Source: Acidobacteriota bacterium | GTDB lineage: Bacteria > Acidobacteriota > Vicinamibacteria > Vicinamibacterales > CAVVIG01 | Assembly (NCBI GenBank): GCA_028876655.1 | Contig: JAGWRA010000026.1 | Span: forward strand, 1-41,879 | DNA: 41,879 nucleotides | Reading direction: 5' to 3' | Part shown: positions 1 to 41,879 of the stretch, in pieces | Layout of the letters: each line of letters starts with the position of its first letter | Position numbering within the stretch: the first letter of the stretch is position 1 | Notes under the pieces: model-generated | Databases searched by the model: none | What the model was told of the DNA's origin: nothing | Seen by the model: the letters and a program-made list of their open reading frames with translations, nothing else | Made by a program: the position numbers and the translations under genes

Positions 1-179
1 AGCAGTGCCACGCCGCTCAGCCCGAAGCTCAGTGCGGTCGTGCGGTGCATCGCGATGCCGAGCGGTGCGCCGAGCAGGCCGAGCGCCAGGCCGGCCGTCG
101 GTACGCCGAGAGCCACCACCGCGCCGGCCCGCGGCAGCCACCGCGTCATCCATACCGGCCGTGGCGCGGAGCCTGTCAT
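1..179 (-). CDS. Membrane protein, N-terminal part (truncated by window edge)
   Basis: The reverse strand is open from an ATG at 179 to the window edge, giving the first 59 residues. About ten polar residues are followed by a hydrophobic Ala/Leu/Gly/Val stretch (about residues 19-43), which reads as a signal anchor or first transmembrane helix. A second hydrophobic stretch begins near residue 48. No family can be recognised from this fragment, and no strong ribosome-binding site is visible. The next gene on this strand ends at 525, so this one is probably transcribed separately. It could be a chance open frame, but the hydrophobic pattern makes a real membrane protein more likely. Confidence 0.45.
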   Translation of the reverse strand, partial: MTGSAPRPVWMTRWLPRAGAVVALGVPTAGLALGLLGAPLGIAMHRTTALSFGLSGVAL

Positions 180-464
180 GATGGCGTGCAGTGGAGATGG
201 GGGCCGGCCATGGGAGTACTGCGAACGAGGCTGTGGTGCCGCCTCGGCACCGTGCCGGAGGCCGCGCACCGCATGGCATCAATATCTGCTTACCTCAGAC
301 GCCACGCAAGATCGCGTGGGTTCAGCTGTTCGATTTCGTGCAACGCAAGCCGGACAATTGGTGACGGGAACTTCGCGTGTTCAATCGCGCTCCTGGACGC
401 CAGGCCTGCTGTACGCACGACGGGCGCGAGCGGTGCCTCAGCGCCCGCGCCCGTCTGTGATGCT
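180..464. other. Gene-free gap with no clear element
   Basis: This part of the gap between the partial membrane protein and the Asp-box protein holds no convincing gene on either strand. The open frames that cross it have no recognisable domain. It contains a somewhat less GC-rich patch around 275-360. No clear promoter, hairpin or RNA gene is seen. The rest of the gap, from 465, is the heptad array listed separately. Confidence 0.5.
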
Positions 465-527
465 CATCCGGAGCCCGTCGCCTGCAGCCGTGGCCCGGAG
501 CCCGTAGCCCGAGGCCGATGGCCTCTA
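465..527. repeat. Degenerate heptad array touching the stop codon of the Asp-box gene
   Basis: Read from 465 in steps of seven, the units are CATCCGG, AGCCCGT, CGCCTGC, AGCCGTG, GCCCGGA, GCCCGTA, GCCCGAG, GCCGATG and GCCTCTA. The core GCC keeps its phase through most units. The array runs into the reverse-strand stop codon at 525-527. It resembles the CCCGAGC array at 37616-37643, which also abuts the stop codon of a reverse-strand gene. Confidence 0.7.
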
Positions 528-3500
528 CTTGAGCACCCCCGCCGCGTCAGCCTTCACCCTGGCGAGGTCCTTTGCCACGACGTCGTAGCGTGTGTAGGCG
601 CTCGCCGGCACCTTCTGATCGGCACCGGCGACCTCGCGCTCGATGTTCGAGATCTGCGCGATGAGCATGTTCGGCGTGTACGGCCCCGGCGTGTTCTCGA
701 GCTCGTAGTACACCTTCTCGATGGCCGCGCGGTCGCCGCTGCCGCTCTGCATCGCCGCGTGCAGCTGGTCGGCGAGCTGCCGCGCCTGGCTGAGCAGGTC
801 GCGCACCTTCAATGAGAAGGCGGCCTGTGCCGTCAGGTCGGCTTCGGTGATGCCGGCCTTTGCGACGCGCGGATCGATTCTCACCTGCACGGTCGTCGTC
901 TTCGTCACGTCGCCGACCTTCAGGCGGACGGTGTAGACCCCGGGCGGCACCATCGGCCCGCCGACGGTCCCCTCGGGCTCGCTGGGGCTCCAGGCGCCGA
1001 AGTACCGCAGATCCCACACGAAGCGGTTCATGCCGGCCTGCTTCGGCAGCACGGTCGTCAGGCCGCCGAACCGGCGCGCCATGTAGCCCCCGCCGATCTG
1101 GTTCCGGCCGGCACTCGAGTAGCGCCGGACCAGGTGGCCGGCACCGTCGAGGATGTCGAGCGTGAGGTCACCCGACTGCGCTGCCGGCAGTGTGTAGTCG
1201 ATGTACGCCCCGGCCGGCGGATAGGTGGGCCAGCCGGGCTCGTTCACGATCGGTACGTAGCGCATCCGGTACGCCGGTGCCGGCTTGAAGAGGAAGACGG
1301 GCTGTGCCGGATCCCAGGCCGGCAGTGCCGGCGCGGCGGTCCGGTGCGCGGCTGCCGCGCGCGTCGCGTGGTGGAGGCTCAGCGCGAGCTGCCGCAGCGG
1401 CTCGACGTCGTCCATGATCCAGAAGCCGCGGCCCATGGTCGAGATGACGAGGCTGTTGTCGACGACCTTGATGTCGGTGACGGCGACGGCCGGCAGGTTC
1501 TGCTGCAGCGTCTGCCAGTGTCCGCCGTTGTCGAACGACACGAACGCGCCGTACCACGTGCCGGCGTAGAGCAACCCTTCGACCTCGGGATCCTCGCGGA
1601 CGACGTGCATCGGGAAGTCGTCGGGGATGCCGTTGGTGCCGTTGGTCAGCAGCGTCCAGTGGGCGCCGTAGTCGTTCGTCGTGTACAGGTACGGCTTGTA
1701 GTCGCCGAAGTAGATCCGGTAGATCGAGACGTAGGCCGAGCCCTTGCGGTGCGGCGAGTCCTCGATCGTGTGGACGCGGCCGCCGGCGGGGCCGGGCGGT
1801 GTGACGTTCTTCCAGACCTTGCCGCCGTCGCGCGTCACCCACACGGGCCCGTCGTTCGAGCCGGTCCAGATGACGCCCGGTTCCTCGCGCGACGCACGGA
1901 TCGCGTACAGCGCGCTGTAGACCTCTTCACCCGTCATGTCGCGGGTGATCGGCTCGCCCGAGTCGGTCTGCGTCTCGGGCGTGTCGGCCGTCAGGTCCGG
2001 GCTGATCTTCTGCCAGTGGACGCCGCCGTCGGTCGTCCGGAACAGGTACTGCGCGCCGTGATAGACGATCTTCGGGTTGAGCGGATCGACTTCGATCGGC
2101 CCCTGCCGCACGAACCGGTCGATCTGGTCCTTCGGGTTCAGGCCGTACCGCTGCTGCGGATTGATCCAGTACATCTGCTCCTGTCCGGTCTCGGTGTCGT
2201 ACCGGCCGAACTCACCCTTGCAGTCGCCGTAGACGACCCGTCCGCTCGGGTCGGGACGGATCTGACCGCTCTCGCAGCCCGACGCCTCGCCCCACGCCTG
2301 CTCCGGCCGGTCGAGCGGCCAGGAGACCGGCGGCAGGCTCGACAGCACGACCGTCGAGTTGTCCTGCTGCGGCCCGTAGATCCGGAAGGGGAACTGCCGG
2401 TCGGTGTCGACCATGTAGAACTCGCCGGTCAGCTGGTTCATGATCGACGACCAGCTCTTCCCGCCGTCCTGCGTGACGTTCGCGCCGCCGTCGTTGTACT
2501 CGATGGCGATCTGCGGGTGGTCCGGGTTGAACCAGATGCCGTGGTTGTCGCCGTGCGGCGTCTCGACGGTCGTCCAGGTCTTCCCGCCGTCGGTCGACTT
2601 GTGCAGGCCGAGCTCGCTCACCCACACTTCGTTCTCGTTCTTCGGGTTCACCTCGACGTAGTTGAAGTAGAACGGCCGGGCGCGCAGCCGCGGGCTGTTG
2701 CTCCGGAGCTGCCAGCTGACGCCGCCGTCCTCCGAGCGGTAGAGGCCGCCCTCGGGGCCCGGCGCCTCGACCATCGCGTAGACCACCTTCGGGTCCGACT
2801 GCGCGATGTCGACCCACACCTTGCCGATGAGATCCTTCGGCAGGCCGGCCGTCTCGTGCGTCCAGTGGTCGCCCCCGTCGATCGTCCGGTAGATGCCGCC
2901 GGTGGCCGCCGGACCGCCGCTGATGATCGTCCAGGGCCGCCGCTGCGCGCGCCAGGCGCCCGCAATCACCTCGTTCGGGTCTTCCCAGTTGATCGCCAGC
3001 GAGACGGCGCCGGTCTCGTTGTTGATGAACAGGACCTTCTGCCAGCTCTTCCCGCCATCCTTCGTCCGGTAGACGCCCCGCTCGGCCGTCCACTTGAACG
3101 GATCGCCAAGCGCCGCCACGTAGACGATGTCGGGGTTCTTCGGGTCGACGCGGACGGAGCCGATCTGGCCGACGTCCTTCAGGCCCACGTACTGCCATGT
3201 CTTGCCGGCGTCGGTCGACTTGTACACGCCGCGGCCGAGGATCACGTTGCTGCGGATCGCCTCGCTGCCGGTGCCGACGTAGACGATGTCGGGGTTCGAG
3301 TCGGCGACGTCGATGGCGCCGATCGACGGCGTGGTCATCTGGCCGTCGCTGACCGGCTTCCACGTGATGCCGTAATCGGTCGTCTTCCAGACGCCGCCAC
3401 CCGAGGCCCCCAGGTAGAAGACGTTCGGCCGGGTGCGGACGCCGGTGGCCGCGGTCACACGGCCGCCGCGGTTGGGACCGACGGCGCGCCAGGTGAGCTT

Positions 3501-3647
3501 CTGGTACAGCGACGGATCGATGAGGACGTTCGGATCGGATTGGGCCGTCAGCCGGGTCTGGCCCGGGCCCCCGAACAGGAGCACGGCCGCGACGAAGGTG
3601 ACGAGCGCGAGCAGGCTGCGTCGTACCGGAAGAGGCAGCGTCTTCAT
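525..3647 (-). CDS. Exported sortilin/VPS10-like Asp-box (BNR) beta-propeller protein
   Basis: The 1040-residue protein starts with a signal peptide (two Arg near residue 10, then a Leu/Val/Ala core to about residue 25, cleavage probably near 36). From about residue 87 to 720 it carries around ten Asp-box motifs of the form S/T-x-D-x-G-x-x-W (for example KTTDYGITW, KSTDAGKTW, RTKDGGKSW, KSTDGGKTW). These mark the blades of sortilin/VPS10-like or sialidase-like propellers. A C-terminal part (about 760-950) has FlgD/FN3-like beta character, and the end is helical. Sialidase Arg-triad chemistry cannot be claimed, so a binding or structural role outside the cytoplasm is more likely. The ATG at 3647 is preceded by TGAGGA at good spacing. 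It lies downstream of the exported DsrE gene on the same strand, with a strong hairpin between them. Confidence 0.88.
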   Translation of the reverse strand: MKTLPLPVRRSLLALVTFVAAVLLFGGPGQTRLTAQSDPNVLIDPSLYQKLTWRAVGPNRGGRVTAATGVRTRPNVFYLGASGGGVWKTTDYGITWKPVSDGQMTTPSIGAIDVADSNPDIVYVGTGSEAIRSNVILGRGVYKSTDAGKTWQYVGLKDVGQIGSVRVDPKNPDIVYVAALGDPFKWTAERGVYRTKDGGKSWQKVLFINNETGAVSLAINWEDPNEVIAGAWRAQRRPWTIISGGPAATGGIYRTIDGGDHWTHETAGLPKDLIGKVWVDIAQSDPKVVYAMVEAPGPEGGLYRSEDGGVSWQLRSNSPRLRARPFYFNYVEVNPKNENEVWVSELGLHKSTDGGKTWTTVETPHGDNHGIWFNPDHPQIAIEYNDGGANVTQDGGKSWSSIMNQLTGEFYMVDTDRQFPFRIYGPQQDNSTVVLSSLPPVSWPLDRPEQAWGEASGCESGQIRPDPSGRVVYGDCKGEFGRYDTETGQEQMYWINPQQRYGLNPKDQIDRFVRQGPIEVDPLNPKIVYHGAQYLFRTTDGGVHWQKISPDLTADTPETQTDSGEPITRDMTGEEVYSALYAIRASREEPGVIWTGSNDGPVWVTRDGGKVWKNVTPPGPAGGRVHTIEDSPHRKGSAYVSIYRIYFGDYKPYLYTTNDYGAHWTLLTNGTNGIPDDFPMHVVREDPEVEGLLYAGTWYGAFVSFDNGGHWQTLQQNLPAVAVTDIKVVDNSLVISTMGRGFWIMDDVEPLRQLALSLHHATRAAAAHRTAAPALPAWDPAQPVFLFKPAPAYRMRYVPIVNEPGWPTYPPAGAYIDYTLPAAQSGDLTLDILDGAGHLVRRYSSAGRNQIGGGYMARRFGGLTTVLPKQAGMNRFVWDLRYFGAWSPSEPEGTVGGPMVPPGVYTVRLKVGDVTKTTTVQVRIDPRVAKAGITEADLTAQAAFSLKVRDLLSQARQLADQLHAAMQSGSGDRAAIEKVYYELENTPGPYTPNMLIAQISNIEREVAGADQKVPASAYTRYDVVAKDLARVKADAAGVLK

Positions 3648-3703
3648 AGGGACATCCTCAATGCGCGAGAAGACCGGATGCGCAATCCTGGGGCGGATCG
3701 CGG

Positions 3704-3734
3704 GCCGGCCGGCCCCGAGACGGGGCCGGCCGGC
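3704..3734. terminator. Perfect 13-bp GC hairpin between DsrE and the Asp-box gene
   Basis: GCCGGCCGGCCCC (3704-3716) is followed by a 5-nt loop GAGAC and the exact inverted copy at 3722-3734. It lies 52 bp beyond the reverse-strand stop at 3786, where a terminator for the DsrE transcript is expected, and 57 bp before the next start at 3647. There is no T-tract, so it may instead act as an attenuator or mRNA stabiliser in the leader of the Asp-box gene. A TATACT hexamer on the reverse strand (3753-3748) sits just upstream of it. Confidence 0.6.
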
Positions 3735-3785
3735 TGAACAAGCGCCAAGTATAACGGCTGAGGTGGCGGGCGCGGGAAGGGGAAT

Positions 3786-4346
3786 TTACGGCATGACGAC
3801 GTAGCCCTCGCCCGCCAGCGTCGTCATGACGGTCAGGGCCGAGAGGCTCAACTGCACCTGTGGCGCCAGTTCCTTCTTGGCGAAGCCCCGGGCGGCTGCC
3901 GTCTGGCCGCAGATGTAGATGGCCACGCCCGCCTGGTGCAGCGCCTCGAGCAGCCCGAGGTTCGGGTTGTCGGTGTGGTACCGGGCCTGGTACGCGGCGT
4001 TGCTCAGGGCGTCCTTGCCGGCGGGGCCGTGCAGGATGAGCGCGAGCTTCATGTTCTTCAGCGGCACGCCGGCCTGCCCCTGCATGTTCAGGTACCGGGC
4101 GACCGTGTCGATGTTCGAGTTCAGTTCTGACGCCGACTTCGGGGTCCGCGTGACGCTGAAGATCACCTTGAAGACGTGATCCGTGGGCGGCTTGAAGTCG
4201 GCGTCGGGGACGGCGAACACGGCGCCGTAGCCCTTGATGTACGGGCCGTCGTGCGTGGGCGGCTTGTCCTGGGCGCGGGCGCCGGCGGTCAGACAGAACA
4301 GCGAGGCGGCGAAGAGCAGGATAGAGACGGACAGGCGTTTGGTCAC
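3786..4346 (-). CDS. Exported DsrE-family protein
   Basis: I choose the GTG at 4346: it is preceded by TGAGGAC at proper spacing and gives a 186-residue protein starting directly with a signal peptide (TKRLSVS, then a Leu/Phe/Ala core, cleavage after GARAQ). The mature part has the DsrE-like alpha/beta fold. A first strand with hydrophobic IFSVTR is followed by a helix containing NSNIDTVARYLN, a strand with KLALILHGPAG, and a late strand VAIYICGQTAA with a single Cys in the position typical of the family. DsrE proteins usually handle sulfur in the cytoplasm. Exported members are common in annotations, but their roles are unclear. No other sulfur gene is nearby, so sulfur transfer is not supported by context. 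Upstream extension of the frame to 4451 lacks a signal peptide at its start and is rejected. Confidence 0.82.
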   Translation of the reverse strand: MTKRLSVSILLFAASLFCLTAGARAQDKPPTHDGPYIKGYGAVFAVPDADFKPPTDHVFKVIFSVTRTPKSASELNSNIDTVARYLNMQGQAGVPLKNMKLALILHGPAGKDALSNAAYQARYHTDNPNLGLLEALHQAGVAIYICGQTAAARGFAKKELAPQVQLSLSALTVMTTLAGEGYVVMP

Positions 4347-4467
4347 AATCGGGTCCTCATTGTTCAGTTCGCATGGGGCCCCACCCCCATGCGTTGCCGT
4401 CGCTGACGCTCCGGATCTTGAAAGATGCAGGGTTGCCGCTTCGAGTGGCACCCGCGTCGGCGTCCTC

Positions 4468-5370
<903 letters not shown>

Positions 5371-5376
5371 GGCCCC

Positions 5377-5383
5377 TATAATA
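5377..5383. promoter_or_regulatory. Shared bidirectional -10 element for two leaderless divergent genes
   Basis: TATAAT at 5377-5382 ends 6 nt before the ATG at 5389 on the plus strand. Read on the other strand, TATTAT (5383-5378) ends 7 nt before the ATG at 5370. With a start site about 7 nt after a -10, both transcripts would begin at or next to their start codons. Only 18 bp separate the two starts, so no ribosome-binding sites fit. No strong -35 box is visible; any -35 would lie inside the opposite gene. Confidence 0.65.
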
Positions 5384-5388
5384 CCTGC

Positions 5389-5904
5389 ATGGCCAGCTTC
5401 CGTGAGCGCCTCGCCGGTGCCATCGGGCTGAACGCCGCCACGTACGAGGAGGTCGAGGCCGACCGGAGCGCGACCGGCCAGGCCATGGCCGTGGTGCTGT
5501 TGTCGAGCGTTGCCGCCGGCATCGGTGCCATCGGCATCTTCGGCCCGGCGGGCATCGTCCGCGGCGCCGTCAGCGCGCTGGTCGGCTGGTGCGTCTGGGC
5601 CGTCCTGACCTACATCATCGGAACCCGCCTCCTGCCCGAACCGCAGACCCGGGCGACGGTCGGGGAACTCCTGCGGACGACCGGATTCGCCGCCGGGCCC
5701 GGGCTGTTCCGCATCTTCACCCTCGTGCCGGGGGTGGGCTGGCTGGTTGCGCTGGTCTCGGCCGTCTGGATGCTGGCGGCCATGATCGTGGCCGTCCGCC
5801 AGGCGCTCGACTACACCAGCACCCTTCGCGCCGTCGCCGTCTGCGTCATCGGCTTCCTTATTTACCTGGCAACCGCCCTCCTGTTCCTGCCGTTTGCCGG
5901 CTGA
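5389..5904 (+). CDS. Yip1-family-like integral membrane protein
   Basis: The 171-residue protein begins with an amphipathic N-terminus (SFRERLAGAIGLN and an acidic patch around residues 20-28). It then has about five hydrophobic segments, at roughly residues 29-50, 52-76, 98-112, 113-132 and 145-168. The arrangement, including GTRLLPEPQTRATVGELLRT between helices and the FRIFTLVPGVGWLV stretch, matches the bacterial YIP1 family. Function in bacteria is unknown. The start is the only ATG near the divergent promoter and is probably leaderless (TATAAT 6 nt upstream). It is probably a single-gene transcript, because a promoter region for the next operon follows. Confidence 0.8.
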   Translation: MASFRERLAGAIGLNAATYEEVEADRSATGQAMAVVLLSSVAAGIGAIGIFGPAGIVRGAVSALVGWCVWAVLTYIIGTRLLPEPQTRATVGELLRTTGFAAGPGLFRIFTLVPGVGWLVALVSAVWMLAAMIVAVRQALDYTSTLRAVAVCVIGFLIYLATALLFLPFAG

Positions 5905-5947
5905 CCCCCTGCCCGGGGCGTCGCTGTCTTGAAAAGTCGCCATAACG

Positions 5948-6008
5948 ACCACAAAGTGGTGTACTTACAGAACTGAAATTACACAAACACTTACGTTCGC
6001 GTTATACT
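5948..6008 (+). promoter_or_regulatory. AT-rich promoter region of the secreted-protein operon, with a palindrome
   Basis: This is an unusually AT-rich patch. TTACAC (5979-5984) and TATACT (6003-6008) are 18 bp apart and resemble -35 and -10 boxes. The predicted transcript would have a leader of about 150 nt before the ATG at 6164. Just upstream, ACCAC-AAA-GTGGT (5948-5960) is a perfect 5-bp inverted repeat, centred about 25 bp before the -35 and suited to an activator or operator site. Both are sequence-only assignments. Confidence 0.5.
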
Positions 6009-6163
6009 GCCCGGCGCTCGATGAGCCCATCTTTGACACCAAACCGTCGTCCGCCGTCTGCGGGTCTGCCGTCCGCCCCGTGGTCGCCCCGCTCTCGAGG
6101 CGGATTCGCCTGACTTCATCGACGCTCACCTTTCACCGTTTCCCCATCTTCATCGGAGGAGCC

Positions 6164-6730
6164 ATGACCAACTGGATATCCCTGCGCCGGATGTCACGAC
6201 CGGCGGCCGCGCTGGCGCTGCTCGGCCTGACGCTCGGCGGCGTGCCCGCCGCGTCCGCGCAGACCGCGGCGGCAACCGGGCCGCAGACGTACAACGTGAA
6301 TCTCTCGCACGCGCAGGTGTCGTACCCGTCGACGACGCAGGTCGTCGTGACGATGCAGGCGACGGGCGCGCTGCCCGGTCTGCTGACGCTGACGCTCAAT
6401 CACGACGCCGGGTCGGCCGACGTGACGTCGGCGACGTGGGCGCTGACGGTTTCGTCCGCGCAGTACTCACCGCTGCCGGCCGGCACGACGAGCGACGACC
6501 CCGATGCGCAGGTGATGACCCTGGTGAACGAAGGGACGCTCGGCGGCAAGGTCACCGGCGCGACGCTGGTGACCGACGCGAACGGCGCCGTCGTCGGCGT
6601 CAGCGGCGCGCAGCTCTTCATTGTCAGCGGCAGCCTGCAGTTCGACGGCGCGGCTGGTGGCGGCTCCCTGCAGGCGACGGGCTTCGCGGACTTCGCGACC
6701 TCGTCGGGCACGTTGAGCCTCAACTTCTAG
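6164..6730 (+). CDS. Small exported protein of unknown function
   Basis: The ATG at 6164 follows GGAGGAG almost directly and gives a 188-residue protein. It has a clear signal peptide (residues 1-32; Arg-rich start, Ala/Leu core, cleavage after ASAQ). The mature chain is rich in Thr, Val, Ser, Gly and Ala in alternating pattern, which suggests an all-beta domain. It ends GTLSLNF with a C-terminal Phe and has no Cys. I recognise no family. It lies 21 bp upstream of the very large MBG-repeat protein on the same strand, so the two are probably co-transcribed and may act together at the cell surface. The in-frame extension upstream to 6080 lacks a ribosome-binding site and would bury the signal peptide. 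Confidence 0.82.
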   Translation: MTNWISLRRMSRPAAALALLGLTLGGVPAASAQTAAATGPQTYNVNLSHAQVSYPSTTQVVVTMQATGALPGLLTLTLNHDAGSADVTSATWALTVSSAQYSPLPAGTTSDDPDAQVMTLVNEGTLGGKVTGATLVTDANGAVVGVSGAQLFIVSGSLQFDGAAGGGSLQATGFADFATSSGTLSLNF

Positions 6731-6751
6731 GCTGTCAGGGAGAGACTCACG

Positions 6752-9700
6752 ATGACCGCACAACTCAAGAAGGCCGCGCTGGTCCTGGTGGCCGTCCTGG
6801 CGCTGACGGGCATGTTCAGCAGCCGGGCGTACGCCACCCACTTCCGCTACAGCACCATCTCGTGGTCGGCGAGCCCGACCAACACCCACCAGGTGACGTT
6901 CCAGATTCAGTCGGCCTGGCGGTGGGACTTCCCGTGGCAGATCTCGCATCCGCAGGTCGGCCAGACGTTCAACTCCGGCTACGTCTTCTATTTCGGGGAC
7001 GGGAGCTATGGTCAGATGAACCTGACCGTCACTGCGGTCGATGCGGCCAACGACTGGATGGTGGCGACGACGACGCTGACGCACACCTATGCGGGCAACG
7101 GTCCCTACATGGCGTATTTCGAGAACTGCTGCCGCCTGTCGACGCTGCTCGACAACAACCACGACCTCAACTTCATCCTGGATACGAGGGTCGTGCTGAG
7201 TAATACGCAGCCGAACCAGTCGCCGACGGTTGCGAGCGTGCCAATCATCGTGATGCCGGCGGGCGTGACGACGAGCTTCCAGATTCCGGCGAGCGATCCC
7301 GACGGGACGATTGCGTCCTACGCCCTCTCGACCACGGTGCAGTCGGGGCTAGACACGCCCTCGCCGCTGGGATTGAAGCTCACACCGTCTGGCCTGGTGA
7401 CCTGGACGCCGGCGACGTTCCAGGAAGGGCTGCATGCGATCCAGTTCACGATCACGGACAACGACGGGAACACCGTGCCGCTCGACGTGCTCCTGAACGT
7501 CATTCCTTATGCCGGTGGCACGCCGCCGACGGTGCTGATCAACAGCTCGAGCAGCCCGGTGACCGTGAACGCGCAGGCGGGCGTGCCGCTCAGCGTCGCG
7601 TTGGGCGCGACCGATCCGGACCTCGACCCGGCGACGGGACTGCCGAATACCCTGGTGACGATGGGCTCGGGCGGCCTGCCGGTGGGTGCCACGGTGACGC
7701 CGACGATGCCGTTCACGCAGCGGGTGCCGGAGACGGCGACGTTCACCTGGACGCCGACCCTGGCGCAGGCGGCGCAGACCTACACGGTCGTCTTCTCGGC
7801 GACCGACAACACCGGGCTGCAGTCGACCAACTCGCTGACGATCCACGTGGCGAGCCCGCAGCCGCCGACGGCGACCTGTTCGCCGGCGACCTACGCGGTG
7901 CAGCCGACCTCCGCGGCCGGTGCCGACGTCACGATGTCGGCCGCCGTGCAGGATCCGAACAAGCTGCCGCTGACGGTCACCTGGACCGCTGACGGCGCGG
8001 CGACCCCCGCGCAGACCGACAACGTGGCCGGCGGGACGACCGGTCCGACCACGCTGACCTCGACGCAGACCTTTGCGGTTGGCAGCCACTCGGTGGTGGT
8101 GGCGGCGACGAATACCTTCTTCTCGACCGGCACGTGCACCATCGGCGTGACGGTGGCGAAGGCGGACCAGACGATCACCTTCCCGGAGGTCGGGCCACAG
8201 ACCTACGGCGGCGCGCCGATCGTGCTGGGGGCGACCGCTTCGTCCGGTCTGCCGGTGACCTACACGCTGCTCTCGGGGCCGGCGACGCTCAGCGGCAACA
8301 CGCTGACGATCACGGGTGCCGGAGCGATCATGGTGATCGCCTCGCAGGCGGGTGACGCCACCTTCAACCCGGCGGCCGATGTCCCGCAGGAGATTGTCGT
8401 CGGGTTGGCGACGCCGGTGGTGTCGGTGACGGGCGGGACCTTCACCTACGACGGGACGCCGCACGCCGCCACGGTGACGGCCACCGGCGTGGGCGGCGCG
8501 CCCCTCGCGCCGGTGACGGTGACCTACAACGGGTCGGCGGCGGTGCCGGTCGACGCGGGAACCTACACCGTGCAGGCCAGCTACGCCGGCGGCGCGAACT
8601 ACGCGCCCGCCAGCGGCTCGGCGACGGTCACGATCAACAAGGCGACGCCGGCGGTCACGGTGACCGGCGGCACCTTCACCTACGACGGGACGCCGCACGC
8701 GGCCACCGTCTCGGTGACCGGCGTGGGCGGCGCGGCCCTCTCGCCGGTGACGGTCACCTACAACGGCGCGCCCGACGTGCCGGTGCACGGCGGGAGCTAC
8801 GCGGTCGCCGCGTCGTTCGCCGGTGACGCCAACTACCTGCCGGCCAGCGGCACGGCCTCGATCTCCATCACCCGGGCGTTGCCGGCGATGGTGGTCAAGG
8901 CCGGGACGTTCACCTACGACGGCACGCCGCACGCGGCGACCGTGTCGGTGACCGGCGTGGGCGGCGTGGCGCTCGGCCCGGCCACGGTCCTCTACAACGG
9001 ATCGCCCTCGGTGCCGACGAGTGCCGGCAGCTACCCGGTGCAGGCCCACTACGCGGGGACGACGGACTACGATCCGGTCGACGGCACGGGGACGCTCGTG
9101 ATCAACCCGGCGTCGCTGACCATCGCGGCCAACAGCACGTCGATGTCCTACGGCGGCGTGGTGCCGGCGCTCGGCGTGACCTACACGGGCTTCGTGGGCG
9201 GCGATTCGCCGGCGAGCCTCGCCACGCCGGTGACGATCTCGACGACGGCGACGCCGACGAGCCCGGTGGGGACCTACCCGATCGTGGTGGGCGGCGCGAC
9301 GTCGCCGAACTACACGATCGCGTTCGTCAACGGCGTGCTGACGGTGAACCCGGGCCAGCTGACGATTACCGCCGACAACCAGACCAAGTGGGTGGGGGCG
9401 GACGTCCCGGCGCTGACGGTCACCTACGCCGGCTTCGTCAACGGCGACACGGCGGCGAGCCTGACGACGCCGGTGACGGTCACCACGACGGCCACGAAGC
9501 TGAGCCCGTCGGGGACCTACCCGATCGTGGTCTCGGGCGCGACCGACCCGAACTACACCATCGTGTTCGCCAACGGGACGTTGACGGTGGTGGGGCTGCA
9601 GCAGGTGAAGCAGACGGCGCGCGCGGCGATCGCGGCGCTGAAGCCGACCGGCAGCCGCCAGATGGATCATGAGATCGACGAGGCGCTGCGGGAAATCGAC

Positions 9701-10156
9701 GACAGCCTGAACCCGAAGCTGTGGGCGGACGACTCGCACCTGACGGCGAAGGGGCAGCAGGTGTTCGAGGAGGAGCGCGAGGCGGTCTCGGAGCTGACCG
9801 AGCACGAGATCCAGCGGCGGGCGCCAGCGGCGCTGGTGACCGCGCTGGCGGCGCAGGCCGACGTCCTGGTGAAGGTGGACCGGGCGCTGGCGCAGTTGAC
9901 GCTGGACGAGGCGACGGCAGCCGGGATCAACGCACAGTGGCTGGCCGACCCGACGCGGGACCTCGCACAGGGCGACGCGCAGGCGACGAAGCCGGGCGGC
10001 GGCGACGAGGCGATCCAGCACTACCGCGACGCCTGGCAGGACGTCCAGCAGGCGGTCCGGCGGGCGACGCACGATCAGGATCACGACGGCGATCACGACG
10101 GCGGTCCCGGCCACGGCGGCGACCACGGTGGTGACCACGGGCACGGCCGCGACTAG
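6752..10156 (+). CDS. Large exported MBG/Ig-like repeat protein with Asp/His-rich tail
   Basis: The 1134-residue protein has a signal peptide (1-27, ending SRAYA). Its N-terminal domain (about 28-150) begins THFRYSTISW, contains FYFGDGSYG and has a PKD-like flavour. Several Ig/cadherin-like domains follow (about 155-470), among them ASDPDGTIASYAL and ATDPDLDP. A TYGGAP-type module follows at about 472-553. Three near-identical repeats with an exact 234-bp (78-residue) period then carry FTYDGTPHAATV (nt 8441, 8675, 8909), followed by two with an 81-residue period starting LTIAANSTS and LTITADNQT (nt 9116, 9359). These match MBG-type beta-grasp/Ig repeats of bacterial surface proteins. After about residue 948 the chain becomes helical, and it ends in a roughly 25-residue Asp/His/Gly tail. 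No LPXTG motif or PEP-CTERM is seen. A surface adhesin or matrix role is likely. SD AGGGAG precedes the ATG. Confidence 0.88.
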   Translation: MTAQLKKAALVLVAVLALTGMFSSRAYATHFRYSTISWSASPTNTHQVTFQIQSAWRWDFPWQISHPQVGQTFNSGYVFYFGDGSYGQMNLTVTAVDAANDWMVATTTLTHTYAGNGPYMAYFENCCRLSTLLDNNHDLNFILDTRVVLSNTQPNQSPTVASVPIIVMPAGVTTSFQIPASDPDGTIASYALSTTVQSGLDTPSPLGLKLTPSGLVTWTPATFQEGLHAIQFTITDNDGNTVPLDVLLNVIPYAGGTPPTVLINSSSSPVTVNAQAGVPLSVALGATDPDLDPATGLPNTLVTMGSGGLPVGATVTPTMPFTQRVPETATFTWTPTLAQAAQTYTVVFSATDNTGLQSTNSLTIHVASPQPPTATCSPATYAVQPTSAAGADVTMSAAVQDPNKLPLTVTWTADGAATPAQTDNVAGGTTGPTTLTSTQTFAVGSHSVVVAATNTFFSTGTCTIGVTVAKADQTITFPEVGPQTYGGAPIVLGATASSGLPVTYTLLSGPATLSGNTLTITGAGAIMVIASQAGDATFNPAADVPQEIVVGLATPVVSVTGGTFTYDGTPHAATVTATGVGGAPLAPVTVTYNGSAAVPVDAGTYTVQASYAGGANYAPASGSATVTINKATPAVTVTGGTFTYDGTPHAATVSVTGVGGAALSPVTVTYNGAPDVPVHGGSYAVAASFAGDANYLPASGTASISITRALPAMVVKAGTFTYDGTPHAATVSVTGVGGVALGPATVLYNGSPSVPTSAGSYPVQAHYAGTTDYDPVDGTGTLVINPASLTIAANSTSMSYGGVVPALGVTYTGFVGGDSPASLATPVTISTTATPTSPVGTYPIVVGGATSPNYTIAFVNGVLTVNPGQLTITADNQTKWVGADVPALTVTYAGFVNGDTAASLTTPVTVTTTATKLSPSGTYPIVVSGATDPNYTIVFANGTLTVVGLQQVKQTARAAIAALKPTGSRQMDHEIDEALREIDDSLNPKLWADDSHLTAKGQQVFEEEREAVSELTEHEIQRRAPAALVTALAAQADVLVKVDRALAQLTLDEATAAGINAQWLADPTRDLAQGDAQATKPGGGDEAIQHYRDAWQDVQQAVRRATHDQDHDGDHDGGPGHGGDHGGDHGHGRD
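8418..9119 (+). repeat. Three tandem 234-bp in-gene repeats (MBG-like modules)
   Basis: The anchor TTCACCTACGACGG recurs at 8441, 8675 and 8909, exactly 234 bp apart, with strong nucleotide similarity in the first 60 bp of each unit. Being in frame, the repeats can expand or contract by recombination without breaking the gene. Two more related 243-bp units follow at 9116 and 9359. Confidence 0.85.
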
Positions 10157-10178
10157 GTCGACGGCCGGGTAAGACGAC

Positions 10179-10214
10179 TCCGCCCGCCGGCAGGGAAGCC
10201 TGCCGGCGGGCGGA
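10179..10214. terminator. Bidirectional terminator-like hairpin between convergent genes
   Basis: A perfect 15-bp stem (10179-10193 with 10200-10214; arm TCCGCCCGCCGGCAG) closes the 6-nt loop GGAAGC. It lies 22 bp after the stop of the MBG protein and 14 bp before the stop of the convergent S10 peptidase, so it can serve both. It has no T-tract, as is often the case in high-GC genomes. Confidence 0.75.
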
Positions 10215-10228
10215 ACTGTGTACGGCCC

Positions 10229-11815
10229 CTACTGCGCCGTCGTTCCCGTCTTGTTGGTGTCGATGAAGTGATCGATGTCCGAGGCCAGCGCCTTGTGGGG
10301 GGCCGGGCGGACGTAGATCATGTGGCCCGACTGGTAGTAGTGGAACGTCACGCGGCTGGTGAAGGTCGGGTCCCAGCCCATGTGCGAGAAGTTGTACTCG
10401 GCGCCGCCGAGCGGCGTGGCCATGTCGTAGTAGCCGCACGCCACCATGATCTTCAGGAACGGGTTGCGGGCCATGGTCGCCCGCAGCGGCTCGGTCATGT
10501 CCATGTAGCGGTTCTGGAACTCGTCCCACGACCAGGGCCGGACGTCGCCCGAGACGGCGTAGTGGATGTCGTCGCTCGACCACTTCAGGTCGTTCTTGAT
10601 GTAGTTGAGGAACGTCGCGGTGTAGGCGCCCGTCAGCGCGGTGTCCGACGGATCGTACTCCTCGCGCTCGCCTGCCGCGTCGCGGTCGACGCCGGTGAAC
10701 CGGCTGTCGAGCCGGCCGACGGTCAGCCGCTCGTCGCGCAGCAGTTCCTTCCGGAAGCGCGCCGGATCCACCCGCAGGTTCGCTTCCTGGATGTACTGCG
10801 GCGAGATGCCGATGAGGTGCGACAGCTTCTGCGCGATCGCCTGCCGGTCGGCCGTCGAGAGCGTGTTCCCCTTCATCAGCGCCTGCGCGTACTCCCCGAA
10901 CGCGAAGGTCCGCGCCTGATCGACCACGGCCTTCACCGGGCCGCTCTCGAGGTCGGACGACAGCTTCTTGTGGAACCAGGCCGTCGCCGCGTAGGTCGGC
11001 ACGAAGTCGATGTACGCGATGTCGTTCTGCGGCGACGGCCTCAGCGTCTGGTAGGTGAGCAGCGACGAGATCAGCACGATCCCGTTCAGCTCGACGCCGC
11101 GCTCCTGCAGCACGCGCGAGAGGCCGGCCGAGCGGATGGTGCCGTAGCTCTCGCCGATCAGGAACTTCGGCGACGGCCAGCGGTTGTACTTGTCCAGGTA
11201 CGCCTGGATGAAGTCGGCGAACGCCCGGAAGTCGCCGTTCACCCCGTGGAACTGCTTCGGATCGACCCCGGCCACCGTCCGGCTGTAGCCGGTCGAGATG
11301 GCGTCGATGAAGACCAGGTCGGTCGATCCGATCAGCGAGTCCTCGTTCGGCACCAGGTGGTAGGGCGGCGCCGGCTGCATGCCGTCGCCCTGCATCTCCA
11401 CCCGCACGGGCGAGAAAGCCCCCATGTGCAGGAAGACGGTCGACGAGCCAGGCCCGCCGTTGTAGAGGAAGGAAATCGGCCGCGTCTTCACGTCCTGGTC
11501 GTCGCGCGTGTAGGCGACGAAGAACATGCGCGCCGCGATCTCGCCGTTCGGCTGGCGGATCGGGAGCGTGCCGGCCGTCGCGGTGTACTTGATGTCCTGG
11601 CCGTTCAGCCGGATCGTGTGGGACGTCTGCGAGATCCTGGCGTCCGCCTCGGTCGCCACCTCGTAGGTGCGGTGGGCGCCGTTCTCGCGGGCCGGCACGG
11701 CCTGCTCGCGGGCGGGCGGGGGGGGCGGAGGCGCCTGCGGCGGGCGCTGCTGCGCCTGCATCGGCGCAAGGGCGAAGACGAGCAGAATCGAAACGAGGAC
11801 TGCGCGCTTGTACAT
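10229..11815 (-). CDS. Exported S10-family serine carboxypeptidase
   Basis: The ATG at 11815 is preceded by AGGAGA and gives 528 residues. A signal peptide (1-21) is followed by a Pro-rich linker. The alpha/beta-hydrolase S10 hallmarks are all present. NGGPGSS forms the oxyanion region, GESYGT carries the nucleophile (Ser223 by nucleotide position), the late DMATPLGGAEY carries the likely catalytic Asp, and YQSGHMIYV carries the likely catalytic His. The length fits bacterial S10 carboxypeptidase-like proteins, which remove C-terminal residues from peptides in the periplasm or outside the cell. It appears to be a single gene, facing the MBG protein across a shared hairpin, with a repeat-rich region upstream. 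An in-frame ATG at 11845 is disfavoured because it would put ten polar residues before the signal peptide. Confidence 0.92.
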   Translation of the reverse strand: MYKRAVLVSILLVFALAPMQAQQRPPQAPPPPPPAREQAVPARENGAHRTYEVATEADARISQTSHTIRLNGQDIKYTATAGTLPIRQPNGEIAARMFFVAYTRDDQDVKTRPISFLYNGGPGSSTVFLHMGAFSPVRVEMQGDGMQPAPPYHLVPNEDSLIGSTDLVFIDAISTGYSRTVAGVDPKQFHGVNGDFRAFADFIQAYLDKYNRWPSPKFLIGESYGTIRSAGLSRVLQERGVELNGIVLISSLLTYQTLRPSPQNDIAYIDFVPTYAATAWFHKKLSSDLESGPVKAVVDQARTFAFGEYAQALMKGNTLSTADRQAIAQKLSHLIGISPQYIQEANLRVDPARFRKELLRDERLTVGRLDSRFTGVDRDAAGEREEYDPSDTALTGAYTATFLNYIKNDLKWSSDDIHYAVSGDVRPWSWDEFQNRYMDMTEPLRATMARNPFLKIMVACGYYDMATPLGGAEYNFSHMGWDPTFTSRVTFHYYQSGHMIYVRPAPHKALASDIDHFIDTNKTGTTAQ

Positions 11816-11930
11816 CGGGTGGTCTCCTGGAAAGTTGGCCCGCATGATACCTCCAGGACCCCCGGCGGTCGAACGCCGGCTTCACGATTTCCAGGCGGCT
11901 GAGCTTCGACGGCAGAGGGTCCGCCGTTCA

Positions 11931-12073
11931 CAGGAGATCACGAGACCGTCTCAATCTGCAGGAGGTCAGGAGATTATGAGCATCAGGAATTGAGAATTTC
12001 CTGATCTCCTGCGATCTCCTGTGGAGGCTATGGGTTCAGCGGAAGAATCTCCTGATCTCGTGCCCTCCTGCAG
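11931..12073. repeat. Intergenic array of about 8-nt AGGAGATC-type repeats in two facing halves
   Basis: The left half reads CAGGAGAT, CACGAGAC (11931-11946) and CAGGAGGT, CAGGAGAT (11959-11974). The right half (about 12000-12073) holds the inverse form, for example TCTCCTGA, TCTCGTGC, CCTCCTGC. An exact 10-bp inverted pair, CTGCAGGAGG (11956-11965) with CCTCCTGCAG (12064-12073), frames the centre, so the RNA or single strand could fold into a long imperfect hairpin. It lies between the exported methyltransferase stop (12085) and the S10 peptidase start (11815), all on the minus strand. Confidence 0.75.
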
Positions 12074-12084
12074 GCGGGGTTGGG

Positions 12085-12756
12085 TCAGCGGCTCGCGGGC
12101 CGGGGTCTGGGAATCTTCTGGAAGAGGATGGCGTAGAGGCCGTCGCCCCAGTCCGGGATCTCGCGGGCGAGCTGCAGGCCGGCGTCGTGCATCTCGCGGA
12201 TCACGACGTCCATCGGCACGCCGTGCCCCCCGCGGCTGGCCGGCACGCCGGGGGGTGGCGTGCCGCCGCTCGGCGCGAAATCGATGACCGCCAGCAGGCC
12301 GTTCGGCTGCAGCGCCTTGTAGAGGCTGGCGTCCATCGCGGCGGGATCGGTGAAGTGGTGGTAGACCTCGCGCATGAAGATCGCCTGGCAGCACGCGTCG
12401 GGCAGGCGCGTCGAGTCGGTGGCCCCCTGCACGACCTTCACGTTGTCCAGCTTCGCCCGCGCCGCCGCCCGCCGGATGTCCGCCAGCCGCCCGGGATCCA
12501 GCTCGGTCGCATAGACCAGCCCCTTCGGTCCGACCTGCTTCGCCAGCGCGACGCTCATCTCGCCGTGCCCGGCGCCGATCTCCGCGATGGTCATGCCGGG
12601 CTGGAGGGCGAGCAGATCGGCCAGCTGCGGCGCTTCGCGCGCGACCGCGGACGGGGACAGCGGGGGCTGCGCGGCCAGCGGCGCGGACGCCGCCAGACCG
12701 GCCAGCAGCACGGCGGCCGCGACCGGGCGGCGGAGACGCAGAGGCAGGAGGGACAT
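12085..12756 (-). CDS. Exported class I SAM-dependent methyltransferase-like protein
   Basis: The 223-residue protein starts with a clear signal peptide (MSLLPLRLRR, then an Ala/Leu/Val core, cleavage after PLAAQ near residue 30). The rest is a Rossmann-like methyltransferase fold: motif I IAEIGAGHGEMS at about 58-69, YATELDP for the acidic residue after strand 2, VVQGATDSTRLP, REVYHHFTDP, and LLAVIDFAP for strand 5. A Sec-type signal on a SAM enzyme is odd, since SAM is not expected in the periplasm. Similar 'exported methyltransferase' annotations exist in Acidobacteriota and Proteobacteria, but their substrate is unknown. GGAG precedes the ATG. It starts 15 bp after the glyoxalase-like gene, so the two are probably one operon. 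Confidence 0.85.
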   Translation of the reverse strand: MSLLPLRLRRPVAAAVLLAGLAASAPLAAQPPLSPSAVAREAPQLADLLALQPGMTIAEIGAGHGEMSVALAKQVGPKGLVYATELDPGRLADIRRAAARAKLDNVKVVQGATDSTRLPDACCQAIFMREVYHHFTDPAAMDASLYKALQPNGLLAVIDFAPSGGTPPPGVPASRGGHGVPMDVVIREMHDAGLQLAREIPDWGDGLYAILFQKIPRPRPASR

Positions 12757-12771
12757 GAACGGGACTCCGGA

Positions 12772-13680
12772 CTAGCCGATCACGCCGAGCCGGACGCCGC
12801 CAACCTTCAGATCGTCGAACCAGGCGATCTGCTGATCGAACCACGGCTCGGGATCCTGGTTCATCTCGAACCGCTCGATCACCATCTCCAGATCGTAGAT
12901 GCGGAGCAGGCACGCGGCGGGGCCGTCACCGAAACGGTGCAGCCGCGTCTCGAGCCAGTCCTGATCCTCCTCGTCCTCGTAGCGCGCGGCCCGCGGATCC
13001 GGCCGACCGCGCATCGGCGTCGCGAGGACGACGGGCGTGTCCGCGAACCGGGCCAGACGCGCACCGAACAGCGGGTTGTCGACGATCTCCGGCTCGGCGA
13101 AGCCGTAGACGCGCCGGTACAGGGCGATGGCCTTCTCGAGGTGACGCACGCCCAGCACGACCGTGTGGATGCCCATGAGCCGGTCGGCCCGTGGGCGCGC
13201 GCCGCGCTCGGCGCCGCCCGGACGATAGGGCGGGATGCGGAGCTCGCGCGGGGTCCGGTCCTTGATCAGGAACGGGAGCAGCGTCCCCGGCTCGCCCTCG
13301 CCGATGGTCGCCATGTCCCACTCGGCCATCGCGCCATCCGGCCACTTGCGGCTCATGTGGAACGGGCCGTCGACCGGCACGCCGAGCTCGGCCACCCGCT
13401 GCACCTCGTCGGCGACGTTCGGCACTTCAATCGCCCAGGCACACAGGCCCGCGTCGTTGAGGATGTGGCGGTGCCACAGCGGCGACAGGGCCCGCGGCTG
13501 CCGCGTCGACAGCAGCTCGAGGTAGGAGCCGTCGTCGAACGGCAGGTACGCCATGTGGGTGATCTCGTTCGAGTGGATCCCGCCGAACTCGGTCTTCAGG
13601 CCGACCGAGGCGAACGCCTCCTTCATGGGCGTCAGGGCGGAACCCGCCACCACGACGTGGTCAATCTTCAGCTGCATCAT
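12772..13680 (-). CDS. Glyoxalase-like (VOC superfamily) protein, two domains
   Basis: The 302-residue protein starts KIDHVVVAG, the typical first strand of a VOC/Glyoxalase_3-type domain. It continues with FGGIHSNEITHMAYLPFDDGSYLEL (cut here to key parts: His, then the YLEL Glu), which fits metal ligands of this superfamily. A second half begins with GIHTVVLGVRHLEKAIALY near residue 170, a second VOC-type beta-alpha unit. VOC proteins isomerise, cleave or bind small molecules through a divalent metal. The exact reaction is not predictable here. Two adjacent ATGs (13680 and 13677) are possible starts and neither has a good Shine-Dalgarno sequence. TTGACA (13714-13709, minus) lies upstream but lacks a good -10. 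It is probably co-transcribed with the exported methyltransferase. Confidence 0.82.
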   Translation of the reverse strand: MMQLKIDHVVVAGSALTPMKEAFASVGLKTEFGGIHSNEITHMAYLPFDDGSYLELLSTRQPRALSPLWHRHILNDAGLCAWAIEVPNVADEVQRVAELGVPVDGPFHMSRKWPDGAMAEWDMATIGEGEPGTLLPFLIKDRTPRELRIPPYRPGGAERGARPRADRLMGIHTVVLGVRHLEKAIALYRRVYGFAEPEIVDNPLFGARLARFADTPVVLATPMRGRPDPRAARYEDEEDQDWLETRLHRFGDGPAACLLRIYDLEMVIERFEMNQDPEPWFDQQIAWFDDLKVGGVRLGVIG

Positions 13681-13752
13681 CCAGAGCGTTCTTCGCGCGG
13701 CGGTCGTCTGTCAAATGGAGAGACCGCGGACGGGCGCCGTCCCGGCGCGGAA

Positions 13753-13770
13753 CCGGGAGCGGCCTCCCGG
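13753..13770. other. Short hairpin, 7-bp stem
   Basis: CCGGGAG (13753-13759), loop CGGC, and CTCCCGG (13764-13770) form a perfect stem between the DUF3014 stop and the VOC start, both on the minus strand. It may be a second terminator element for DUF3014 or part of the VOC leader. Confidence 0.4.
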
Positions 13771-13838
13771 ATGCGCAATTCTACAGGGAAATCGACGCGA
13801 GCCGGCAGATCTTGACCGGCGGGCGGACGGCCGCGTGA

Positions 13839-13870
13839 AGCCCGCGGCCCGCGCACCGCGGGCGCGGGCT
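13839..13870 (-). terminator. Terminator-like hairpin after the DUF3014 gene
   Basis: AGCCCGC (13839-13845) and GCCCGC (13847-13852) pair with GCGGGC (13858-13863) and GCGGGCT (13864-13870), giving 13 bp with one bulged G and a 5-nt loop. It lies 11 bp beyond the reverse-strand stop at 13882. No T-tract is present. Confidence 0.6.
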
Positions 13871-13881
13871 CTCGGGGATCG

Positions 13882-14754
13882 TCAGGGCCGGACCACCACC
13901 GGCGGGGGCAGGGTGCTGTCGGCGAAGCCGACGGCCTCGGCCAGCTGGCGGAGCTTGCCCTGGATGAGCCGCATGTTGCGCGGGCCCATCCGGAGCAGCT
14001 GCTTCTGTGCCGGCATCAGGCCTTCGAGATCCGGATTGGCGAACTGGTAGGCGACGGCGCGCTGGGTGAGCGGCACGGGCCCTTCGAGCACCGGCGTGGC
14101 CAGCAGGTTGTCGATCGCCTTGTGCAGGGCGGCGTCGACGTTGCCGTCGGGATGGCCGAGGTCGCGATAGGCGACGACGATGAGCGGCTTCAGGCGCTCG
14201 TAGGTCGCGGCGCTGCCCGCGGTGTCGAGCGACGCGATCGCGCTGGCCAGCCCGTCGAAGCGGTGATAGTTCCGCTCGTCCATGACCAGGTGCGCGTCGC
14301 GGCCGCTGACGCCGAACTTCTCCTTCGGCGCGAACAGGCGCAGGTGGGCGGTCGGCACCTTGCCGTCGGCGACGTTGTCGATCATCACGGCGAAGCCGCG
14401 GATCAGGTCGCGCGTCGCGAGCCAGGCCGCCAGTTCGGGATGCGTCGAGAGCCCGCGCGCGAGGCCGCGCACGGTGTCGTCGCTCTGATCGAGCGGCGGC
14501 AGGCCGACGTCGGCCGGGTTCACGGCGACCGGCGCGGCCGGCTTCGGCGCCGCTTCCTGCCGCGAGACGGTCGGCGCCGGCGGCGGGACGACGATGCGCC
14601 GGTCGCGGAAGAAGAAGAGGTACACGAACACGGCAGCCACGGCGACGAAGAAGATCGTCACCAGCCACGGCGCGCGACTCGAGGCGGCCGAGAACTTGTC
14701 GTCCGCGGGCGGATCGTCGGCCCCGATCGGACGGAAATCGTCGAAGTCGTTCAT
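13882..14754 (-). CDS. DUF3014 family membrane-anchored protein
   Basis: The 290-residue protein has an acidic N-terminus (MNDFDDFRPIGADD), one transmembrane helix (about residues 29-48, ending in FFFRDRR) and a Pro/Ala linker. A soluble domain then starts with LPPLDQSDDTVR. That start, the following HPELAAWLATRDLIRGFAVMIDNVADG and the closing RLIQGKLRQLAEAVG fit the DUF3014 family. Its function is unknown; the topology suggests a periplasmic domain on an inner-membrane anchor. A TAGAAT hexamer (14795-14790, minus) 35 nt upstream is a possible -10. A stem-loop follows the stop. It is probably a single-gene unit. Confidence 0.83.
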   Translation of the reverse strand: MNDFDDFRPIGADDPPADDKFSAASSRAPWLVTIFFVAVAAVFVYLFFFRDRRIVVPPPAPTVSRQEAAPKPAAPVAVNPADVGLPPLDQSDDTVRGLARGLSTHPELAAWLATRDLIRGFAVMIDNVADGKVPTAHLRLFAPKEKFGVSGRDAHLVMDERNYHRFDGLASAIASLDTAGSAATYERLKPLIVVAYRDLGHPDGNVDAALHKAIDNLLATPVLEGPVPLTQRAVAYQFANPDLEGLMPAQKQLLRMGPRNMRLIQGKLRQLAEAVGFADSTLPPPVVVRP

Positions 14755-14882
14755 GCCAGTGTGTCCCGGGATGCGCCTCGCGCGCCCCTATTCTAGACCT
14801 CGCGCGCGCGACGATGCGAGCCGATTGCGCGGCTGAGCTGGGTGGAAGACGGCGGGGACGAGGTATGCGCGCCGCGCAACGG

Positions 14883-14905
14883 CGTCATGCGTGCGGCGCA
14901 TGACG
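14883..14905 (-). terminator. 9-bp hairpin after the 14928 gene
   Basis: CGTCATGCG (14883-14891), loop TGCGG, and CGCATGACG (14897-14905) form a perfect stem 22 bp beyond the reverse-strand stop at 14928, a suitable place for a terminator. No T-tract follows. Confidence 0.5.
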
Positions 14906-14927
14906 GAACCGACGGCCGGCGCGTGCG

Positions 14928-15584
14928 TCAGCGCGGCGCCCGCTGACGGTCGAGCCAGTAGACGACGAGGCTGACGCCGAGGGTCTGCAGAATCCAGCCG
15001 GCCGCCAGCGCCGCGGGCGGCGGTGCGGCCACCATCATCGCCTGCCCGGCGAGCATCATCACGGTGATCGCGCTGGCGAACAGCGGCATGCCGTACCGGC
15101 CGATCGGCGTGCGCGACGTCCCGACGCCCGCGTACAGCACGAGCCCCACGACCACGAGCGCGGCCTCGAGCGCGAGCGCCGCCGGCAGGTGGTTCCACAA
15201 TCCCAGGCCGAGCTTCGGGGACGAGGGACCGGCCACTGGCAGCTCCGGCACGTGCACGATCGCGTCGAGCAGGAAGTGCGAGAACACGGCCGCGCCGATG
15301 GCGAACGCCGCCAGCCGCCGCCCGCGGGTGGCGGCCAGCGCCACCAGCGCCGCGGCGAGCGACCAGCCGAGGCTGGCGATCAGGCCGTGCGACCAGGGAA
15401 ACGTGTAGAGCAGGTAGTGGCGCGCCGGCAGGTCCGGCGGCACGTGCACCTGCTCGATGCCCACCAGCACGAAGACGCCGAGCAGCAGATCGAGCAGGTA
15501 GGCGGCCAGCACCAGCCAGCCGGCGTTCAGCCGCCGATCCACCCGCTTCAGGGCGAGTCCGACGCCGAGATGTCCGGGCCCCAT
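14928..15584 (-). CDS. Multi-spanning membrane protein, possibly DUF457/YdjM-like
   Basis: The 218-residue protein has about six hydrophobic segments. It begins MGPGHLGVGLALKR and contains LAAYLLDLLLG, FPWSHGLIASLGW and FSHFLLDAIVH. This spacing of His and Asp residues near helix ends recalls the membrane-bound metal-dependent hydrolase (DUF457/YdjM) family, but the match is only at motif level. A TATAAT on the minus strand (15598-15593) ends 8 nt before the ATG at 15584, so the mRNA may be leaderless. The SPW-like gene ends 84 bp upstream on the same strand. Function is unknown. Confidence 0.75.
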   Translation of the reverse strand: MGPGHLGVGLALKRVDRRLNAGWLVLAAYLLDLLLGVFVLVGIEQVHVPPDLPARHYLLYTFPWSHGLIASLGWSLAAALVALAATRGRRLAAFAIGAAVFSHFLLDAIVHVPELPVAGPSSPKLGLGLWNHLPAALALEAALVVVGLVLYAGVGTSRTPIGRYGMPLFASAITVMMLAGQAMMVAAPPPAALAAGWILQTLGVSLVVYWLDRQRAPR

Positions 15585-15592
15585 GGGCCTTC

Positions 15593-15598
15593 ATTATA
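15593..15598 (-). promoter_or_regulatory. Consensus -10 hexamer next to the start at 15584
   Basis: TATAAT reads on the minus strand at 15598-15593, with 8 nt to the ATG. This spacing predicts a transcript starting at or within one or two bases of the start codon. No -35 was identified. Confidence 0.55.
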
Positions 15599-15668
15599 GG
15601 CACAGCAGCACGCTCTCCGCGGTGCCGCGCAGACACCACGGCCGGGAAGCCGGACGCGCCCGCGCCGC

Positions 15669-16025
15669 TCAGGCCGGCGTCCGCGTGACGGCGAACAGTT
15701 GGAACAGCGACACCAGCACGACCGCGCCGCCGGCGAGCAGGTCGTTGATGGTCGCGGTTCTCGAGAAATGCCATGCGTGATACAGCATGGGATCGAACAT
15801 GACCCAGATGCCGAAGGCGAGCATGAACCAGTCGATCACCTTCGGCACGGGGGCATTGAGCAGCGCCAGCACGGAGAAGCCGAAGATCAGCATCGCCAGC
15901 ACGGCGTTCTCCGGGACGGCGGGATCCGTGCCCGGGCCACCGAGCAGCGAGCCGTAACCGAGGACGGACGGCGCCCAGAACAGCCACAACCCGAAGAGCA
16001 GCGTCAGCACACTCAGTTTCCGCAC
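15669..16025 (-). CDS. SPW-repeat-like small membrane protein
   Basis: I choose the GTG at 16025, which has AAGGGGGA upstream and starts right at the first hydrophobic segment. The product is 118 residues with about four transmembrane helices. Residues such as LWLFWAPSVLGYG and the later DWFMLAFGIWVMFDP repeat a helix with a W-x(n)-P pattern seen in the SPW repeat family. Function is unknown. Longer open sequence upstream to 16199 is Arg-rich and non-hydrophobic, so it is rejected. Confidence 0.7.
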   Translation of the reverse strand: MRKLSVLTLLFGLWLFWAPSVLGYGSLLGGPGTDPAVPENAVLAMLIFGFSVLALLNAPVPKVIDWFMLAFGIWVMFDPMLYHAWHFSRTATINDLLAGGAVVLVSLFQLFAVTRTPA

Positions 16026-16241
16026 GACCCATCCCCCTTTCCGGCGCGGCGCGGTCGCGCGCACCCTGCAGGAGTGCAAGTCCGGTACCCGTGACGAGGA
16101 TGAATCTCTACCGTGGGGATCGCCGGCCGACCGGCGGTTTGGCGTGCAGGCCATGGCCCGGCCAGGCGCCTGCCGGCCGATTCGCGCGGCGCGGTGCATG
16201 AAGTTGAGACAGCCGGCGTGTCACGGCTGAGCCGGTCCGGG
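16026..16241. other. Intergenic gap between SPW-like gene and tag
   Basis: This 216-bp gap holds no convincing gene. It contains several short GGCC-rich inverted repeats (around 16125-16190 and 16211-16237), which may end the tag transcript, but none is a clear terminator. Around 16080-16105 the sequence is less GC-rich and could hold the SPW gene promoter. No good hexamer pair was found. Confidence 0.4.
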
Positions 16242-16817
16242 TCAGGAGGACTGGACGGCGCCGTAGCGGCGGCAGCCGACGAGGTGATCGTTGACCATGC
16301 CGGTCGCCTGCATGAACGAGTAGCAGATCGTGGAGCCGACGAAGCGGAAGCCCCGCTTCTTCAGGTCGCGGCTCATCGCGTCGGACTCCGGCGTCCGCGG
16401 CGGGACGTCACGCAGCGTGCGCCGGCGATTGACGATCGGCCGCCCGCCGACGAACTGCCAGATGTAGGCGTCGAACGAGCCGTACGCCCGCTGCACGTCG
16501 AGGAACGCCCGCGCGTTGGTGATGGCCGAGGCCACCTTCAGGCGGTTGCGGACGATGCCCGGGTCGGCGAGCAGCCGGGCCGCGCGCGCCTCGTCGTAGC
16601 GCGCGACGCGCGAGGGATCGAAGCCGCTGAACACCCGGCGGTAGTGCTCGCGCTTCCGGAGGATGGTGATCCAGCTCAACCCGGCCTGCGCCCCTTCGAG
16701 CAGCAGCATCTCGAAGAGATGCCGGTCGTCGTGCGAGGGGACGCCCCATTCGGTGTCGTGATAGGCGACGTACAGCGGATCGGAGCCGGCCCACGGGCAG
16801 CGAGTCGTCGTCGGCAT
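16242..16817 (-). CDS. tag: DNA-3-methyladenine glycosylase I
   Basis: The 191-residue protein is a full-length Tag (E. coli Tag is a similar size). It removes 3-methyladenine from alkylated DNA and starts base-excision repair in the cytoplasm. Visible hallmarks are RCPWAGSDPLYVAYHDTEWG with zinc ligands Cys7 and His20, LFEMLLLEGAQAGLSWITILRKRE with the conserved Glu and Trp, and the C-terminal GMVNDHLVGC with the second His and Cys zinc ligands. GGAGG sits right against the ATG at 16817, and a weak TATCGT lies 6 nt upstream, so the message may have almost no leader. The gene is divergent from the E1 dehydrogenase. The frame stays open far beyond this start, across the E1 gene, but that part is antisense shadow. 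Confidence 0.96.
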   Translation of the reverse strand: MPTTTRCPWAGSDPLYVAYHDTEWGVPSHDDRHLFEMLLLEGAQAGLSWITILRKREHYRRVFSGFDPSRVARYDEARAARLLADPGIVRNRLKVASAITNARAFLDVQRAYGSFDAYIWQFVGGRPIVNRRRTLRDVPPRTPESDAMSRDLKKRGFRFVGSTICYSFMQATGMVNDHLVGCRRYGAVQSS

Positions 16818-16870
16818 CCTCCGACGATAGCCGAGCGCCGGCCCCCCGTCCAGGCAGGGGGCGGGGGCGG

Positions 16871-16876
16871 TATACT
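16871..16876 (+). promoter_or_regulatory. -10 hexamer directly before the E1 start
   Basis: TATACT is followed by 7 nt and then GTGATG. Transcription would begin at the GTG (16884) or close to it, giving a leaderless message. No Shine-Dalgarno sequence is present. A -35 box is not obvious in the GC-rich stretch upstream. Confidence 0.6.
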
Positions 16877-16886
16877 TTCTGACGTG

Positions 16887-19376
16887 ATGTCCAAGACCAT
16901 CGAATCCCAATCGTTGACCGGGCTGGCGGGCCGTTTCGGCGCGTTCGTGGCCGAGCGCTTTCCGTTCGCCGTGGACGCCGCCGTCGAGGCGTTCGACGCC
17001 GCGGTCGCGCGGGCGCGCCAGAAGGGGGCCGACGCGGAGGCGATCGACGCGCTGCGGCCGCTGCTTCGCAAGGAACTGACCGCGCGGCTGGCCACGTCCG
17101 TCCCGGCCGGGCTGGCCGAGACGACGCCGGGCGTGACGGCGGAGGCGCGGCTGGCGGCGGCCCGCGAGGAGTTCGTGGAGGCGTGCGACGGCTTCCTGCG
17201 CCGCGCGTCGATTGCGGCCTCGCTGACGCCCGACGAGCGGCGGGAGATCCTGCGCGGCATGATCCTGACGCGCGCGACCGACAGCCAGCTGAAGACGTTC
17301 TTCACGGGCGGCGAGGTCCGCTACGAGGGGATTTCCTTCCAGGGGAAGGGATTCCGCTCGCTGGGCCAGGAAGCGATCTACGCGGGCGGCATCCGGCTGC
17401 GCCGGGGTCCGAAGTACCGCGGGGCCGACGGGAGCTGGCAGGGCGACGTGATCGCGCCGGTCATCCGCGACATCGGCATCGCGCTGGCGATGCGGCCCGA
17501 GCCCGAGAGCGTCCGCATGGTGCTGTCGGCGCAGATGGGCAAGGCCGGGCCGCCGCTCGACGGGCGCGACCTGCACGTGGGCGACTTCGCGTGGGGCATC
17601 CTGCCGGCGGCCGCGCCGCTGGCGGTCGGCACGGTGACGATGGCCGGCATGGCGATGGGCTTCCACCTGGACGGCTCCGGGCGCGTGGCCTTCTCGTTCA
17701 TCGGCGAGGGGGGCTCGTCGCTGGGCGAGTGGCACGAGGCGATCAACCTGTGCGCGGCGCGCCGGCTGCCGGCGGTCTTCTGCCTGCAGAACAACCAGAC
17801 GGCGCTGTCGACGCCGGTGAACGATCAGTCGGCGGTCCGCGTGTTCGCCGACAAGGCGGCGGGCTACGGCATCCCGGGCATCACCATCGACGGCACCGAC
17901 CCGGATGCGGTCGCGGCGGCGTTCACGTGGGCGGCCGAGCGGGCGCGCGCCGGTCTCGGCCCGACGCTCATCGAGCTCATCGCGATGCGGATGTGCGGGC
18001 ACGCCCACCACGACGACATGCTGTACCTCGGGCACGACCCGAAGCCGGGCTGGGAGTACCCGCCGCTCACCGAGCAGGGGTACGCCAACCGCGAGCTCTA
18101 CGAGTTCTGGCGGACGCGCGATCCGATCCCCACGTATGCCGCGAAGCTCGAGGCCGAAGGGATCATCGCGCCGGGCGACCTCGATCGGATGAAGGCGGAG
18201 GCCGATCGGATCGTCGGCGAGCAGGCGCGGGCCGTCATCGACGCGCCATGGCCGGAGCCGGCGTCGGCGGCCGTCGGGGTCTTCGCCGGCGAGGGGCCGC
18301 GGTACCGTGTGGAGGTGCTCGAGCCGGAGTGGCGGGTGGGGACGGCGCTCGGGACGCCGCTGCCGCCGCTCGATCCGGGGCCGCCGTTCGACCCGAAGGG
18401 GAACACGTTCCTCGACGCGGTGATGCGGGGCGTGGGCGACGTGCTGCGGGCCGATCCGCGCGTCTTCGTCTACGGCGAGGACGTGGGCGGCAAGTACGGC
18501 AACGCCTTCCTGCTGCTGCGGCCGCTGCTCAAGGAGTTCGGCGATCGCCTCCTGAACTCGACGCTGGCCGAGGGCGGCGTGCTGGGCGTCTGCGTCGGCG
18601 CGGCGCTGGCCGGCCGCCGGCCGATCGGCGAGATGCAGTTCAACGACTTCGTCGCGACCGGCTTCAACCAGCTGGTGAACAACGCGGCGAAGATCCGCTA
18701 CCGCTGGGGCGGCAGCGTGCCGATGGTCGTCCGGATGCCCTGGGGCGGCCTGCGCCACGCCGGGCCGTACCACAGCCAGAATACCGAGCCCTGGTTCTAC
18801 CGGACCCCCGGGCTGAAGATCGTGGTGCCGTCGACGCCGTACGACGCGCGGGCGCTGATGGCCGCGGCGGTCGCCGATCCGGACCCGGTGCTCTACTACG
18901 AGCACATCACGCTCTACCGCGAGCCCCGGATCAAGCAGGTGCTGGCCGAGGCGGCGCCCGAGCCGCTGCCGATCGGCAAGGCGGCGCTGCGGCGGGCCGG
19001 CGACGACCTGGCGATCATCTCCTACGGCGCCTACGTGCACGTCGCGATGCGGGCGGCGGCGGCGCTGGCCGCCGACGGCATCGAGGCGAGCGTGCTGGAC
19101 CTCCGGTCGCTCGTGCCGCTCGACAAGGAGGCCGTCCTCGCCGTGGTCCGGCACTGCAACCGGGTGCTGATCGTCCACGAGGACTCGCGGACCGGGGGCA
19201 TCGGCGAGAGCCTGGCGGCCATCATCCAGGAGGAGGCGTTCGAGTCGCTCGACGCCCCGATCCGGATCATCGGCGGCCTCGATACGCCCGTGCCCTACTC
19301 GCCGCCGCTCGAGGAGTTCTTCCTGCCGCACGAGGCGGACGTCGAGCGCGCGGCACGGTTGCTGATGCAGTACTGA
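16887..19376 (+). CDS. 2-oxoacid dehydrogenase E1, alpha and beta fused
   Basis: The 829-residue protein joins both E1 halves. An N-terminal extension of about 160 residues is followed by the alpha part, with FRSLGQEAIYAGG and a TPP-binding motif GEG at 273-275 running to QNN near 303; GEG replaces the usual GDG. The loop that is GHSTSDD in regulated enzymes reads GHAHHDD here. The beta part starts near 500, with VYGEDVGGKYGN, STLAEGGVLG, EMQFNDF and RMPWGG, and closes with SVLDLRSLVPLD and IVHEDSRTGGIGE. It decarboxylates a 2-oxo acid (branched-chain type most likely) and acylates a lipoyl E2 partner. No E2 or E3 gene is in view. Start: ATG 16887 or the adjacent in-frame GTG 16884. Confidence 0.9.
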   Translation: MSKTIESQSLTGLAGRFGAFVAERFPFAVDAAVEAFDAAVARARQKGADAEAIDALRPLLRKELTARLATSVPAGLAETTPGVTAEARLAAAREEFVEACDGFLRRASIAASLTPDERREILRGMILTRATDSQLKTFFTGGEVRYEGISFQGKGFRSLGQEAIYAGGIRLRRGPKYRGADGSWQGDVIAPVIRDIGIALAMRPEPESVRMVLSAQMGKAGPPLDGRDLHVGDFAWGILPAAAPLAVGTVTMAGMAMGFHLDGSGRVAFSFIGEGGSSLGEWHEAINLCAARRLPAVFCLQNNQTALSTPVNDQSAVRVFADKAAGYGIPGITIDGTDPDAVAAAFTWAAERARAGLGPTLIELIAMRMCGHAHHDDMLYLGHDPKPGWEYPPLTEQGYANRELYEFWRTRDPIPTYAAKLEAEGIIAPGDLDRMKAEADRIVGEQARAVIDAPWPEPASAAVGVFAGEGPRYRVEVLEPEWRVGTALGTPLPPLDPGPPFDPKGNTFLDAVMRGVGDVLRADPRVFVYGEDVGGKYGNAFLLLRPLLKEFGDRLLNSTLAEGGVLGVCVGAALAGRRPIGEMQFNDFVATGFNQLVNNAAKIRYRWGGSVPMVVRMPWGGLRHAGPYHSQNTEPWFYRTPGLKIVVPSTPYDARALMAAAVADPDPVLYYEHITLYREPRIKQVLAEAAPEPLPIGKAALRRAGDDLAIISYGAYVHVAMRAAAALAADGIEASVLDLRSLVPLDKEAVLAVVRHCNRVLIVHEDSRTGGIGESLAAIIQEEAFESLDAPIRIIGGLDTPVPYSPPLEEFFLPHEADVERAARLLMQY

Positions 19377-19385
19377 CGATGAGCG

Positions 19386-19493
19386 GCAATGGGCAATGCG
19401 CAATGGGCAATGAGTGACGAGCGATGAGTGATCCGGGAGGTGCGGTTCTGAACAATACCCATTGCGCATTGCCCATCGCGCATTGCCTGCACC
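19386..19493. repeat. Facing GCAAYGN heptad arrays (inverted pair)
   Basis: Left array, plus sense: GCAATGG, GCAATGC, GCAATGG, GCAATGA, then drifting GTGACGA, GCGATGA, GTGATCC (19386-19434). Right array, inverse sense: CCATTGC, GCATTGC, CCATCGC, GCATTGC, CTGCACC (19459-19493). About 25 bp lie between them, so the two arms can pair as a long hairpin. The unit length is a strict seven. The element begins 10 bp after the E1 stop and ends shortly before the MFS start, so it could affect read-through between them. Confidence 0.85.
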
Positions 19494-19521
19494 TGGTCCC
19501 CTGCCTCAGCCCTCTTCTGCC

Positions 19522-20775
19522 GTGACCTCATCGGGCGCTCCGTCCACGTCCTCCTTCGTCCTCGCCCGCCGGGCCGCGTACTACGGGCTGGCGGTCATCA
19601 CGCTGCTCAACTTCGTCAACTACATCGACCGCTACATCCTGTCGGCGGTGATGCCGCGCATCAAGAGCGACCTCGGCATCAACGATTTCGAGCTCGGGCT
19701 CCTCACCAACGGGTTCCTCGTCAGTTACTTCCTCACCTCGCCGTTCTTCGGCCGGCTGGGCGACCGGCTGTCGCGGACGAAGCTGATCTCGGCGGGGGTC
19801 GCGGCCTGGAGCGTCGCCACGGCCGCGTCGGGGCTGGCCGCGACCTTCCCGCAGCTGTTCGCGGCGCGCGCCACGGTCGGCGTCGGCGAGGCGGCCTACG
19901 CGACGATCTCGCCGTCGCTGCTCTCCGACTACTTCCCGAAGGCGCAGCGCGGCCGCGCGTTCGCGACCTTCTACGTCGCGCTGCCGGTCGGCGCGGCGTT
20001 CGGCTTCCTGCTCGGCGGCGCGCTGGAGCACGCCTACGGCTGGCGGGCGGCGTTCTACGCGGTCGGGCTGCCGGGGATCGCGCTCGCGCTGCTCACGCTG
20101 ACGATCGCCGAGCCGCCGCGCGGCATCCAGGACGACGAGCCGGTGCCCGTGCTGGACGAGTCGATCTGGCAGAGCCTGCGGACGCTCATCCGGATCCCCG
20201 ACTACCTCTGGACCGTCGTCGGCTACGCCGCGTACACCTTCGGCGTGGGCGGCCTGGCGATCTGGATGCCGACCTACCTGGCGCGCGTGCGCGGTCTCGA
20301 GCTGCGCGATGCCGACTTCCTGGTGGGCGGGGTGACCGTGGTCGCCGGACTGGCGGGGACGTTCCTCGGCGGGTTCCTCGGGGACCGGCTGCTGCGCTGG
20401 ACCGATCGCGCGTACCTGTGGCTGTCGGGCATCGCCGCGCTGCTCGGCATCGTGCCGACCTGGATCGCCCTCACGGGCGGCTCCGAGCCGGTCTACATCG
20501 GCGGCTTCTTCGTGGCCGAGTTCCTGCTCTTCCTCAGCACCGGGCCGATCAACGTCGTCATCGTCTCGGCCGTGCCGGTGGCGATGCGCGCCACGGCGAT
20601 GGCGGTCAGCATCTTCGCCATCCACCTGTTCGGCGACGCCATCTCCCCGCCGATCATCGGCGCGATTGCCGATCGGGTCGGCCTGGCCAAGGCGGTGCTG
20701 ATCGTGCCGGTGGCGGTGGCGATCTGCGGAGTCGTCTGGACGGGGATTGCCGCGCGCAAGGCGCGGCAGCCCTGA
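19522..20775 (+). CDS. MFS transporter, spinster-like
   Basis: The 417-residue protein (from GTG 19522) has 12 predicted helices and the MFS signature between helices 2 and 3 (FGRLGDRLSRTKLI). FVNYIDRYILSAVMPRIKSDLGI in helix 1 (quoted in part: NYIDRYILS) is typical of the spinster-like branch, which exports or imports lipids, sugars or organic acids. Substrate is unknown. The start is uncertain: GTG 19522 has a weak ribosome-binding site. A TTG at 19462 in the same frame falls inside the heptad array and is less likely. It is the first gene of a tight three-gene run (11 bp to the next, then an overlap). Confidence 0.88.
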   Translation: MTSSGAPSTSSFVLARRAAYYGLAVITLLNFVNYIDRYILSAVMPRIKSDLGINDFELGLLTNGFLVSYFLTSPFFGRLGDRLSRTKLISAGVAAWSVATAASGLAATFPQLFAARATVGVGEAAYATISPSLLSDYFPKAQRGRAFATFYVALPVGAAFGFLLGGALEHAYGWRAAFYAVGLPGIALALLTLTIAEPPRGIQDDEPVPVLDESIWQSLRTLIRIPDYLWTVVGYAAYTFGVGGLAIWMPTYLARVRGLELRDADFLVGGVTVVAGLAGTFLGGFLGDRLLRWTDRAYLWLSGIAALLGIVPTWIALTGGSEPVYIGGFFVAEFLLFLSTGPINVVIVSAVPVAMRATAMAVSIFAIHLFGDAISPPIIGAIADRVGLAKAVLIVPVAVAICGVVWTGIAARKARQP

Positions 20776-20786
20776 GGGCCTGAGCG

Positions 20787-21659
20787 ATGCCGCCGGTGCC
20801 GGACTCCCCGCGGAGGCGCGTGCAGACCTTCATCCTCTGCGCCTGGCAGCTCGCGTGGGCGGCCGGCCTCGTGGAGAACGCGCGGGTCTTTGCGGCGCGC
20901 CCGGCGTCGACCCCTGCCTACGCCGTCATCGCCGGTCAGACTGCAGTCTTCTTCGCCTTCACGGCATGCCTCGCGACCGGTCTCTTCGTGCGGGCCTGGC
21001 GTCGACGGCGGCTGACGCCCGGCGCCGCCGGGATCCTTCTCGTGGCGGCGGCGGCGCTGGTGGCCCTCCAGCTCGAGCCGCAGGCGACGCACTGGCTCGT
21101 GCTGCGCTATCGCGCACCCGCTTCCATGGACGTGTGGGTGGACGGCCAGAGCGTGTCCGGGCAGGCGGTCCCGTTGACCGGCGCGCCGCCTGACACGACG
21201 ATCCAGCTCGCATCCGCGGCGCTGCAGTACGACGTGGTCGTGGTGCTGGATGGGTGGGTCCCGCGCGACGAGGCCATTCGTGCCGCGCAATCCCGGGAGC
21301 CGGCGGCCGATCGCGCCGGAGCCCGGCTCGACGTCCTGCCCCTCGCCCGACGTGGCCGCGATCTCTCCTCCCTCCTGCCCGACGGCGCGCGCGAGTCGGC
21401 CACGTTCGTCGTCGGCTGGCACGACACGGGTTATCCGCTTCGCCCGCGTCCGCTGCTCCAGGTGGTCGGAGGAGGAACGCGATACGTCGACGTCGAGCTG
21501 CGCCGTGCCAGGGTGGCGGCGACGATGAGAGGGCCGGAGGCGCTGGTGCCCATCGCGCATCGGACCGGCTTGCAGAGCCTCGCCGTGGGCCTCGTGCTCG
21601 GCGCTTGTCTCCTGCTGCACGGAGGGTTGCGACGATGGTGGCTCGCCGCGATCGCCTGA
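20787..21659 (+). CDS. Membrane protein of unknown function
   Basis: The 290-residue protein has three N-terminal transmembrane segments (about 14-32, 44-68 and 80-96), a soluble region of about 155 residues (100-255), and a final helix near 265-282. The soluble part has beta character (SMDVWVDGQSVSG, YDVVVVLDGWVPRD, RYVDVELRRAR) and is probably outside the membrane. I recognise no family. The gene starts 11 bp after the MFS stop and its last 25 bp overlap the glycosyltransferase gene, so co-translation and a shared task (envelope glycan or lipid handling) are likely but unproven. Confidence 0.78.
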   Translation: MPPVPDSPRRRVQTFILCAWQLAWAAGLVENARVFAARPASTPAYAVIAGQTAVFFAFTACLATGLFVRAWRRRRLTPGAAGILLVAAAALVALQLEPQATHWLVLRYRAPASMDVWVDGQSVSGQAVPLTGAPPDTTIQLASAALQYDVVVVLDGWVPRDEAIRAAQSREPAADRAGARLDVLPLARRGRDLSSLLPDGARESATFVVGWHDTGYPLRPRPLLQVVGGGTRYVDVELRRARVAATMRGPEALVPIAHRTGLQSLAVGLVLGACLLLHGGLRRWWLAAIA

Positions 21660-22903
21660 CCGCGATCGTTCCGCCCGTCGTGCTGGCGGGGTTCGCGCTG
21701 GCGCTGGTGGGCGGCTTCAGCTGGGAAATGTACCGTGCGGCCGCCCAGCCGCCGGGCGTCGACGCGGTCACCTACCTCCGGTGGGCGACGGCGATCGACC
21801 ACGGTTACGGTCTCGGGCTGCAGCCCGGCGCCGACTTCGTTCCCGACTACTGGCCGCCGGGCGGCTTCTACGCCCTCGCCTGGATCCTGCACGTCCTGGG
21901 CGGGAACTGGCGGTTGTACGTCTTCGTCGGACCGGTGCTGGCCGCCGCCGCCGCCGCCCTGCTGTACGGCCTCGCGATCCGCTGTGTCGAACGTCGACTG
22001 GCCCTCGCGCCATGTGTTGCCACCGTGTGCTGGGGTGGATTCCTGATCAACGCGGTCTCCATCGGCTCGGACTTCCTCGGCATGAGCCTGTTTCTCGGAG
22101 CGCTGCTCGTGCTGGTCGACGCCGTCGGCCGATCGTCCCTGCCGGAGGCTGGAGTGGCCGGCGTCCTGTTCGGCCTGGCGAGCCTCACGAGGCCCAACGA
22201 CCTGCTGTTTACGGGGTTCCTCGCGGGTCTGCTCCTGCTCTCGCAACGCTACCGCACCGGATTCCGGCGCGAGCTGGCCTGCGTCGGGGTCGCACTGCTG
22301 TGCGTGGTGCTGACCGTGGCGCCATGGATTGCCAGGAACCGCCTCGTCACCGGGCGCTTCTCGCCGGTGGCCTCGAGTGGCGCCACCAACTTCATCATCG
22401 GCAACAATCCGTTTGCCACGGGGACCTACGCCATCTGGACGCCGCAGCAGGAGACGGCGATGCGGCAGATGGGACTGGCCGGTCCGAATCCCTACACTCG
22501 CATCGGCCGCATCGGCTGGAAACCGGTGCTGATCTATAACCTGACCCACCCGGCCTTCGCGCTCCGCAACCTCGGGCGAAAGCTGTACTACCTCCTCTTC
22601 GACGAGGAGATCGCCCCGGATCCGCTGTTCCTGTACCCATCCACGACGTTCTCCCTCGTGGCGCACGCGCTCTTCTGGATGCTCGTTCTGGTGGGGGCGT
22701 GGAGCTTCTGGACATGCGAGGGCTTTGCGCCGAGAGCCGTCGCCGCCTGGCTGGCCTACGGCGTCCTGTCGGTCCTGCCGTTCTTCGGAGCGGCCCGGTT
22801 CCGGCTGGGCTTCGCGCCGGCGGCGTTCATCCTCCTGGCGGCGGGCCTGCAGCGGCTGCTCGGATCCCGCCCGGCTCACGGGGCGGACCTTCCTCCTCTC
22901 TGA
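21635..22903 (+). CDS. GT-C-like membrane glycosyltransferase (family 39/PMT-related)
   Basis: The ATG at 21635 lies inside the previous gene's end and is preceded by GGAGGG at 8 nt. The product has 422 residues with about ten transmembrane helices. After helix 1 the first loop has GVDAVTYLRWA (Asp43), the position of the conserved acidic residue of GT-C enzymes, followed by DYWPPGGFYALAWI. Later comes LASLTRPNDLLF. Such enzymes use polyprenyl-phosphate sugars to glycosylate lipids or proteins on the outer face of the inner membrane. The exact acceptor is unknown. The pairing with an MFS transporter and a membrane protein of unknown function suggests an envelope-glycan unit. Confidence 0.8.
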   Translation: MVARRDRLTAIVPPVVLAGFALALVGGFSWEMYRAAAQPPGVDAVTYLRWATAIDHGYGLGLQPGADFVPDYWPPGGFYALAWILHVLGGNWRLYVFVGPVLAAAAAALLYGLAIRCVERRLALAPCVATVCWGGFLINAVSIGSDFLGMSLFLGALLVLVDAVGRSSLPEAGVAGVLFGLASLTRPNDLLFTGFLAGLLLLSQRYRTGFRRELACVGVALLCVVLTVAPWIARNRLVTGRFSPVASSGATNFIIGNNPFATGTYAIWTPQQETAMRQMGLAGPNPYTRIGRIGWKPVLIYNLTHPAFALRNLGRKLYYLLFDEEIAPDPLFLYPSTTFSLVAHALFWMLVLVGAWSFWTCEGFAPRAVAAWLAYGVLSVLPFFGAARFRLGFAPAAFILLAAGLQRLLGSRPAHGADLPPL

Positions 22904-23005
22904 TCGCCAAGGCTGCCTGGTGAAGGACGAGGAAGAGATCGGTGACGCAGAGAAGGACGCCGCAGCCCCGGCTGAACCGATTGCTCCGGGATAGACGCCG
23001 AGTGG

Positions 23006-25405
23006 CTACTCGTTTCGCAAAGCCACCACCGGATCCACCCGGACCGCCCGCCGTGTGGGGAACCAGCAGGCCAGCAGAGCGGCGAGCGCGAGGACGAGCG
23101 GGACGAGCGCGAAGGTGGCTGGATCGAACGGACTCACGCCGAAGAGCAGGCTTGACAGCAGGCGGGAGAGGAATGCGGCCGAGACGAGACCGGCGAGGAG
23201 GCCGGCACCGACCAGCCGCGCGCCGTCGCCGAGCACTTCGCGCACGATGTCGGCCGGTGCGGCACCGAGCGCGATGCGGACGCCGATCTCGTGCGCCCGC
23301 TGGGCGACCAGGTACGCCATCACGCCGTAGACGCCGACCGCCGCGAGCAGCAGCGCCAGGCCGGCGAAGCCGGCGAGCAGCGTGGCGTTGAGACGCTGCG
23401 GCGCCGCTGACTCGCCCACGAGGTGCTCCATCGTCGTCACCGTGCCGAGCGGCTGGTTGCCGTCGAGCGACGACACCTGGGCCCGAAGCGCCGCGGAGAT
23501 GGCCAGGGGATCGCCGGCCGTGCGCGCCACCAGCGTCATGTCCGGCAAGGGAGCCTGCTGGAACGGCTGGTACAGCTCGATCTTCTCGTCTGCGTCGAGG
23601 CCGCCGAAGCGCACGGACCCGACAATGCCGACAATCGTCAACCATGGGCCGTCCGAGCCGAATCGGATGTGCTGGCCGAGCGGGTCGGCGTTCGGCCAGT
23701 AGCGCCGGGCCATGGCCGTGTTGATGATGGCGACCTTCAGCGTGTCCGGCCCGTCCTGTGCCTCGAATGCGCGGCCCTTGACGAGGGGGATCCCCATCGT
23801 TGCGAAGTATCCCGGCGTGACCGTGCGCCACGCGACGCTCGACTCCTCATCCGGCAGCGCCCTGGGCCGCCCCTCGATCTCGAATCCCCTGGAGTAGTTG
23901 CTGCCGCTCATCGGCAGGACCGACGTCGCACCCGCGCGCAGCACGCCGGGGAGAGCGGCGGTCCGTTGCACCAGCGCGTCGATGAACGCCTGCTGCCGGG
24001 TGGCGGTGCCGTAGCGGGTCGCGGGCAGCGGGACCTCCGCAGCCAGGACGTGACTGGCATTGAATCCCGGATTGACGTCGAGGAGGCGCGCGAAGCTGCG
24101 CAGCAGCAGGCTGGCGCCGATGAGGAGGACGACGGCCAGCGCGATTTCGACGGCGACGAGCGTCGATCGGAAGCGGCGGTGGACGACGGCGGCTGAACCA
24201 CGGCCGCCGTCCTTCAGTGCGCCGTGCAGGTCGGCGCGCGACGCCTGCAGGGCCGGGCCGATGCCGAAGACGAGTCCCGTGAGGACCGACAGACCGAGCG
24301 TGAAGGCGAACACACCCGCGTCCAGCCGGACCACGGCGACGCTCGGCAGCACGCCATGCGCCAGCCGCACGAGCAGATCGCGTCCCCACAGGGCGAGGAG
24401 CACGCCGCCGACCCCGCCGGCGAGCGCCACGGCCAGGCTCTCCGCGAGGAACTGCCGGATGAGCCGTCCCCGTGTCGCCCCGAGCGCGGCGCGCACGGCG
24501 ACCTCGCGACGACGGGCGGCGGCCCGCGCCAGCAGGAGGTTCGCCACGTTCGCGCAGCCGATGAGCAGGACGAAGGCCACCGCCGCCATCAGCACCAGCA
24601 GCGCGGTCCGGACGTCGCCGACGTACTGCGTCCTCAGCGACACGAGGTTGACGCCGTAGCCGTTGTAGTAGGTCGGCAGCTCCTTCGACAGTTGCTGCAT
24701 GACGCCCGTCAGATCGGCCTGCGCCATCGCCGGTGTCACCCCGGGCTTCAGGCGGCCGACGACGTTGAAGTGATGGTGCCCGTTCAGTTCGTCAATCGTC
24801 TTGGGATAGACGTATGGCCCCCACACCTGCACGTCGCCGAAGTTCCAGAAGGTGAACCCGGCCGGCAGCACACCCACCACCGTCCGCGGGCCATCGTCCA
24901 GTCTGAGCGTCTGCCCGACGATGGCCGGGTCGCTGCCGAACTGCTGCTGCCAGAGATCGTGACTGATGACGGCGACGCGATCGTGCCCGGGCTCGGCGTC
25001 CGATGGCTGCAGCAGGCGCCCGAGCGCGGGGTGGACGCCGAGCAGGCTGAAGAAGTCCGTCGAGACGAATCCCGCCGGCACGACCTCGGGCTCGCGGCCC
25101 CCGGTGAGGTTCGCCACTTCCCAGTCGAGCAGCGCCATGCCGCTGAAGCTGTGGTTCCGCTGCTCCCACGCGCGGAACTCGCCGGCCGACGCCGACGTGT
25201 GGTCCCAGCCCGGCCGCGGGCGTGTCTCCCAGATCATCGTGAGCTGCCCGGGATCGCGGTACGGCAGCGGCCGCAGCAGCACGGCATCGACGATGCTGAA
25301 GAGCGCGGTGTTGGCCCCGATGCCCAGCGCGAGGGTCAGGATCGCAACGGTGGCGAAGCCGGGGTTCTTCAGGAGGACGCGGAGCGCGTGGCGGAGGTCT
25401 GACAT
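23006..25405 (-). CDS. ADOP-type orphan ABC permease (FtsX/MacB fold), copy 2
   Basis: The 799-residue protein starts [22 protein letters not shown], then [23 protein letters not shown], the standard ADOP opening. A MacB-like periplasmic core (about 45-245) is followed by an FtsX-type three-helix unit (about 265-400, with [21 protein letters not shown]). A second core (about 430-640) and a second FtsX unit (about 670-795, with [17 protein letters not shown]) follow. The family is the acidobacterial duplicated orphan permease: a MacB-like permease with no ATPase partner encoded beside it. Its ATPase and cargo are unknown; relatives move envelope molecules or transmit mechanical signals. It starts 6 bp after the stop of its paralogue, with no ribosome-binding site, so translational coupling is likely. 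Confidence 0.93.
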
Positions 25406-25411
25406 GAGTGT

Positions 25412-27865
25412 CTATTCGTCTCTCAACGCCACCACCGGGTCCACCCGGGTCGCGCGGCGCGTGGGGAGGTAGCAGGCGCCGAGTGCGGCCGCGAGGAGGA
25501 CGGCAGCGACCGTGGCAAACGTGGCGGGATCGGTCGGGCTGATCCCGTAGAGCCGGCTCGACACGAGCCGGCTCAGGAGCAGCGCGGCGGCCAGGCCGAT
25601 CAGGCAGCCGGCCGCGGTCAACGCCAGCCCCTGGCCGATGACCAGCCGGAAGATGGCGTGCGCGTCGGCGCCGAGAGCCATGCGAACGCCGATCTCCCGC
25701 GTCCGCTGTGCCACCGAGTACGCCATCGCGCCGTAGAGGCCGAGGCCGGAGAGCGCGAGCGCGACGAGTCCCATCGCGCCGAGCACCCAGCCGGCCAGCC
25801 GCGCCGGCAGCAGCGACAGTCCCATGTGCTGCTCGAGCGTCGCCGTGTCGAATAGCGGCAGCGACGGATCGATGGCGGCGACCGCATGGCGGACCGCCGG
25901 GGCGACCGCCATCGCCGGACCCTGCGTGCGGACGATCAGGCTGATCGCCGGCTGGTAGAACTGCAGGAGCGGCGTATAGAAGAACGGCGTCGGTGCCTCG
26001 TCCAGCGCCGAGTACTTCCCGTCGCGCGCGACGCCCACCACTTCCCACGCCGGCGTGTCCGCACCGGCATCGCCACCCATGCGGAGGTGGCGGCCGATGG
26101 GATCCTGCCCGGGCCAGTAGCGCTGCGCGAAGGCCTGGTTCACGACAACGACGCGGGGCGCCCCGTCGCCGTCGGCGTCCGTGAAGCCCCGGCCGCGCAC
26201 GAGCGCGATGCGCATGGCGCTGAAGTAGTCGGGGCCGACGGTGGCCGTCGCCACCTCGACGTCCTCGCCCGCCTTCGGCGCATAGCCTTCGATCGTGATC
26301 CCGCGGCGGGTGCGTCCCAGCCCGAGCGGCAGCGACGAGGTGGCGCTCGCGTCGATGACGCCCGGCAGCGCCCGCAGCCGATTCAGGAGCCGCTCGTCGA
26401 ACCGGCTGCCGGACGCAGCGTCGTAGCCGCGCAGCTGCAGATCGAGTGACGTCACGAGGACGCCGTGCGCGTCGAATCCCGGATCGATCGTGCTCGCGTT
26501 GCGCAGGCTCCGGAGGAAGAGCCCGGCGCCGATGAGCAGCACGAGCGACAGCGCCACCTGCGCGACGACGAACGCGCTGCGAAGCCGGCTGCGATGGCCC
26601 CGGGCCGCGGCGGCGGCGTCGCCGTCCTTGAGGGCCGGCACGAGTGATGGACGCGACGAGGCCAGGGCTGGCGCCAGGCCGAACAGCAGGCCGGTCAGGA
26701 TCGACAGCGCCGCGGCGAACGCGAGAACGCGCCCATCCACTCCCAGGTTCAGGGCGACTGGCACCGGCAGCGGCGGACGCACCGCCATCAGCAGATCCGT
26801 TCCCCAGCGCGCCATCAGTATCCCCGTCCCGCCAGCCGCGGTCGACAGCACGAGGCTTTCGCTGAGCAGCTGGCGCACCAGATCCCAGCGGCTCGCGCCG
26901 AGCGCGAGCCGGATGGCGATTTCCCGCCGCCGCGCAGTGGCGCGCGCGAGGAGCAGGTTCGCGACGTTCGCGCAGGCCACCAGCAGGACCAGGCCGACGA
27001 CCGCCATCAGGAACACGAGGAAGGCGACGACGGGGCCGCGCAGCGCCGGCGGGATCCGCGCGTCCTTCTCGGGGACGAGCGTGACCACCCGGGGCTTCTC
27101 GTGGACATCGGTCCAGGCGTCGCGGTGCGCGCGGTAGATCTGCCCGGCAATCACCGCCAGTTCCGCCCGGGCCTGCGCGAGCGCGACGCCCGGCTTCAGC
27201 CGGCCCACGATCGTCAGGCCGCGGCTGCCGCGGCTGGTGAGCGCGTCGCTGCCGGGATTGGCTTCCGCCTCCATTGCCATCGGCACCCAGACATCGGCGC
27301 GGATGCCCCGCATCAGGCCGGTGTAGCCCCGTGGCGCGACCCCGACGACGGTGAACAGATGGCCGTTCAGCTGGATGGCGCGGCCGACGATGGCGGGATC
27401 GCCGCCGAATTGCCGCTGCCAGACCGCATGGCTGATCACCGCCACCGGATGCGCGCCGGGCGCGCCGTCCTCGTCGGGACGGAAGCCGCGGCCGAGCGCC
27501 GGCTTCACGCCCAACGTCTGGAAATAGTTGCCGCTCACGACTTCCCCGAACAACCGCACGGCCACCTCGCCGGTGCCGAGCGCGAACGGCGTGAGCTCGG
27601 AGGCGACCAGGGCGCTGAACGCGTGCGCGCGATCGCGGAAATCGACGTAGTCGGGATAGGAGGAGGCGCCGTCGCGCGGCCCGCTGTAGTCGCTGGTGAA
27701 GAGGCTCACCACCTGTTCGGGGTGTGCCACGGGCAGCGGCCGCAGCAGCAGGCCGTTGACGACGCTGAAGACGGCGGTGTTGGCGCCGATCCCCAGCCCC
27801 AGCGTGAGGATCGCCGCGAGGGCGAAGCCGGGGTTCTTCAGCAGCGTGCGGAGGGCGTGGCGCAT
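25412..27865 (-). CDS. ADOP-type orphan ABC permease (FtsX/MacB fold), copy 1
   Basis: The 817-residue protein opens [19 protein letters not shown] and [22 protein letters not shown], then follows the same order as its neighbour: MacB-like core, FtsX unit (with RATARRREIAIRLALGASRWDLV), second core, second FtsX unit (REIGVRMALGADAHAI). The two are clearly paralogous, but they differ in length and in most of the core, so the duplication is not recent. No ATP-binding subunit, HlyD-like adaptor or PadR-type regulator lies within view. It could form a heteromer with the next gene. Confidence 0.93.
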   Translation of the reverse strand: MRHALRTLLKNPGFALAAILTLGLGIGANTAVFSVVNGLLLRPLPVAHPEQVVSLFTSDYSGPRDGASSYPDYVDFRDRAHAFSALVASELTPFALGTGEVAVRLFGEVVSGNYFQTLGVKPALGRGFRPDEDGAPGAHPVAVISHAVWQRQFGGDPAIVGRAIQLNGHLFTVVGVAPRGYTGLMRGIRADVWVPMAMEAEANPGSDALTSRGSRGLTIVGRLKPGVALAQARAELAVIAGQIYRAHRDAWTDVHEKPRVVTLVPEKDARIPPALRGPVVAFLVFLMAVVGLVLLVACANVANLLLARATARRREIAIRLALGASRWDLVRQLLSESLVLSTAAGGTGILMARWGTDLLMAVRPPLPVPVALNLGVDGRVLAFAAALSILTGLLFGLAPALASSRPSLVPALKDGDAAAAARGHRSRLRSAFVVAQVALSLVLLIGAGLFLRSLRNASTIDPGFDAHGVLVTSLDLQLRGYDAASGSRFDERLLNRLRALPGVIDASATSSLPLGLGRTRRGITIEGYAPKAGEDVEVATATVGPDYFSAMRIALVRGRGFTDADGDGAPRVVVVNQAFAQRYWPGQDPIGRHLRMGGDAGADTPAWEVVGVARDGKYSALDEAPTPFFYTPLLQFYQPAISLIVRTQGPAMAVAPAVRHAVAAIDPSLPLFDTATLEQHMGLSLLPARLAGWVLGAMGLVALALSGLGLYGAMAYSVAQRTREIGVRMALGADAHAIFRLVIGQGLALTAAGCLIGLAAALLLSRLVSSRLYGISPTDPATFATVAAVLLAAALGACYLPTRRATRVDPVVALRDE

Positions 27866-27999
27866 GGTTCAACCCGGCCTTCACGCGGCATGCCAGCTCA
27901 GGAAGGTTGCGGCGAGGCGATTCCCCTTTGAAAACGGTCCGCCAATCCGTTCCACTGTCCGCTTTCGGGATAGGCGGTCCCGCCTCCGGGCAGCATCAC
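27866..27999. other. Intergenic gap upstream of the ADOP pair
   Basis: These 134 bp separate the CehA-cyclophilin stop from the ADOP start, both on the minus strand. There is a small inverted repeat (AGGCG-GTCC-CGCCT, near 27971-27986) that could be a weak terminator. A less GC-rich patch around 27920-27950 could carry the ADOP promoter. No firm hexamers were found. Confidence 0.4.
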
Positions 28000-30900
28000 C
28001 TACTGCCCCTTCGGCGCGGGGATGATCTCGGCGCGGATCAGGCGGTCGAGCCTGGGGAACTCGCGGTCCAGGTAGGCGTTGCCGCCTTCGATGATCTTCC
28101 CCTGGCGATGCTGGCGCACGCCGCTGCCGGACCGCTCGCCGTAGCCGGCGTAGAGGCTGTCGAGCACGTGCATGCCTTGAATCACCTGTCCGAAGATCGC
28201 GAACGGGTCGGTGTCGTTGCGGGTGTTGTCGCGCAGGTTCACGTAGATCTGCGTGTTCGACGTCCCGGGCACGACGTCGCGCGCGAACGCGAACGTGCCG
28301 CGCAGGTTGCTGCCGTACTTGGGATCGTCCTTGAACTGCGCGTGCAGCCACGCCTTGTTCACGGCCGGGTCGCCGTTCAGCCCCCACTGCGCGATGTAGT
28401 TCGCGTCCACCCGGTGGAAGCGCACGTCGTCGTAGTAGCCGAGGCGGACCAGGTTGTAGAACCGGTCGGATCCATTCGGGGCGTGCGCGCGCACGCACTT
28501 CACGACGAAGTCGCCTTTCGTCGTCTCGAAGCGCGCGTACCAGACGGCCGGCGACGGGCGGCTCCACGCCGGGTTGGACGGATCGAGCAGCAGAGCGTTG
28601 GAGGGCTGCGCCGCGTTCTGCGCCGGTGCCACGCTCTCTGCAATCCCGTCGTAGACGGCTTTCGCCCGCTCGATCTCCGCGTGGAACCGCTCGCGCTCCT
28701 CCGGCGTCCGCCAATCGGAGTGCTCAACCTTCTGCCAGGTCGCTTCGACCGCCTGTGACAGGAAGCGCGCGTCCGCGCCGGAGCGCCACGGCTTGCCGCC
28801 GCGCACGATGTAGACAGGGCTCGTCTGCGCGAACGCGTAGCTGTCGGAGATGTAGCGCGACGAGGGGCCGTTCACCCGAGCGGCCACCCAACCGCCCTGG
28901 GGGACCGGCACGTCACCGTCGAACGAGAGATCGAGCGAGTCGTCGGCCCTCGTGACGGTGCGCACGTCGACGCCGTTCACGACGATGGCCAGGCTGCGCA
29001 TCGGCGCGATCGAGATCGCTTTGGCCCGCACGTGGATCGTGGCCGGCCTGTTGGCGGCCACCGCGATCTGGTCACCCGGCTCGTGCCCGGCCACGTCCAG
29101 GAAGACGATCGGTCCGGTCGACGCGAAGGTGTGCTCCTTGCGGATGCCGTCCAGCCAGCTGGTCTCCGAGAGCGGGCCGCGGATGTGCACGTACGTGCGG
29201 TCGGCGCCGGGAGGCGGATCGCGCCAGACGTCGGAGAAGTTGTCGGTCCCGCCGGTGGCGGGCAGGTGGAACCCGCAGTTCAGCAGCCGGTAGTAGATCT
29301 CCGTCGAGCGGGTCTCGTCGGAATAGAGCGAGGCCACGTCGTAGAAGTCGCCGAGGCCAAGCGCGGCGTCCGTCGGGATGAGCGTCGCCCCGGCCCCCTG
29401 CGGTGTGTCGACAGGGCCGAGATAAGGATGCGGGAAGCCGGCGATGCCGCCCTGTTCACGCGCGCCCCGGAGGTACGGAGAGTCGAGCGTCGGTTGGGCG
29501 TACGGCGTGTCGGGGTTGCCGGCCGTCAGCGGAAGGATGAAGTGCTGGATGTCCAGCATGGCGATGTGTCCGAGCGATCCCCGGAACTCTTCGCCGTACT
29601 GGAGGATGTACTCGGGCGTCGAAAGCGGGCTCGGCTTGCCGGTGAGGTCGCCCCAGCGGCCCATCAGCCTCGTGCCGTCCATGTGAACGAGCGCGTTGGT
29701 CACGTGCAGGTCGGCCGCCTCGATCTCGTGGAAGAACCACTCGTGCGACAGCCCGAATTCGCCCTGGTGCAGATCGTGGATGTGCGTGTCGCCGGAGTAC
29801 CACCCCATCGCGGGGAGGTCGATCAGGCGGTCGAGATGGATGCGGGCCGTCACCGTTTCGCCGGCATGGACGTCGACCTTCACCGTGTGCGGCCGGTATT
29901 CCCAGCCGCGCATCGCCTCGATCGACGCGGGGCCGGCGGGCAGCTCGACCTCGTCGGTCCCCATCGTCTGGAAGTAGTGCGTCTCGGTCGAGGAGATGAC
30001 CCGATGGAAGCCGCCGTCGGGCGCGTAGGACCGGCCGTCGCTCGCCAGCAGCATGATGCGGGCCGGCATGACCTGGCCGTCAGGGCCGGTCACCTCGATC
30101 CGGACGTGCCCGGTGGGGACACGCGAGCGGCGGCTCGCGATCGGGACGGCCCGCCACGACGGGAACGGTCCGCCGCCGATGCCGGCGGTGTAGAGGACCA
30201 TCGGACCGGAGCGGCTGGACACGAACGCGAAGCGCGTGCCGTCCGGGCTGGGCGTGGGCGAGAACTCGCGGTGGTCCGCGGCGTAGTCGTTGGTCAGGAC
30301 CACCTCGTTCCCGCCGCTGGCCGGGACCAGGGCCACGTCGTACGAGCCCGCCATCTGATCGGTGACATAGAGGAGCGCCTTGCCGTCCGGCGTCCAGGAC
30401 GGCTTCATCCGGTACTCGCTCTCTTCGTAGTGCACCAGGTGCGCGTCGCCCTCCGGGAGGTCCTTCACCCAGATGCCCCCGCTCCCGAGCCTCCCGCGCA
30501 CCGGAGCCACGTAGGCGAGCTGCCTGCCGTCAGGAGAGACGGCCGGCTGGATGCCCGGTGCCACGAGCGTGTCGTGCCCGGTGGCCAGGTCGTGCCGGTA
30601 GATGGCGAAGCCGCGCTGACGCGAGCTGGAGAAGTAGAGGCTCCGGCCATCGTGGCTCCACGCGGGCTCGATGTCGATCGCCGGGTCGGTCGTGATCCGT
30701 TGGACCGGGCCGCCGTCCGCGCTCACGACGCCGATGTCGAGGTTGCCGTCGCCGCGGTCCATCGAGATCGCGAGGCGGCTCCCGTCCGGGCTCCACGCCG
30801 GCTCGAAGTGATAGGCCGGGCCCTCGGTCAGTGCGACGGCCTCGCCCCCGGTCGCGGGGACCTTCCAGATGTCTCCCCGCATGGAGAAGGCGATCCAGCG

Positions 30901-31068
30901 CCCGTCCGGGCTCCACGCCGGGTCCATCGGGCCGGTCGTGACCGGCGGCAGCAGGTGGCGCTCGATCCGGTCCGACTGCCCGTACCGGTTGGGGTCGGCC
31001 CTCAGGAAGGCGGTCGAGAGCGCCACGAAGGCGAGGGAGATCGCAATCGCGCAGCGGTTGAGCGTCAT
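28000..31068 (-). CDS. PD40 propeller + CehA/McbA-like metallohydrolase + cyclophilin fusion
   Basis: The ATG at 31068 gives 1022 residues with a signal peptide (1-24). Residues about 45-330 hold a run of PD40/TolB-type blades (AWSPDGRWIAFS, AWSPDGSRLAIS, AWSHDGRSLYFS, SPDGTRFAFVSS). About 380-800 is a CehA/McbA-like PHP-type hydrolase with GDTHIHD (His429, His431), LVHMDG, GFPHPYLG and CGFHLPATGGTDN as probable metal-site segments. From about 843 a cyclophilin domain follows (FETTKGDFVVK, VRFHRV, AQWGLNGDP, GTFAFARD, NTQIYVNLRD, FGQVIQGMHVLD), keeping the Arg and Gln of the isomerase site. The three parts are in one frame with no stop. An exported enzyme with its own prolyl isomerase is plausible. 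It lies 38 bp downstream of the sugar dehydrogenase gene. Confidence 0.88.
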   Translation of the reverse strand: MTLNRCAIAISLAFVALSTAFLRADPNRYGQSDRIERHLLPPVTTGPMDPAWSPDGRWIAFSMRGDIWKVPATGGEAVALTEGPAYHFEPAWSPDGSRLAISMDRGDGNLDIGVVSADGGPVQRITTDPAIDIEPAWSHDGRSLYFSSSRQRGFAIYRHDLATGHDTLVAPGIQPAVSPDGRQLAYVAPVRGRLGSGGIWVKDLPEGDAHLVHYEESEYRMKPSWTPDGKALLYVTDQMAGSYDVALVPASGGNEVVLTNDYAADHREFSPTPSPDGTRFAFVSSRSGPMVLYTAGIGGGPFPSWRAVPIASRRSRVPTGHVRIEVTGPDGQVMPARIMLLASDGRSYAPDGGFHRVISSTETHYFQTMGTDEVELPAGPASIEAMRGWEYRPHTVKVDVHAGETVTARIHLDRLIDLPAMGWYSGDTHIHDLHQGEFGLSHEWFFHEIEAADLHVTNALVHMDGTRLMGRWGDLTGKPSPLSTPEYILQYGEEFRGSLGHIAMLDIQHFILPLTAGNPDTPYAQPTLDSPYLRGAREQGGIAGFPHPYLGPVDTPQGAGATLIPTDAALGLGDFYDVASLYSDETRSTEIYYRLLNCGFHLPATGGTDNFSDVWRDPPPGADRTYVHIRGPLSETSWLDGIRKEHTFASTGPIVFLDVAGHEPGDQIAVAANRPATIHVRAKAISIAPMRSLAIVVNGVDVRTVTRADDSLDLSFDGDVPVPQGGWVAARVNGPSSRYISDSYAFAQTSPVYIVRGGKPWRSGADARFLSQAVEATWQKVEHSDWRTPEERERFHAEIERAKAVYDGIAESVAPAQNAAQPSNALLLDPSNPAWSRPSPAVWYARFETTKGDFVVKCVRAHAPNGSDRFYNLVRLGYYDDVRFHRVDANYIAQWGLNGDPAVNKAWLHAQFKDDPKYGSNLRGTFAFARDVVPGTSNTQIYVNLRDNTRNDTDPFAIFGQVIQGMHVLDSLYAGYGERSGSGVRQHRQGKIIEGGNAYLDREFPRLDRLIRAEIIPAPKGQ

Positions 31069-31106
31069 GGCTCTGATCCTGGCTCGTCGGGGTCCGCGGA
31101 TCGAGA

Positions 31107-32900
31107 TCACCGCCTCCGGTGGTTCAGGCTCCAGACGTACGCCGCCACGGCCTTCACCTGCTCGGCCGTGAGTTGCGCACCGCCCATCGGCGGCATCGGG
31201 CTGCGATAGTTCTTCGGCTGCGGCACGCCGTCGGCGATCGCCTTCGCGAGGCCGGCGTAGCTGCCGTCGCTCCACAGCCACTTCCCAGTGGTGAGATCCG
31301 GACCGAGGGGCGTCCCCTGCGCGTTCTCGCCGTGGCAGCCGGTGCAGGAGGCGCCAGCCACCTGACCGTGGTAGATGCGATCGCCGAGCGCCACCATCGC
31401 GCGCGTGGCTCCTGGCGGAGCCGGCAGCATTGCCGCGTCACTCCCGGCGTCGGGATGCGTCCCTTCCGGAGGATTCTCTGACGCCGTCTCCGTGGCGCCG
31501 GCAGGCGCGGTCAGGCTCGGGCACGGCGTGATGCTCGACGCGTCGAACGGCCCGCCGCGGTAGGTGATGCGATAGATCCGCCCGCGCACGTCGTCGGACA
31601 CGTAGAGGGCGCCGTCGGGGCCGACGGCCAGTCCGCTCGGGCGATGCGCGGCGCCCTGCGGCGTCTCGACCGCGCCGGCGAATCCGTCCGCGAAGATTTC
31701 GCAGACGCCGGACGCGCGAGTGCCGGACAGCGGCTGGAAGACGACGTTGTAGCCGCCCTGGGGGTACGGCGCGCGGTTCCACGACCCGTGGAAGGCGATG
31801 AAGACGCCGTGACGGTACCGGTCCGGGAACTGCGTCTTGTCGTAGTGCACCATGTCGTTCGGGCCCCAGTGGGCCGGAAAGGCGGCCACCGGCCCGAGCT
31901 TGTCCGCGCAGACGCCGATCTTCTTCCCGTCGCCACCGTACTCCGGGGCCAGCACGAGCTTGTGCACGAACTGGTCGTAGTAGCACTCGGGCCAGCCGTA
32001 GTCGCCGCCCGGCTTCACCAGGAGCAGCTCTTCGGCCGGGAGCGTGGCTTCCTGATCGGGTCTGTAGAACTGCGGCCAGTTCGCGTGCAGCTGGTCGCGC
32101 CCGTGCTGCGTCGCGAAGAGATGTCCCTCGGCGTCGAAGGCGAGGCCTTCGGCGTTGCGGATGCCCGTGGCGTATCGCCCGGCCGCGGAGAACGCCTGGT
32201 TCGTCTTGTTGGCGTCGTAGCGCCAGATGCCTCCCCGGGTCTCGAGCTGCGTGCAGGGGACCAGGCCTGGCGACTGCGGCACGCGGTTCTTCTCCTGGCA
32301 CGCATTGCTCGGCGTCGCATCGTCGACGTACATCGTCCCGTGCGCATCGATGATGAACGGATGCATCGGGTGGTCGCCCGTCAGCGGCAATCCCGAGAGG
32401 ACCGTGATGCCCGGGCCGACCTTCGGCGCGATCGAGCCGGAGGTCAGCGGGTACTTCGCGATCCGATCGTTGATCTCCGCGTAGATCGCGTTCTGGTAGA
32501 GCGCGATGCCGACGCCTCCGGCACCGCCCATCTCCGGCGTTTCGCCGAACCGCTCGATCGTGTCGGCCCTGCCGTCGCCCGTGGTGTCCTTCAACGCGAC
32601 CAGGAATCCGCCCGGGTGAGGGGGCCGGTTGCCGTAGTAGCGGCCCGACCACGTGTTCACGTAGACCACGCCGTCGGGTGCGACGACCATGTGGCGTGCG
32701 TGGCCGATGCCATCGGCAAAGACCGTGGCGCAGAACCCCTTCGGCAGCTTCAGGCCGCTGTCGTCGTTCGGACAGGCCGTCGTGGCGGGAGCCCGGAACG
32801 CGTCCAGGGACCGCGCGCGGGTCTGGACCGTCAACGCGTGCGCGCTCATCAGCAGGGGCAGCAGGCCGAAGGACGCGAGCAAGGCATGGCGCTTGTTCAT
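31107..32900 (-). CDS. Exported PQQ-type glucose/sorbosone dehydrogenase fused to cytochrome c
   Basis: The 597-residue protein has a signal peptide (1-23). The body (about 45-430) is a GSDH-type six-blade propeller, with LPKGFCATVFADGIGHARHM, GDGRADTIERFG, RNAEGLAFDAEGHLF, WPECYYD and RPSGLAVGPDGALYVSDD. After a Pro/Ala/Glu linker, a cytochrome c domain carries CTGCH (Cys519, Cys522, His523) and the likely axial Met in PMPPMGG. This architecture oxidises a sugar or alcohol in the periplasm and passes electrons to its own heme. PQQ binding is inferred from the family; no PQQ biosynthesis gene is in view. AGGGAG precedes the ATG. It lies 9 bp after the methyltransferase and 38 bp before the CehA fusion, so the three form an operon. 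Confidence 0.93.
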   Translation of the reverse strand: MNKRHALLASFGLLPLLMSAHALTVQTRARSLDAFRAPATTACPNDDSGLKLPKGFCATVFADGIGHARHMVVAPDGVVYVNTWSGRYYGNRPPHPGGFLVALKDTTGDGRADTIERFGETPEMGGAGGVGIALYQNAIYAEINDRIAKYPLTSGSIAPKVGPGITVLSGLPLTGDHPMHPFIIDAHGTMYVDDATPSNACQEKNRVPQSPGLVPCTQLETRGGIWRYDANKTNQAFSAAGRYATGIRNAEGLAFDAEGHLFATQHGRDQLHANWPQFYRPDQEATLPAEELLLVKPGGDYGWPECYYDQFVHKLVLAPEYGGDGKKIGVCADKLGPVAAFPAHWGPNDMVHYDKTQFPDRYRHGVFIAFHGSWNRAPYPQGGYNVVFQPLSGTRASGVCEIFADGFAGAVETPQGAAHRPSGLAVGPDGALYVSDDVRGRIYRITYRGGPFDASSITPCPSLTAPAGATETASENPPEGTHPDAGSDAAMLPAPPGATRAMVALGDRIYHGQVAGASCTGCHGENAQGTPLGPDLTTGKWLWSDGSYAGLAKAIADGVPQPKNYRSPMPPMGGAQLTAEQVKAVAAYVWSLNHRRR

Positions 32901-32909
32901 AGAGTCTCC

Positions 32910-33452
32910 CTACGCATCCATCCGAAACGCGACCATGTGTGTCAGCGGCAGGACCTCGACCTGGGTGAGGCCGGCCTGGCGCGCGAACTGTTCGACCTGA
33001 TCGTTGCTGAGCCGGTGGTGGAGCGGCGGCCCCATTTCCTCTTCGCGGTACGGCCACTCGAGCACGACGACCCGCTGGCGGGCGAGCCGCTTCGCTTCCT
33101 TCAGCGCGCCGACCGCATCGTCGGCCTCGTGGAGGACGTGGCCCAGGAAGACCACGTCGAAGGCCTTGTCCGGAAAGGGCGGCGCCTCGGCCGGGGCGGT
33201 GACGAAGCGGGCGCCGGGCACCTGCCCGGTGGCGGCGGCCACCATGTCGGGGTTGACGTCGATGCCGGTCGCGTGGATACCGCGCTTCGCGAAGGCCTCG
33301 GCGAACACGCCGGTGCCGCTGCCGACGTCCAGCACGTCCTGCACGGCGATCCCGTCCAGGCACAGGTCCACCACCCGGTCGACCTCGAGGCGCGCCAGCC
33401 GCTCGGGGGCGCGCAGGCGATCGGGGTCACGATGAAAGCGCCGTTCGTTCAT
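32910..33452 (-). CDS. Class I SAM-dependent methyltransferase
   Basis: The 180-residue cytoplasmic protein has motif I VLDVGSGTGVFAEAF (about 40-54), the acidic motif II ATGIDVNPDMV, AEAPPFPDKAFDVVFLGHVLHE for motifs post-II/IV (quoted in parts: PFPDKAFDVV, HVLHE), and RVVVLEW for strand 5. This is the Methyltransf_11/25-type fold used for small molecules. The substrate is unknown. The ATG at 33452 has no Shine-Dalgarno sequence. AATAAT on the minus strand (33465-33460) ends 7 nt before it, so the operon message is probably leaderless. It is the first gene of the dehydrogenase operon. Confidence 0.9.
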   Translation of the reverse strand: MNERRFHRDPDRLRAPERLARLEVDRVVDLCLDGIAVQDVLDVGSGTGVFAEAFAKRGIHATGIDVNPDMVAAATGQVPGARFVTAPAEAPPFPDKAFDVVFLGHVLHEADDAVGALKEAKRLARQRVVVLEWPYREEEMGPPLHHRLSNDQVEQFARQAGLTQVEVLPLTHMVAFRMDA

Positions 33453-33459
33453 GCCGCCG

Positions 33460-33465
33460 ATTATT
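33460..33465 (-). promoter_or_regulatory. -10-like hexamer next to the start at 33452
   Basis: AATAAT on the minus strand (5 of 6 to TATAAT) is followed by 7 nt and then the ATG. There is no Shine-Dalgarno sequence between them. A -35 box is not clear. Confidence 0.5.
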
Positions 33466-33538
33466 TCTCACCTCGGCGGGCAGACGGAAGCGGGATCGTG
33501 GCCCGGCCGCCCGGCCGCGTGCTGCCGGCCCCTCGCCC

Positions 33539-35782
33539 TCAGAAGGCCATCAGGTAGGTCAGCTTCGCGGCGAACTGGCGGCCGATCAGGTCGCCGGTGA
33601 TGGCGTCGCGCTGATCGTTGTAGACGAGGAAGAGGTCGCTCAGCGGTCGGTAGATGATGTCGAACCGGATGTTCGCGCTCCACTGCTCGGCGTCGGTGTT
33701 GTACTGCACGAGCGCGTTCAGGAACGCCCGGGTCGAGAAGTTGTAGTCGACGGTGGTCGTCACCAGATCCGTGGTGAACGATCCGGCCGGCAGCGAAATC
33801 ACGTCGTGCGTCCACTGCAGCCCGGTGTTGAAGCGGGCGCTGGCGCGCACGACGCCGCCCGCCGTGTAGCTGTGTTCCCGGCCGCCGTAGAAGGGGCCCG
33901 CCAGGTACTCGCCGTTCACCGAGATCGCCGCGCCCGGATTCGTCGTGATCTTCACGAACGGATCCCGCGTGTCGTACATCCCGGCCGGCACGCCGATCCC
34001 CCGCCGGCTGTTGATCAGGAACGGCCGCGTCAGCCGCTCGCGGCTCGTGTTGATGCCGACCTCGAGGTTCGTGCTGTTCTGGAAGGTGAACGGCAGGTGG
34101 TAGTCCACGTAGCGCGAGTAGAAGCCGAGGCCGGGCCGGGTGATGAACGTGTAGTGCGTGTGCGGGAAGATCTCCCGCAGCCAGCCGTAGGTCCGGACCG
34201 GATGGAAGTGCCAGCCCGTTCGCCCCTGCACCTTGTTCACGCCGACCAGTGGCAGGAAGCCGAGCGCATCGTCGAAGCGGCTGCCGATCGTGGTGAACGA
34301 GGTCGTGCTGTCGAAGGTGGCCGTCGGGTAGTAGTAGCCGACCTGCCCGAACCAGTCGTTCCCGGCGCCGGGGTCGGCGGCCTGCGAGGCGAACGACCGG
34401 ACGAGGTACGCGCTGACGTTCAGGTTCTGGTGGAACAGGAAGTTCGCGTCGGCGCCCGCCACGGTGTCGAAGCGCCCGCCGCCGGCGGTGTTCAGGAAGA
34501 TCATGCCGACGTCGGAGTTGGCCAGGACGTCGTGCTGGACCCGCACGGCGGTGAAGTTGGTGGCGGGTGACGCTCCCTGCTGCTCCTGCTCGATGTTCAG
34601 CGCGCCGATCGCCCAGGGGCCGACGTGCCCGGTGAGACGGCCGCCCGCGAGGATCGGCACCGGCGTCGCGTTGTTGTTGCCCGACAGGCCGATCCGCCGG
34701 CTGAAGAAGAGGACGCTGTCGGCCGGCGCCTCCGCGGCGCCACCCAGGCCCCACGCCGGGCCGAACTCGAACAGGCCGGCGTTGTCGAGGAAGAACTCCC
34801 GCTTCTCGGGATACAGCAGGCTGAACCGCGTCAGGTTGATCTGCTGCTGGTCGGCCTCGACCTGCGAAAAGTCGGTGTTCACCGTGAACTCGCCGGTGAG
34901 GCCGCTGGCCAGGCCCGCGCTCGCGTCGAAGCCGCCGTGGAAGACCCCCGCCACCCGCGACGGCGCCGTGTCGGTCCGGCTGGTCAGCACGTACGGCTTC
35001 ACGCGGATGTCGTTGCCCGGCTGCACGCGCCGCAGGCCCGTCAGGGTCCCTTCGAGCGACGCCCGCGTGATGTCGTAGATGCGCGGCACCGGCGACCAGT
35101 AGGTGTCCTCGTCGCGCCGCCGGATCCGCCGGAGGAAGTTGATCCCCCACCGCTGTGCCGCCGCGGGCGGAAAGCGCAGCGTCCGGAACGGGATCCGGAT
35201 CTCGGCGTACCAACCCCGAGCCGTCACCCGGGTCTTCACGCTCCAGATCCCGTCCCAGTTGCTGTTGACGTACCGCCCGTCGTCGGTCATCTGCGCGTCC
35301 CACTTCGCCCCGCCGGGGTTGATGGCGAACAGGTAGCCGTCGCGGTGGTTGTCGAACGTGTCGAGCAGGACCTCGAAGAGGTCCGTGCTGGACGGGTCGA
35401 AGTCCTTCTGGAGGTTGTTGGTGACGACGACCGAGCGGCCGCGGTCGTGGGCGAAGACGCCGATGTAGAGCGCCCGGCTGTCGTAGACGATCCGGACGTC
35501 GGTCTGCTCGGTCGCCGGGGCGCCTTCGTCGGGATTGTTCTGGGTGAAGGACGTTGCGACCGGCGCCTGCCGCCACGCAGGCTCGTCCAGCCGGCCATCG
35601 AGCACGATCGGGCTGCTCGCCCGGACGGCCACCAGGCGGCGCGTGTGGGGAGCCGGACTGGACGGAGGCTGCGCGGCCGAAGCGGCGGACGCGCCAGCCA
35701 GGCCGGCCACGATCAGACACAGCAGAAACAGGAATACCGGCGCACCGGGCGCCGAACGGCACGACCACCGACGGACTCTCAC
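33539..35782 (-). CDS. CBM9-like/DUF5916 outer-membrane beta-barrel protein
   Basis: The 747-residue protein (GTG start at 35782, GAGG upstream) has a signal peptide (about 1-37). The N-terminal domain (about 55-225) is of the carbohydrate-binding family 9 type, with IVLDGRLDEPAWRQAP, VRIVYDSRALYIGVFAHD and a DLFEVLLDTFDNHRDGYLF stretch (quoted in part). From about 235 the DUF5916 region follows, including LVSRTDT-like barrel strands and TDFSQVEADQQQINLTRFS with LLYPEKREFFLDN. Alternating beta strands run to the end, and the chain stops at LTYLMAF. A C-terminal Phe preceded by alternating hydrophobics is the outer-membrane insertion signal. It is probably a barrel with a sugar-binding plug or surface domain. 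It ends 86 bp before the methyltransferase gene on the same strand. Confidence 0.88.
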   Translation of the reverse strand: MRVRRWSCRSAPGAPVFLFLLCLIVAGLAGASAASAAQPPSSPAPHTRRLVAVRASSPIVLDGRLDEPAWRQAPVATSFTQNNPDEGAPATEQTDVRIVYDSRALYIGVFAHDRGRSVVVTNNLQKDFDPSSTDLFEVLLDTFDNHRDGYLFAINPGGAKWDAQMTDDGRYVNSNWDGIWSVKTRVTARGWYAEIRIPFRTLRFPPAAAQRWGINFLRRIRRRDEDTYWSPVPRIYDITRASLEGTLTGLRRVQPGNDIRVKPYVLTSRTDTAPSRVAGVFHGGFDASAGLASGLTGEFTVNTDFSQVEADQQQINLTRFSLLYPEKREFFLDNAGLFEFGPAWGLGGAAEAPADSVLFFSRRIGLSGNNNATPVPILAGGRLTGHVGPWAIGALNIEQEQQGASPATNFTAVRVQHDVLANSDVGMIFLNTAGGGRFDTVAGADANFLFHQNLNVSAYLVRSFASQAADPGAGNDWFGQVGYYYPTATFDSTTSFTTIGSRFDDALGFLPLVGVNKVQGRTGWHFHPVRTYGWLREIFPHTHYTFITRPGLGFYSRYVDYHLPFTFQNSTNLEVGINTSRERLTRPFLINSRRGIGVPAGMYDTRDPFVKITTNPGAAISVNGEYLAGPFYGGREHSYTAGGVVRASARFNTGLQWTHDVISLPAGSFTTDLVTTTVDYNFSTRAFLNALVQYNTDAEQWSANIRFDIIYRPLSDLFLVYNDQRDAITGDLIGRQFAAKLTYLMAF

Positions 35783-35961
35783 GCCAACATGACCTCGCGC
35801 ACGAACGATATCATGTGAAGCGCTGCGGCGCGACGCCCGGGGTGCCGAATCCGCGGCGGCACGCGCCCGGAGCCCGCCGGGCTGCCGACGCGGTGGCGTG
35901 GCCCCATACAGCTGAGGTAGAACTTACCGCGACACTTCATTGACAGGAGGAGACCACCGAC
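35783..35961. other. Divergent intergenic region
   Basis: This gap holds the start regions of the DUF5916 protein (minus) and the O-methyltransferase (plus). The plus side ends with ACAGGAGG, a strong ribosome-binding site about 11 nt before the ATG at 35962. An AT-rich patch at 35910-35945 likely holds that promoter. GATATC and nearby AT bases at 35807-35816 could belong to the minus promoter. No clear -35/-10 pairs were found. Confidence 0.45.
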
Positions 35962-36966
35962 ATGAACGGACCGATGCCCCCCTCACCCGAGCGCTTCTTC
36001 GAGAACGCCCACGGCATCTACCGCAGCTACGCGATGAAGGCGGCGCTCGAGATCGACCTCTTCACGGCGATCGCCGGCGGCGCGACCGACGTGGCGGCGA
36101 TCGCCGGCCGCTGCGGCGCCTCGGAGCGGGGGACCCGGATCCTCTGCGACTACCTGACGATTCTCGGCTTCCTCACCAAGGAGAACGGCCGGTACGCCTG
36201 CGCGCCCGACGCCGCGATGTTCCTCAACCGGCAGTCGCCGGCCTGGCTCGGCAGCGCCATCGAGTTCCTGCTGGCGCCGCACCATATCGAGGCCATCAGC
36301 CGGCTGCCCGAGACCGTCCGCACCGGACGCGCCGACACCACGACGCTCGAGCCGGATCATCCCATCTGGGTGACCTTCGCCCGGGCGATGGCCCCGATGG
36401 TCGCCATGCCGGCGCAGATGACCGCCGGCGTACTGGATGTGGCCGGGGCAGGGCCGATGAAGGTGCTCGACATCGCGGCGGGCCACGGGTTGTGGGGCAT
36501 TGCCGTCGCGCAGGCGAACCCGCAGGCGGAGATCGTCGGGGCCGACTGGGCGCCGGTGCTCGAGGTGGCGAAGGAGAATGCGGCGAAGATGGGGGTGGCG
36601 GCGCGCTATCGCACGATCGCCGGCAGCGCGTTCACCGCCGACCTCGGGAACGGCTACGACCTGGTGCTCGTCCCGAACTTCCTGCACCACTTCGACGAGG
36701 CGTCGTGCACGACGTTCCTGCGGAAGGTGCACGGCACGTTGAAGGACGGCGGGCGCGTCGCGATCAGCGAGTTCGTGCCGAACGACGATCGCGTCACGCC
36801 CCCGATGGCGGCCGGTTTCAGCATGACGATGCTGATCAACACCCCGGCCGGCGACGCCTATACCTTCCCGCAACTGCAGCAGATGCTGACCGCTGCCGGC
36901 TTCCGCGACGTCAACATGCAGCGGCTGCCGGTGCCGATCAGCACGGTGGTGACGGGACACCGCTGA
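35962..36966 (+). CDS. SAM-dependent O-methyltransferase with dimerisation domain
   Basis: The 334-residue protein has the two-part layout of plant/actinomycete-type O-methyltransferases. A winged-helix dimerisation domain (about 10-90: ALEIDLFTAIAGG, IAGRCGASERGTRILCDYL, LGFLTKENGRYA) is followed by a Rossmann domain. Motif I is KVLDIAAGHGLWGIA (about 167-181), IVGADWAPVL is motif II, LVLVPNFLHHFDE is near 232-244, and RVAISEFVPNDD ends strand 5. The His-His-Phe region matches the catalytic base position of this family. It methylates hydroxyls of small aromatic or polyketide-like molecules, or, by fold, other acceptors. It has a strong ribosome-binding site and stands alone, facing MaoC across a hairpin. 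Confidence 0.92.
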   Translation: MNGPMPPSPERFFENAHGIYRSYAMKAALEIDLFTAIAGGATDVAAIAGRCGASERGTRILCDYLTILGFLTKENGRYACAPDAAMFLNRQSPAWLGSAIEFLLAPHHIEAISRLPETVRTGRADTTTLEPDHPIWVTFARAMAPMVAMPAQMTAGVLDVAGAGPMKVLDIAAGHGLWGIAVAQANPQAEIVGADWAPVLEVAKENAAKMGVAARYRTIAGSAFTADLGNGYDLVLVPNFLHHFDEASCTTFLRKVHGTLKDGGRVAISEFVPNDDRVTPPMAAGFSMTMLINTPAGDAYTFPQLQQMLTAAGFRDVNMQRLPVPISTVVTGHR

Positions 36967-36982
36967 GGACGGTGGCGGGGTC

Positions 36983-37010
36983 GCAACGGGCAACGAGCAA
37001 TGGGCAATGG
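36983..37010 (+). repeat. GCAAYGR heptad array, plus sense
   Basis: Four perfect 7-nt units: GCAACGG, GCAACGA, GCAATGG, GCAATGG. It starts 16 bp after the O-methyltransferase stop and directly precedes the hairpin at 37013. The same unit, in inverted sense, is found at 37580-37607 on the far side of MaoC and in both senses at 19386-19486. Confidence 0.85.
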
Positions 37011-37012
37011 GT

Positions 37013-37040
37013 CGCGGGTGACGCGGTCGCGTCACCCGCG
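37013..37040. terminator. 13-bp hairpin between convergent O-methyltransferase and MaoC genes
   Basis: CGCGGGTGACGCG (37013-37025) and its exact inverted copy (37028-37040) are separated by GT; in practice an 11-bp stem with a 6-nt loop. It lies 46 bp after the plus-strand stop and 17 bp after the minus-strand stop, so it can end both transcripts. Confidence 0.7.
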
Positions 37041-37057
37041 GTGGCCTTGGCGGCTCC

Positions 37058-37486
37058 TTACCGGCCGAGCGGCATCGTGTAGCAGACGGCGGTACCTTCC
37101 AGGGCGACGGTCCCGTCGTCGCGCACGACCCGGGTCGTCAGCTCCGTGATCGGCTTGTCGGCGCGCACCTTCGTCACCTCGACTTCGCCCGTGATCGTGT
37201 CGCCCGGCCGCACCGGCGCCTTGAAGCTCCAGTTCACCTGGAGGAACACGGTGCCGGGGCCGGGCAGATCTTCGGCGACGACGGCGTTCAGAATTGCGCT
37301 CGTGATGCCGCCCTGGACGACGATGCCGCCGAAGCGGGTGGCGCGGGCGAGCGCTTCGTCGTAGTGGAGCGGATTGCGATCGCCGCTGATCGCGGTGAAC
37401 CGCTCGATGTCCCCCGCTTCGACCAGGCGCGACCGGCTCGCGCGCTGTCCGACCGCCGGCATCCCCTTCGGCCACACGTCAGTCAC
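37058..37486 (-). CDS. MaoC-like hot-dog-fold dehydratase
   Basis: With GTG 37486 as start, the protein has 142 residues. It has the hydratase-2 signature SGDRNPLHYDEALAR, with catalytic Asp36 and His41. FGGIVVQGGITSAIL, LQVNWSFKAPVRPGDTITGEVEV and the closing strands are typical of single-domain MaoC/PhaJ-type (R)-specific enoyl-CoA hydratases. It would hydrate trans-2-enoyl-CoA to (R)-3-hydroxyacyl-CoA in the cytoplasm; the chain length is unknown. Another GTG (37477) and an ATG-led start near residue 9 are possible. A heptad array touches the chosen start codon, and GGAGAC within it could serve as a weak ribosome-binding site. Gene order suggests read-through from DUF1697. Confidence 0.88.
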   Translation of the reverse strand: MTDVWPKGMPAVGQRASRSRLVEAGDIERFTAISGDRNPLHYDEALARATRFGGIVVQGGITSAILNAVVAEDLPGPGTVFLQVNWSFKAPVRPGDTITGEVEVTKVRADKPITELTTRVVRDDGTVALEGTAVCYTMPLGR

Positions 37487-37549
37487 GGTCTGCAGTCTCC
37501 AGTCTTCGGTCTTCAGTCTTCGGTCTACGGTGCACAGGCTGCGGGCTAC
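37487..37549. repeat. RGTCTNC heptad array abutting the MaoC start codon
   Basis: Units of seven from 37487: GGTCTGC, AGTCTCC, AGTCTTC, GGTCTTC, AGTCTTC, GGTCTAC, then drifting GGTGCAC, AGGCTGC, GGGCTAC. The first base of the array is next to the GTG of MaoC (minus strand). In MaoC mRNA the units read GAAGACY/GGAGACT. Confidence 0.85.
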
Positions 37550-37579
37550 GGGGGCAGGCGGTGCGGCTTCGAGCAACAC

Positions 37580-37607
37580 CCGTTGCCCGTTGCTCATTGC
37601 CCATTGC
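37580..37607 (-). repeat. GCAAYGR heptad array, minus sense
   Basis: Units on the plus strand are CCGTTGC, CCGTTGC, TCATTGC, CCATTGC; on the minus strand GCAATGG, GCAATGA, GCAACGG, GCAACGG. It is the inverted partner of 36983-37010, and the MaoC gene lies between them. Confidence 0.85.
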
Positions 37608-37615
37608 GACATCGT

Positions 37616-37643
37616 CCCGAGCCCCGAGCCCCGAGCCCCGAGT
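37616..37643. repeat. CCCGAGC heptad array abutting the DUF1697 stop codon
   Basis: Units CCCGAGC, CCCGAGC, CCCGAGC, CCCGAGT, in strict 7-nt steps. The last base is shared with the minus-strand stop codon at 37643-37645. It is related in sequence to the array at 493-513 (GCCCGGA, GCCCGTA, GCCCGAG), which also touches a stop codon. Confidence 0.85.
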
Positions 37644-38182
37644 CAGTCCCGTCCGTACTTGTCCGCCATCTTCTTCAGCGTCTTCGCGCCACGGATCGTC
37701 GCGCGGCAGCCGAGCGCCCGCTCCAGGACCGCGTTCGAGAAGGTCGACTCGCTCTGCCGCTTGCGGCACAGCCAGTAGATCTCCCGTCCCTGCACGCGGA
37801 AGTCATCGATGTCGGTCCGCAGCGTCATCAGCTTCCGCTGGCCCGTCGGGTCGAGCGGATCGCGGAGGAATCCGACGTTGAACGCCACCGCTTCCTCGAA
37901 CGGACGGACCGGGAAGGGCTGTCGTTCTGCCGCGACCACGAGTTCGCCCGGGGTCCTGATGAAGGTCGCCACCTCGTAGCCAAGCGCATCCTCGAGCGTC
38001 GCTTCGATCGTTCGCTCGAGCGCCGCAGCCTTTCCTGGGCTGTCGAAAACCACGTTGCCGCTCGCGATGAAGGTCTCGACGTTCGTGTGTCCCATCGACG
38101 AGAACAGCTCGCGCAGCCTGTCCATCTTCACCGTGTGGCCCCCGACGTTGATGGCGCGCAGGAAAGCGATGTATCGCGGCAT
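37643..38182 (-). CDS. DUF1697 family protein
   Basis: The 179-residue protein opens PRYIAFLRAINVGGHTVKMDRLRELF, with FIASGNVVFDS near 39-49, which is the standard DUF1697 start. The middle has VAFNVGFL, and the closing RKRQSESTFSNAVLERALG and MADKYGRD fit the full family length. Function is unknown; the fold is of a small alpha/beta protein. Its ATG is one base after the stop of the MBL gene (TGAC-ATG), so it is translated by coupling. It ends exactly at the CCCGAGC heptad array. Confidence 0.9.
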   Translation of the reverse strand: MPRYIAFLRAINVGGHTVKMDRLRELFSSMGHTNVETFIASGNVVFDSPGKAAALERTIEATLEDALGYEVATFIRTPGELVVAAERQPFPVRPFEEAVAFNVGFLRDPLDPTGQRKLMTLRTDIDDFRVQGREIYWLCRKRQSESTFSNAVLERALGCRATIRGAKTLKKMADKYGRD

Positions 38183-38183
38183 G

Positions 38184-39059
38184 TCAGAAGACGTCCAGGT
38201 CGCAGCCCGACACGACGTCGCCGTCGTAGCCGGCCTCGCGGATTTCCTCCACCAGCTCCGCGTCGGTCGCGCCCCAGTAGAGCTGGTGATAACAGACCAG
38301 CAGCGCCGGGCGGGCCTGCGCCGCCAGCGCGGCCAGTTCGGCCGTCGAGGTGTGGTGCGCCCGATGGTACGCCTGCCAGTCGGCCGGCCGGGCGAGCAGC
38401 CGCGCCGCCGAGTACACCTCGTGCAGCAGGATGTCGCAGCCCCGCGCCGCCTCCACGATCGCCTCGATCGGTGTCGTGTCGCCCGAGACGACGATCGTGC
38501 GATCGGCCGTCTCGAACCGGAAGCCGTACGCCTCCCGCCACGATCCGTGGTGCACGGGGATGGCGTCGATCCGCACGTGCGCGTCCTCGTAGACGCGTCC
38601 CGGCTCGATCGGATGGACGACCGCCCGGTAGGTGTCGGTCGACAGCGGCTCCTGGCCGTGCAGCCGGATGTCGATGTCCTCGCGCCAGCCCTCTTCGATG
38701 TGCCGCGTCATCGCGGCGAGTCCGGCCGGTCCGTACGCCTCGAGCGGCACCGGCCGGTCGAGCACCCAGGGGCTCAACAGCAGATCGGGCAGGCCGAGCG
38801 TGTGATCGGAGTGCAGGTGCGTCACGAAGACCCGCTGCAGCCGTTCGGGACGGAGCTCGGGCACCCCGCGTTCGGCGGCCGCGGCCGCCTGGCGCACGAT
38901 GCCGACGCCGGCGTCCACCAAGTACGACTGGCCGCCGGTGATGACGGCCACGGCCGGCCCCCAGTGCCGGGGATCGGCGTTCGGCGTGCCCGTCCCGAGC
39001 AGCACGAGCCTCGTCGACGCCGGTTCGGAGGGCGCCCGCTCCCTGTCATCCTGCGTCAT
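38184..39059 (-). CDS. MBL-fold metallo-hydrolase (RNase Z/arylsulfatase-like)
   Basis: The 291-residue protein has LLGTGTPNADP at the start, then the metal motif THLHSDH (His81, His83, Asp85, His86). AIPVHHGSW, VVSGDTTP (the late Asp), HEVYS and a final HHTS...CYHQ supply the other expected ligands. This is the RNase Z/arylsulfatase-type branch of the metallo-beta-lactamase fold. A tRNA-processing role is not likely without the exosite arm; a small phosphodiester or ester hydrolase is more probable. The chosen ATG lies 13 bp after the SIMPL stop. An upstream in-frame ATG at 39149 would overlap SIMPL by 77 bp and is not used. Confidence 0.88.
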   Translation of the reverse strand: MTQDDRERAPSEPASTRLVLLGTGTPNADPRHWGPAVAVITGGQSYLVDAGVGIVRQAAAAAERGVPELRPERLQRVFVTHLHSDHTLGLPDLLLSPWVLDRPVPLEAYGPAGLAAMTRHIEEGWREDIDIRLHGQEPLSTDTYRAVVHPIEPGRVYEDAHVRIDAIPVHHGSWREAYGFRFETADRTIVVSGDTTPIEAIVEAARGCDILLHEVYSAARLLARPADWQAYHRAHHTSTAELAALAAQARPALLVCYHQLYWGATDAELVEEIREAGYDGDVVSGCDLDVF

Positions 39060-39072
39060 CGTCCGGCCAGGC

Positions 39073-39798
39073 CTACTCGCGCAGGAAGTACTGGACCGTG
39101 GAGACGACGCGGACGGTCTTCTGGATCTGGCTCGCCTCCGTAATGCCACGCGCCTGATCGCGCGGCAGGATCTCGAAGACCCCCTGGTTCGCGTCCTTGA
39201 TGCCGCCGATCCGGCTGTGGGAGTCGCGCGCGAACTGCTCGGCTCCCTCCCGCGCGCGCGCGGTCGCCTCGGCGATCATCTCCGGCTTCAGCTTGCTCAG
39301 GCCCGAGAAGATGAACGTCGGCCCGCCCGATCCGTACTCGCCGCCCGACGACAGCACCACGCCGGCGTTGACGAGCTCGGCCACGTGCTGACTGGCGTCG
39401 AGCACCCGCTCGGGCTGCTCCGAGCGGACGACCACCGTCTGGTGGATCACGTAGCGCGACTCGGCGCGCTGGGTGGAGAACTGGTTGGTGGCGGCGTCGG
39501 TCACCGAGAAGTCCTGCAGGCTGGCCTGCGACGGATCGATCTTGTAGCGGGTGAGGAACTGCCGGATCTGCTGGATGCTCTGCTGGATCTGCGCGTTGGC
39601 CGCGCTGAGGTCGTTGCTGGCCGCCGAGATCCGGAGCGGCCAGATCGCCAGGTCGGCCGTCACGTTGCGCTCGGAAATCCCCTTGACCGTGACGACGTGC
39701 TCCGCGGCGCGGCCGCGCGCGAAGCCCTGGCCCACCAGAAACCCGCCGGTGGCGATGCCGGCGGCGAGCAGGAACGAGGACACCAGCGAGCGATCCAT
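39073..39798 (-). CDS. SIMPL (DUF541) domain protein, membrane-anchored
   Basis: The 241-residue protein has a signal anchor (about 5-26). The SIMPL/DUF541 domain follows: VVTVKGISERNVTADLA, a helix with ANAQIQQSIQQIRQFL, and the second half with SEQPERVLDASQHVAEL, SGLSKLKPEMIAEATARAREGAEQFA (quoted in part) and ending VRVVSTVQYFLRE. Exported SIMPL proteins assemble into rings and are linked to stress tolerance in some bacteria; the role here is unknown. GGAGG precedes the ATG at good spacing. It stands between the Ig-tailed methyltransferase (90 bp upstream) and the MBL gene. Confidence 0.9.
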   Translation of the reverse strand: MDRSLVSSFLLAAGIATGGFLVGQGFARGRAAEHVVTVKGISERNVTADLAIWPLRISAASNDLSAANAQIQQSIQQIRQFLTRYKIDPSQASLQDFSVTDAATNQFSTQRAESRYVIHQTVVVRSEQPERVLDASQHVAELVNAGVVLSSGGEYGSGGPTFIFSGLSKLKPEMIAEATARAREGAEQFARDSHSRIGGIKDANQGVFEILPRDQARGITEASQIQKTVRVVSTVQYFLRE

Positions 39799-39888
39799 GC
39801 GTCGATCCTCCCGGGCACGACAGCGAGGCCTCCGGGCACCGTGCCCGGTTCCGAGCGTACACCCCTTCGTCTCCGGTCGCGAGCCCGC

Positions 39889-41202
39889 CTAGCGGAGCCT
39901 CACCGGTACCCGCAGGCCCGGCACGCCGGCGCCGCTGAACCAGGTGACCCCTTCGTGCACGAGATCGACGACCAGCGTGTGCCGTCCCGGGCCCGGCGGG
40001 CACTGGACGCGGAGTGCGATCGTGGCGCGCTCGCCCGGCGCGATCGGCCGCGGCAGCGGCGTGCGCCATCCGTCCTCGACGACCGTGCGGCCCGCCGCGT
40101 CGAGCCAGTGGTAGCTCGCGAGGACGGGCGAGGCCTCGGCCTGACTGTCCCATGTCCGCCAGCTGCGGTTCGCGACGTCCACCGACGCGTCGATCGTCGA
40201 GCCGGCGGCGGCATCGTGGGGCCCTTCGTATCCGACGTACTCGCAATCGTAGGGACCGGGCAGCGGCGGCTCGATGGCCCGGGCGGGCAGATCGGGGACG
40301 CGGCGTGGCGGCACGGCGCGTCCCCGCTCGGCATAGATGGCCCAGTGCTTCGCCGCCAGATCGAGATCGGCGCGCACCAGCGCGTCCTCGAGATCCACGA
40401 CGAGATGGTAGAGGCTCCGGCCGATGTCGTCGCGCAGCGGGCTGCTGGCATTCGCCGACTGGCCGTAGCGTTCCAGGCCGGCCACCGTTCCGCGGACCTC
40501 CACCCTGTAGCCGTCGAACCACCGGGCGAAGTCGTCGAGCAGGTAGCGGTGCTCGGTCGGCTCGCCGGCCGGCGGCGCCGGCGCGGCCGGACCGTGCACG
40601 GAGGCGGCCAGGCCGAACTGGTATTCCAGCCGATCGCGGATGACGAACAGCGACTCGGCGAGCCAGTCGAGATCGACGGTCTTCTGCCACTGGCCGAGCC
40701 AGTTGCCCGCGGGCTCGATCAGGAAGAACCGCGCGCACGTGCGGCCGGCCCGCCGGACGAACGCCGCCGGATCGAGCAGGTGATGGAAGGCATCGAACAT
40801 CGTCACCAGGCCCGTGCCAGCGGGGGGCTCGTAGCCTTCGAGGTCGCCGCTGTCGAAGCGGACGTTCGTGAGGCCGAGCCTCCCGGCCAGCTGCCGCGCG
40901 CGCGTCAGGGCCTCGTGGCTGTGATCGATGCCGAGGAACTGCGCGGCCGGGTGCCGTCGCGCCAGCTCGCAGGTGACTTCGCCGGGACCGCATCCGAGAT
41001 CGATCACGAGATCGTCGGGCCGGACGTGGCGCCCCGCCAGATCGGCGAATCGCTGGATGGTCAGCCAGCCGGGGTAGCTGGGGCTGAAGGGATCGTGCGT
41101 CTGCCCCGCGAACATGGCGTCGTGAAACGCCTGGTCGCGCGCCGTCGACCACTGCCGCCGGCGCCAGTTCAACTGCCGCGCGATCCGGGTGAACAGCGTC
41201 AT
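39889..41202 (-). CDS. SAM methyltransferase with C-terminal Ig-like domain
   Basis: The 437-residue protein has a class I methyltransferase core (about 40-210), with LVIDLGCGPGEVTCELA (65-81), QFLGIDHSHEAL and VTMFDAFHHLLDP. A middle helical region (about 210-310) follows. The C-terminal 105 residues are beta-rich and Ig-like: VDVANRSWRTWDS, ASYHWLDAAGRTV, RTPLPRPIAPGERATI, and a closing LVVDLVHEGVTWFSG. This tail resembles an Ig-like domain found beside glycosyltransferases and methyltransferases acting on glycans, so a polysaccharide or lipid-linked sugar is a fair guess for the acceptor. The start overlaps the amidase stop (ATGA), which implies coupled translation. Confidence 0.82.
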   Translation of the reverse strand: MTLFTRIARQLNWRRRQWSTARDQAFHDAMFAGQTHDPFSPSYPGWLTIQRFADLAGRHVRPDDLVIDLGCGPGEVTCELARRHPAAQFLGIDHSHEALTRARQLAGRLGLTNVRFDSGDLEGYEPPAGTGLVTMFDAFHHLLDPAAFVRRAGRTCARFFLIEPAGNWLGQWQKTVDLDWLAESLFVIRDRLEYQFGLAASVHGPAAPAPPAGEPTEHRYLLDDFARWFDGYRVEVRGTVAGLERYGQSANASSPLRDDIGRSLYHLVVDLEDALVRADLDLAAKHWAIYAERGRAVPPRRVPDLPARAIEPPLPGPYDCEYVGYEGPHDAAAGSTIDASVDVANRSWRTWDSQAEASPVLASYHWLDAAGRTVVEDGWRTPLPRPIAPGERATIALRVQCPPGPGRHTLVVDLVHEGVTWFSGAGVPGLRVPVRLR

Positions 41203-41879
41203 GCCCGGGCGGCGGCTCCGGCCGGAAGGCGATGGAGGACGGCGTGCAGCCGCACGGCCGCGTGCAGAAGATCGGCGTCGCCGCCGCGCTCCGCCGTCAA
41301 CTGCAGGCCGAGGGGCAGGCTGTCGCCGACCGGCATCGGAATCGAGATGGCCGGCGTCCCCATGGCGGTCCAGGGCGCGTTCATCCGGGCGTCGCCGGTC
41401 GAGGCGAGGCTGAACGGCGCGGGCCCGGGCGCCGCCGGCGCGAGGATGATCGGCGTCGCGGCGTAGAGGCCGGCGAACTGCGCGTGGCAGGCGGCGATCC
41501 GGCGGCGCGCCTCGTCGTACGCGGCGTCGCCGATCTGCAGCCCCTCGCGCACGAGCTCGCCCATGTCCTCCATGCGCGAGCCGTGTTCGCGGTACCGTTC
41601 GGCGTGCGCGCGCGCCCCTTCGTAGAACATCACCGTGTGGCTCGCCTGGCGCAGGTCGCGCAGGAGGTCGGCGAGGGCGACCGGCTGCATCGTGACGCCC
41701 GCCTGCCGCACCCGCTCGACGGTCTGCTGGAACGCCGCCGCCATCGCGGGCTCGACATCCGGCAGGTCGCCGGCGAAGCCCATCACGTCCACATCCGGTC
41801 CCGGGGCGACCGGTTGTCCGAGCGCCTGCCACAGCGCCCGCATGTCGGTCGGTGCGTGGGTGAAGAAGCCGAGCGTGTC
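41199..41879 (-). CDS. Amidase-signature family enzyme, C-terminal part (truncated by window edge)
   Basis: 226 residues are visible, open to the window end. The first residues (DTLGFFTHAPTDMRALWQALG) match the segment after the catalytic Ser-Ser-Lys region of amidase-signature enzymes. The middle is helical, and the end has ILAPAAPG, then NAPWTAMGTPAISIPM and GLQLTAERGGDADLL, the classic amidase-signature closing motifs. The Ser-cisSer-Lys triad lies outside the window, so activity cannot be judged. It would hydrolyse an amide or act like GatA; no gatC/gatB is in view, so a stand-alone amidase is more likely. Its stop overlaps the next start by 4 bp. Confidence 0.88.
   Translation of the reverse strand, partial: DTLGFFTHAPTDMRALWQALGQPVAPGPDVDVMGFAGDLPDVEPAMAAAFQQTVERVRQAGVTMQPVALADLLRDLRQASHTVMFYEGARAHAERYREHGSRMEDMGELVREGLQIGDAAYDEARRRIAACHAQFAGLYAATPIILAPAAPGPAPFSLASTGDARMNAPWTAMGTPAISIPMPVGDSLPLGLQLTAERGGDADLLHAAVRLHAVLHRLPAGAAARA

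Follow-up and report, generated by a model that had tools for sequence, protein, structure and literature searches.

The 18 bp between two divergent genes at positions 5371 to 5388 are probably a bidirectional sigma-70-type promoter, reduced to a shared -10 core and serving two leaderless genes. The site lies in a stretch of 41,879 nucleotides from an Acidobacteriota bacterium, which was analysed as a whole and is referred to here as the window. The sharing of one -10 region by two leaderless genes is probably real in view of the geometry of the site, the leaderless signal in the genome, the core kept in a relative and the recurrence of such cores at other gene pairs. The first-pass annotation had already read the site as an overlapping -10 with two leaderless starts, a reading that gains further support from the C at -1 and A at +1 and from the lack of a normal Shine-Dalgarno sequence at either gene.

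Geometry of the divergent gene pair

On the minus strand (4468..5370) lies a gene of 300 aa belonging to the FAH family (fumarylacetoacetate hydrolase C-terminal domain; Pfam PF01557, E 1.6e-72). On the plus strand (5389..5904) a gene of 171 aa encodes a Yip1-domain membrane protein, whose Pfam match narrowly passes the cut-off (PF04893, E 7.7e-7, 29.6 bits against 28.6). Positions 5368-5391 of the plus strand read CAT GGCCCC TATAATA CCTGC ATG, with the FAH ATG at 5370-5368 (minus strand), the Yip1 ATG at 5389-5391 (plus strand) and a gap of 18 bp, proposed as the entire bidirectional promoter core. Its centre is the near-palindromic TATAATA (5377..5383). Read rightward it holds a candidate -10 hexamer TATAAT for the Yip1 gene (5377..5382), the first T being 12 nt 5' of the ATG with 6 nt between hexamer and ATG; read leftward it holds a candidate TATTAT for the FAH gene (5383-5378, minus strand), with the first T 13 nt 5' of the ATG and 7 nt in between. 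The rightward hexamer equals the consensus, the leftward one departs from it at a single base, and the two have five bases in common on opposite strands. The gap, the five-base overlap and the distances of 6 and 7 nt had been claimed before, and all coordinates are borne out.

From the spacing, transcription of the Yip1 gene is predicted to start at 5389 (the A of the ATG, with a C before it) and that of the FAH gene at 5370 (the A of the ATG) or 5371 (a C). The predicted starts are thus 19 bp (5389/5370) or 18 bp (5389/5371) apart, the latter being the canonical separation according to the available part of PMC12825309. At each of the two window starts the base at -1 is C and that at +1 is A. 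That both messages start at AUG, as originally proposed, agrees with the Yip1 prediction, while for FAH the start may be the A of the ATG or the base before it. The -11A and -7T of one direction pair with the -7T and -11A of the other at 5378 and 5382, and likewise in the congeneric relative described below.

In the mechanism we propose, the housekeeping holoenzyme would bind TATAAT (5377-5382) for rightward transcription and start at or beside A5389, whereas leftward it would use TATTAT (5383-5378) and start at A5370 or C5371. Positions 5378 and 5382 would act as -11A/-7T for both directions, the arrangement of the known 18-bp class. With 5' ends at AUG or one base before it, the two mRNAs would be translated without a Shine-Dalgarno sequence. 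A bound polymerase would exclude the opposite one, with an effect on output that depends on promoter strength. Promoter activity, start sites, leaderless translation and mutual exclusion are all elements that we infer.

Relation to known promoters

Bidirectional promoters were reportedly defined in a 2021 Nature Microbiology paper by Warman, Grainger and co-workers. Our literature search yielded no paper joining leaderless genes with a shared bidirectional promoter, and the 2021 defining paper may mention leaderless cases. According to the available parts of PMC12825309 and PMC10268837, the starts of bidirectional promoters in E. coli and Salmonella are most often 18 bp apart, with -11A/-7T reciprocally paired; in the shared -10 class divergent starts lie 7-25 bp apart, most often 18 (PMC12825309), and the commonest bidirectional class has two hexamers on one shared core (PMC10268837). 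The window resembles the shared -10 promoters in its overlapping opposite-strand -10s, its reciprocal -11A/-7T and its predicted starts 18-19 bp apart, but differs in that both predicted starts coincide with start codons. Consequently the promoter core would be the whole intergenic region, and both mRNAs would be without leaders.

The description of the site as 'one -10' is apt for the common 7-bp core, but the core really carries two hexamers, which is the arrangement reported in the available part of PMC10268837. As for the 'direct competition' between the genes that had been put forward, exclusion is expected from the geometry, but competition is not established: five tested bidirectional promoters of E. 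coli are without it at basal activity, which is too low, and it appears only once one direction is strongly activated (PMC12825309, in the part available).

In leaderless genes the start codon is preceded by TANNNT at a distance of about 12 bp; in three of three genomes of Acidobacteria such genes are predicted to make up 13.3% on average (Zheng et al. 2011, PMC3160421, in the part available). The window has the same signal and spacing as these genes and those of Deinococcus-Thermus (PMC12340547). Both papers deal with single directions, whereas the window signal is two-directional. The available text of PMC3160421 does not contain 'divergent', that of PMC12340547 contains neither 'divergent' nor 'bidirectional', and 'leaderless' is absent from the available text of PMC12825309 and PMC10268837; a Zymomonas paper concerns, in its available part, bidirectional terminators, not promoters. 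Both ingredients are known, and the putative doubly leaderless form is best regarded as a variant of the ~18-bp bidirectional promoter.

Start codons and promoter elements

Homology supports both putative start codons in the window. Among 29 FAH relatives six have alignments that reach residue 1, all six with an ATG there, and many Yip1 relatives from other phyla have the same first residue, with a Shine-Dalgarno sequence upstream of theirs (such a site is found in most of the Yip1 relatives in other phyla). In the window neither the FAH nor the Yip1 start has a Shine-Dalgarno sequence at normal spacing; an AGGGG is located 2 nt from the FAH ATG, which is too near for a normal one. Several members of the Yip1 family (L014, L085, L090) have TANNNT 12 nt before their ATG, from which it would seem that the leaderless start in this family is older than the FAH pairing. 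When upstream regions of Yip1-like starts were read by eye, TTGCA(T) was seen directly 5' of a TANNNT-like hexamer, always equally far from the start codon, in L014, L085, L090, L102, L024, L042, L097 and L107.

No -35 element (TTGACA-like, 16-18 nt upstream of the -10) was recognized on either side of the core, the best matches being 2/6 for Yip1 and 3/6 for FAH, and a search for the TGn of an extended -10 on both sides gave none. At 45 sampled TANNNT starts the mean -35 match is 2.27/6 against 2.18 in shuffles; given this closeness, the lineage seems not to need a -35. Elsewhere in 3500-7000 the only sigma-70-like site is found at 5980-6008, before another gene. This next gene rightward (ATG at 6164; 5980-6166, plus strand) has a classical layout, in which TACACA-17-TATACT, with its end at 6008, is followed by a long leader and by GGAGGAG adjoining the ATG.

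Leaderless signal in the genome

A single box is not convincing alone. With at most one mismatch TATAATNNNNNNATG has one match in the window, against a shuffle mean of 0.26; at least one match occurs in 23 of 100 shuffles, so that such a box is not rare. A two-sided form flanked by supported starts is less frequent: in the own genome CATN{3,11}TANNNTAN{3,11}ATG is found at 7 places (3 with the reversed-pattern control), and when all 7 were read, the window proved to be the sole place with ORFs of 100 aa or more to the left and to the right. The leaderless layout itself is far from random: TATAATN{0,25}ATG has 52 matches in the own genome against 2 in the reversed control, the distance to the ATG being 6 nt in 8 cases, 7 nt in 3, 8 nt in 5 and 10 nt in 8.

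For a wider view we used a genome sample of 655 kb, consisting of the window and 40 stretches (two C150 stretches overlap by 4 kb), with starts from a home-made codon-usage caller. TANNNT is located 12 nt before the ATG in 23 of 329 starts, against 0 to 5 for each distance of at least 16 nt, and 12-15 nt before it in 45 of the 329. The second 20 stretches come largely from contigs with TATAAT matches and are thereby enriched, which makes the 20/140 obtained at 12-15 nt for the window and the first 20 stretches, chosen without regard to TATAAT, the less biased figure. In position and amount the signal matches PMC3160421, as far as that source is available. Its share is 29/126 among starts at divergent gaps and 19/366 among those in codirectional ones (Fisher p 7e-8), and it marks genes needing their own promoter. 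C is found at -1 in 35 of the 45 TANNNT starts (152/284 for the others). The spacings in the window (12 nt for Yip1, 13 nt for FAH) fit the genome peak at 12. Leaderless signals on both sides occur in 4 of 63 sampled divergent pairs, with about 3.3 expected from independent sides at 29/126.

Conservation in a congeneric relative

The divergent FAH/Yip1 pair is kept in a congeneric species (L002, identical in sequence to G001), with protein identities of 80% for FAH and 66% for Yip1. Its intergenic region reads CAT GCCGGT TATTATA TGACCCC ATG, the ATGs being 20 bp apart. The centre base of the core has turned over, which directs the consensus TATAAT towards FAH and TATTAT towards Yip1. Spacer length is 7 nt for FAH, as in the window, and 8 nt for Yip1, and the flanks are largely different. 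What is conserved of the 18-bp region, which the first-pass annotation had singled out for comparison with relatives, is therefore the core and the 7-nt FAH spacing in one congeneric species, with changed flanks. Among the Yip1 loci fetched, an FAH neighbour is found, besides the window copy, only in L002 and L082 (one genus-mate sequence). Consequently, conservation at the exact site rests on two species, and the FAH/Yip1 pair gives no deeper conservation test.

Similar cores at other divergent pairs

A second case is present in the own genome, where divergent genes of the proline racemase and ornithine cyclodeaminase families (Pfam) are separated by 25 bp with TATAAT both ways within the palindrome ATTATAAT. 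This gap and that of the window (18 bp) are the smallest among the 63 sampled divergent pairs, and both have -10s each way.

Across the order, CATN{4,11}ATTATAATN{4,11}ATG, the pattern for ATTATAAT between two start codons, is found at 30 places, spread over 27 of the 162 genomes, against 1 for the control. The window form CATN{4,9}TATWATAN{4,9}ATG is found at 37 places in 35 genomes against 16 for the controls (p 0.005), an enrichment that is only moderate; within the family there is none (8 forward against 7 control). Flanking ORFs that both reach 100 aa are present at 15 of the 27 loci listed (of 30 places) for the ATTATAAT type and, in the case of TATWATA, at 17 of the 30 listed (of 37 places); random CAT-N16-30-ATG sites in the own genome have them in 114 of 853 cases (p 5e-7 and 7e-8, respectively). 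Some order-wide matches, with a short ORF to one side, are unlikely to be promoters of two genes. A phylum-wide count (79 of 396 genomes) was dropped as evidence: outside the order many matches fall where the control is also high.

Several pairs recur among the loci listed: an M20 peptidase with a protein of about 190 aa (7 loci), fumarase-like genes (2), ketosynthase-like/methyltransferase-like genes (3) and a small membrane protein with a second gene (3). Names beyond those matched with Pfam come from reading the sequences, and a Pfam search with the M20 partner (~190 aa) gave no name. When M20 loci were located by protein alone and the core was sought from -100 to +20 of the projected M20 start, it was present in 16 of the 30 loci listed (of 85 matches) and not found in the other 14, while none of 847 background segments had it. 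The partner starts 5-7 nt from the core in the 13 of the 16 loci where its start can be placed, whereas on the M20 side the distance from the beginning of the core to the projected first residue ranges from 11 to 55 nt. With the partner spacing tight and the M20 side variable, it appears that one side can stay strictly leaderless while the other drifts; in having one side fixed and the other drifting, the M20 pair is like the pair of the window. The M20 gene of the own genome has a TACAAT box on one side only and no core. Within L273-L302 the divergent M20 pair with a common TATWATA core is seen in several families of the order, and other M20 loci of this set have ATTATA within the opening codons of the peptidase gene.

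Alternative explanations

It might be argued that genuine leaderless transcription runs in a single direction (for instance from TATAAT into Yip1), that FAH is expressed for the most part from a promoter within the Yip1 gene, and that TATTAT is a by-product of symmetry. The near-symmetry of TATAAT makes a reverse TATTAT easy to come by; divergent starts that arise from such symmetry are frequent in bacteria, the second RNA often being non-coding (PMC10268837, in the part available), and in the window it is the rightward box that equals the consensus, with the leftward one a base off. In the relative, however, the consensus box faces FAH, and spacers of 7 nt (FAH) and 8 nt (Yip1) leave both boxes in range even though the flanks have changed. 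Moreover, apart from 5980-6008 no other sigma-70-like site is found in 3500-7000, and the FAH gene, with its AGGGG only 2 nt from the ATG, has no Shine-Dalgarno sequence at normal spacing. We consider such a one-sided promoter unlikely.

We find it very unlikely that one or both mRNAs are leadered and come from promoters inside the opposite gene, the AT-rich core being a regulator's operator or a chance match. The missing -35 on both sides would agree with this, as would the family count of the TATWATA form, which is level with its control; a dimeric regulator could also bind palindromes such as ATTATAAT. Yet neither start has a usable Shine-Dalgarno sequence, the spacing fits the genome-wide TANNNT peak, and the relative has kept the core but not the flanks. 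A specific operator does not explain a core that is found beside unrelated gene families.

Wider significance

Beyond the preferred reading of the window as a shared -10 core for two leaderless genes, a broader one seems to us evenly balanced between true and false: in this Acidobacteriota order a palindromic core of 7-8 bp between two start codons would be a recurrent, selectively kept control unit that holds both promoters, leaves neither mRNA with a leader, and has arisen or been kept at several unrelated pairs. With no intergenic room for other regulatory sites, nothing but the core and the first codons of each gene would determine the product ratio. If true, this would be a near-minimal two-gene promoter with two -10 elements on one 7-bp core, where the sequence upstream of each -10 is mostly the coding sequence of the opposite gene. 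It would then offer a direct test of the part that polymerase orientation, promoter symmetry and leaderless translation play in setting a two-protein ratio, and of the evolution of such sites where no promoter change can be separated from a coding change. The layout could also aid start-codon placement in the leaderless-rich genomes of Acidobacteriota.

Elsewhere in the window, a perfect TATAAT (15582-15598, minus strand) is located 8 nt before the ATG of a gene called at 14928-15584 on the minus strand, which is likely a second leaderless gene.

Follow-up and report, generated by a model that had tools for sequence, protein, structure and literature searches.

The window analysed here, a stretch of 41,879 nucleotides, belongs to the genome of an acidobacterium (G000; 4.19 Mb in 281 contigs) and holds, between two genes of the same orientation, a pair of short arrays of seven-base units that face each other. 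What such a structure is, how it arises and why its unit counts seven bases are the questions raised by this locus. The features of the window are listed below.

468-523, no strand: degenerate CCGTAGC-like array (GGCTNCG family in minus-strand reading)
16884-19376, plus strand: upstream neighbour, gene with E1_dh and transketolase domains
19386-19413, plus strand: left array, four heptads GCAATGG GCAATGC GCAATGG GCAATGA
19414-19458, no strand: interior of 45 bp, gene-free
19453-19458, minus strand: CAATAC, the right array's inner end GTATTG, a variant fifth heptad of many family copies
19459-19486, minus strand: right array, inverted CCATTGC GCATTGC CCATCGC GCATTGC (GCRATGN on the minus strand)
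19522-20775, plus strand: downstream neighbour, MFS transporter gene, start approximate
36983-37010, plus strand: GCAAYGN array, no near partner
37488-37531, plus strand: array of a different heptad family, GTCTNCR
37580-37607, minus strand: GCAAYGN-family array, read on the minus strand
37616-37642, no strand: array of a different heptad, CCCGAGC

The window element and its repeat family

The facing arrays described in an earlier note on this DNA are real, they do lie between the E1 gene and the MFS gene, and their unit indeed recurs about 17 kb away, at 36983-37010 and 37580-37607. The spacing of about 25 bp given there has to be corrected, since the arms are 45 bp apart. A gap of 9 bp separates the E1 stop codon from the left array, whose inner end reads AGTGACG in place of the usual GGTATTG. 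The two distant GCAAYGN arrays face each other as well, about 570 bp apart, and flank a MaoC-like gene (37058-37477) together with an array of another family; they are probably independent single arrays. In addition, the window contains a 234-bp tandem repeat of 2.6-2.8 copies (8407-9089) within an open reading frame of 1134 amino acids (6752-10156).

Across the whole genome, GCAATGNGCAATG occurs at 84 places as opposed to none for the reversed pattern, GGCTNCGGGCTNCG at 165 as opposed to 12, and TSAGTTNTSAGTTN at 129 as opposed to 13. The preference for a period of seven was assessed in a sample of 61 stretches (776,366 bases, GC 69.6%), the genes of which were called by a simple script that missed at least one gene discussed below, the IVP gene of contig C18. 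Intergenic runs of at least nine at lag 7 numbered 51 in this sample, compared with 0.2 in shuffles; the multiples 14 and 21 yielded 44 and 29 intergenic runs, and each of the remaining lags from 3 to 20 yielded 0-8. A tolerant search returned 77 arrays at period 7, 70 of them intergenic and 7 coding, and 9 intergenic arrays at periods 5, 6, 8, 9, 10 and 11 combined. A chance origin of the arrays is excluded. The comparison with shuffled sequence confirms the enrichment of heptads, their siting is largely intergenic, and the proposal of a genome-wide family instead of local slippage is borne out. Sorted by eye, the heptad families of G000 include GCAAYGN, GGCTNCG, GTCTNCR, TSAGTTN (with TAACTGA), GGGATTN and CGTACGN.

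The anatomy of the GCAAYGN family was derived from 77 arrays, 44 of which consist of exactly four units, while the others comprise two (11 arrays), three (8), five (9), six (1), seven (2), eight (1) or nine units (1). After exclusion of the two-unit arrays, 66 arrays with at least three units remained for analysis of the inner end, where the next base is G in 98%, followed by T in 91%, with G at position 6 in 92%. The inner end GTNTTG is present in 38 of these 66 arrays and takes the form GTATTG in 30 of the 38. These base counts indicate that an array is composed of four canonical heptads and a variant fifth, and a full reading of the intergenic regions likewise found GCAAYG arrays to end inward in GGTATTG. 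Gene-less pairs have the inner ends GGTATTG/CAATACC in common. As side observations, the last base of GCRAYGN units is T in just 3 of 282 cases, and a weak preference for GTC is seen directly outside the arrays.

Heptad arrays on both sides of IVP genes

A facing GCAAYG pair on contig C18 of the same genome (6334-6808) encloses a small open reading frame, whose product matches PF05635 and TIGR02436 (E 9.6e-31 and 2.3e-29), i.e., the 23S rRNA-intervening-sequence or four-helix-bundle protein (23S_rRNA_IVP, S23), referred to as IVP below. The whole genome holds PF05635 matches on contigs C18, C182, C245 and C270 only, and the window copy is devoid of such a gene. All four IVP genes are located between facing heptad arrays, each with a different unit: GCAAYGN, the unit of the window element, at C18, TGAGTTN at C182 and GGCTNCG at C270, all three recovered by the automatic test, and about RGGCGRT at C245, recognised by eye below the automatic threshold. 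Thus, units differ from gene to gene yet match between the two arms. The inner ends of the gene-less pairs are only partly retained in the IVP-bearing C18 copy, the right inner end of which is different. Moreover, some heptad families for which G000 has no IVP gene of its own are paired with one elsewhere: GGGATTN arrays bracket IVP genes in the relatives G088 and G215, and GGACGTN units adjoin the IVP gene of the congener G207. Among solved structures, 2GSC, which has five chains, comes closest to the C18 protein; it is described as a toroidal homopentamer, and S23/IVP proteins are said to have 'no known function' (PMC4990558).

Of 149 genomes from the phylum, 75 have a PF05635 match, as do 30 of 40 named genomes that span many phyla; the control genomes gave 0 of 14 in either case. 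Arrays with periods of 5-12 were sought within 300 bp of IVP matches at loci that represent the best-scoring match of each genome and not a random draw; 9 of these 64 loci (L231-L294) were clipped and dropped. Mirrored arrays in the phylum set (30 loci) were found 17 times at period 7, four times at period 8 and once at period 9, and in the named set (25 loci) nine times, twice and once, respectively, while periods 5, 6, 10, 11 and 12 yielded none around the IVP matches of both sets. As controls, none of 110 shifted windows within IVP loci and 3 of 545 called genes of the genome's own sample were mirrored, the C18 IVP gene not being among the called genes. The collection was extended by 22 places from hand-picked regions, 20 of which had been added; removal of two places with short flanks and one duplicate (L303 = L269) from 77 left 74 unique IVP places. 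Of these, 53 carry mirrored arrays (41 at period 7, 10 at period 8 and 2 at period 9), and for the other 21 the test detected no mirrored pair. The 5' arm is the G-rich one at 47 of the 53 mirrored places. At IVP genes, the median number of units per arm is 4.6 for period 7, 4.75 for period 8 and, from only four arms, 3.7 for period 9, and the similarity of the medians at periods 7 and 8 suggests that unit number, not length, is kept.

Plasmid-borne IVP genes are bracketed too, including those on cyanobacterial plasmids: 9 of 12 regions, fetched from 23 records with a match, are mirrored, the hosts belonging to Nostoc, Calothrix, Aulosira, Trichormus, Anabaena, Azospirillum, Stanieria, Picosynechococcus and Geminocystis. 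Individual loci show further features. Octad arrays lie at the IVP genes of L243, L249, L256, L259, L291 and L308, and nonad arrays at those of L254 and L294. In Pleurocapsa sp. CCALA 161 (L307, L310), arrays of 16-60 units adjoin IVP genes, as compared with the usual four to five. Two IVP genes reside inside CRISPR operons, one between cas10/cmr2 and a cmr3-family gene (L345, a plasmid of Picosynechococcus sp. PCC 7003) and one between cas6 and cas4 (L341, pANA02 of Anabaena sp. 90), the latter being preceded on its 5' side by ACAGGTG/ACAGGGA arrays of about 37 units. A group II intron match (2317-2394) is situated at the end of a Calothrix IVP locus (L271).

The association can also be approached from the arrays. 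In 287,525 bases from twenty genomes with at least six IVP copies, 27 arrays of period 7 and 7 of period 8 were counted, as opposed to 2 and 0 in 325,030 bases of 20 IVP-less genomes; periods 5, 6, 9, 10, 11 and 12 combined yield 11 in the former and 8 in the latter. In genome G034 the reversed pattern GTAACGN is enriched, which led to the prediction of an IVP gene between such arrays; one such gene (C223:8950-9261) is indeed positioned between GTAACG/GTGACG arrays. Among 110 named loci fetched by three GCAATGN units, four hold an IVP gene, each 51-172 bp from the array, and the remaining 106 hold none within the stretch fetched. Some genomes speak against the link. G083, a 93%-complete genome of the same genus as G034, features 24 GTAACGN pair places and no PF05635 match; its congeners G034 and G138 have eight IVP matches each. 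G202 has eight GCAATG places, and none of the five loci fetched out of its six IVP loci is flanked by GCAATG, and G207, of the same genus as G000, has one IVP gene and no GCAATG pairs. A GGGAATC pattern, sought with a view to whether such arrays of Xanthomonas bracket XCC0516, was present in 0 of the 274 genomes that share the class of G234. Similarity of units and similarity of proteins correlate only weakly (Mantel r 0.14, p 0.007), too weakly to establish a simple fixed code between protein and unit, common units occurring mainly at more than 60% protein identity, and a tight co-evolution of unit and protein across the whole set was thus discarded. In summary, heptad arrays are associated with IVP genes, about which hardly any doubt is left.

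Folding, siting and the origin of the arrays

Slippage offers the simplest account of tandem structure: heptads would grow in place, seven nucleotides would suit the polymerase, and IVP genes would merely sit there, a hypothesis that PMC4679880 and PMC4692102 credit to Mrazek 2007. The few very long arrays, with up to 40-60 units in Pleurocapsa, and the heptamer number that differs among Coxiella strains (PMC4990558) are in keeping with it. On the other hand, slippage should produce a decaying distribution of unit numbers and not a peak at four, nor does it account for a variant fifth heptad, GTATTG, that is common to dispersed copies, for the near disappearance of arrays from IVP-less genomes, for IVP genes with periods 8 and 9, or for mirrored pairs that bracket one gene family. 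We regard it as unlikely.

The arrays might instead be RNA hairpins owned by the host, i.e., signals for 3' processing, stability or termination that are kept by selection for base pairing, with IVP as a guest or regulator. Siting lends this some appeal, as 30 of the 58 arrays are no farther than 15 bp from a stop codon, compared with 14.2 expected, a value reached in none of 100 simulations, and the density of arrays per kb falls from 1.83 between convergent genes to 0.96 in tandem and to a mere 0.31 between divergent pairs. Predicted stems are strong, too: the window copy folds as RNA at -55.1 kcal/mol. Nevertheless, 10 of 200 shuffles fold equally well (z -1.8), and 3 of 200 do so for the DNA fold (z -2.4). 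Many arrays have no partner at all, and a comparison of 16 paired gene-less copies shows no greater likeness between the two arms of an element than between arms taken from separate elements, be it by identity (0.802 within and 0.825 between elements, permutation p 0.97) or by local-alignment score (0.635 and 0.701, p 0.997); the hairpin as a selected feature was rejected on these grounds. Mirrored unit order at IVP loci is likewise weak (Wilcoxon p 0.051, n=50). The long hairpin suggested by the earlier note can hence form, whereas its arms lack the covariation that base-pair selection would leave, and arms without mutual likeness favour two independent protein sites of common consensus over a stem selected for pairing. 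No intrinsic terminator (GC stem, short loop and T run) was found at 19300-19620, and no sigma-70 promoter was found at the site.

A further point against host hairpins comes from the congener G207, in which the E1 and MFS genes are also neighbours: the homologous blocks are separated by 15 bp, as opposed to 177 bp in G000, and the junction is free of arrays. The window insert is therefore lineage-specific, either gained in G000 or lost in G207. Inspection of this one junction by eye revealed no target duplication, and neither a transposase nor any movement was observed. Taken together, host-owned hairpins are a rather improbable explanation. The reverse order, in which the arrays are older and IVP genes home into them, a gene-less facing pair being the empty target and the IVP-bearing locus the occupied form, has very little probability, for although the 84 GCAATG pair matches against a single IVP gene with that unit, the 106 of 110 named loci with arrays alone and the arrays of G083 would suit it, IVP-less genomes are nearly free of arrays (2 in 325 kb) and the copy with the IVP gene preserves only part of the GGTATTG/CAATACC inner ends of gene-less pairs.

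Known systems and a putative IVP element

The protein family and the complementary ends around an S23p reading frame are shared with the intervening sequences (IVSs) of 23S rRNA genes, which with such a frame also occur in Leptospira and Brucella, and in Coxiella the 23S IVS contains tandem heptamers beside the S23 frame whose number differs by strain (PMC4990558). Complementary ends are present in the window element as well as at the 53 mirrored IVP places, and an S23/PF05635 reading frame is present in the C18 copy and absent from the window copy. The loci considered here differ in their location outside rRNA, since 0 of 60 IVP loci (L231-L290) have an Rfam rRNA match and the window, in which an Rfam scan recovered no known RNA family, has none either. 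They also differ in having arrays of many units of 7-9 bp on both sides as well as numerous gene-less copies.

Cyanobacterial STRR heptanucleotide repeats, which were reportedly described by Mazel in 1990 (cited in PMC4692102), resemble the present arrays in style, consisting of tandem 7-bp units that are dispersed and mostly intergenic. The likeness drawn by the earlier note holds to this extent and is incomplete, as GCAAYGN is one of several families per genome, which are here mostly non-cyanobacterial, arranged in facing pairs and linked to PF05635 genes. A further parallel is provided by the GGGNATC heptads of Xanthomonas and the GGGGAYT heptads of Nostoc, which share the preference for four units, the siting near stop codons with few copies between divergent genes, and convergent pairs, 70 in Xcc and 75 in Xac (PMC4692102). 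There, the repeats are explained by G-quadruplexes, with no mention of S23/IVP (PMC4692102). GCAATGN units contain no run of at least three G, as each unit of a G-quadruplex heptad would, and the mode is still four; G-quadruplexes were thus rejected as the cause of the four-unit preference. The TAACTGA heptads of Beggiatoaceae are dispersed and intergenic as well, and TAACTGA units occur inside the TSAGTTN family of G000; in contrast, they lie just upstream of start codons, are thought to be translational signals and have no described link to IVP, although a repeat-binding protein was considered as a possible mobile element, with S23 not among the candidates (PMC4679880).

The fold of PF05635 is homologous to that of Avd from diversity-generating retroelements (4DWL and 2GSC; PMC10053308). 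Reverse transcriptase matches (PF00078) are commoner in IVP-rich genomes, with 12 of 20 as compared with 3 of 20 among genomes that have no IVP (Fisher p 0.008, genome size being uncontrolled), and the eight IVP-rich genomes devoid of it indicate that a reverse transcriptase of that kind is not required; the single RVT_1 match of G000 is at C251, a contig without IVP. REP/BIME sequences and RAYT constitute a system in which a single-copy protein gene is flanked by repeats that are also dispersed over the genome in gene-less form, and the IVP gene with its dispersed gene-less repeats works alike. The two systems differ in that RAYT is a relative of transposases and each REP a single palindrome, while IVP folds as a four-helix bundle and the units flanking the PF05635 gene form tandem arrays. 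To our knowledge, IVP is neither a known transposase nor endowed with a known enzyme activity.

The bracketing of IVP genes by arrays suggests that the latter are landing sites of IVP and, at the same time, the ends of a tiny mobile element. A full IVP element would comprise a PF05635 four-helix-bundle gene of about 120 codons between two facing arrays, usually with four to five units of 7 bp, or of 8 or 9 bp in other lineages. An IVP ring may bind each array as its cognate site, and it is quite likely that the ring recognises its own units. On RNA or on a single strand of DNA, each subunit of the pentamer would contact one unit, about five units in a row being read in this way, and in the GCAAYGN family these five would be the four canonical heptads and the variant fifth GTATTGN. 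With one unit per subunit, the period of 7-9 nt would equal the spacing of binding sites on neighbouring subunits. The element is envisaged as selfish and IVS-like in its spread, and IVP would work in trans on gene-less copies, which are dispersed between genes, often right after stop codons; that IVP elements are mobile is, on balance, plausible. In transcripts, the facing arrays could pair into a stem and RNase III could cut it, as in 23S rRNA IVSs. The gene-less copies behave like MITEs inasmuch as 16 paired copies are dispersed with common inverted ends (inner end GTATTG) and a putative autonomous partner with matching ends exists in the C18 IVP gene between GCAAYGN arrays, apart from its differing right inner end. 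The window element is likely such a MITE-like copy, derived from an IVP element and devoid of its gene, its arrays being putative ring sites and IVS-like element ends.

In a broader and tentative generalisation, many intergenic heptad and octad arrays of bacteria may be the ends and remnants of a single, hitherto overlooked class of selfish elements, in which each subunit of a pentameric IVP/S23 ring reads one unit of 7-9 nt and the ring about five, with lineage-specific pairs of protein and unit and with gene-less copies spreading in trans. The preference for seven would then reflect subunit spacing, and 23S rRNA IVSs would be rare copies that landed in rRNA. The repeat family itself is already known in style, reports of an excess of heptads in bacteria going back to 2007, with no agreed cause (as cited in PMC4679880 and PMC4692102), while their association with IVP genes is new here: a search of the open-licence literature found no paper on a general link between PF05635 genes and tandem arrays, the nearest being the single Coxiella observation in PMC4990558. 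This link offers a candidate partner for both the unexplained heptads and the S23/IVP proteins; it leads one to expect an array at most IVP genes and makes 'why seven?' a question of binding. If right, it would add a system of protein and repeats akin to REP-RAYT, as well as a source of intergenic insertions right after stop codons.

Follow-up and report, generated by a model that had tools for sequence, protein, structure and literature searches.

Heptanucleotide repeats have long been noted in bacteria of unrelated groups, and there is no consensus on what causes them. Rehm et al. 2015 (PMC4692102) described G-rich heptamers, (GGGANTN)n in Xanthomonas and GGGGA(C/T)T in Nostoc, whose preference for four units they tied to G-quadruplexes, and in two Xanthomonas genomes they counted 70 and 75 convergent inverted pairs, which lie close to the ORF on the 5' side. 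MacGregor 2015 (PMC4679880) reported TAACTGA direct repeats in marine Beggiatoaceae, cyanobacteria and Bacteroidetes, for which S1, Csp or Csr proteins were proposed. The same paper cites Mrazek et al. 2007 for the finding that heptanucleotides outnumber the other repeat classes in most genomes and for the proposal that polymerase slips by 7 nt.

The window analysed here is a stretch of 41,879 nucleotides from a 281-contig draft genome of an Acidobacteriota bacterium (G000). For comparison, one genome per species was used, including a relative of the same genus that is 82% complete (G001).

Heptad arrays in the MaoC-DUF1697 gap

The gap under study, at 37478-37642 of the window, is bounded by two minus-strand genes, a MaoC-like one (PF01575) and one for DUF1697 (PF08002). 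An earlier note had described it as consisting almost wholly of three heptad arrays, and all three are present: identity at lag 7 reaches 96 of 158 positions, whereas 5000 dinucleotide shuffles gave 43.3 ± 5.4 and at most 64. Lags 14 (76) and 21 (72) are also high, and the remaining lags tested give 29-49.

The left arm, which adjoins the 5' end of the MaoC gene, reads on the plus strand as six RGTCTNC units (GGTCTGC, AGTCTCC, AGTCTTC, GGTCTTC, AGTCTTC, GGTCTAC) at 37487-37528, and this word occurs at many sites of the genome. The array had been said to run to 37549; the part beyond 37528, however, drifts into the GGGCTNC family (GGTGCAC, AGGCTGC, GGGCTAC, GGGG; 37529-37553 on the plus strand, with heptads to about 37549). 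Because the units pass from one word to the other in register, the left block is best described as two grading families, and the same adjacency of GGGCTNC and RGTCTNC recurs at further sites of the genome.

Going inward from the DUF1697 gene, the minus strand of the right block carries four GRCTCGG units, a short linker, four GCAAYGR units and the hexamer GTGTTG. The outermost array, at 37616-37642 (CCCGAGC on the plus strand), abuts the DUF1697 stop codon at 37643-37645 (TCA on the plus strand), and GRCTCGG lies outside GCAAYG in all three cases where the two were found together. The GCAAYGR array (GCAATGG, GCAATGA, GCAACGG, GCAACGG) occupies 37580-37607 of the minus strand, and the GTGTTG that follows it at 37574-37579 on the same strand corresponds to the end motif of GCAAYGN arrays (downstream consensus GTaTTGc, 48 arrays). 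The gap is thus a composite of arms of different families. That the outer arrays touch the neighbouring codons, as the earlier note had it, is true of the DUF1697 stop codon; on the MaoC side it applies only if translation starts at the GTG at 37486-37484, whereas gene calling by codon usage places the start at 37477, and the Pfam match begins at residue 13 of the version with that start. No MaoC neighbour was found beside relatives of the DUF1697 gene in the fetched loci, which offered no orthologous gap for comparison.

The MaoC frame itself meets no stop codon in either the RGTCTNC or the GCAAYGR array and continues as far as an ATG at 37612 (37058-37612, minus strand), so that annotation pipelines may add a false N-terminal extension.

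Further arrays are present elsewhere in the window. The next gap contains a GCAAYGR array on the plus strand at 36983-37010, 16 bp past the stop codon of a methyltransferase gene; directly after it, at 37014-37043, stands a strong inverted repeat, CGCGGGTGACGCG-gtcg-CGTCACCCGCG, which is likely a terminator. A degenerate array on the minus strand at 468-523 (CCGTAGC/CCGGAGC on the plus strand) was assigned to the GGGCTNC family by eye. The window also holds a 234-bp tandem repeat of 2.6-2.8 copies at 8407-9089.

Families, placement and grammar of the arrays

About ten words recur in the genome: GCAAYGN, RGTCTNC, RGGCTNC, TSAGTTN, GGGRTTN, GGACGTN, GRCTCGG, CGTTCTN, GYACGTN and GTACGAN. They are largely species-specific, as far as 21-mer and word matches can tell. 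GCAAYGR gave 90 matches in G000 (41 forward, 49 reverse), none in the 82% complete G001 and, among the other relatives, a single array, in G007; RGTCTNC gave 64 matches in G000 (29 forward, 35 reverse) and 3 in G001; AACTSAN is present in 12 of 40 relatives. A universal preference for GCAAYG was rejected, because 2 of the 297 genomes sampled from the phylum had the word, and a reversed control was about as frequent. Across phyla there were more than 100 GCAAYG matches among the matches listed, a number that reflects the size of the collection. In three loci (L036, L043, L050) the gaps abound in GCACGT, GTACGT and GGACGT heptads, with GACAAG and TGTCAC as linkers; they are partly self-complementary and look like an additional family that obeys rules of its own. 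An intergenic sequence that is not built of heptads, GCGCCTGCGGCCATGCCGAGCCGAGGAC..., was noticed at several gaps in both G000 and G001 (L042 1492-1619; L187 and L182 of G001).

Abundance was determined in 416 kb of contigs picked independently of repeats; another 20 loci, selected for matching the focal gap, served for anatomy and were excluded from abundance. Genes were called with a home-made codon model that reproduced the expected genes of the window. The 416-kb sample yielded 26 arrays with a lag of 7, 12 with a lag of 14 and 10 with a lag of 21; every other lag yielded 0-5. Identity in non-coding DNA was 0.313, 0.307 and 0.314 at lags 7, 14 and 21 against a baseline of 0.289, whereas coding DNA was flat (0.277 at lag 7 vs 0.275 at lag 8). 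The prediction of a peak at seven and its multiples outside genes only was therefore borne out.

Arrays lie outside genes in 83 of 91 cases, while 90% of the DNA is coding. They are enriched in convergent gaps (20 of 75 arrays vs 44 of all 409 gaps), depleted in divergent ones (6 of 75 vs 82 of 409), and nearer to the 5' neighbouring ORF by 49:23. The arrays of the studied genome prefer the 3' ends of genes. Independently of the direction of transcription, they are directed away from whichever gene end is closest (GCAAYG and RGKCTNC taken together, 40 outward and 9 inward), and for this reason paired arrays within one gap face each other: facing pairs outnumber back-to-back ones by 34:3 (p 1e-7), or by 37:10 when two ambiguous families are included. 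By G skew the inward order was kept 20:1. In the relative G035, TCAGTT precedes AACTGA in all 47 gaps that have both arms (47:0), whereas in G020 and G018 the order of the AACTSAN family is reversed, which argues that orientation is set per family and per genome and not by G content alone. The latter result also led us to drop a pure 'DNA end healing' scheme, with G-rich 3' ends extended and joined. A G-skew order of 16:4 in other phyla is suggestive only, since those loci had been selected by their GCAAYG arrays and certain pairs run on in register.

Inward neighbours belong to the same family in 21 of 37 pairs, where 10.2 were expected; unlike families make up the other 16 of 37. An order with younger families inside older ones would fit four families (GCAAYG inner, 9:0), but GGACGT/GYACGT lie on the inner side of GCAAYG (0:11), and such an order is only a lead.

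In every family about six bases of the unit are constrained and one is freer. Differences between adjacent units cluster in certain columns, one or two per unit (587 vs 426 ± 13): Y and the last base in GCAAYGN, R and N in RGTCTNC, S and N in AACTSAN. The interior TCAGTTN units of G035 have G in column 4 in 263 of 263 units and 37 G, 73 C, 60 A and 93 T in column 7. We infer that selection, rather than templating, fixes these columns. Such column-specific constraint, with tolerated classes R, Y and S and one free base, in arrays of about four units and in several families, would also suit multivalent sites for a putative sequence-specific DNA- or RNA-binding protein, and so would a core free of compensatory changes across arms. 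About ten words per genome would, however, call for equally many readers, or for one very loose reader, and the words differ among species of one family; we consider this explanation rather improbable.

The same columns bear on neutral replication slippage, by which a polymerase would duplicate 7-nt steps and arrays would change locally and survive where genes are unharmed (Mrazek et al. 2007, as cited in PMC4692102 and PMC4679880). A period of exactly seven in every family, the in-register drift between families and the long near-perfect arrays of other phyla agree with it, as do adjacent units that are more alike than expected in G020, in G018 and, for AACTSAN, in G000. Yet likeness of neighbouring units in the free column is not above chance in GCAAYGN (0.40 vs 0.52 predicted from family frequencies) or in G035 (0.20 vs 0.27), nor do adjacent units exceed chance in G030, so that slippage is visible in some genomes and families and absent in others. 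Confinement of changes mostly to one or two columns, identical words at dozens of unrelated sites, fixed orientation, and fixed end motifs in two families speak against it as well, and we hold slippage to be an unlikely cause, although the least unlikely of the alternatives weighed here.

Those end motifs are GTATTG, which commonly comes after GCAAYGN arrays (consensus of 48 arrays), and GGTCC-G, which comes after RGTCTNC arrays (19 arrays). Between an RGTCTNC and a GCAAYGN array, two unrelated loci have GGTCCTGTCACRTC in common. As for copy number, exactly four units is the mode of GCAAYG arrays (33 of 61), and in five genomes the mean for AACTSAN, taken over arrays of at least three units, is 3.9-5.0. 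G-quadruplex elements, the explanation offered for the Xanthomonas GGGNATC and Nostoc GGGGAYT heptads, would account for a G-rich strand, a four-unit preference and inward placement, all of which agree with the published cases. However, four GGG tracts occur in only 9 of 49 GCAAYG arrays of at least three units, although four units is the mode, and TCAGTTN arrays, which have no G tracts, contain about as many units. The proposed cause of the four units is thus inapplicable to most arrays here, and G-quadruplexes are a very improbable basis for them.

Probable gain of arrays, predicted hairpin folding and the proposed role

Within the fetched parts of G000 and G001, 15 gene pairs are adjacent in both species. 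Two array-filled gaps of G000, window 19377-19521 (145 bp) and L046 8048-8292 (245 bp), measure 1 and 0 bp in G001. The former contains an inward-facing GCAAYGN pair at 19386-19486, and its junction reads TGA-C-GTG in G001 and TGA-C-[array gap]-GTG in G000. These two empty sites in one relative, with no further relative retaining the gene pair of 19377-19521 as an outgroup, suggest that arrays were probably gained between genes rather than exactly lost in G001. No target-site duplication, as a MITE would leave, was obvious at either site, and no mobilising enzyme was identified. The RAYT-type Y1 transposase (PF01797) is absent from G000 and G030; it is present in 28 of 40 relatives, with no clear relation to heptads. 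Rfam 15 gave no match above the gathering score in the window and eight array-bearing loci.

As regards synthesis of heptads on an RNA template by a telomerase-like reverse transcriptase, as in DRT10, the fixed position of the free base within the unit and the conserved array ends look like the edge of a template, and DRT10 does yield tandem-repeat cDNA in bacteria, with 9-nt units for Eco3 (PMC12632851). The sole RVT_1 match in G000, however, is a retron-type reverse transcriptase fused to Toprim (L216 1369-3156, C251), which PADLOC classifies as RT-Toprim I-C and not DRT10. No DRT10-type or telomerase-like enzyme was found in this genome, an absence that weighs little in a draft of 281 contigs, and ten words would require ten templates. 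We regard templating as very improbable.

Facing arms of one family are predicted to fold. Over 43 gaps of G035 the median fold z was −5.0, and in some of them exactly six pairs, a single mismatch and six more pairs follow one another. Complementarity of the free bases across the arms of G035 is depleted, at 27 vs 42 ± 5.7 with shuffled partners (P 0.005; inner alignment P 0.016; one-sided values, uncorrected across several tests), and the small G000 set leans the same way, facing free bases being less often complementary. Copying of one arm from the other by fold-back was rejected on the ground that the free bases are not complementary. No compensatory changes were seen in the core columns of the G035 arms, and selection for base pairing is therefore not favoured by the data. 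The loops mostly differ between copies, contrary to what a freshly copied mobile element would show. Three loci of G035 (L276, L281, L288) share one loop and its flanks (ctacagcgaagtgaaaaacgctgtag near AGTT/AACT arms), and there the heptad hairpin was apparently copied whole as a unit. In the focal gap no hairpin signal was found over shuffles (z −0.2 and +1.2), as its unlike arms would lead one to expect. This gap, together with the 16 facing pairs of different families, indicates that a hairpin is not the whole story.

From these results, a hypothesis may be formulated to which we assign roughly an even chance: the gap would consist of dispersed, oriented heptad modules, gained between genes, often paired as imperfect hairpins and serving an intercistronic or 3'-end role. 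A module would be a short array in which a 7-nt word, constrained at some six positions and freer at one, is typically repeated about four times; it would be anchored at the end of a gene and directed into the gap, and modules would be acquired between genes. Where arms of the same family stand opposite each other, the transcript or extruded DNA could form an imperfect hairpin of 6-bp helices split by mismatched pairs. The most likely role of such paired arms, as far as the predicted folds go, would be that of an intercistronic or 3'-end hairpin, similar to REP/BIME, in ending, processing or protecting transcripts. The strict rules of copy number, fixed letters and facing pairs make the arrays look like small inserted elements and not like random stutter.

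The earlier note had further proposed one mechanism that makes or keeps 7-nt repeats regardless of sequence. As the predicted lag-7 peak was found and many unit sequences share the step of seven, a common process or constraint is likely, although a 7-nt mechanism is not established as the cause of the repeats. The words 'regardless of sequence' find no support: the families are few, occur at dozens of sites, are species-specific, have an orientation fixed to the nearest gene and, in some cases, conserved ends. A broader reading would take heptad modules for widespread small non-coding elements with a code of six constrained bases and one free, the free base being kept unlike its neighbours and its hairpin partner, so that pairing would proceed in 6-bp steps and never yield a perfect repeat or palindrome; a single cellular machinery would make or read such modules across many phyla, and G-quadruplexes would have no part in the four-unit rule of Xanthomonas and Nostoc. 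This reading is tentative, and we consider it more doubtful than probable.

Comparison with known intergenic repeats

Any explanation of heptad repeats has to account for arrays of about four units, a fixed free column, facing arrays, species-specific words and filled gaps that are missing in a relative, and these rules weaken both the G-quadruplex and the simple slippage accounts. They also indicate lineages for which tests of expression and deletion would be informative.

The heptamers of Xanthomonas and Nostoc resemble the present arrays in being intergenic and rare in divergent gaps, in their variable columns and four-unit preference, and in their convergent pairs near the 5' ORF. There, however, one word type was described per organism studied and G-quadruplexes were the explanation, whereas here about ten words occur together, several of them in one gap, and most arrays cannot form such structures. 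The TAACTGA repeats contain the same word as the AACTSAN family and are likewise intergenic with few units per set, but nearly all of them are direct and lie mostly just upstream of start codons, while the arrays described here form facing pairs and prefer 3' ends. Heptanucleotide simple sequence repeats (Mrazek et al. 2007; Calothrix) share the excess of 7-nt units outside genes; the slippage account, as relayed in the papers that cite it, makes no provision for several features seen here, namely the orientation and pairing of arms, the conserved ends, the preferred copy number and units that are not homogenised. REP/BIME elements (PMC3733652), palindromes of 20-40 bp with an unpaired GTAG or CGTC tag, are also short and dispersed, lie downstream of genes in convergent or co-directional gaps and form foldable facing pairs. 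The likeness extends in part to the tags, since (C)GTC opens some GCAAYGN arrays and AACTAC, the reverse of GTAG, often closes AACTSAN arrays. A single heptad array, however, is not self-complementary, so that only paired arms fold, the arms are iterated heptads, and G000 has no RAYT. The repeats of the focal gap thus belong with the known intergenic heptad repeats, of which they are a variant in that one genome has many words and a single gap may mix several.
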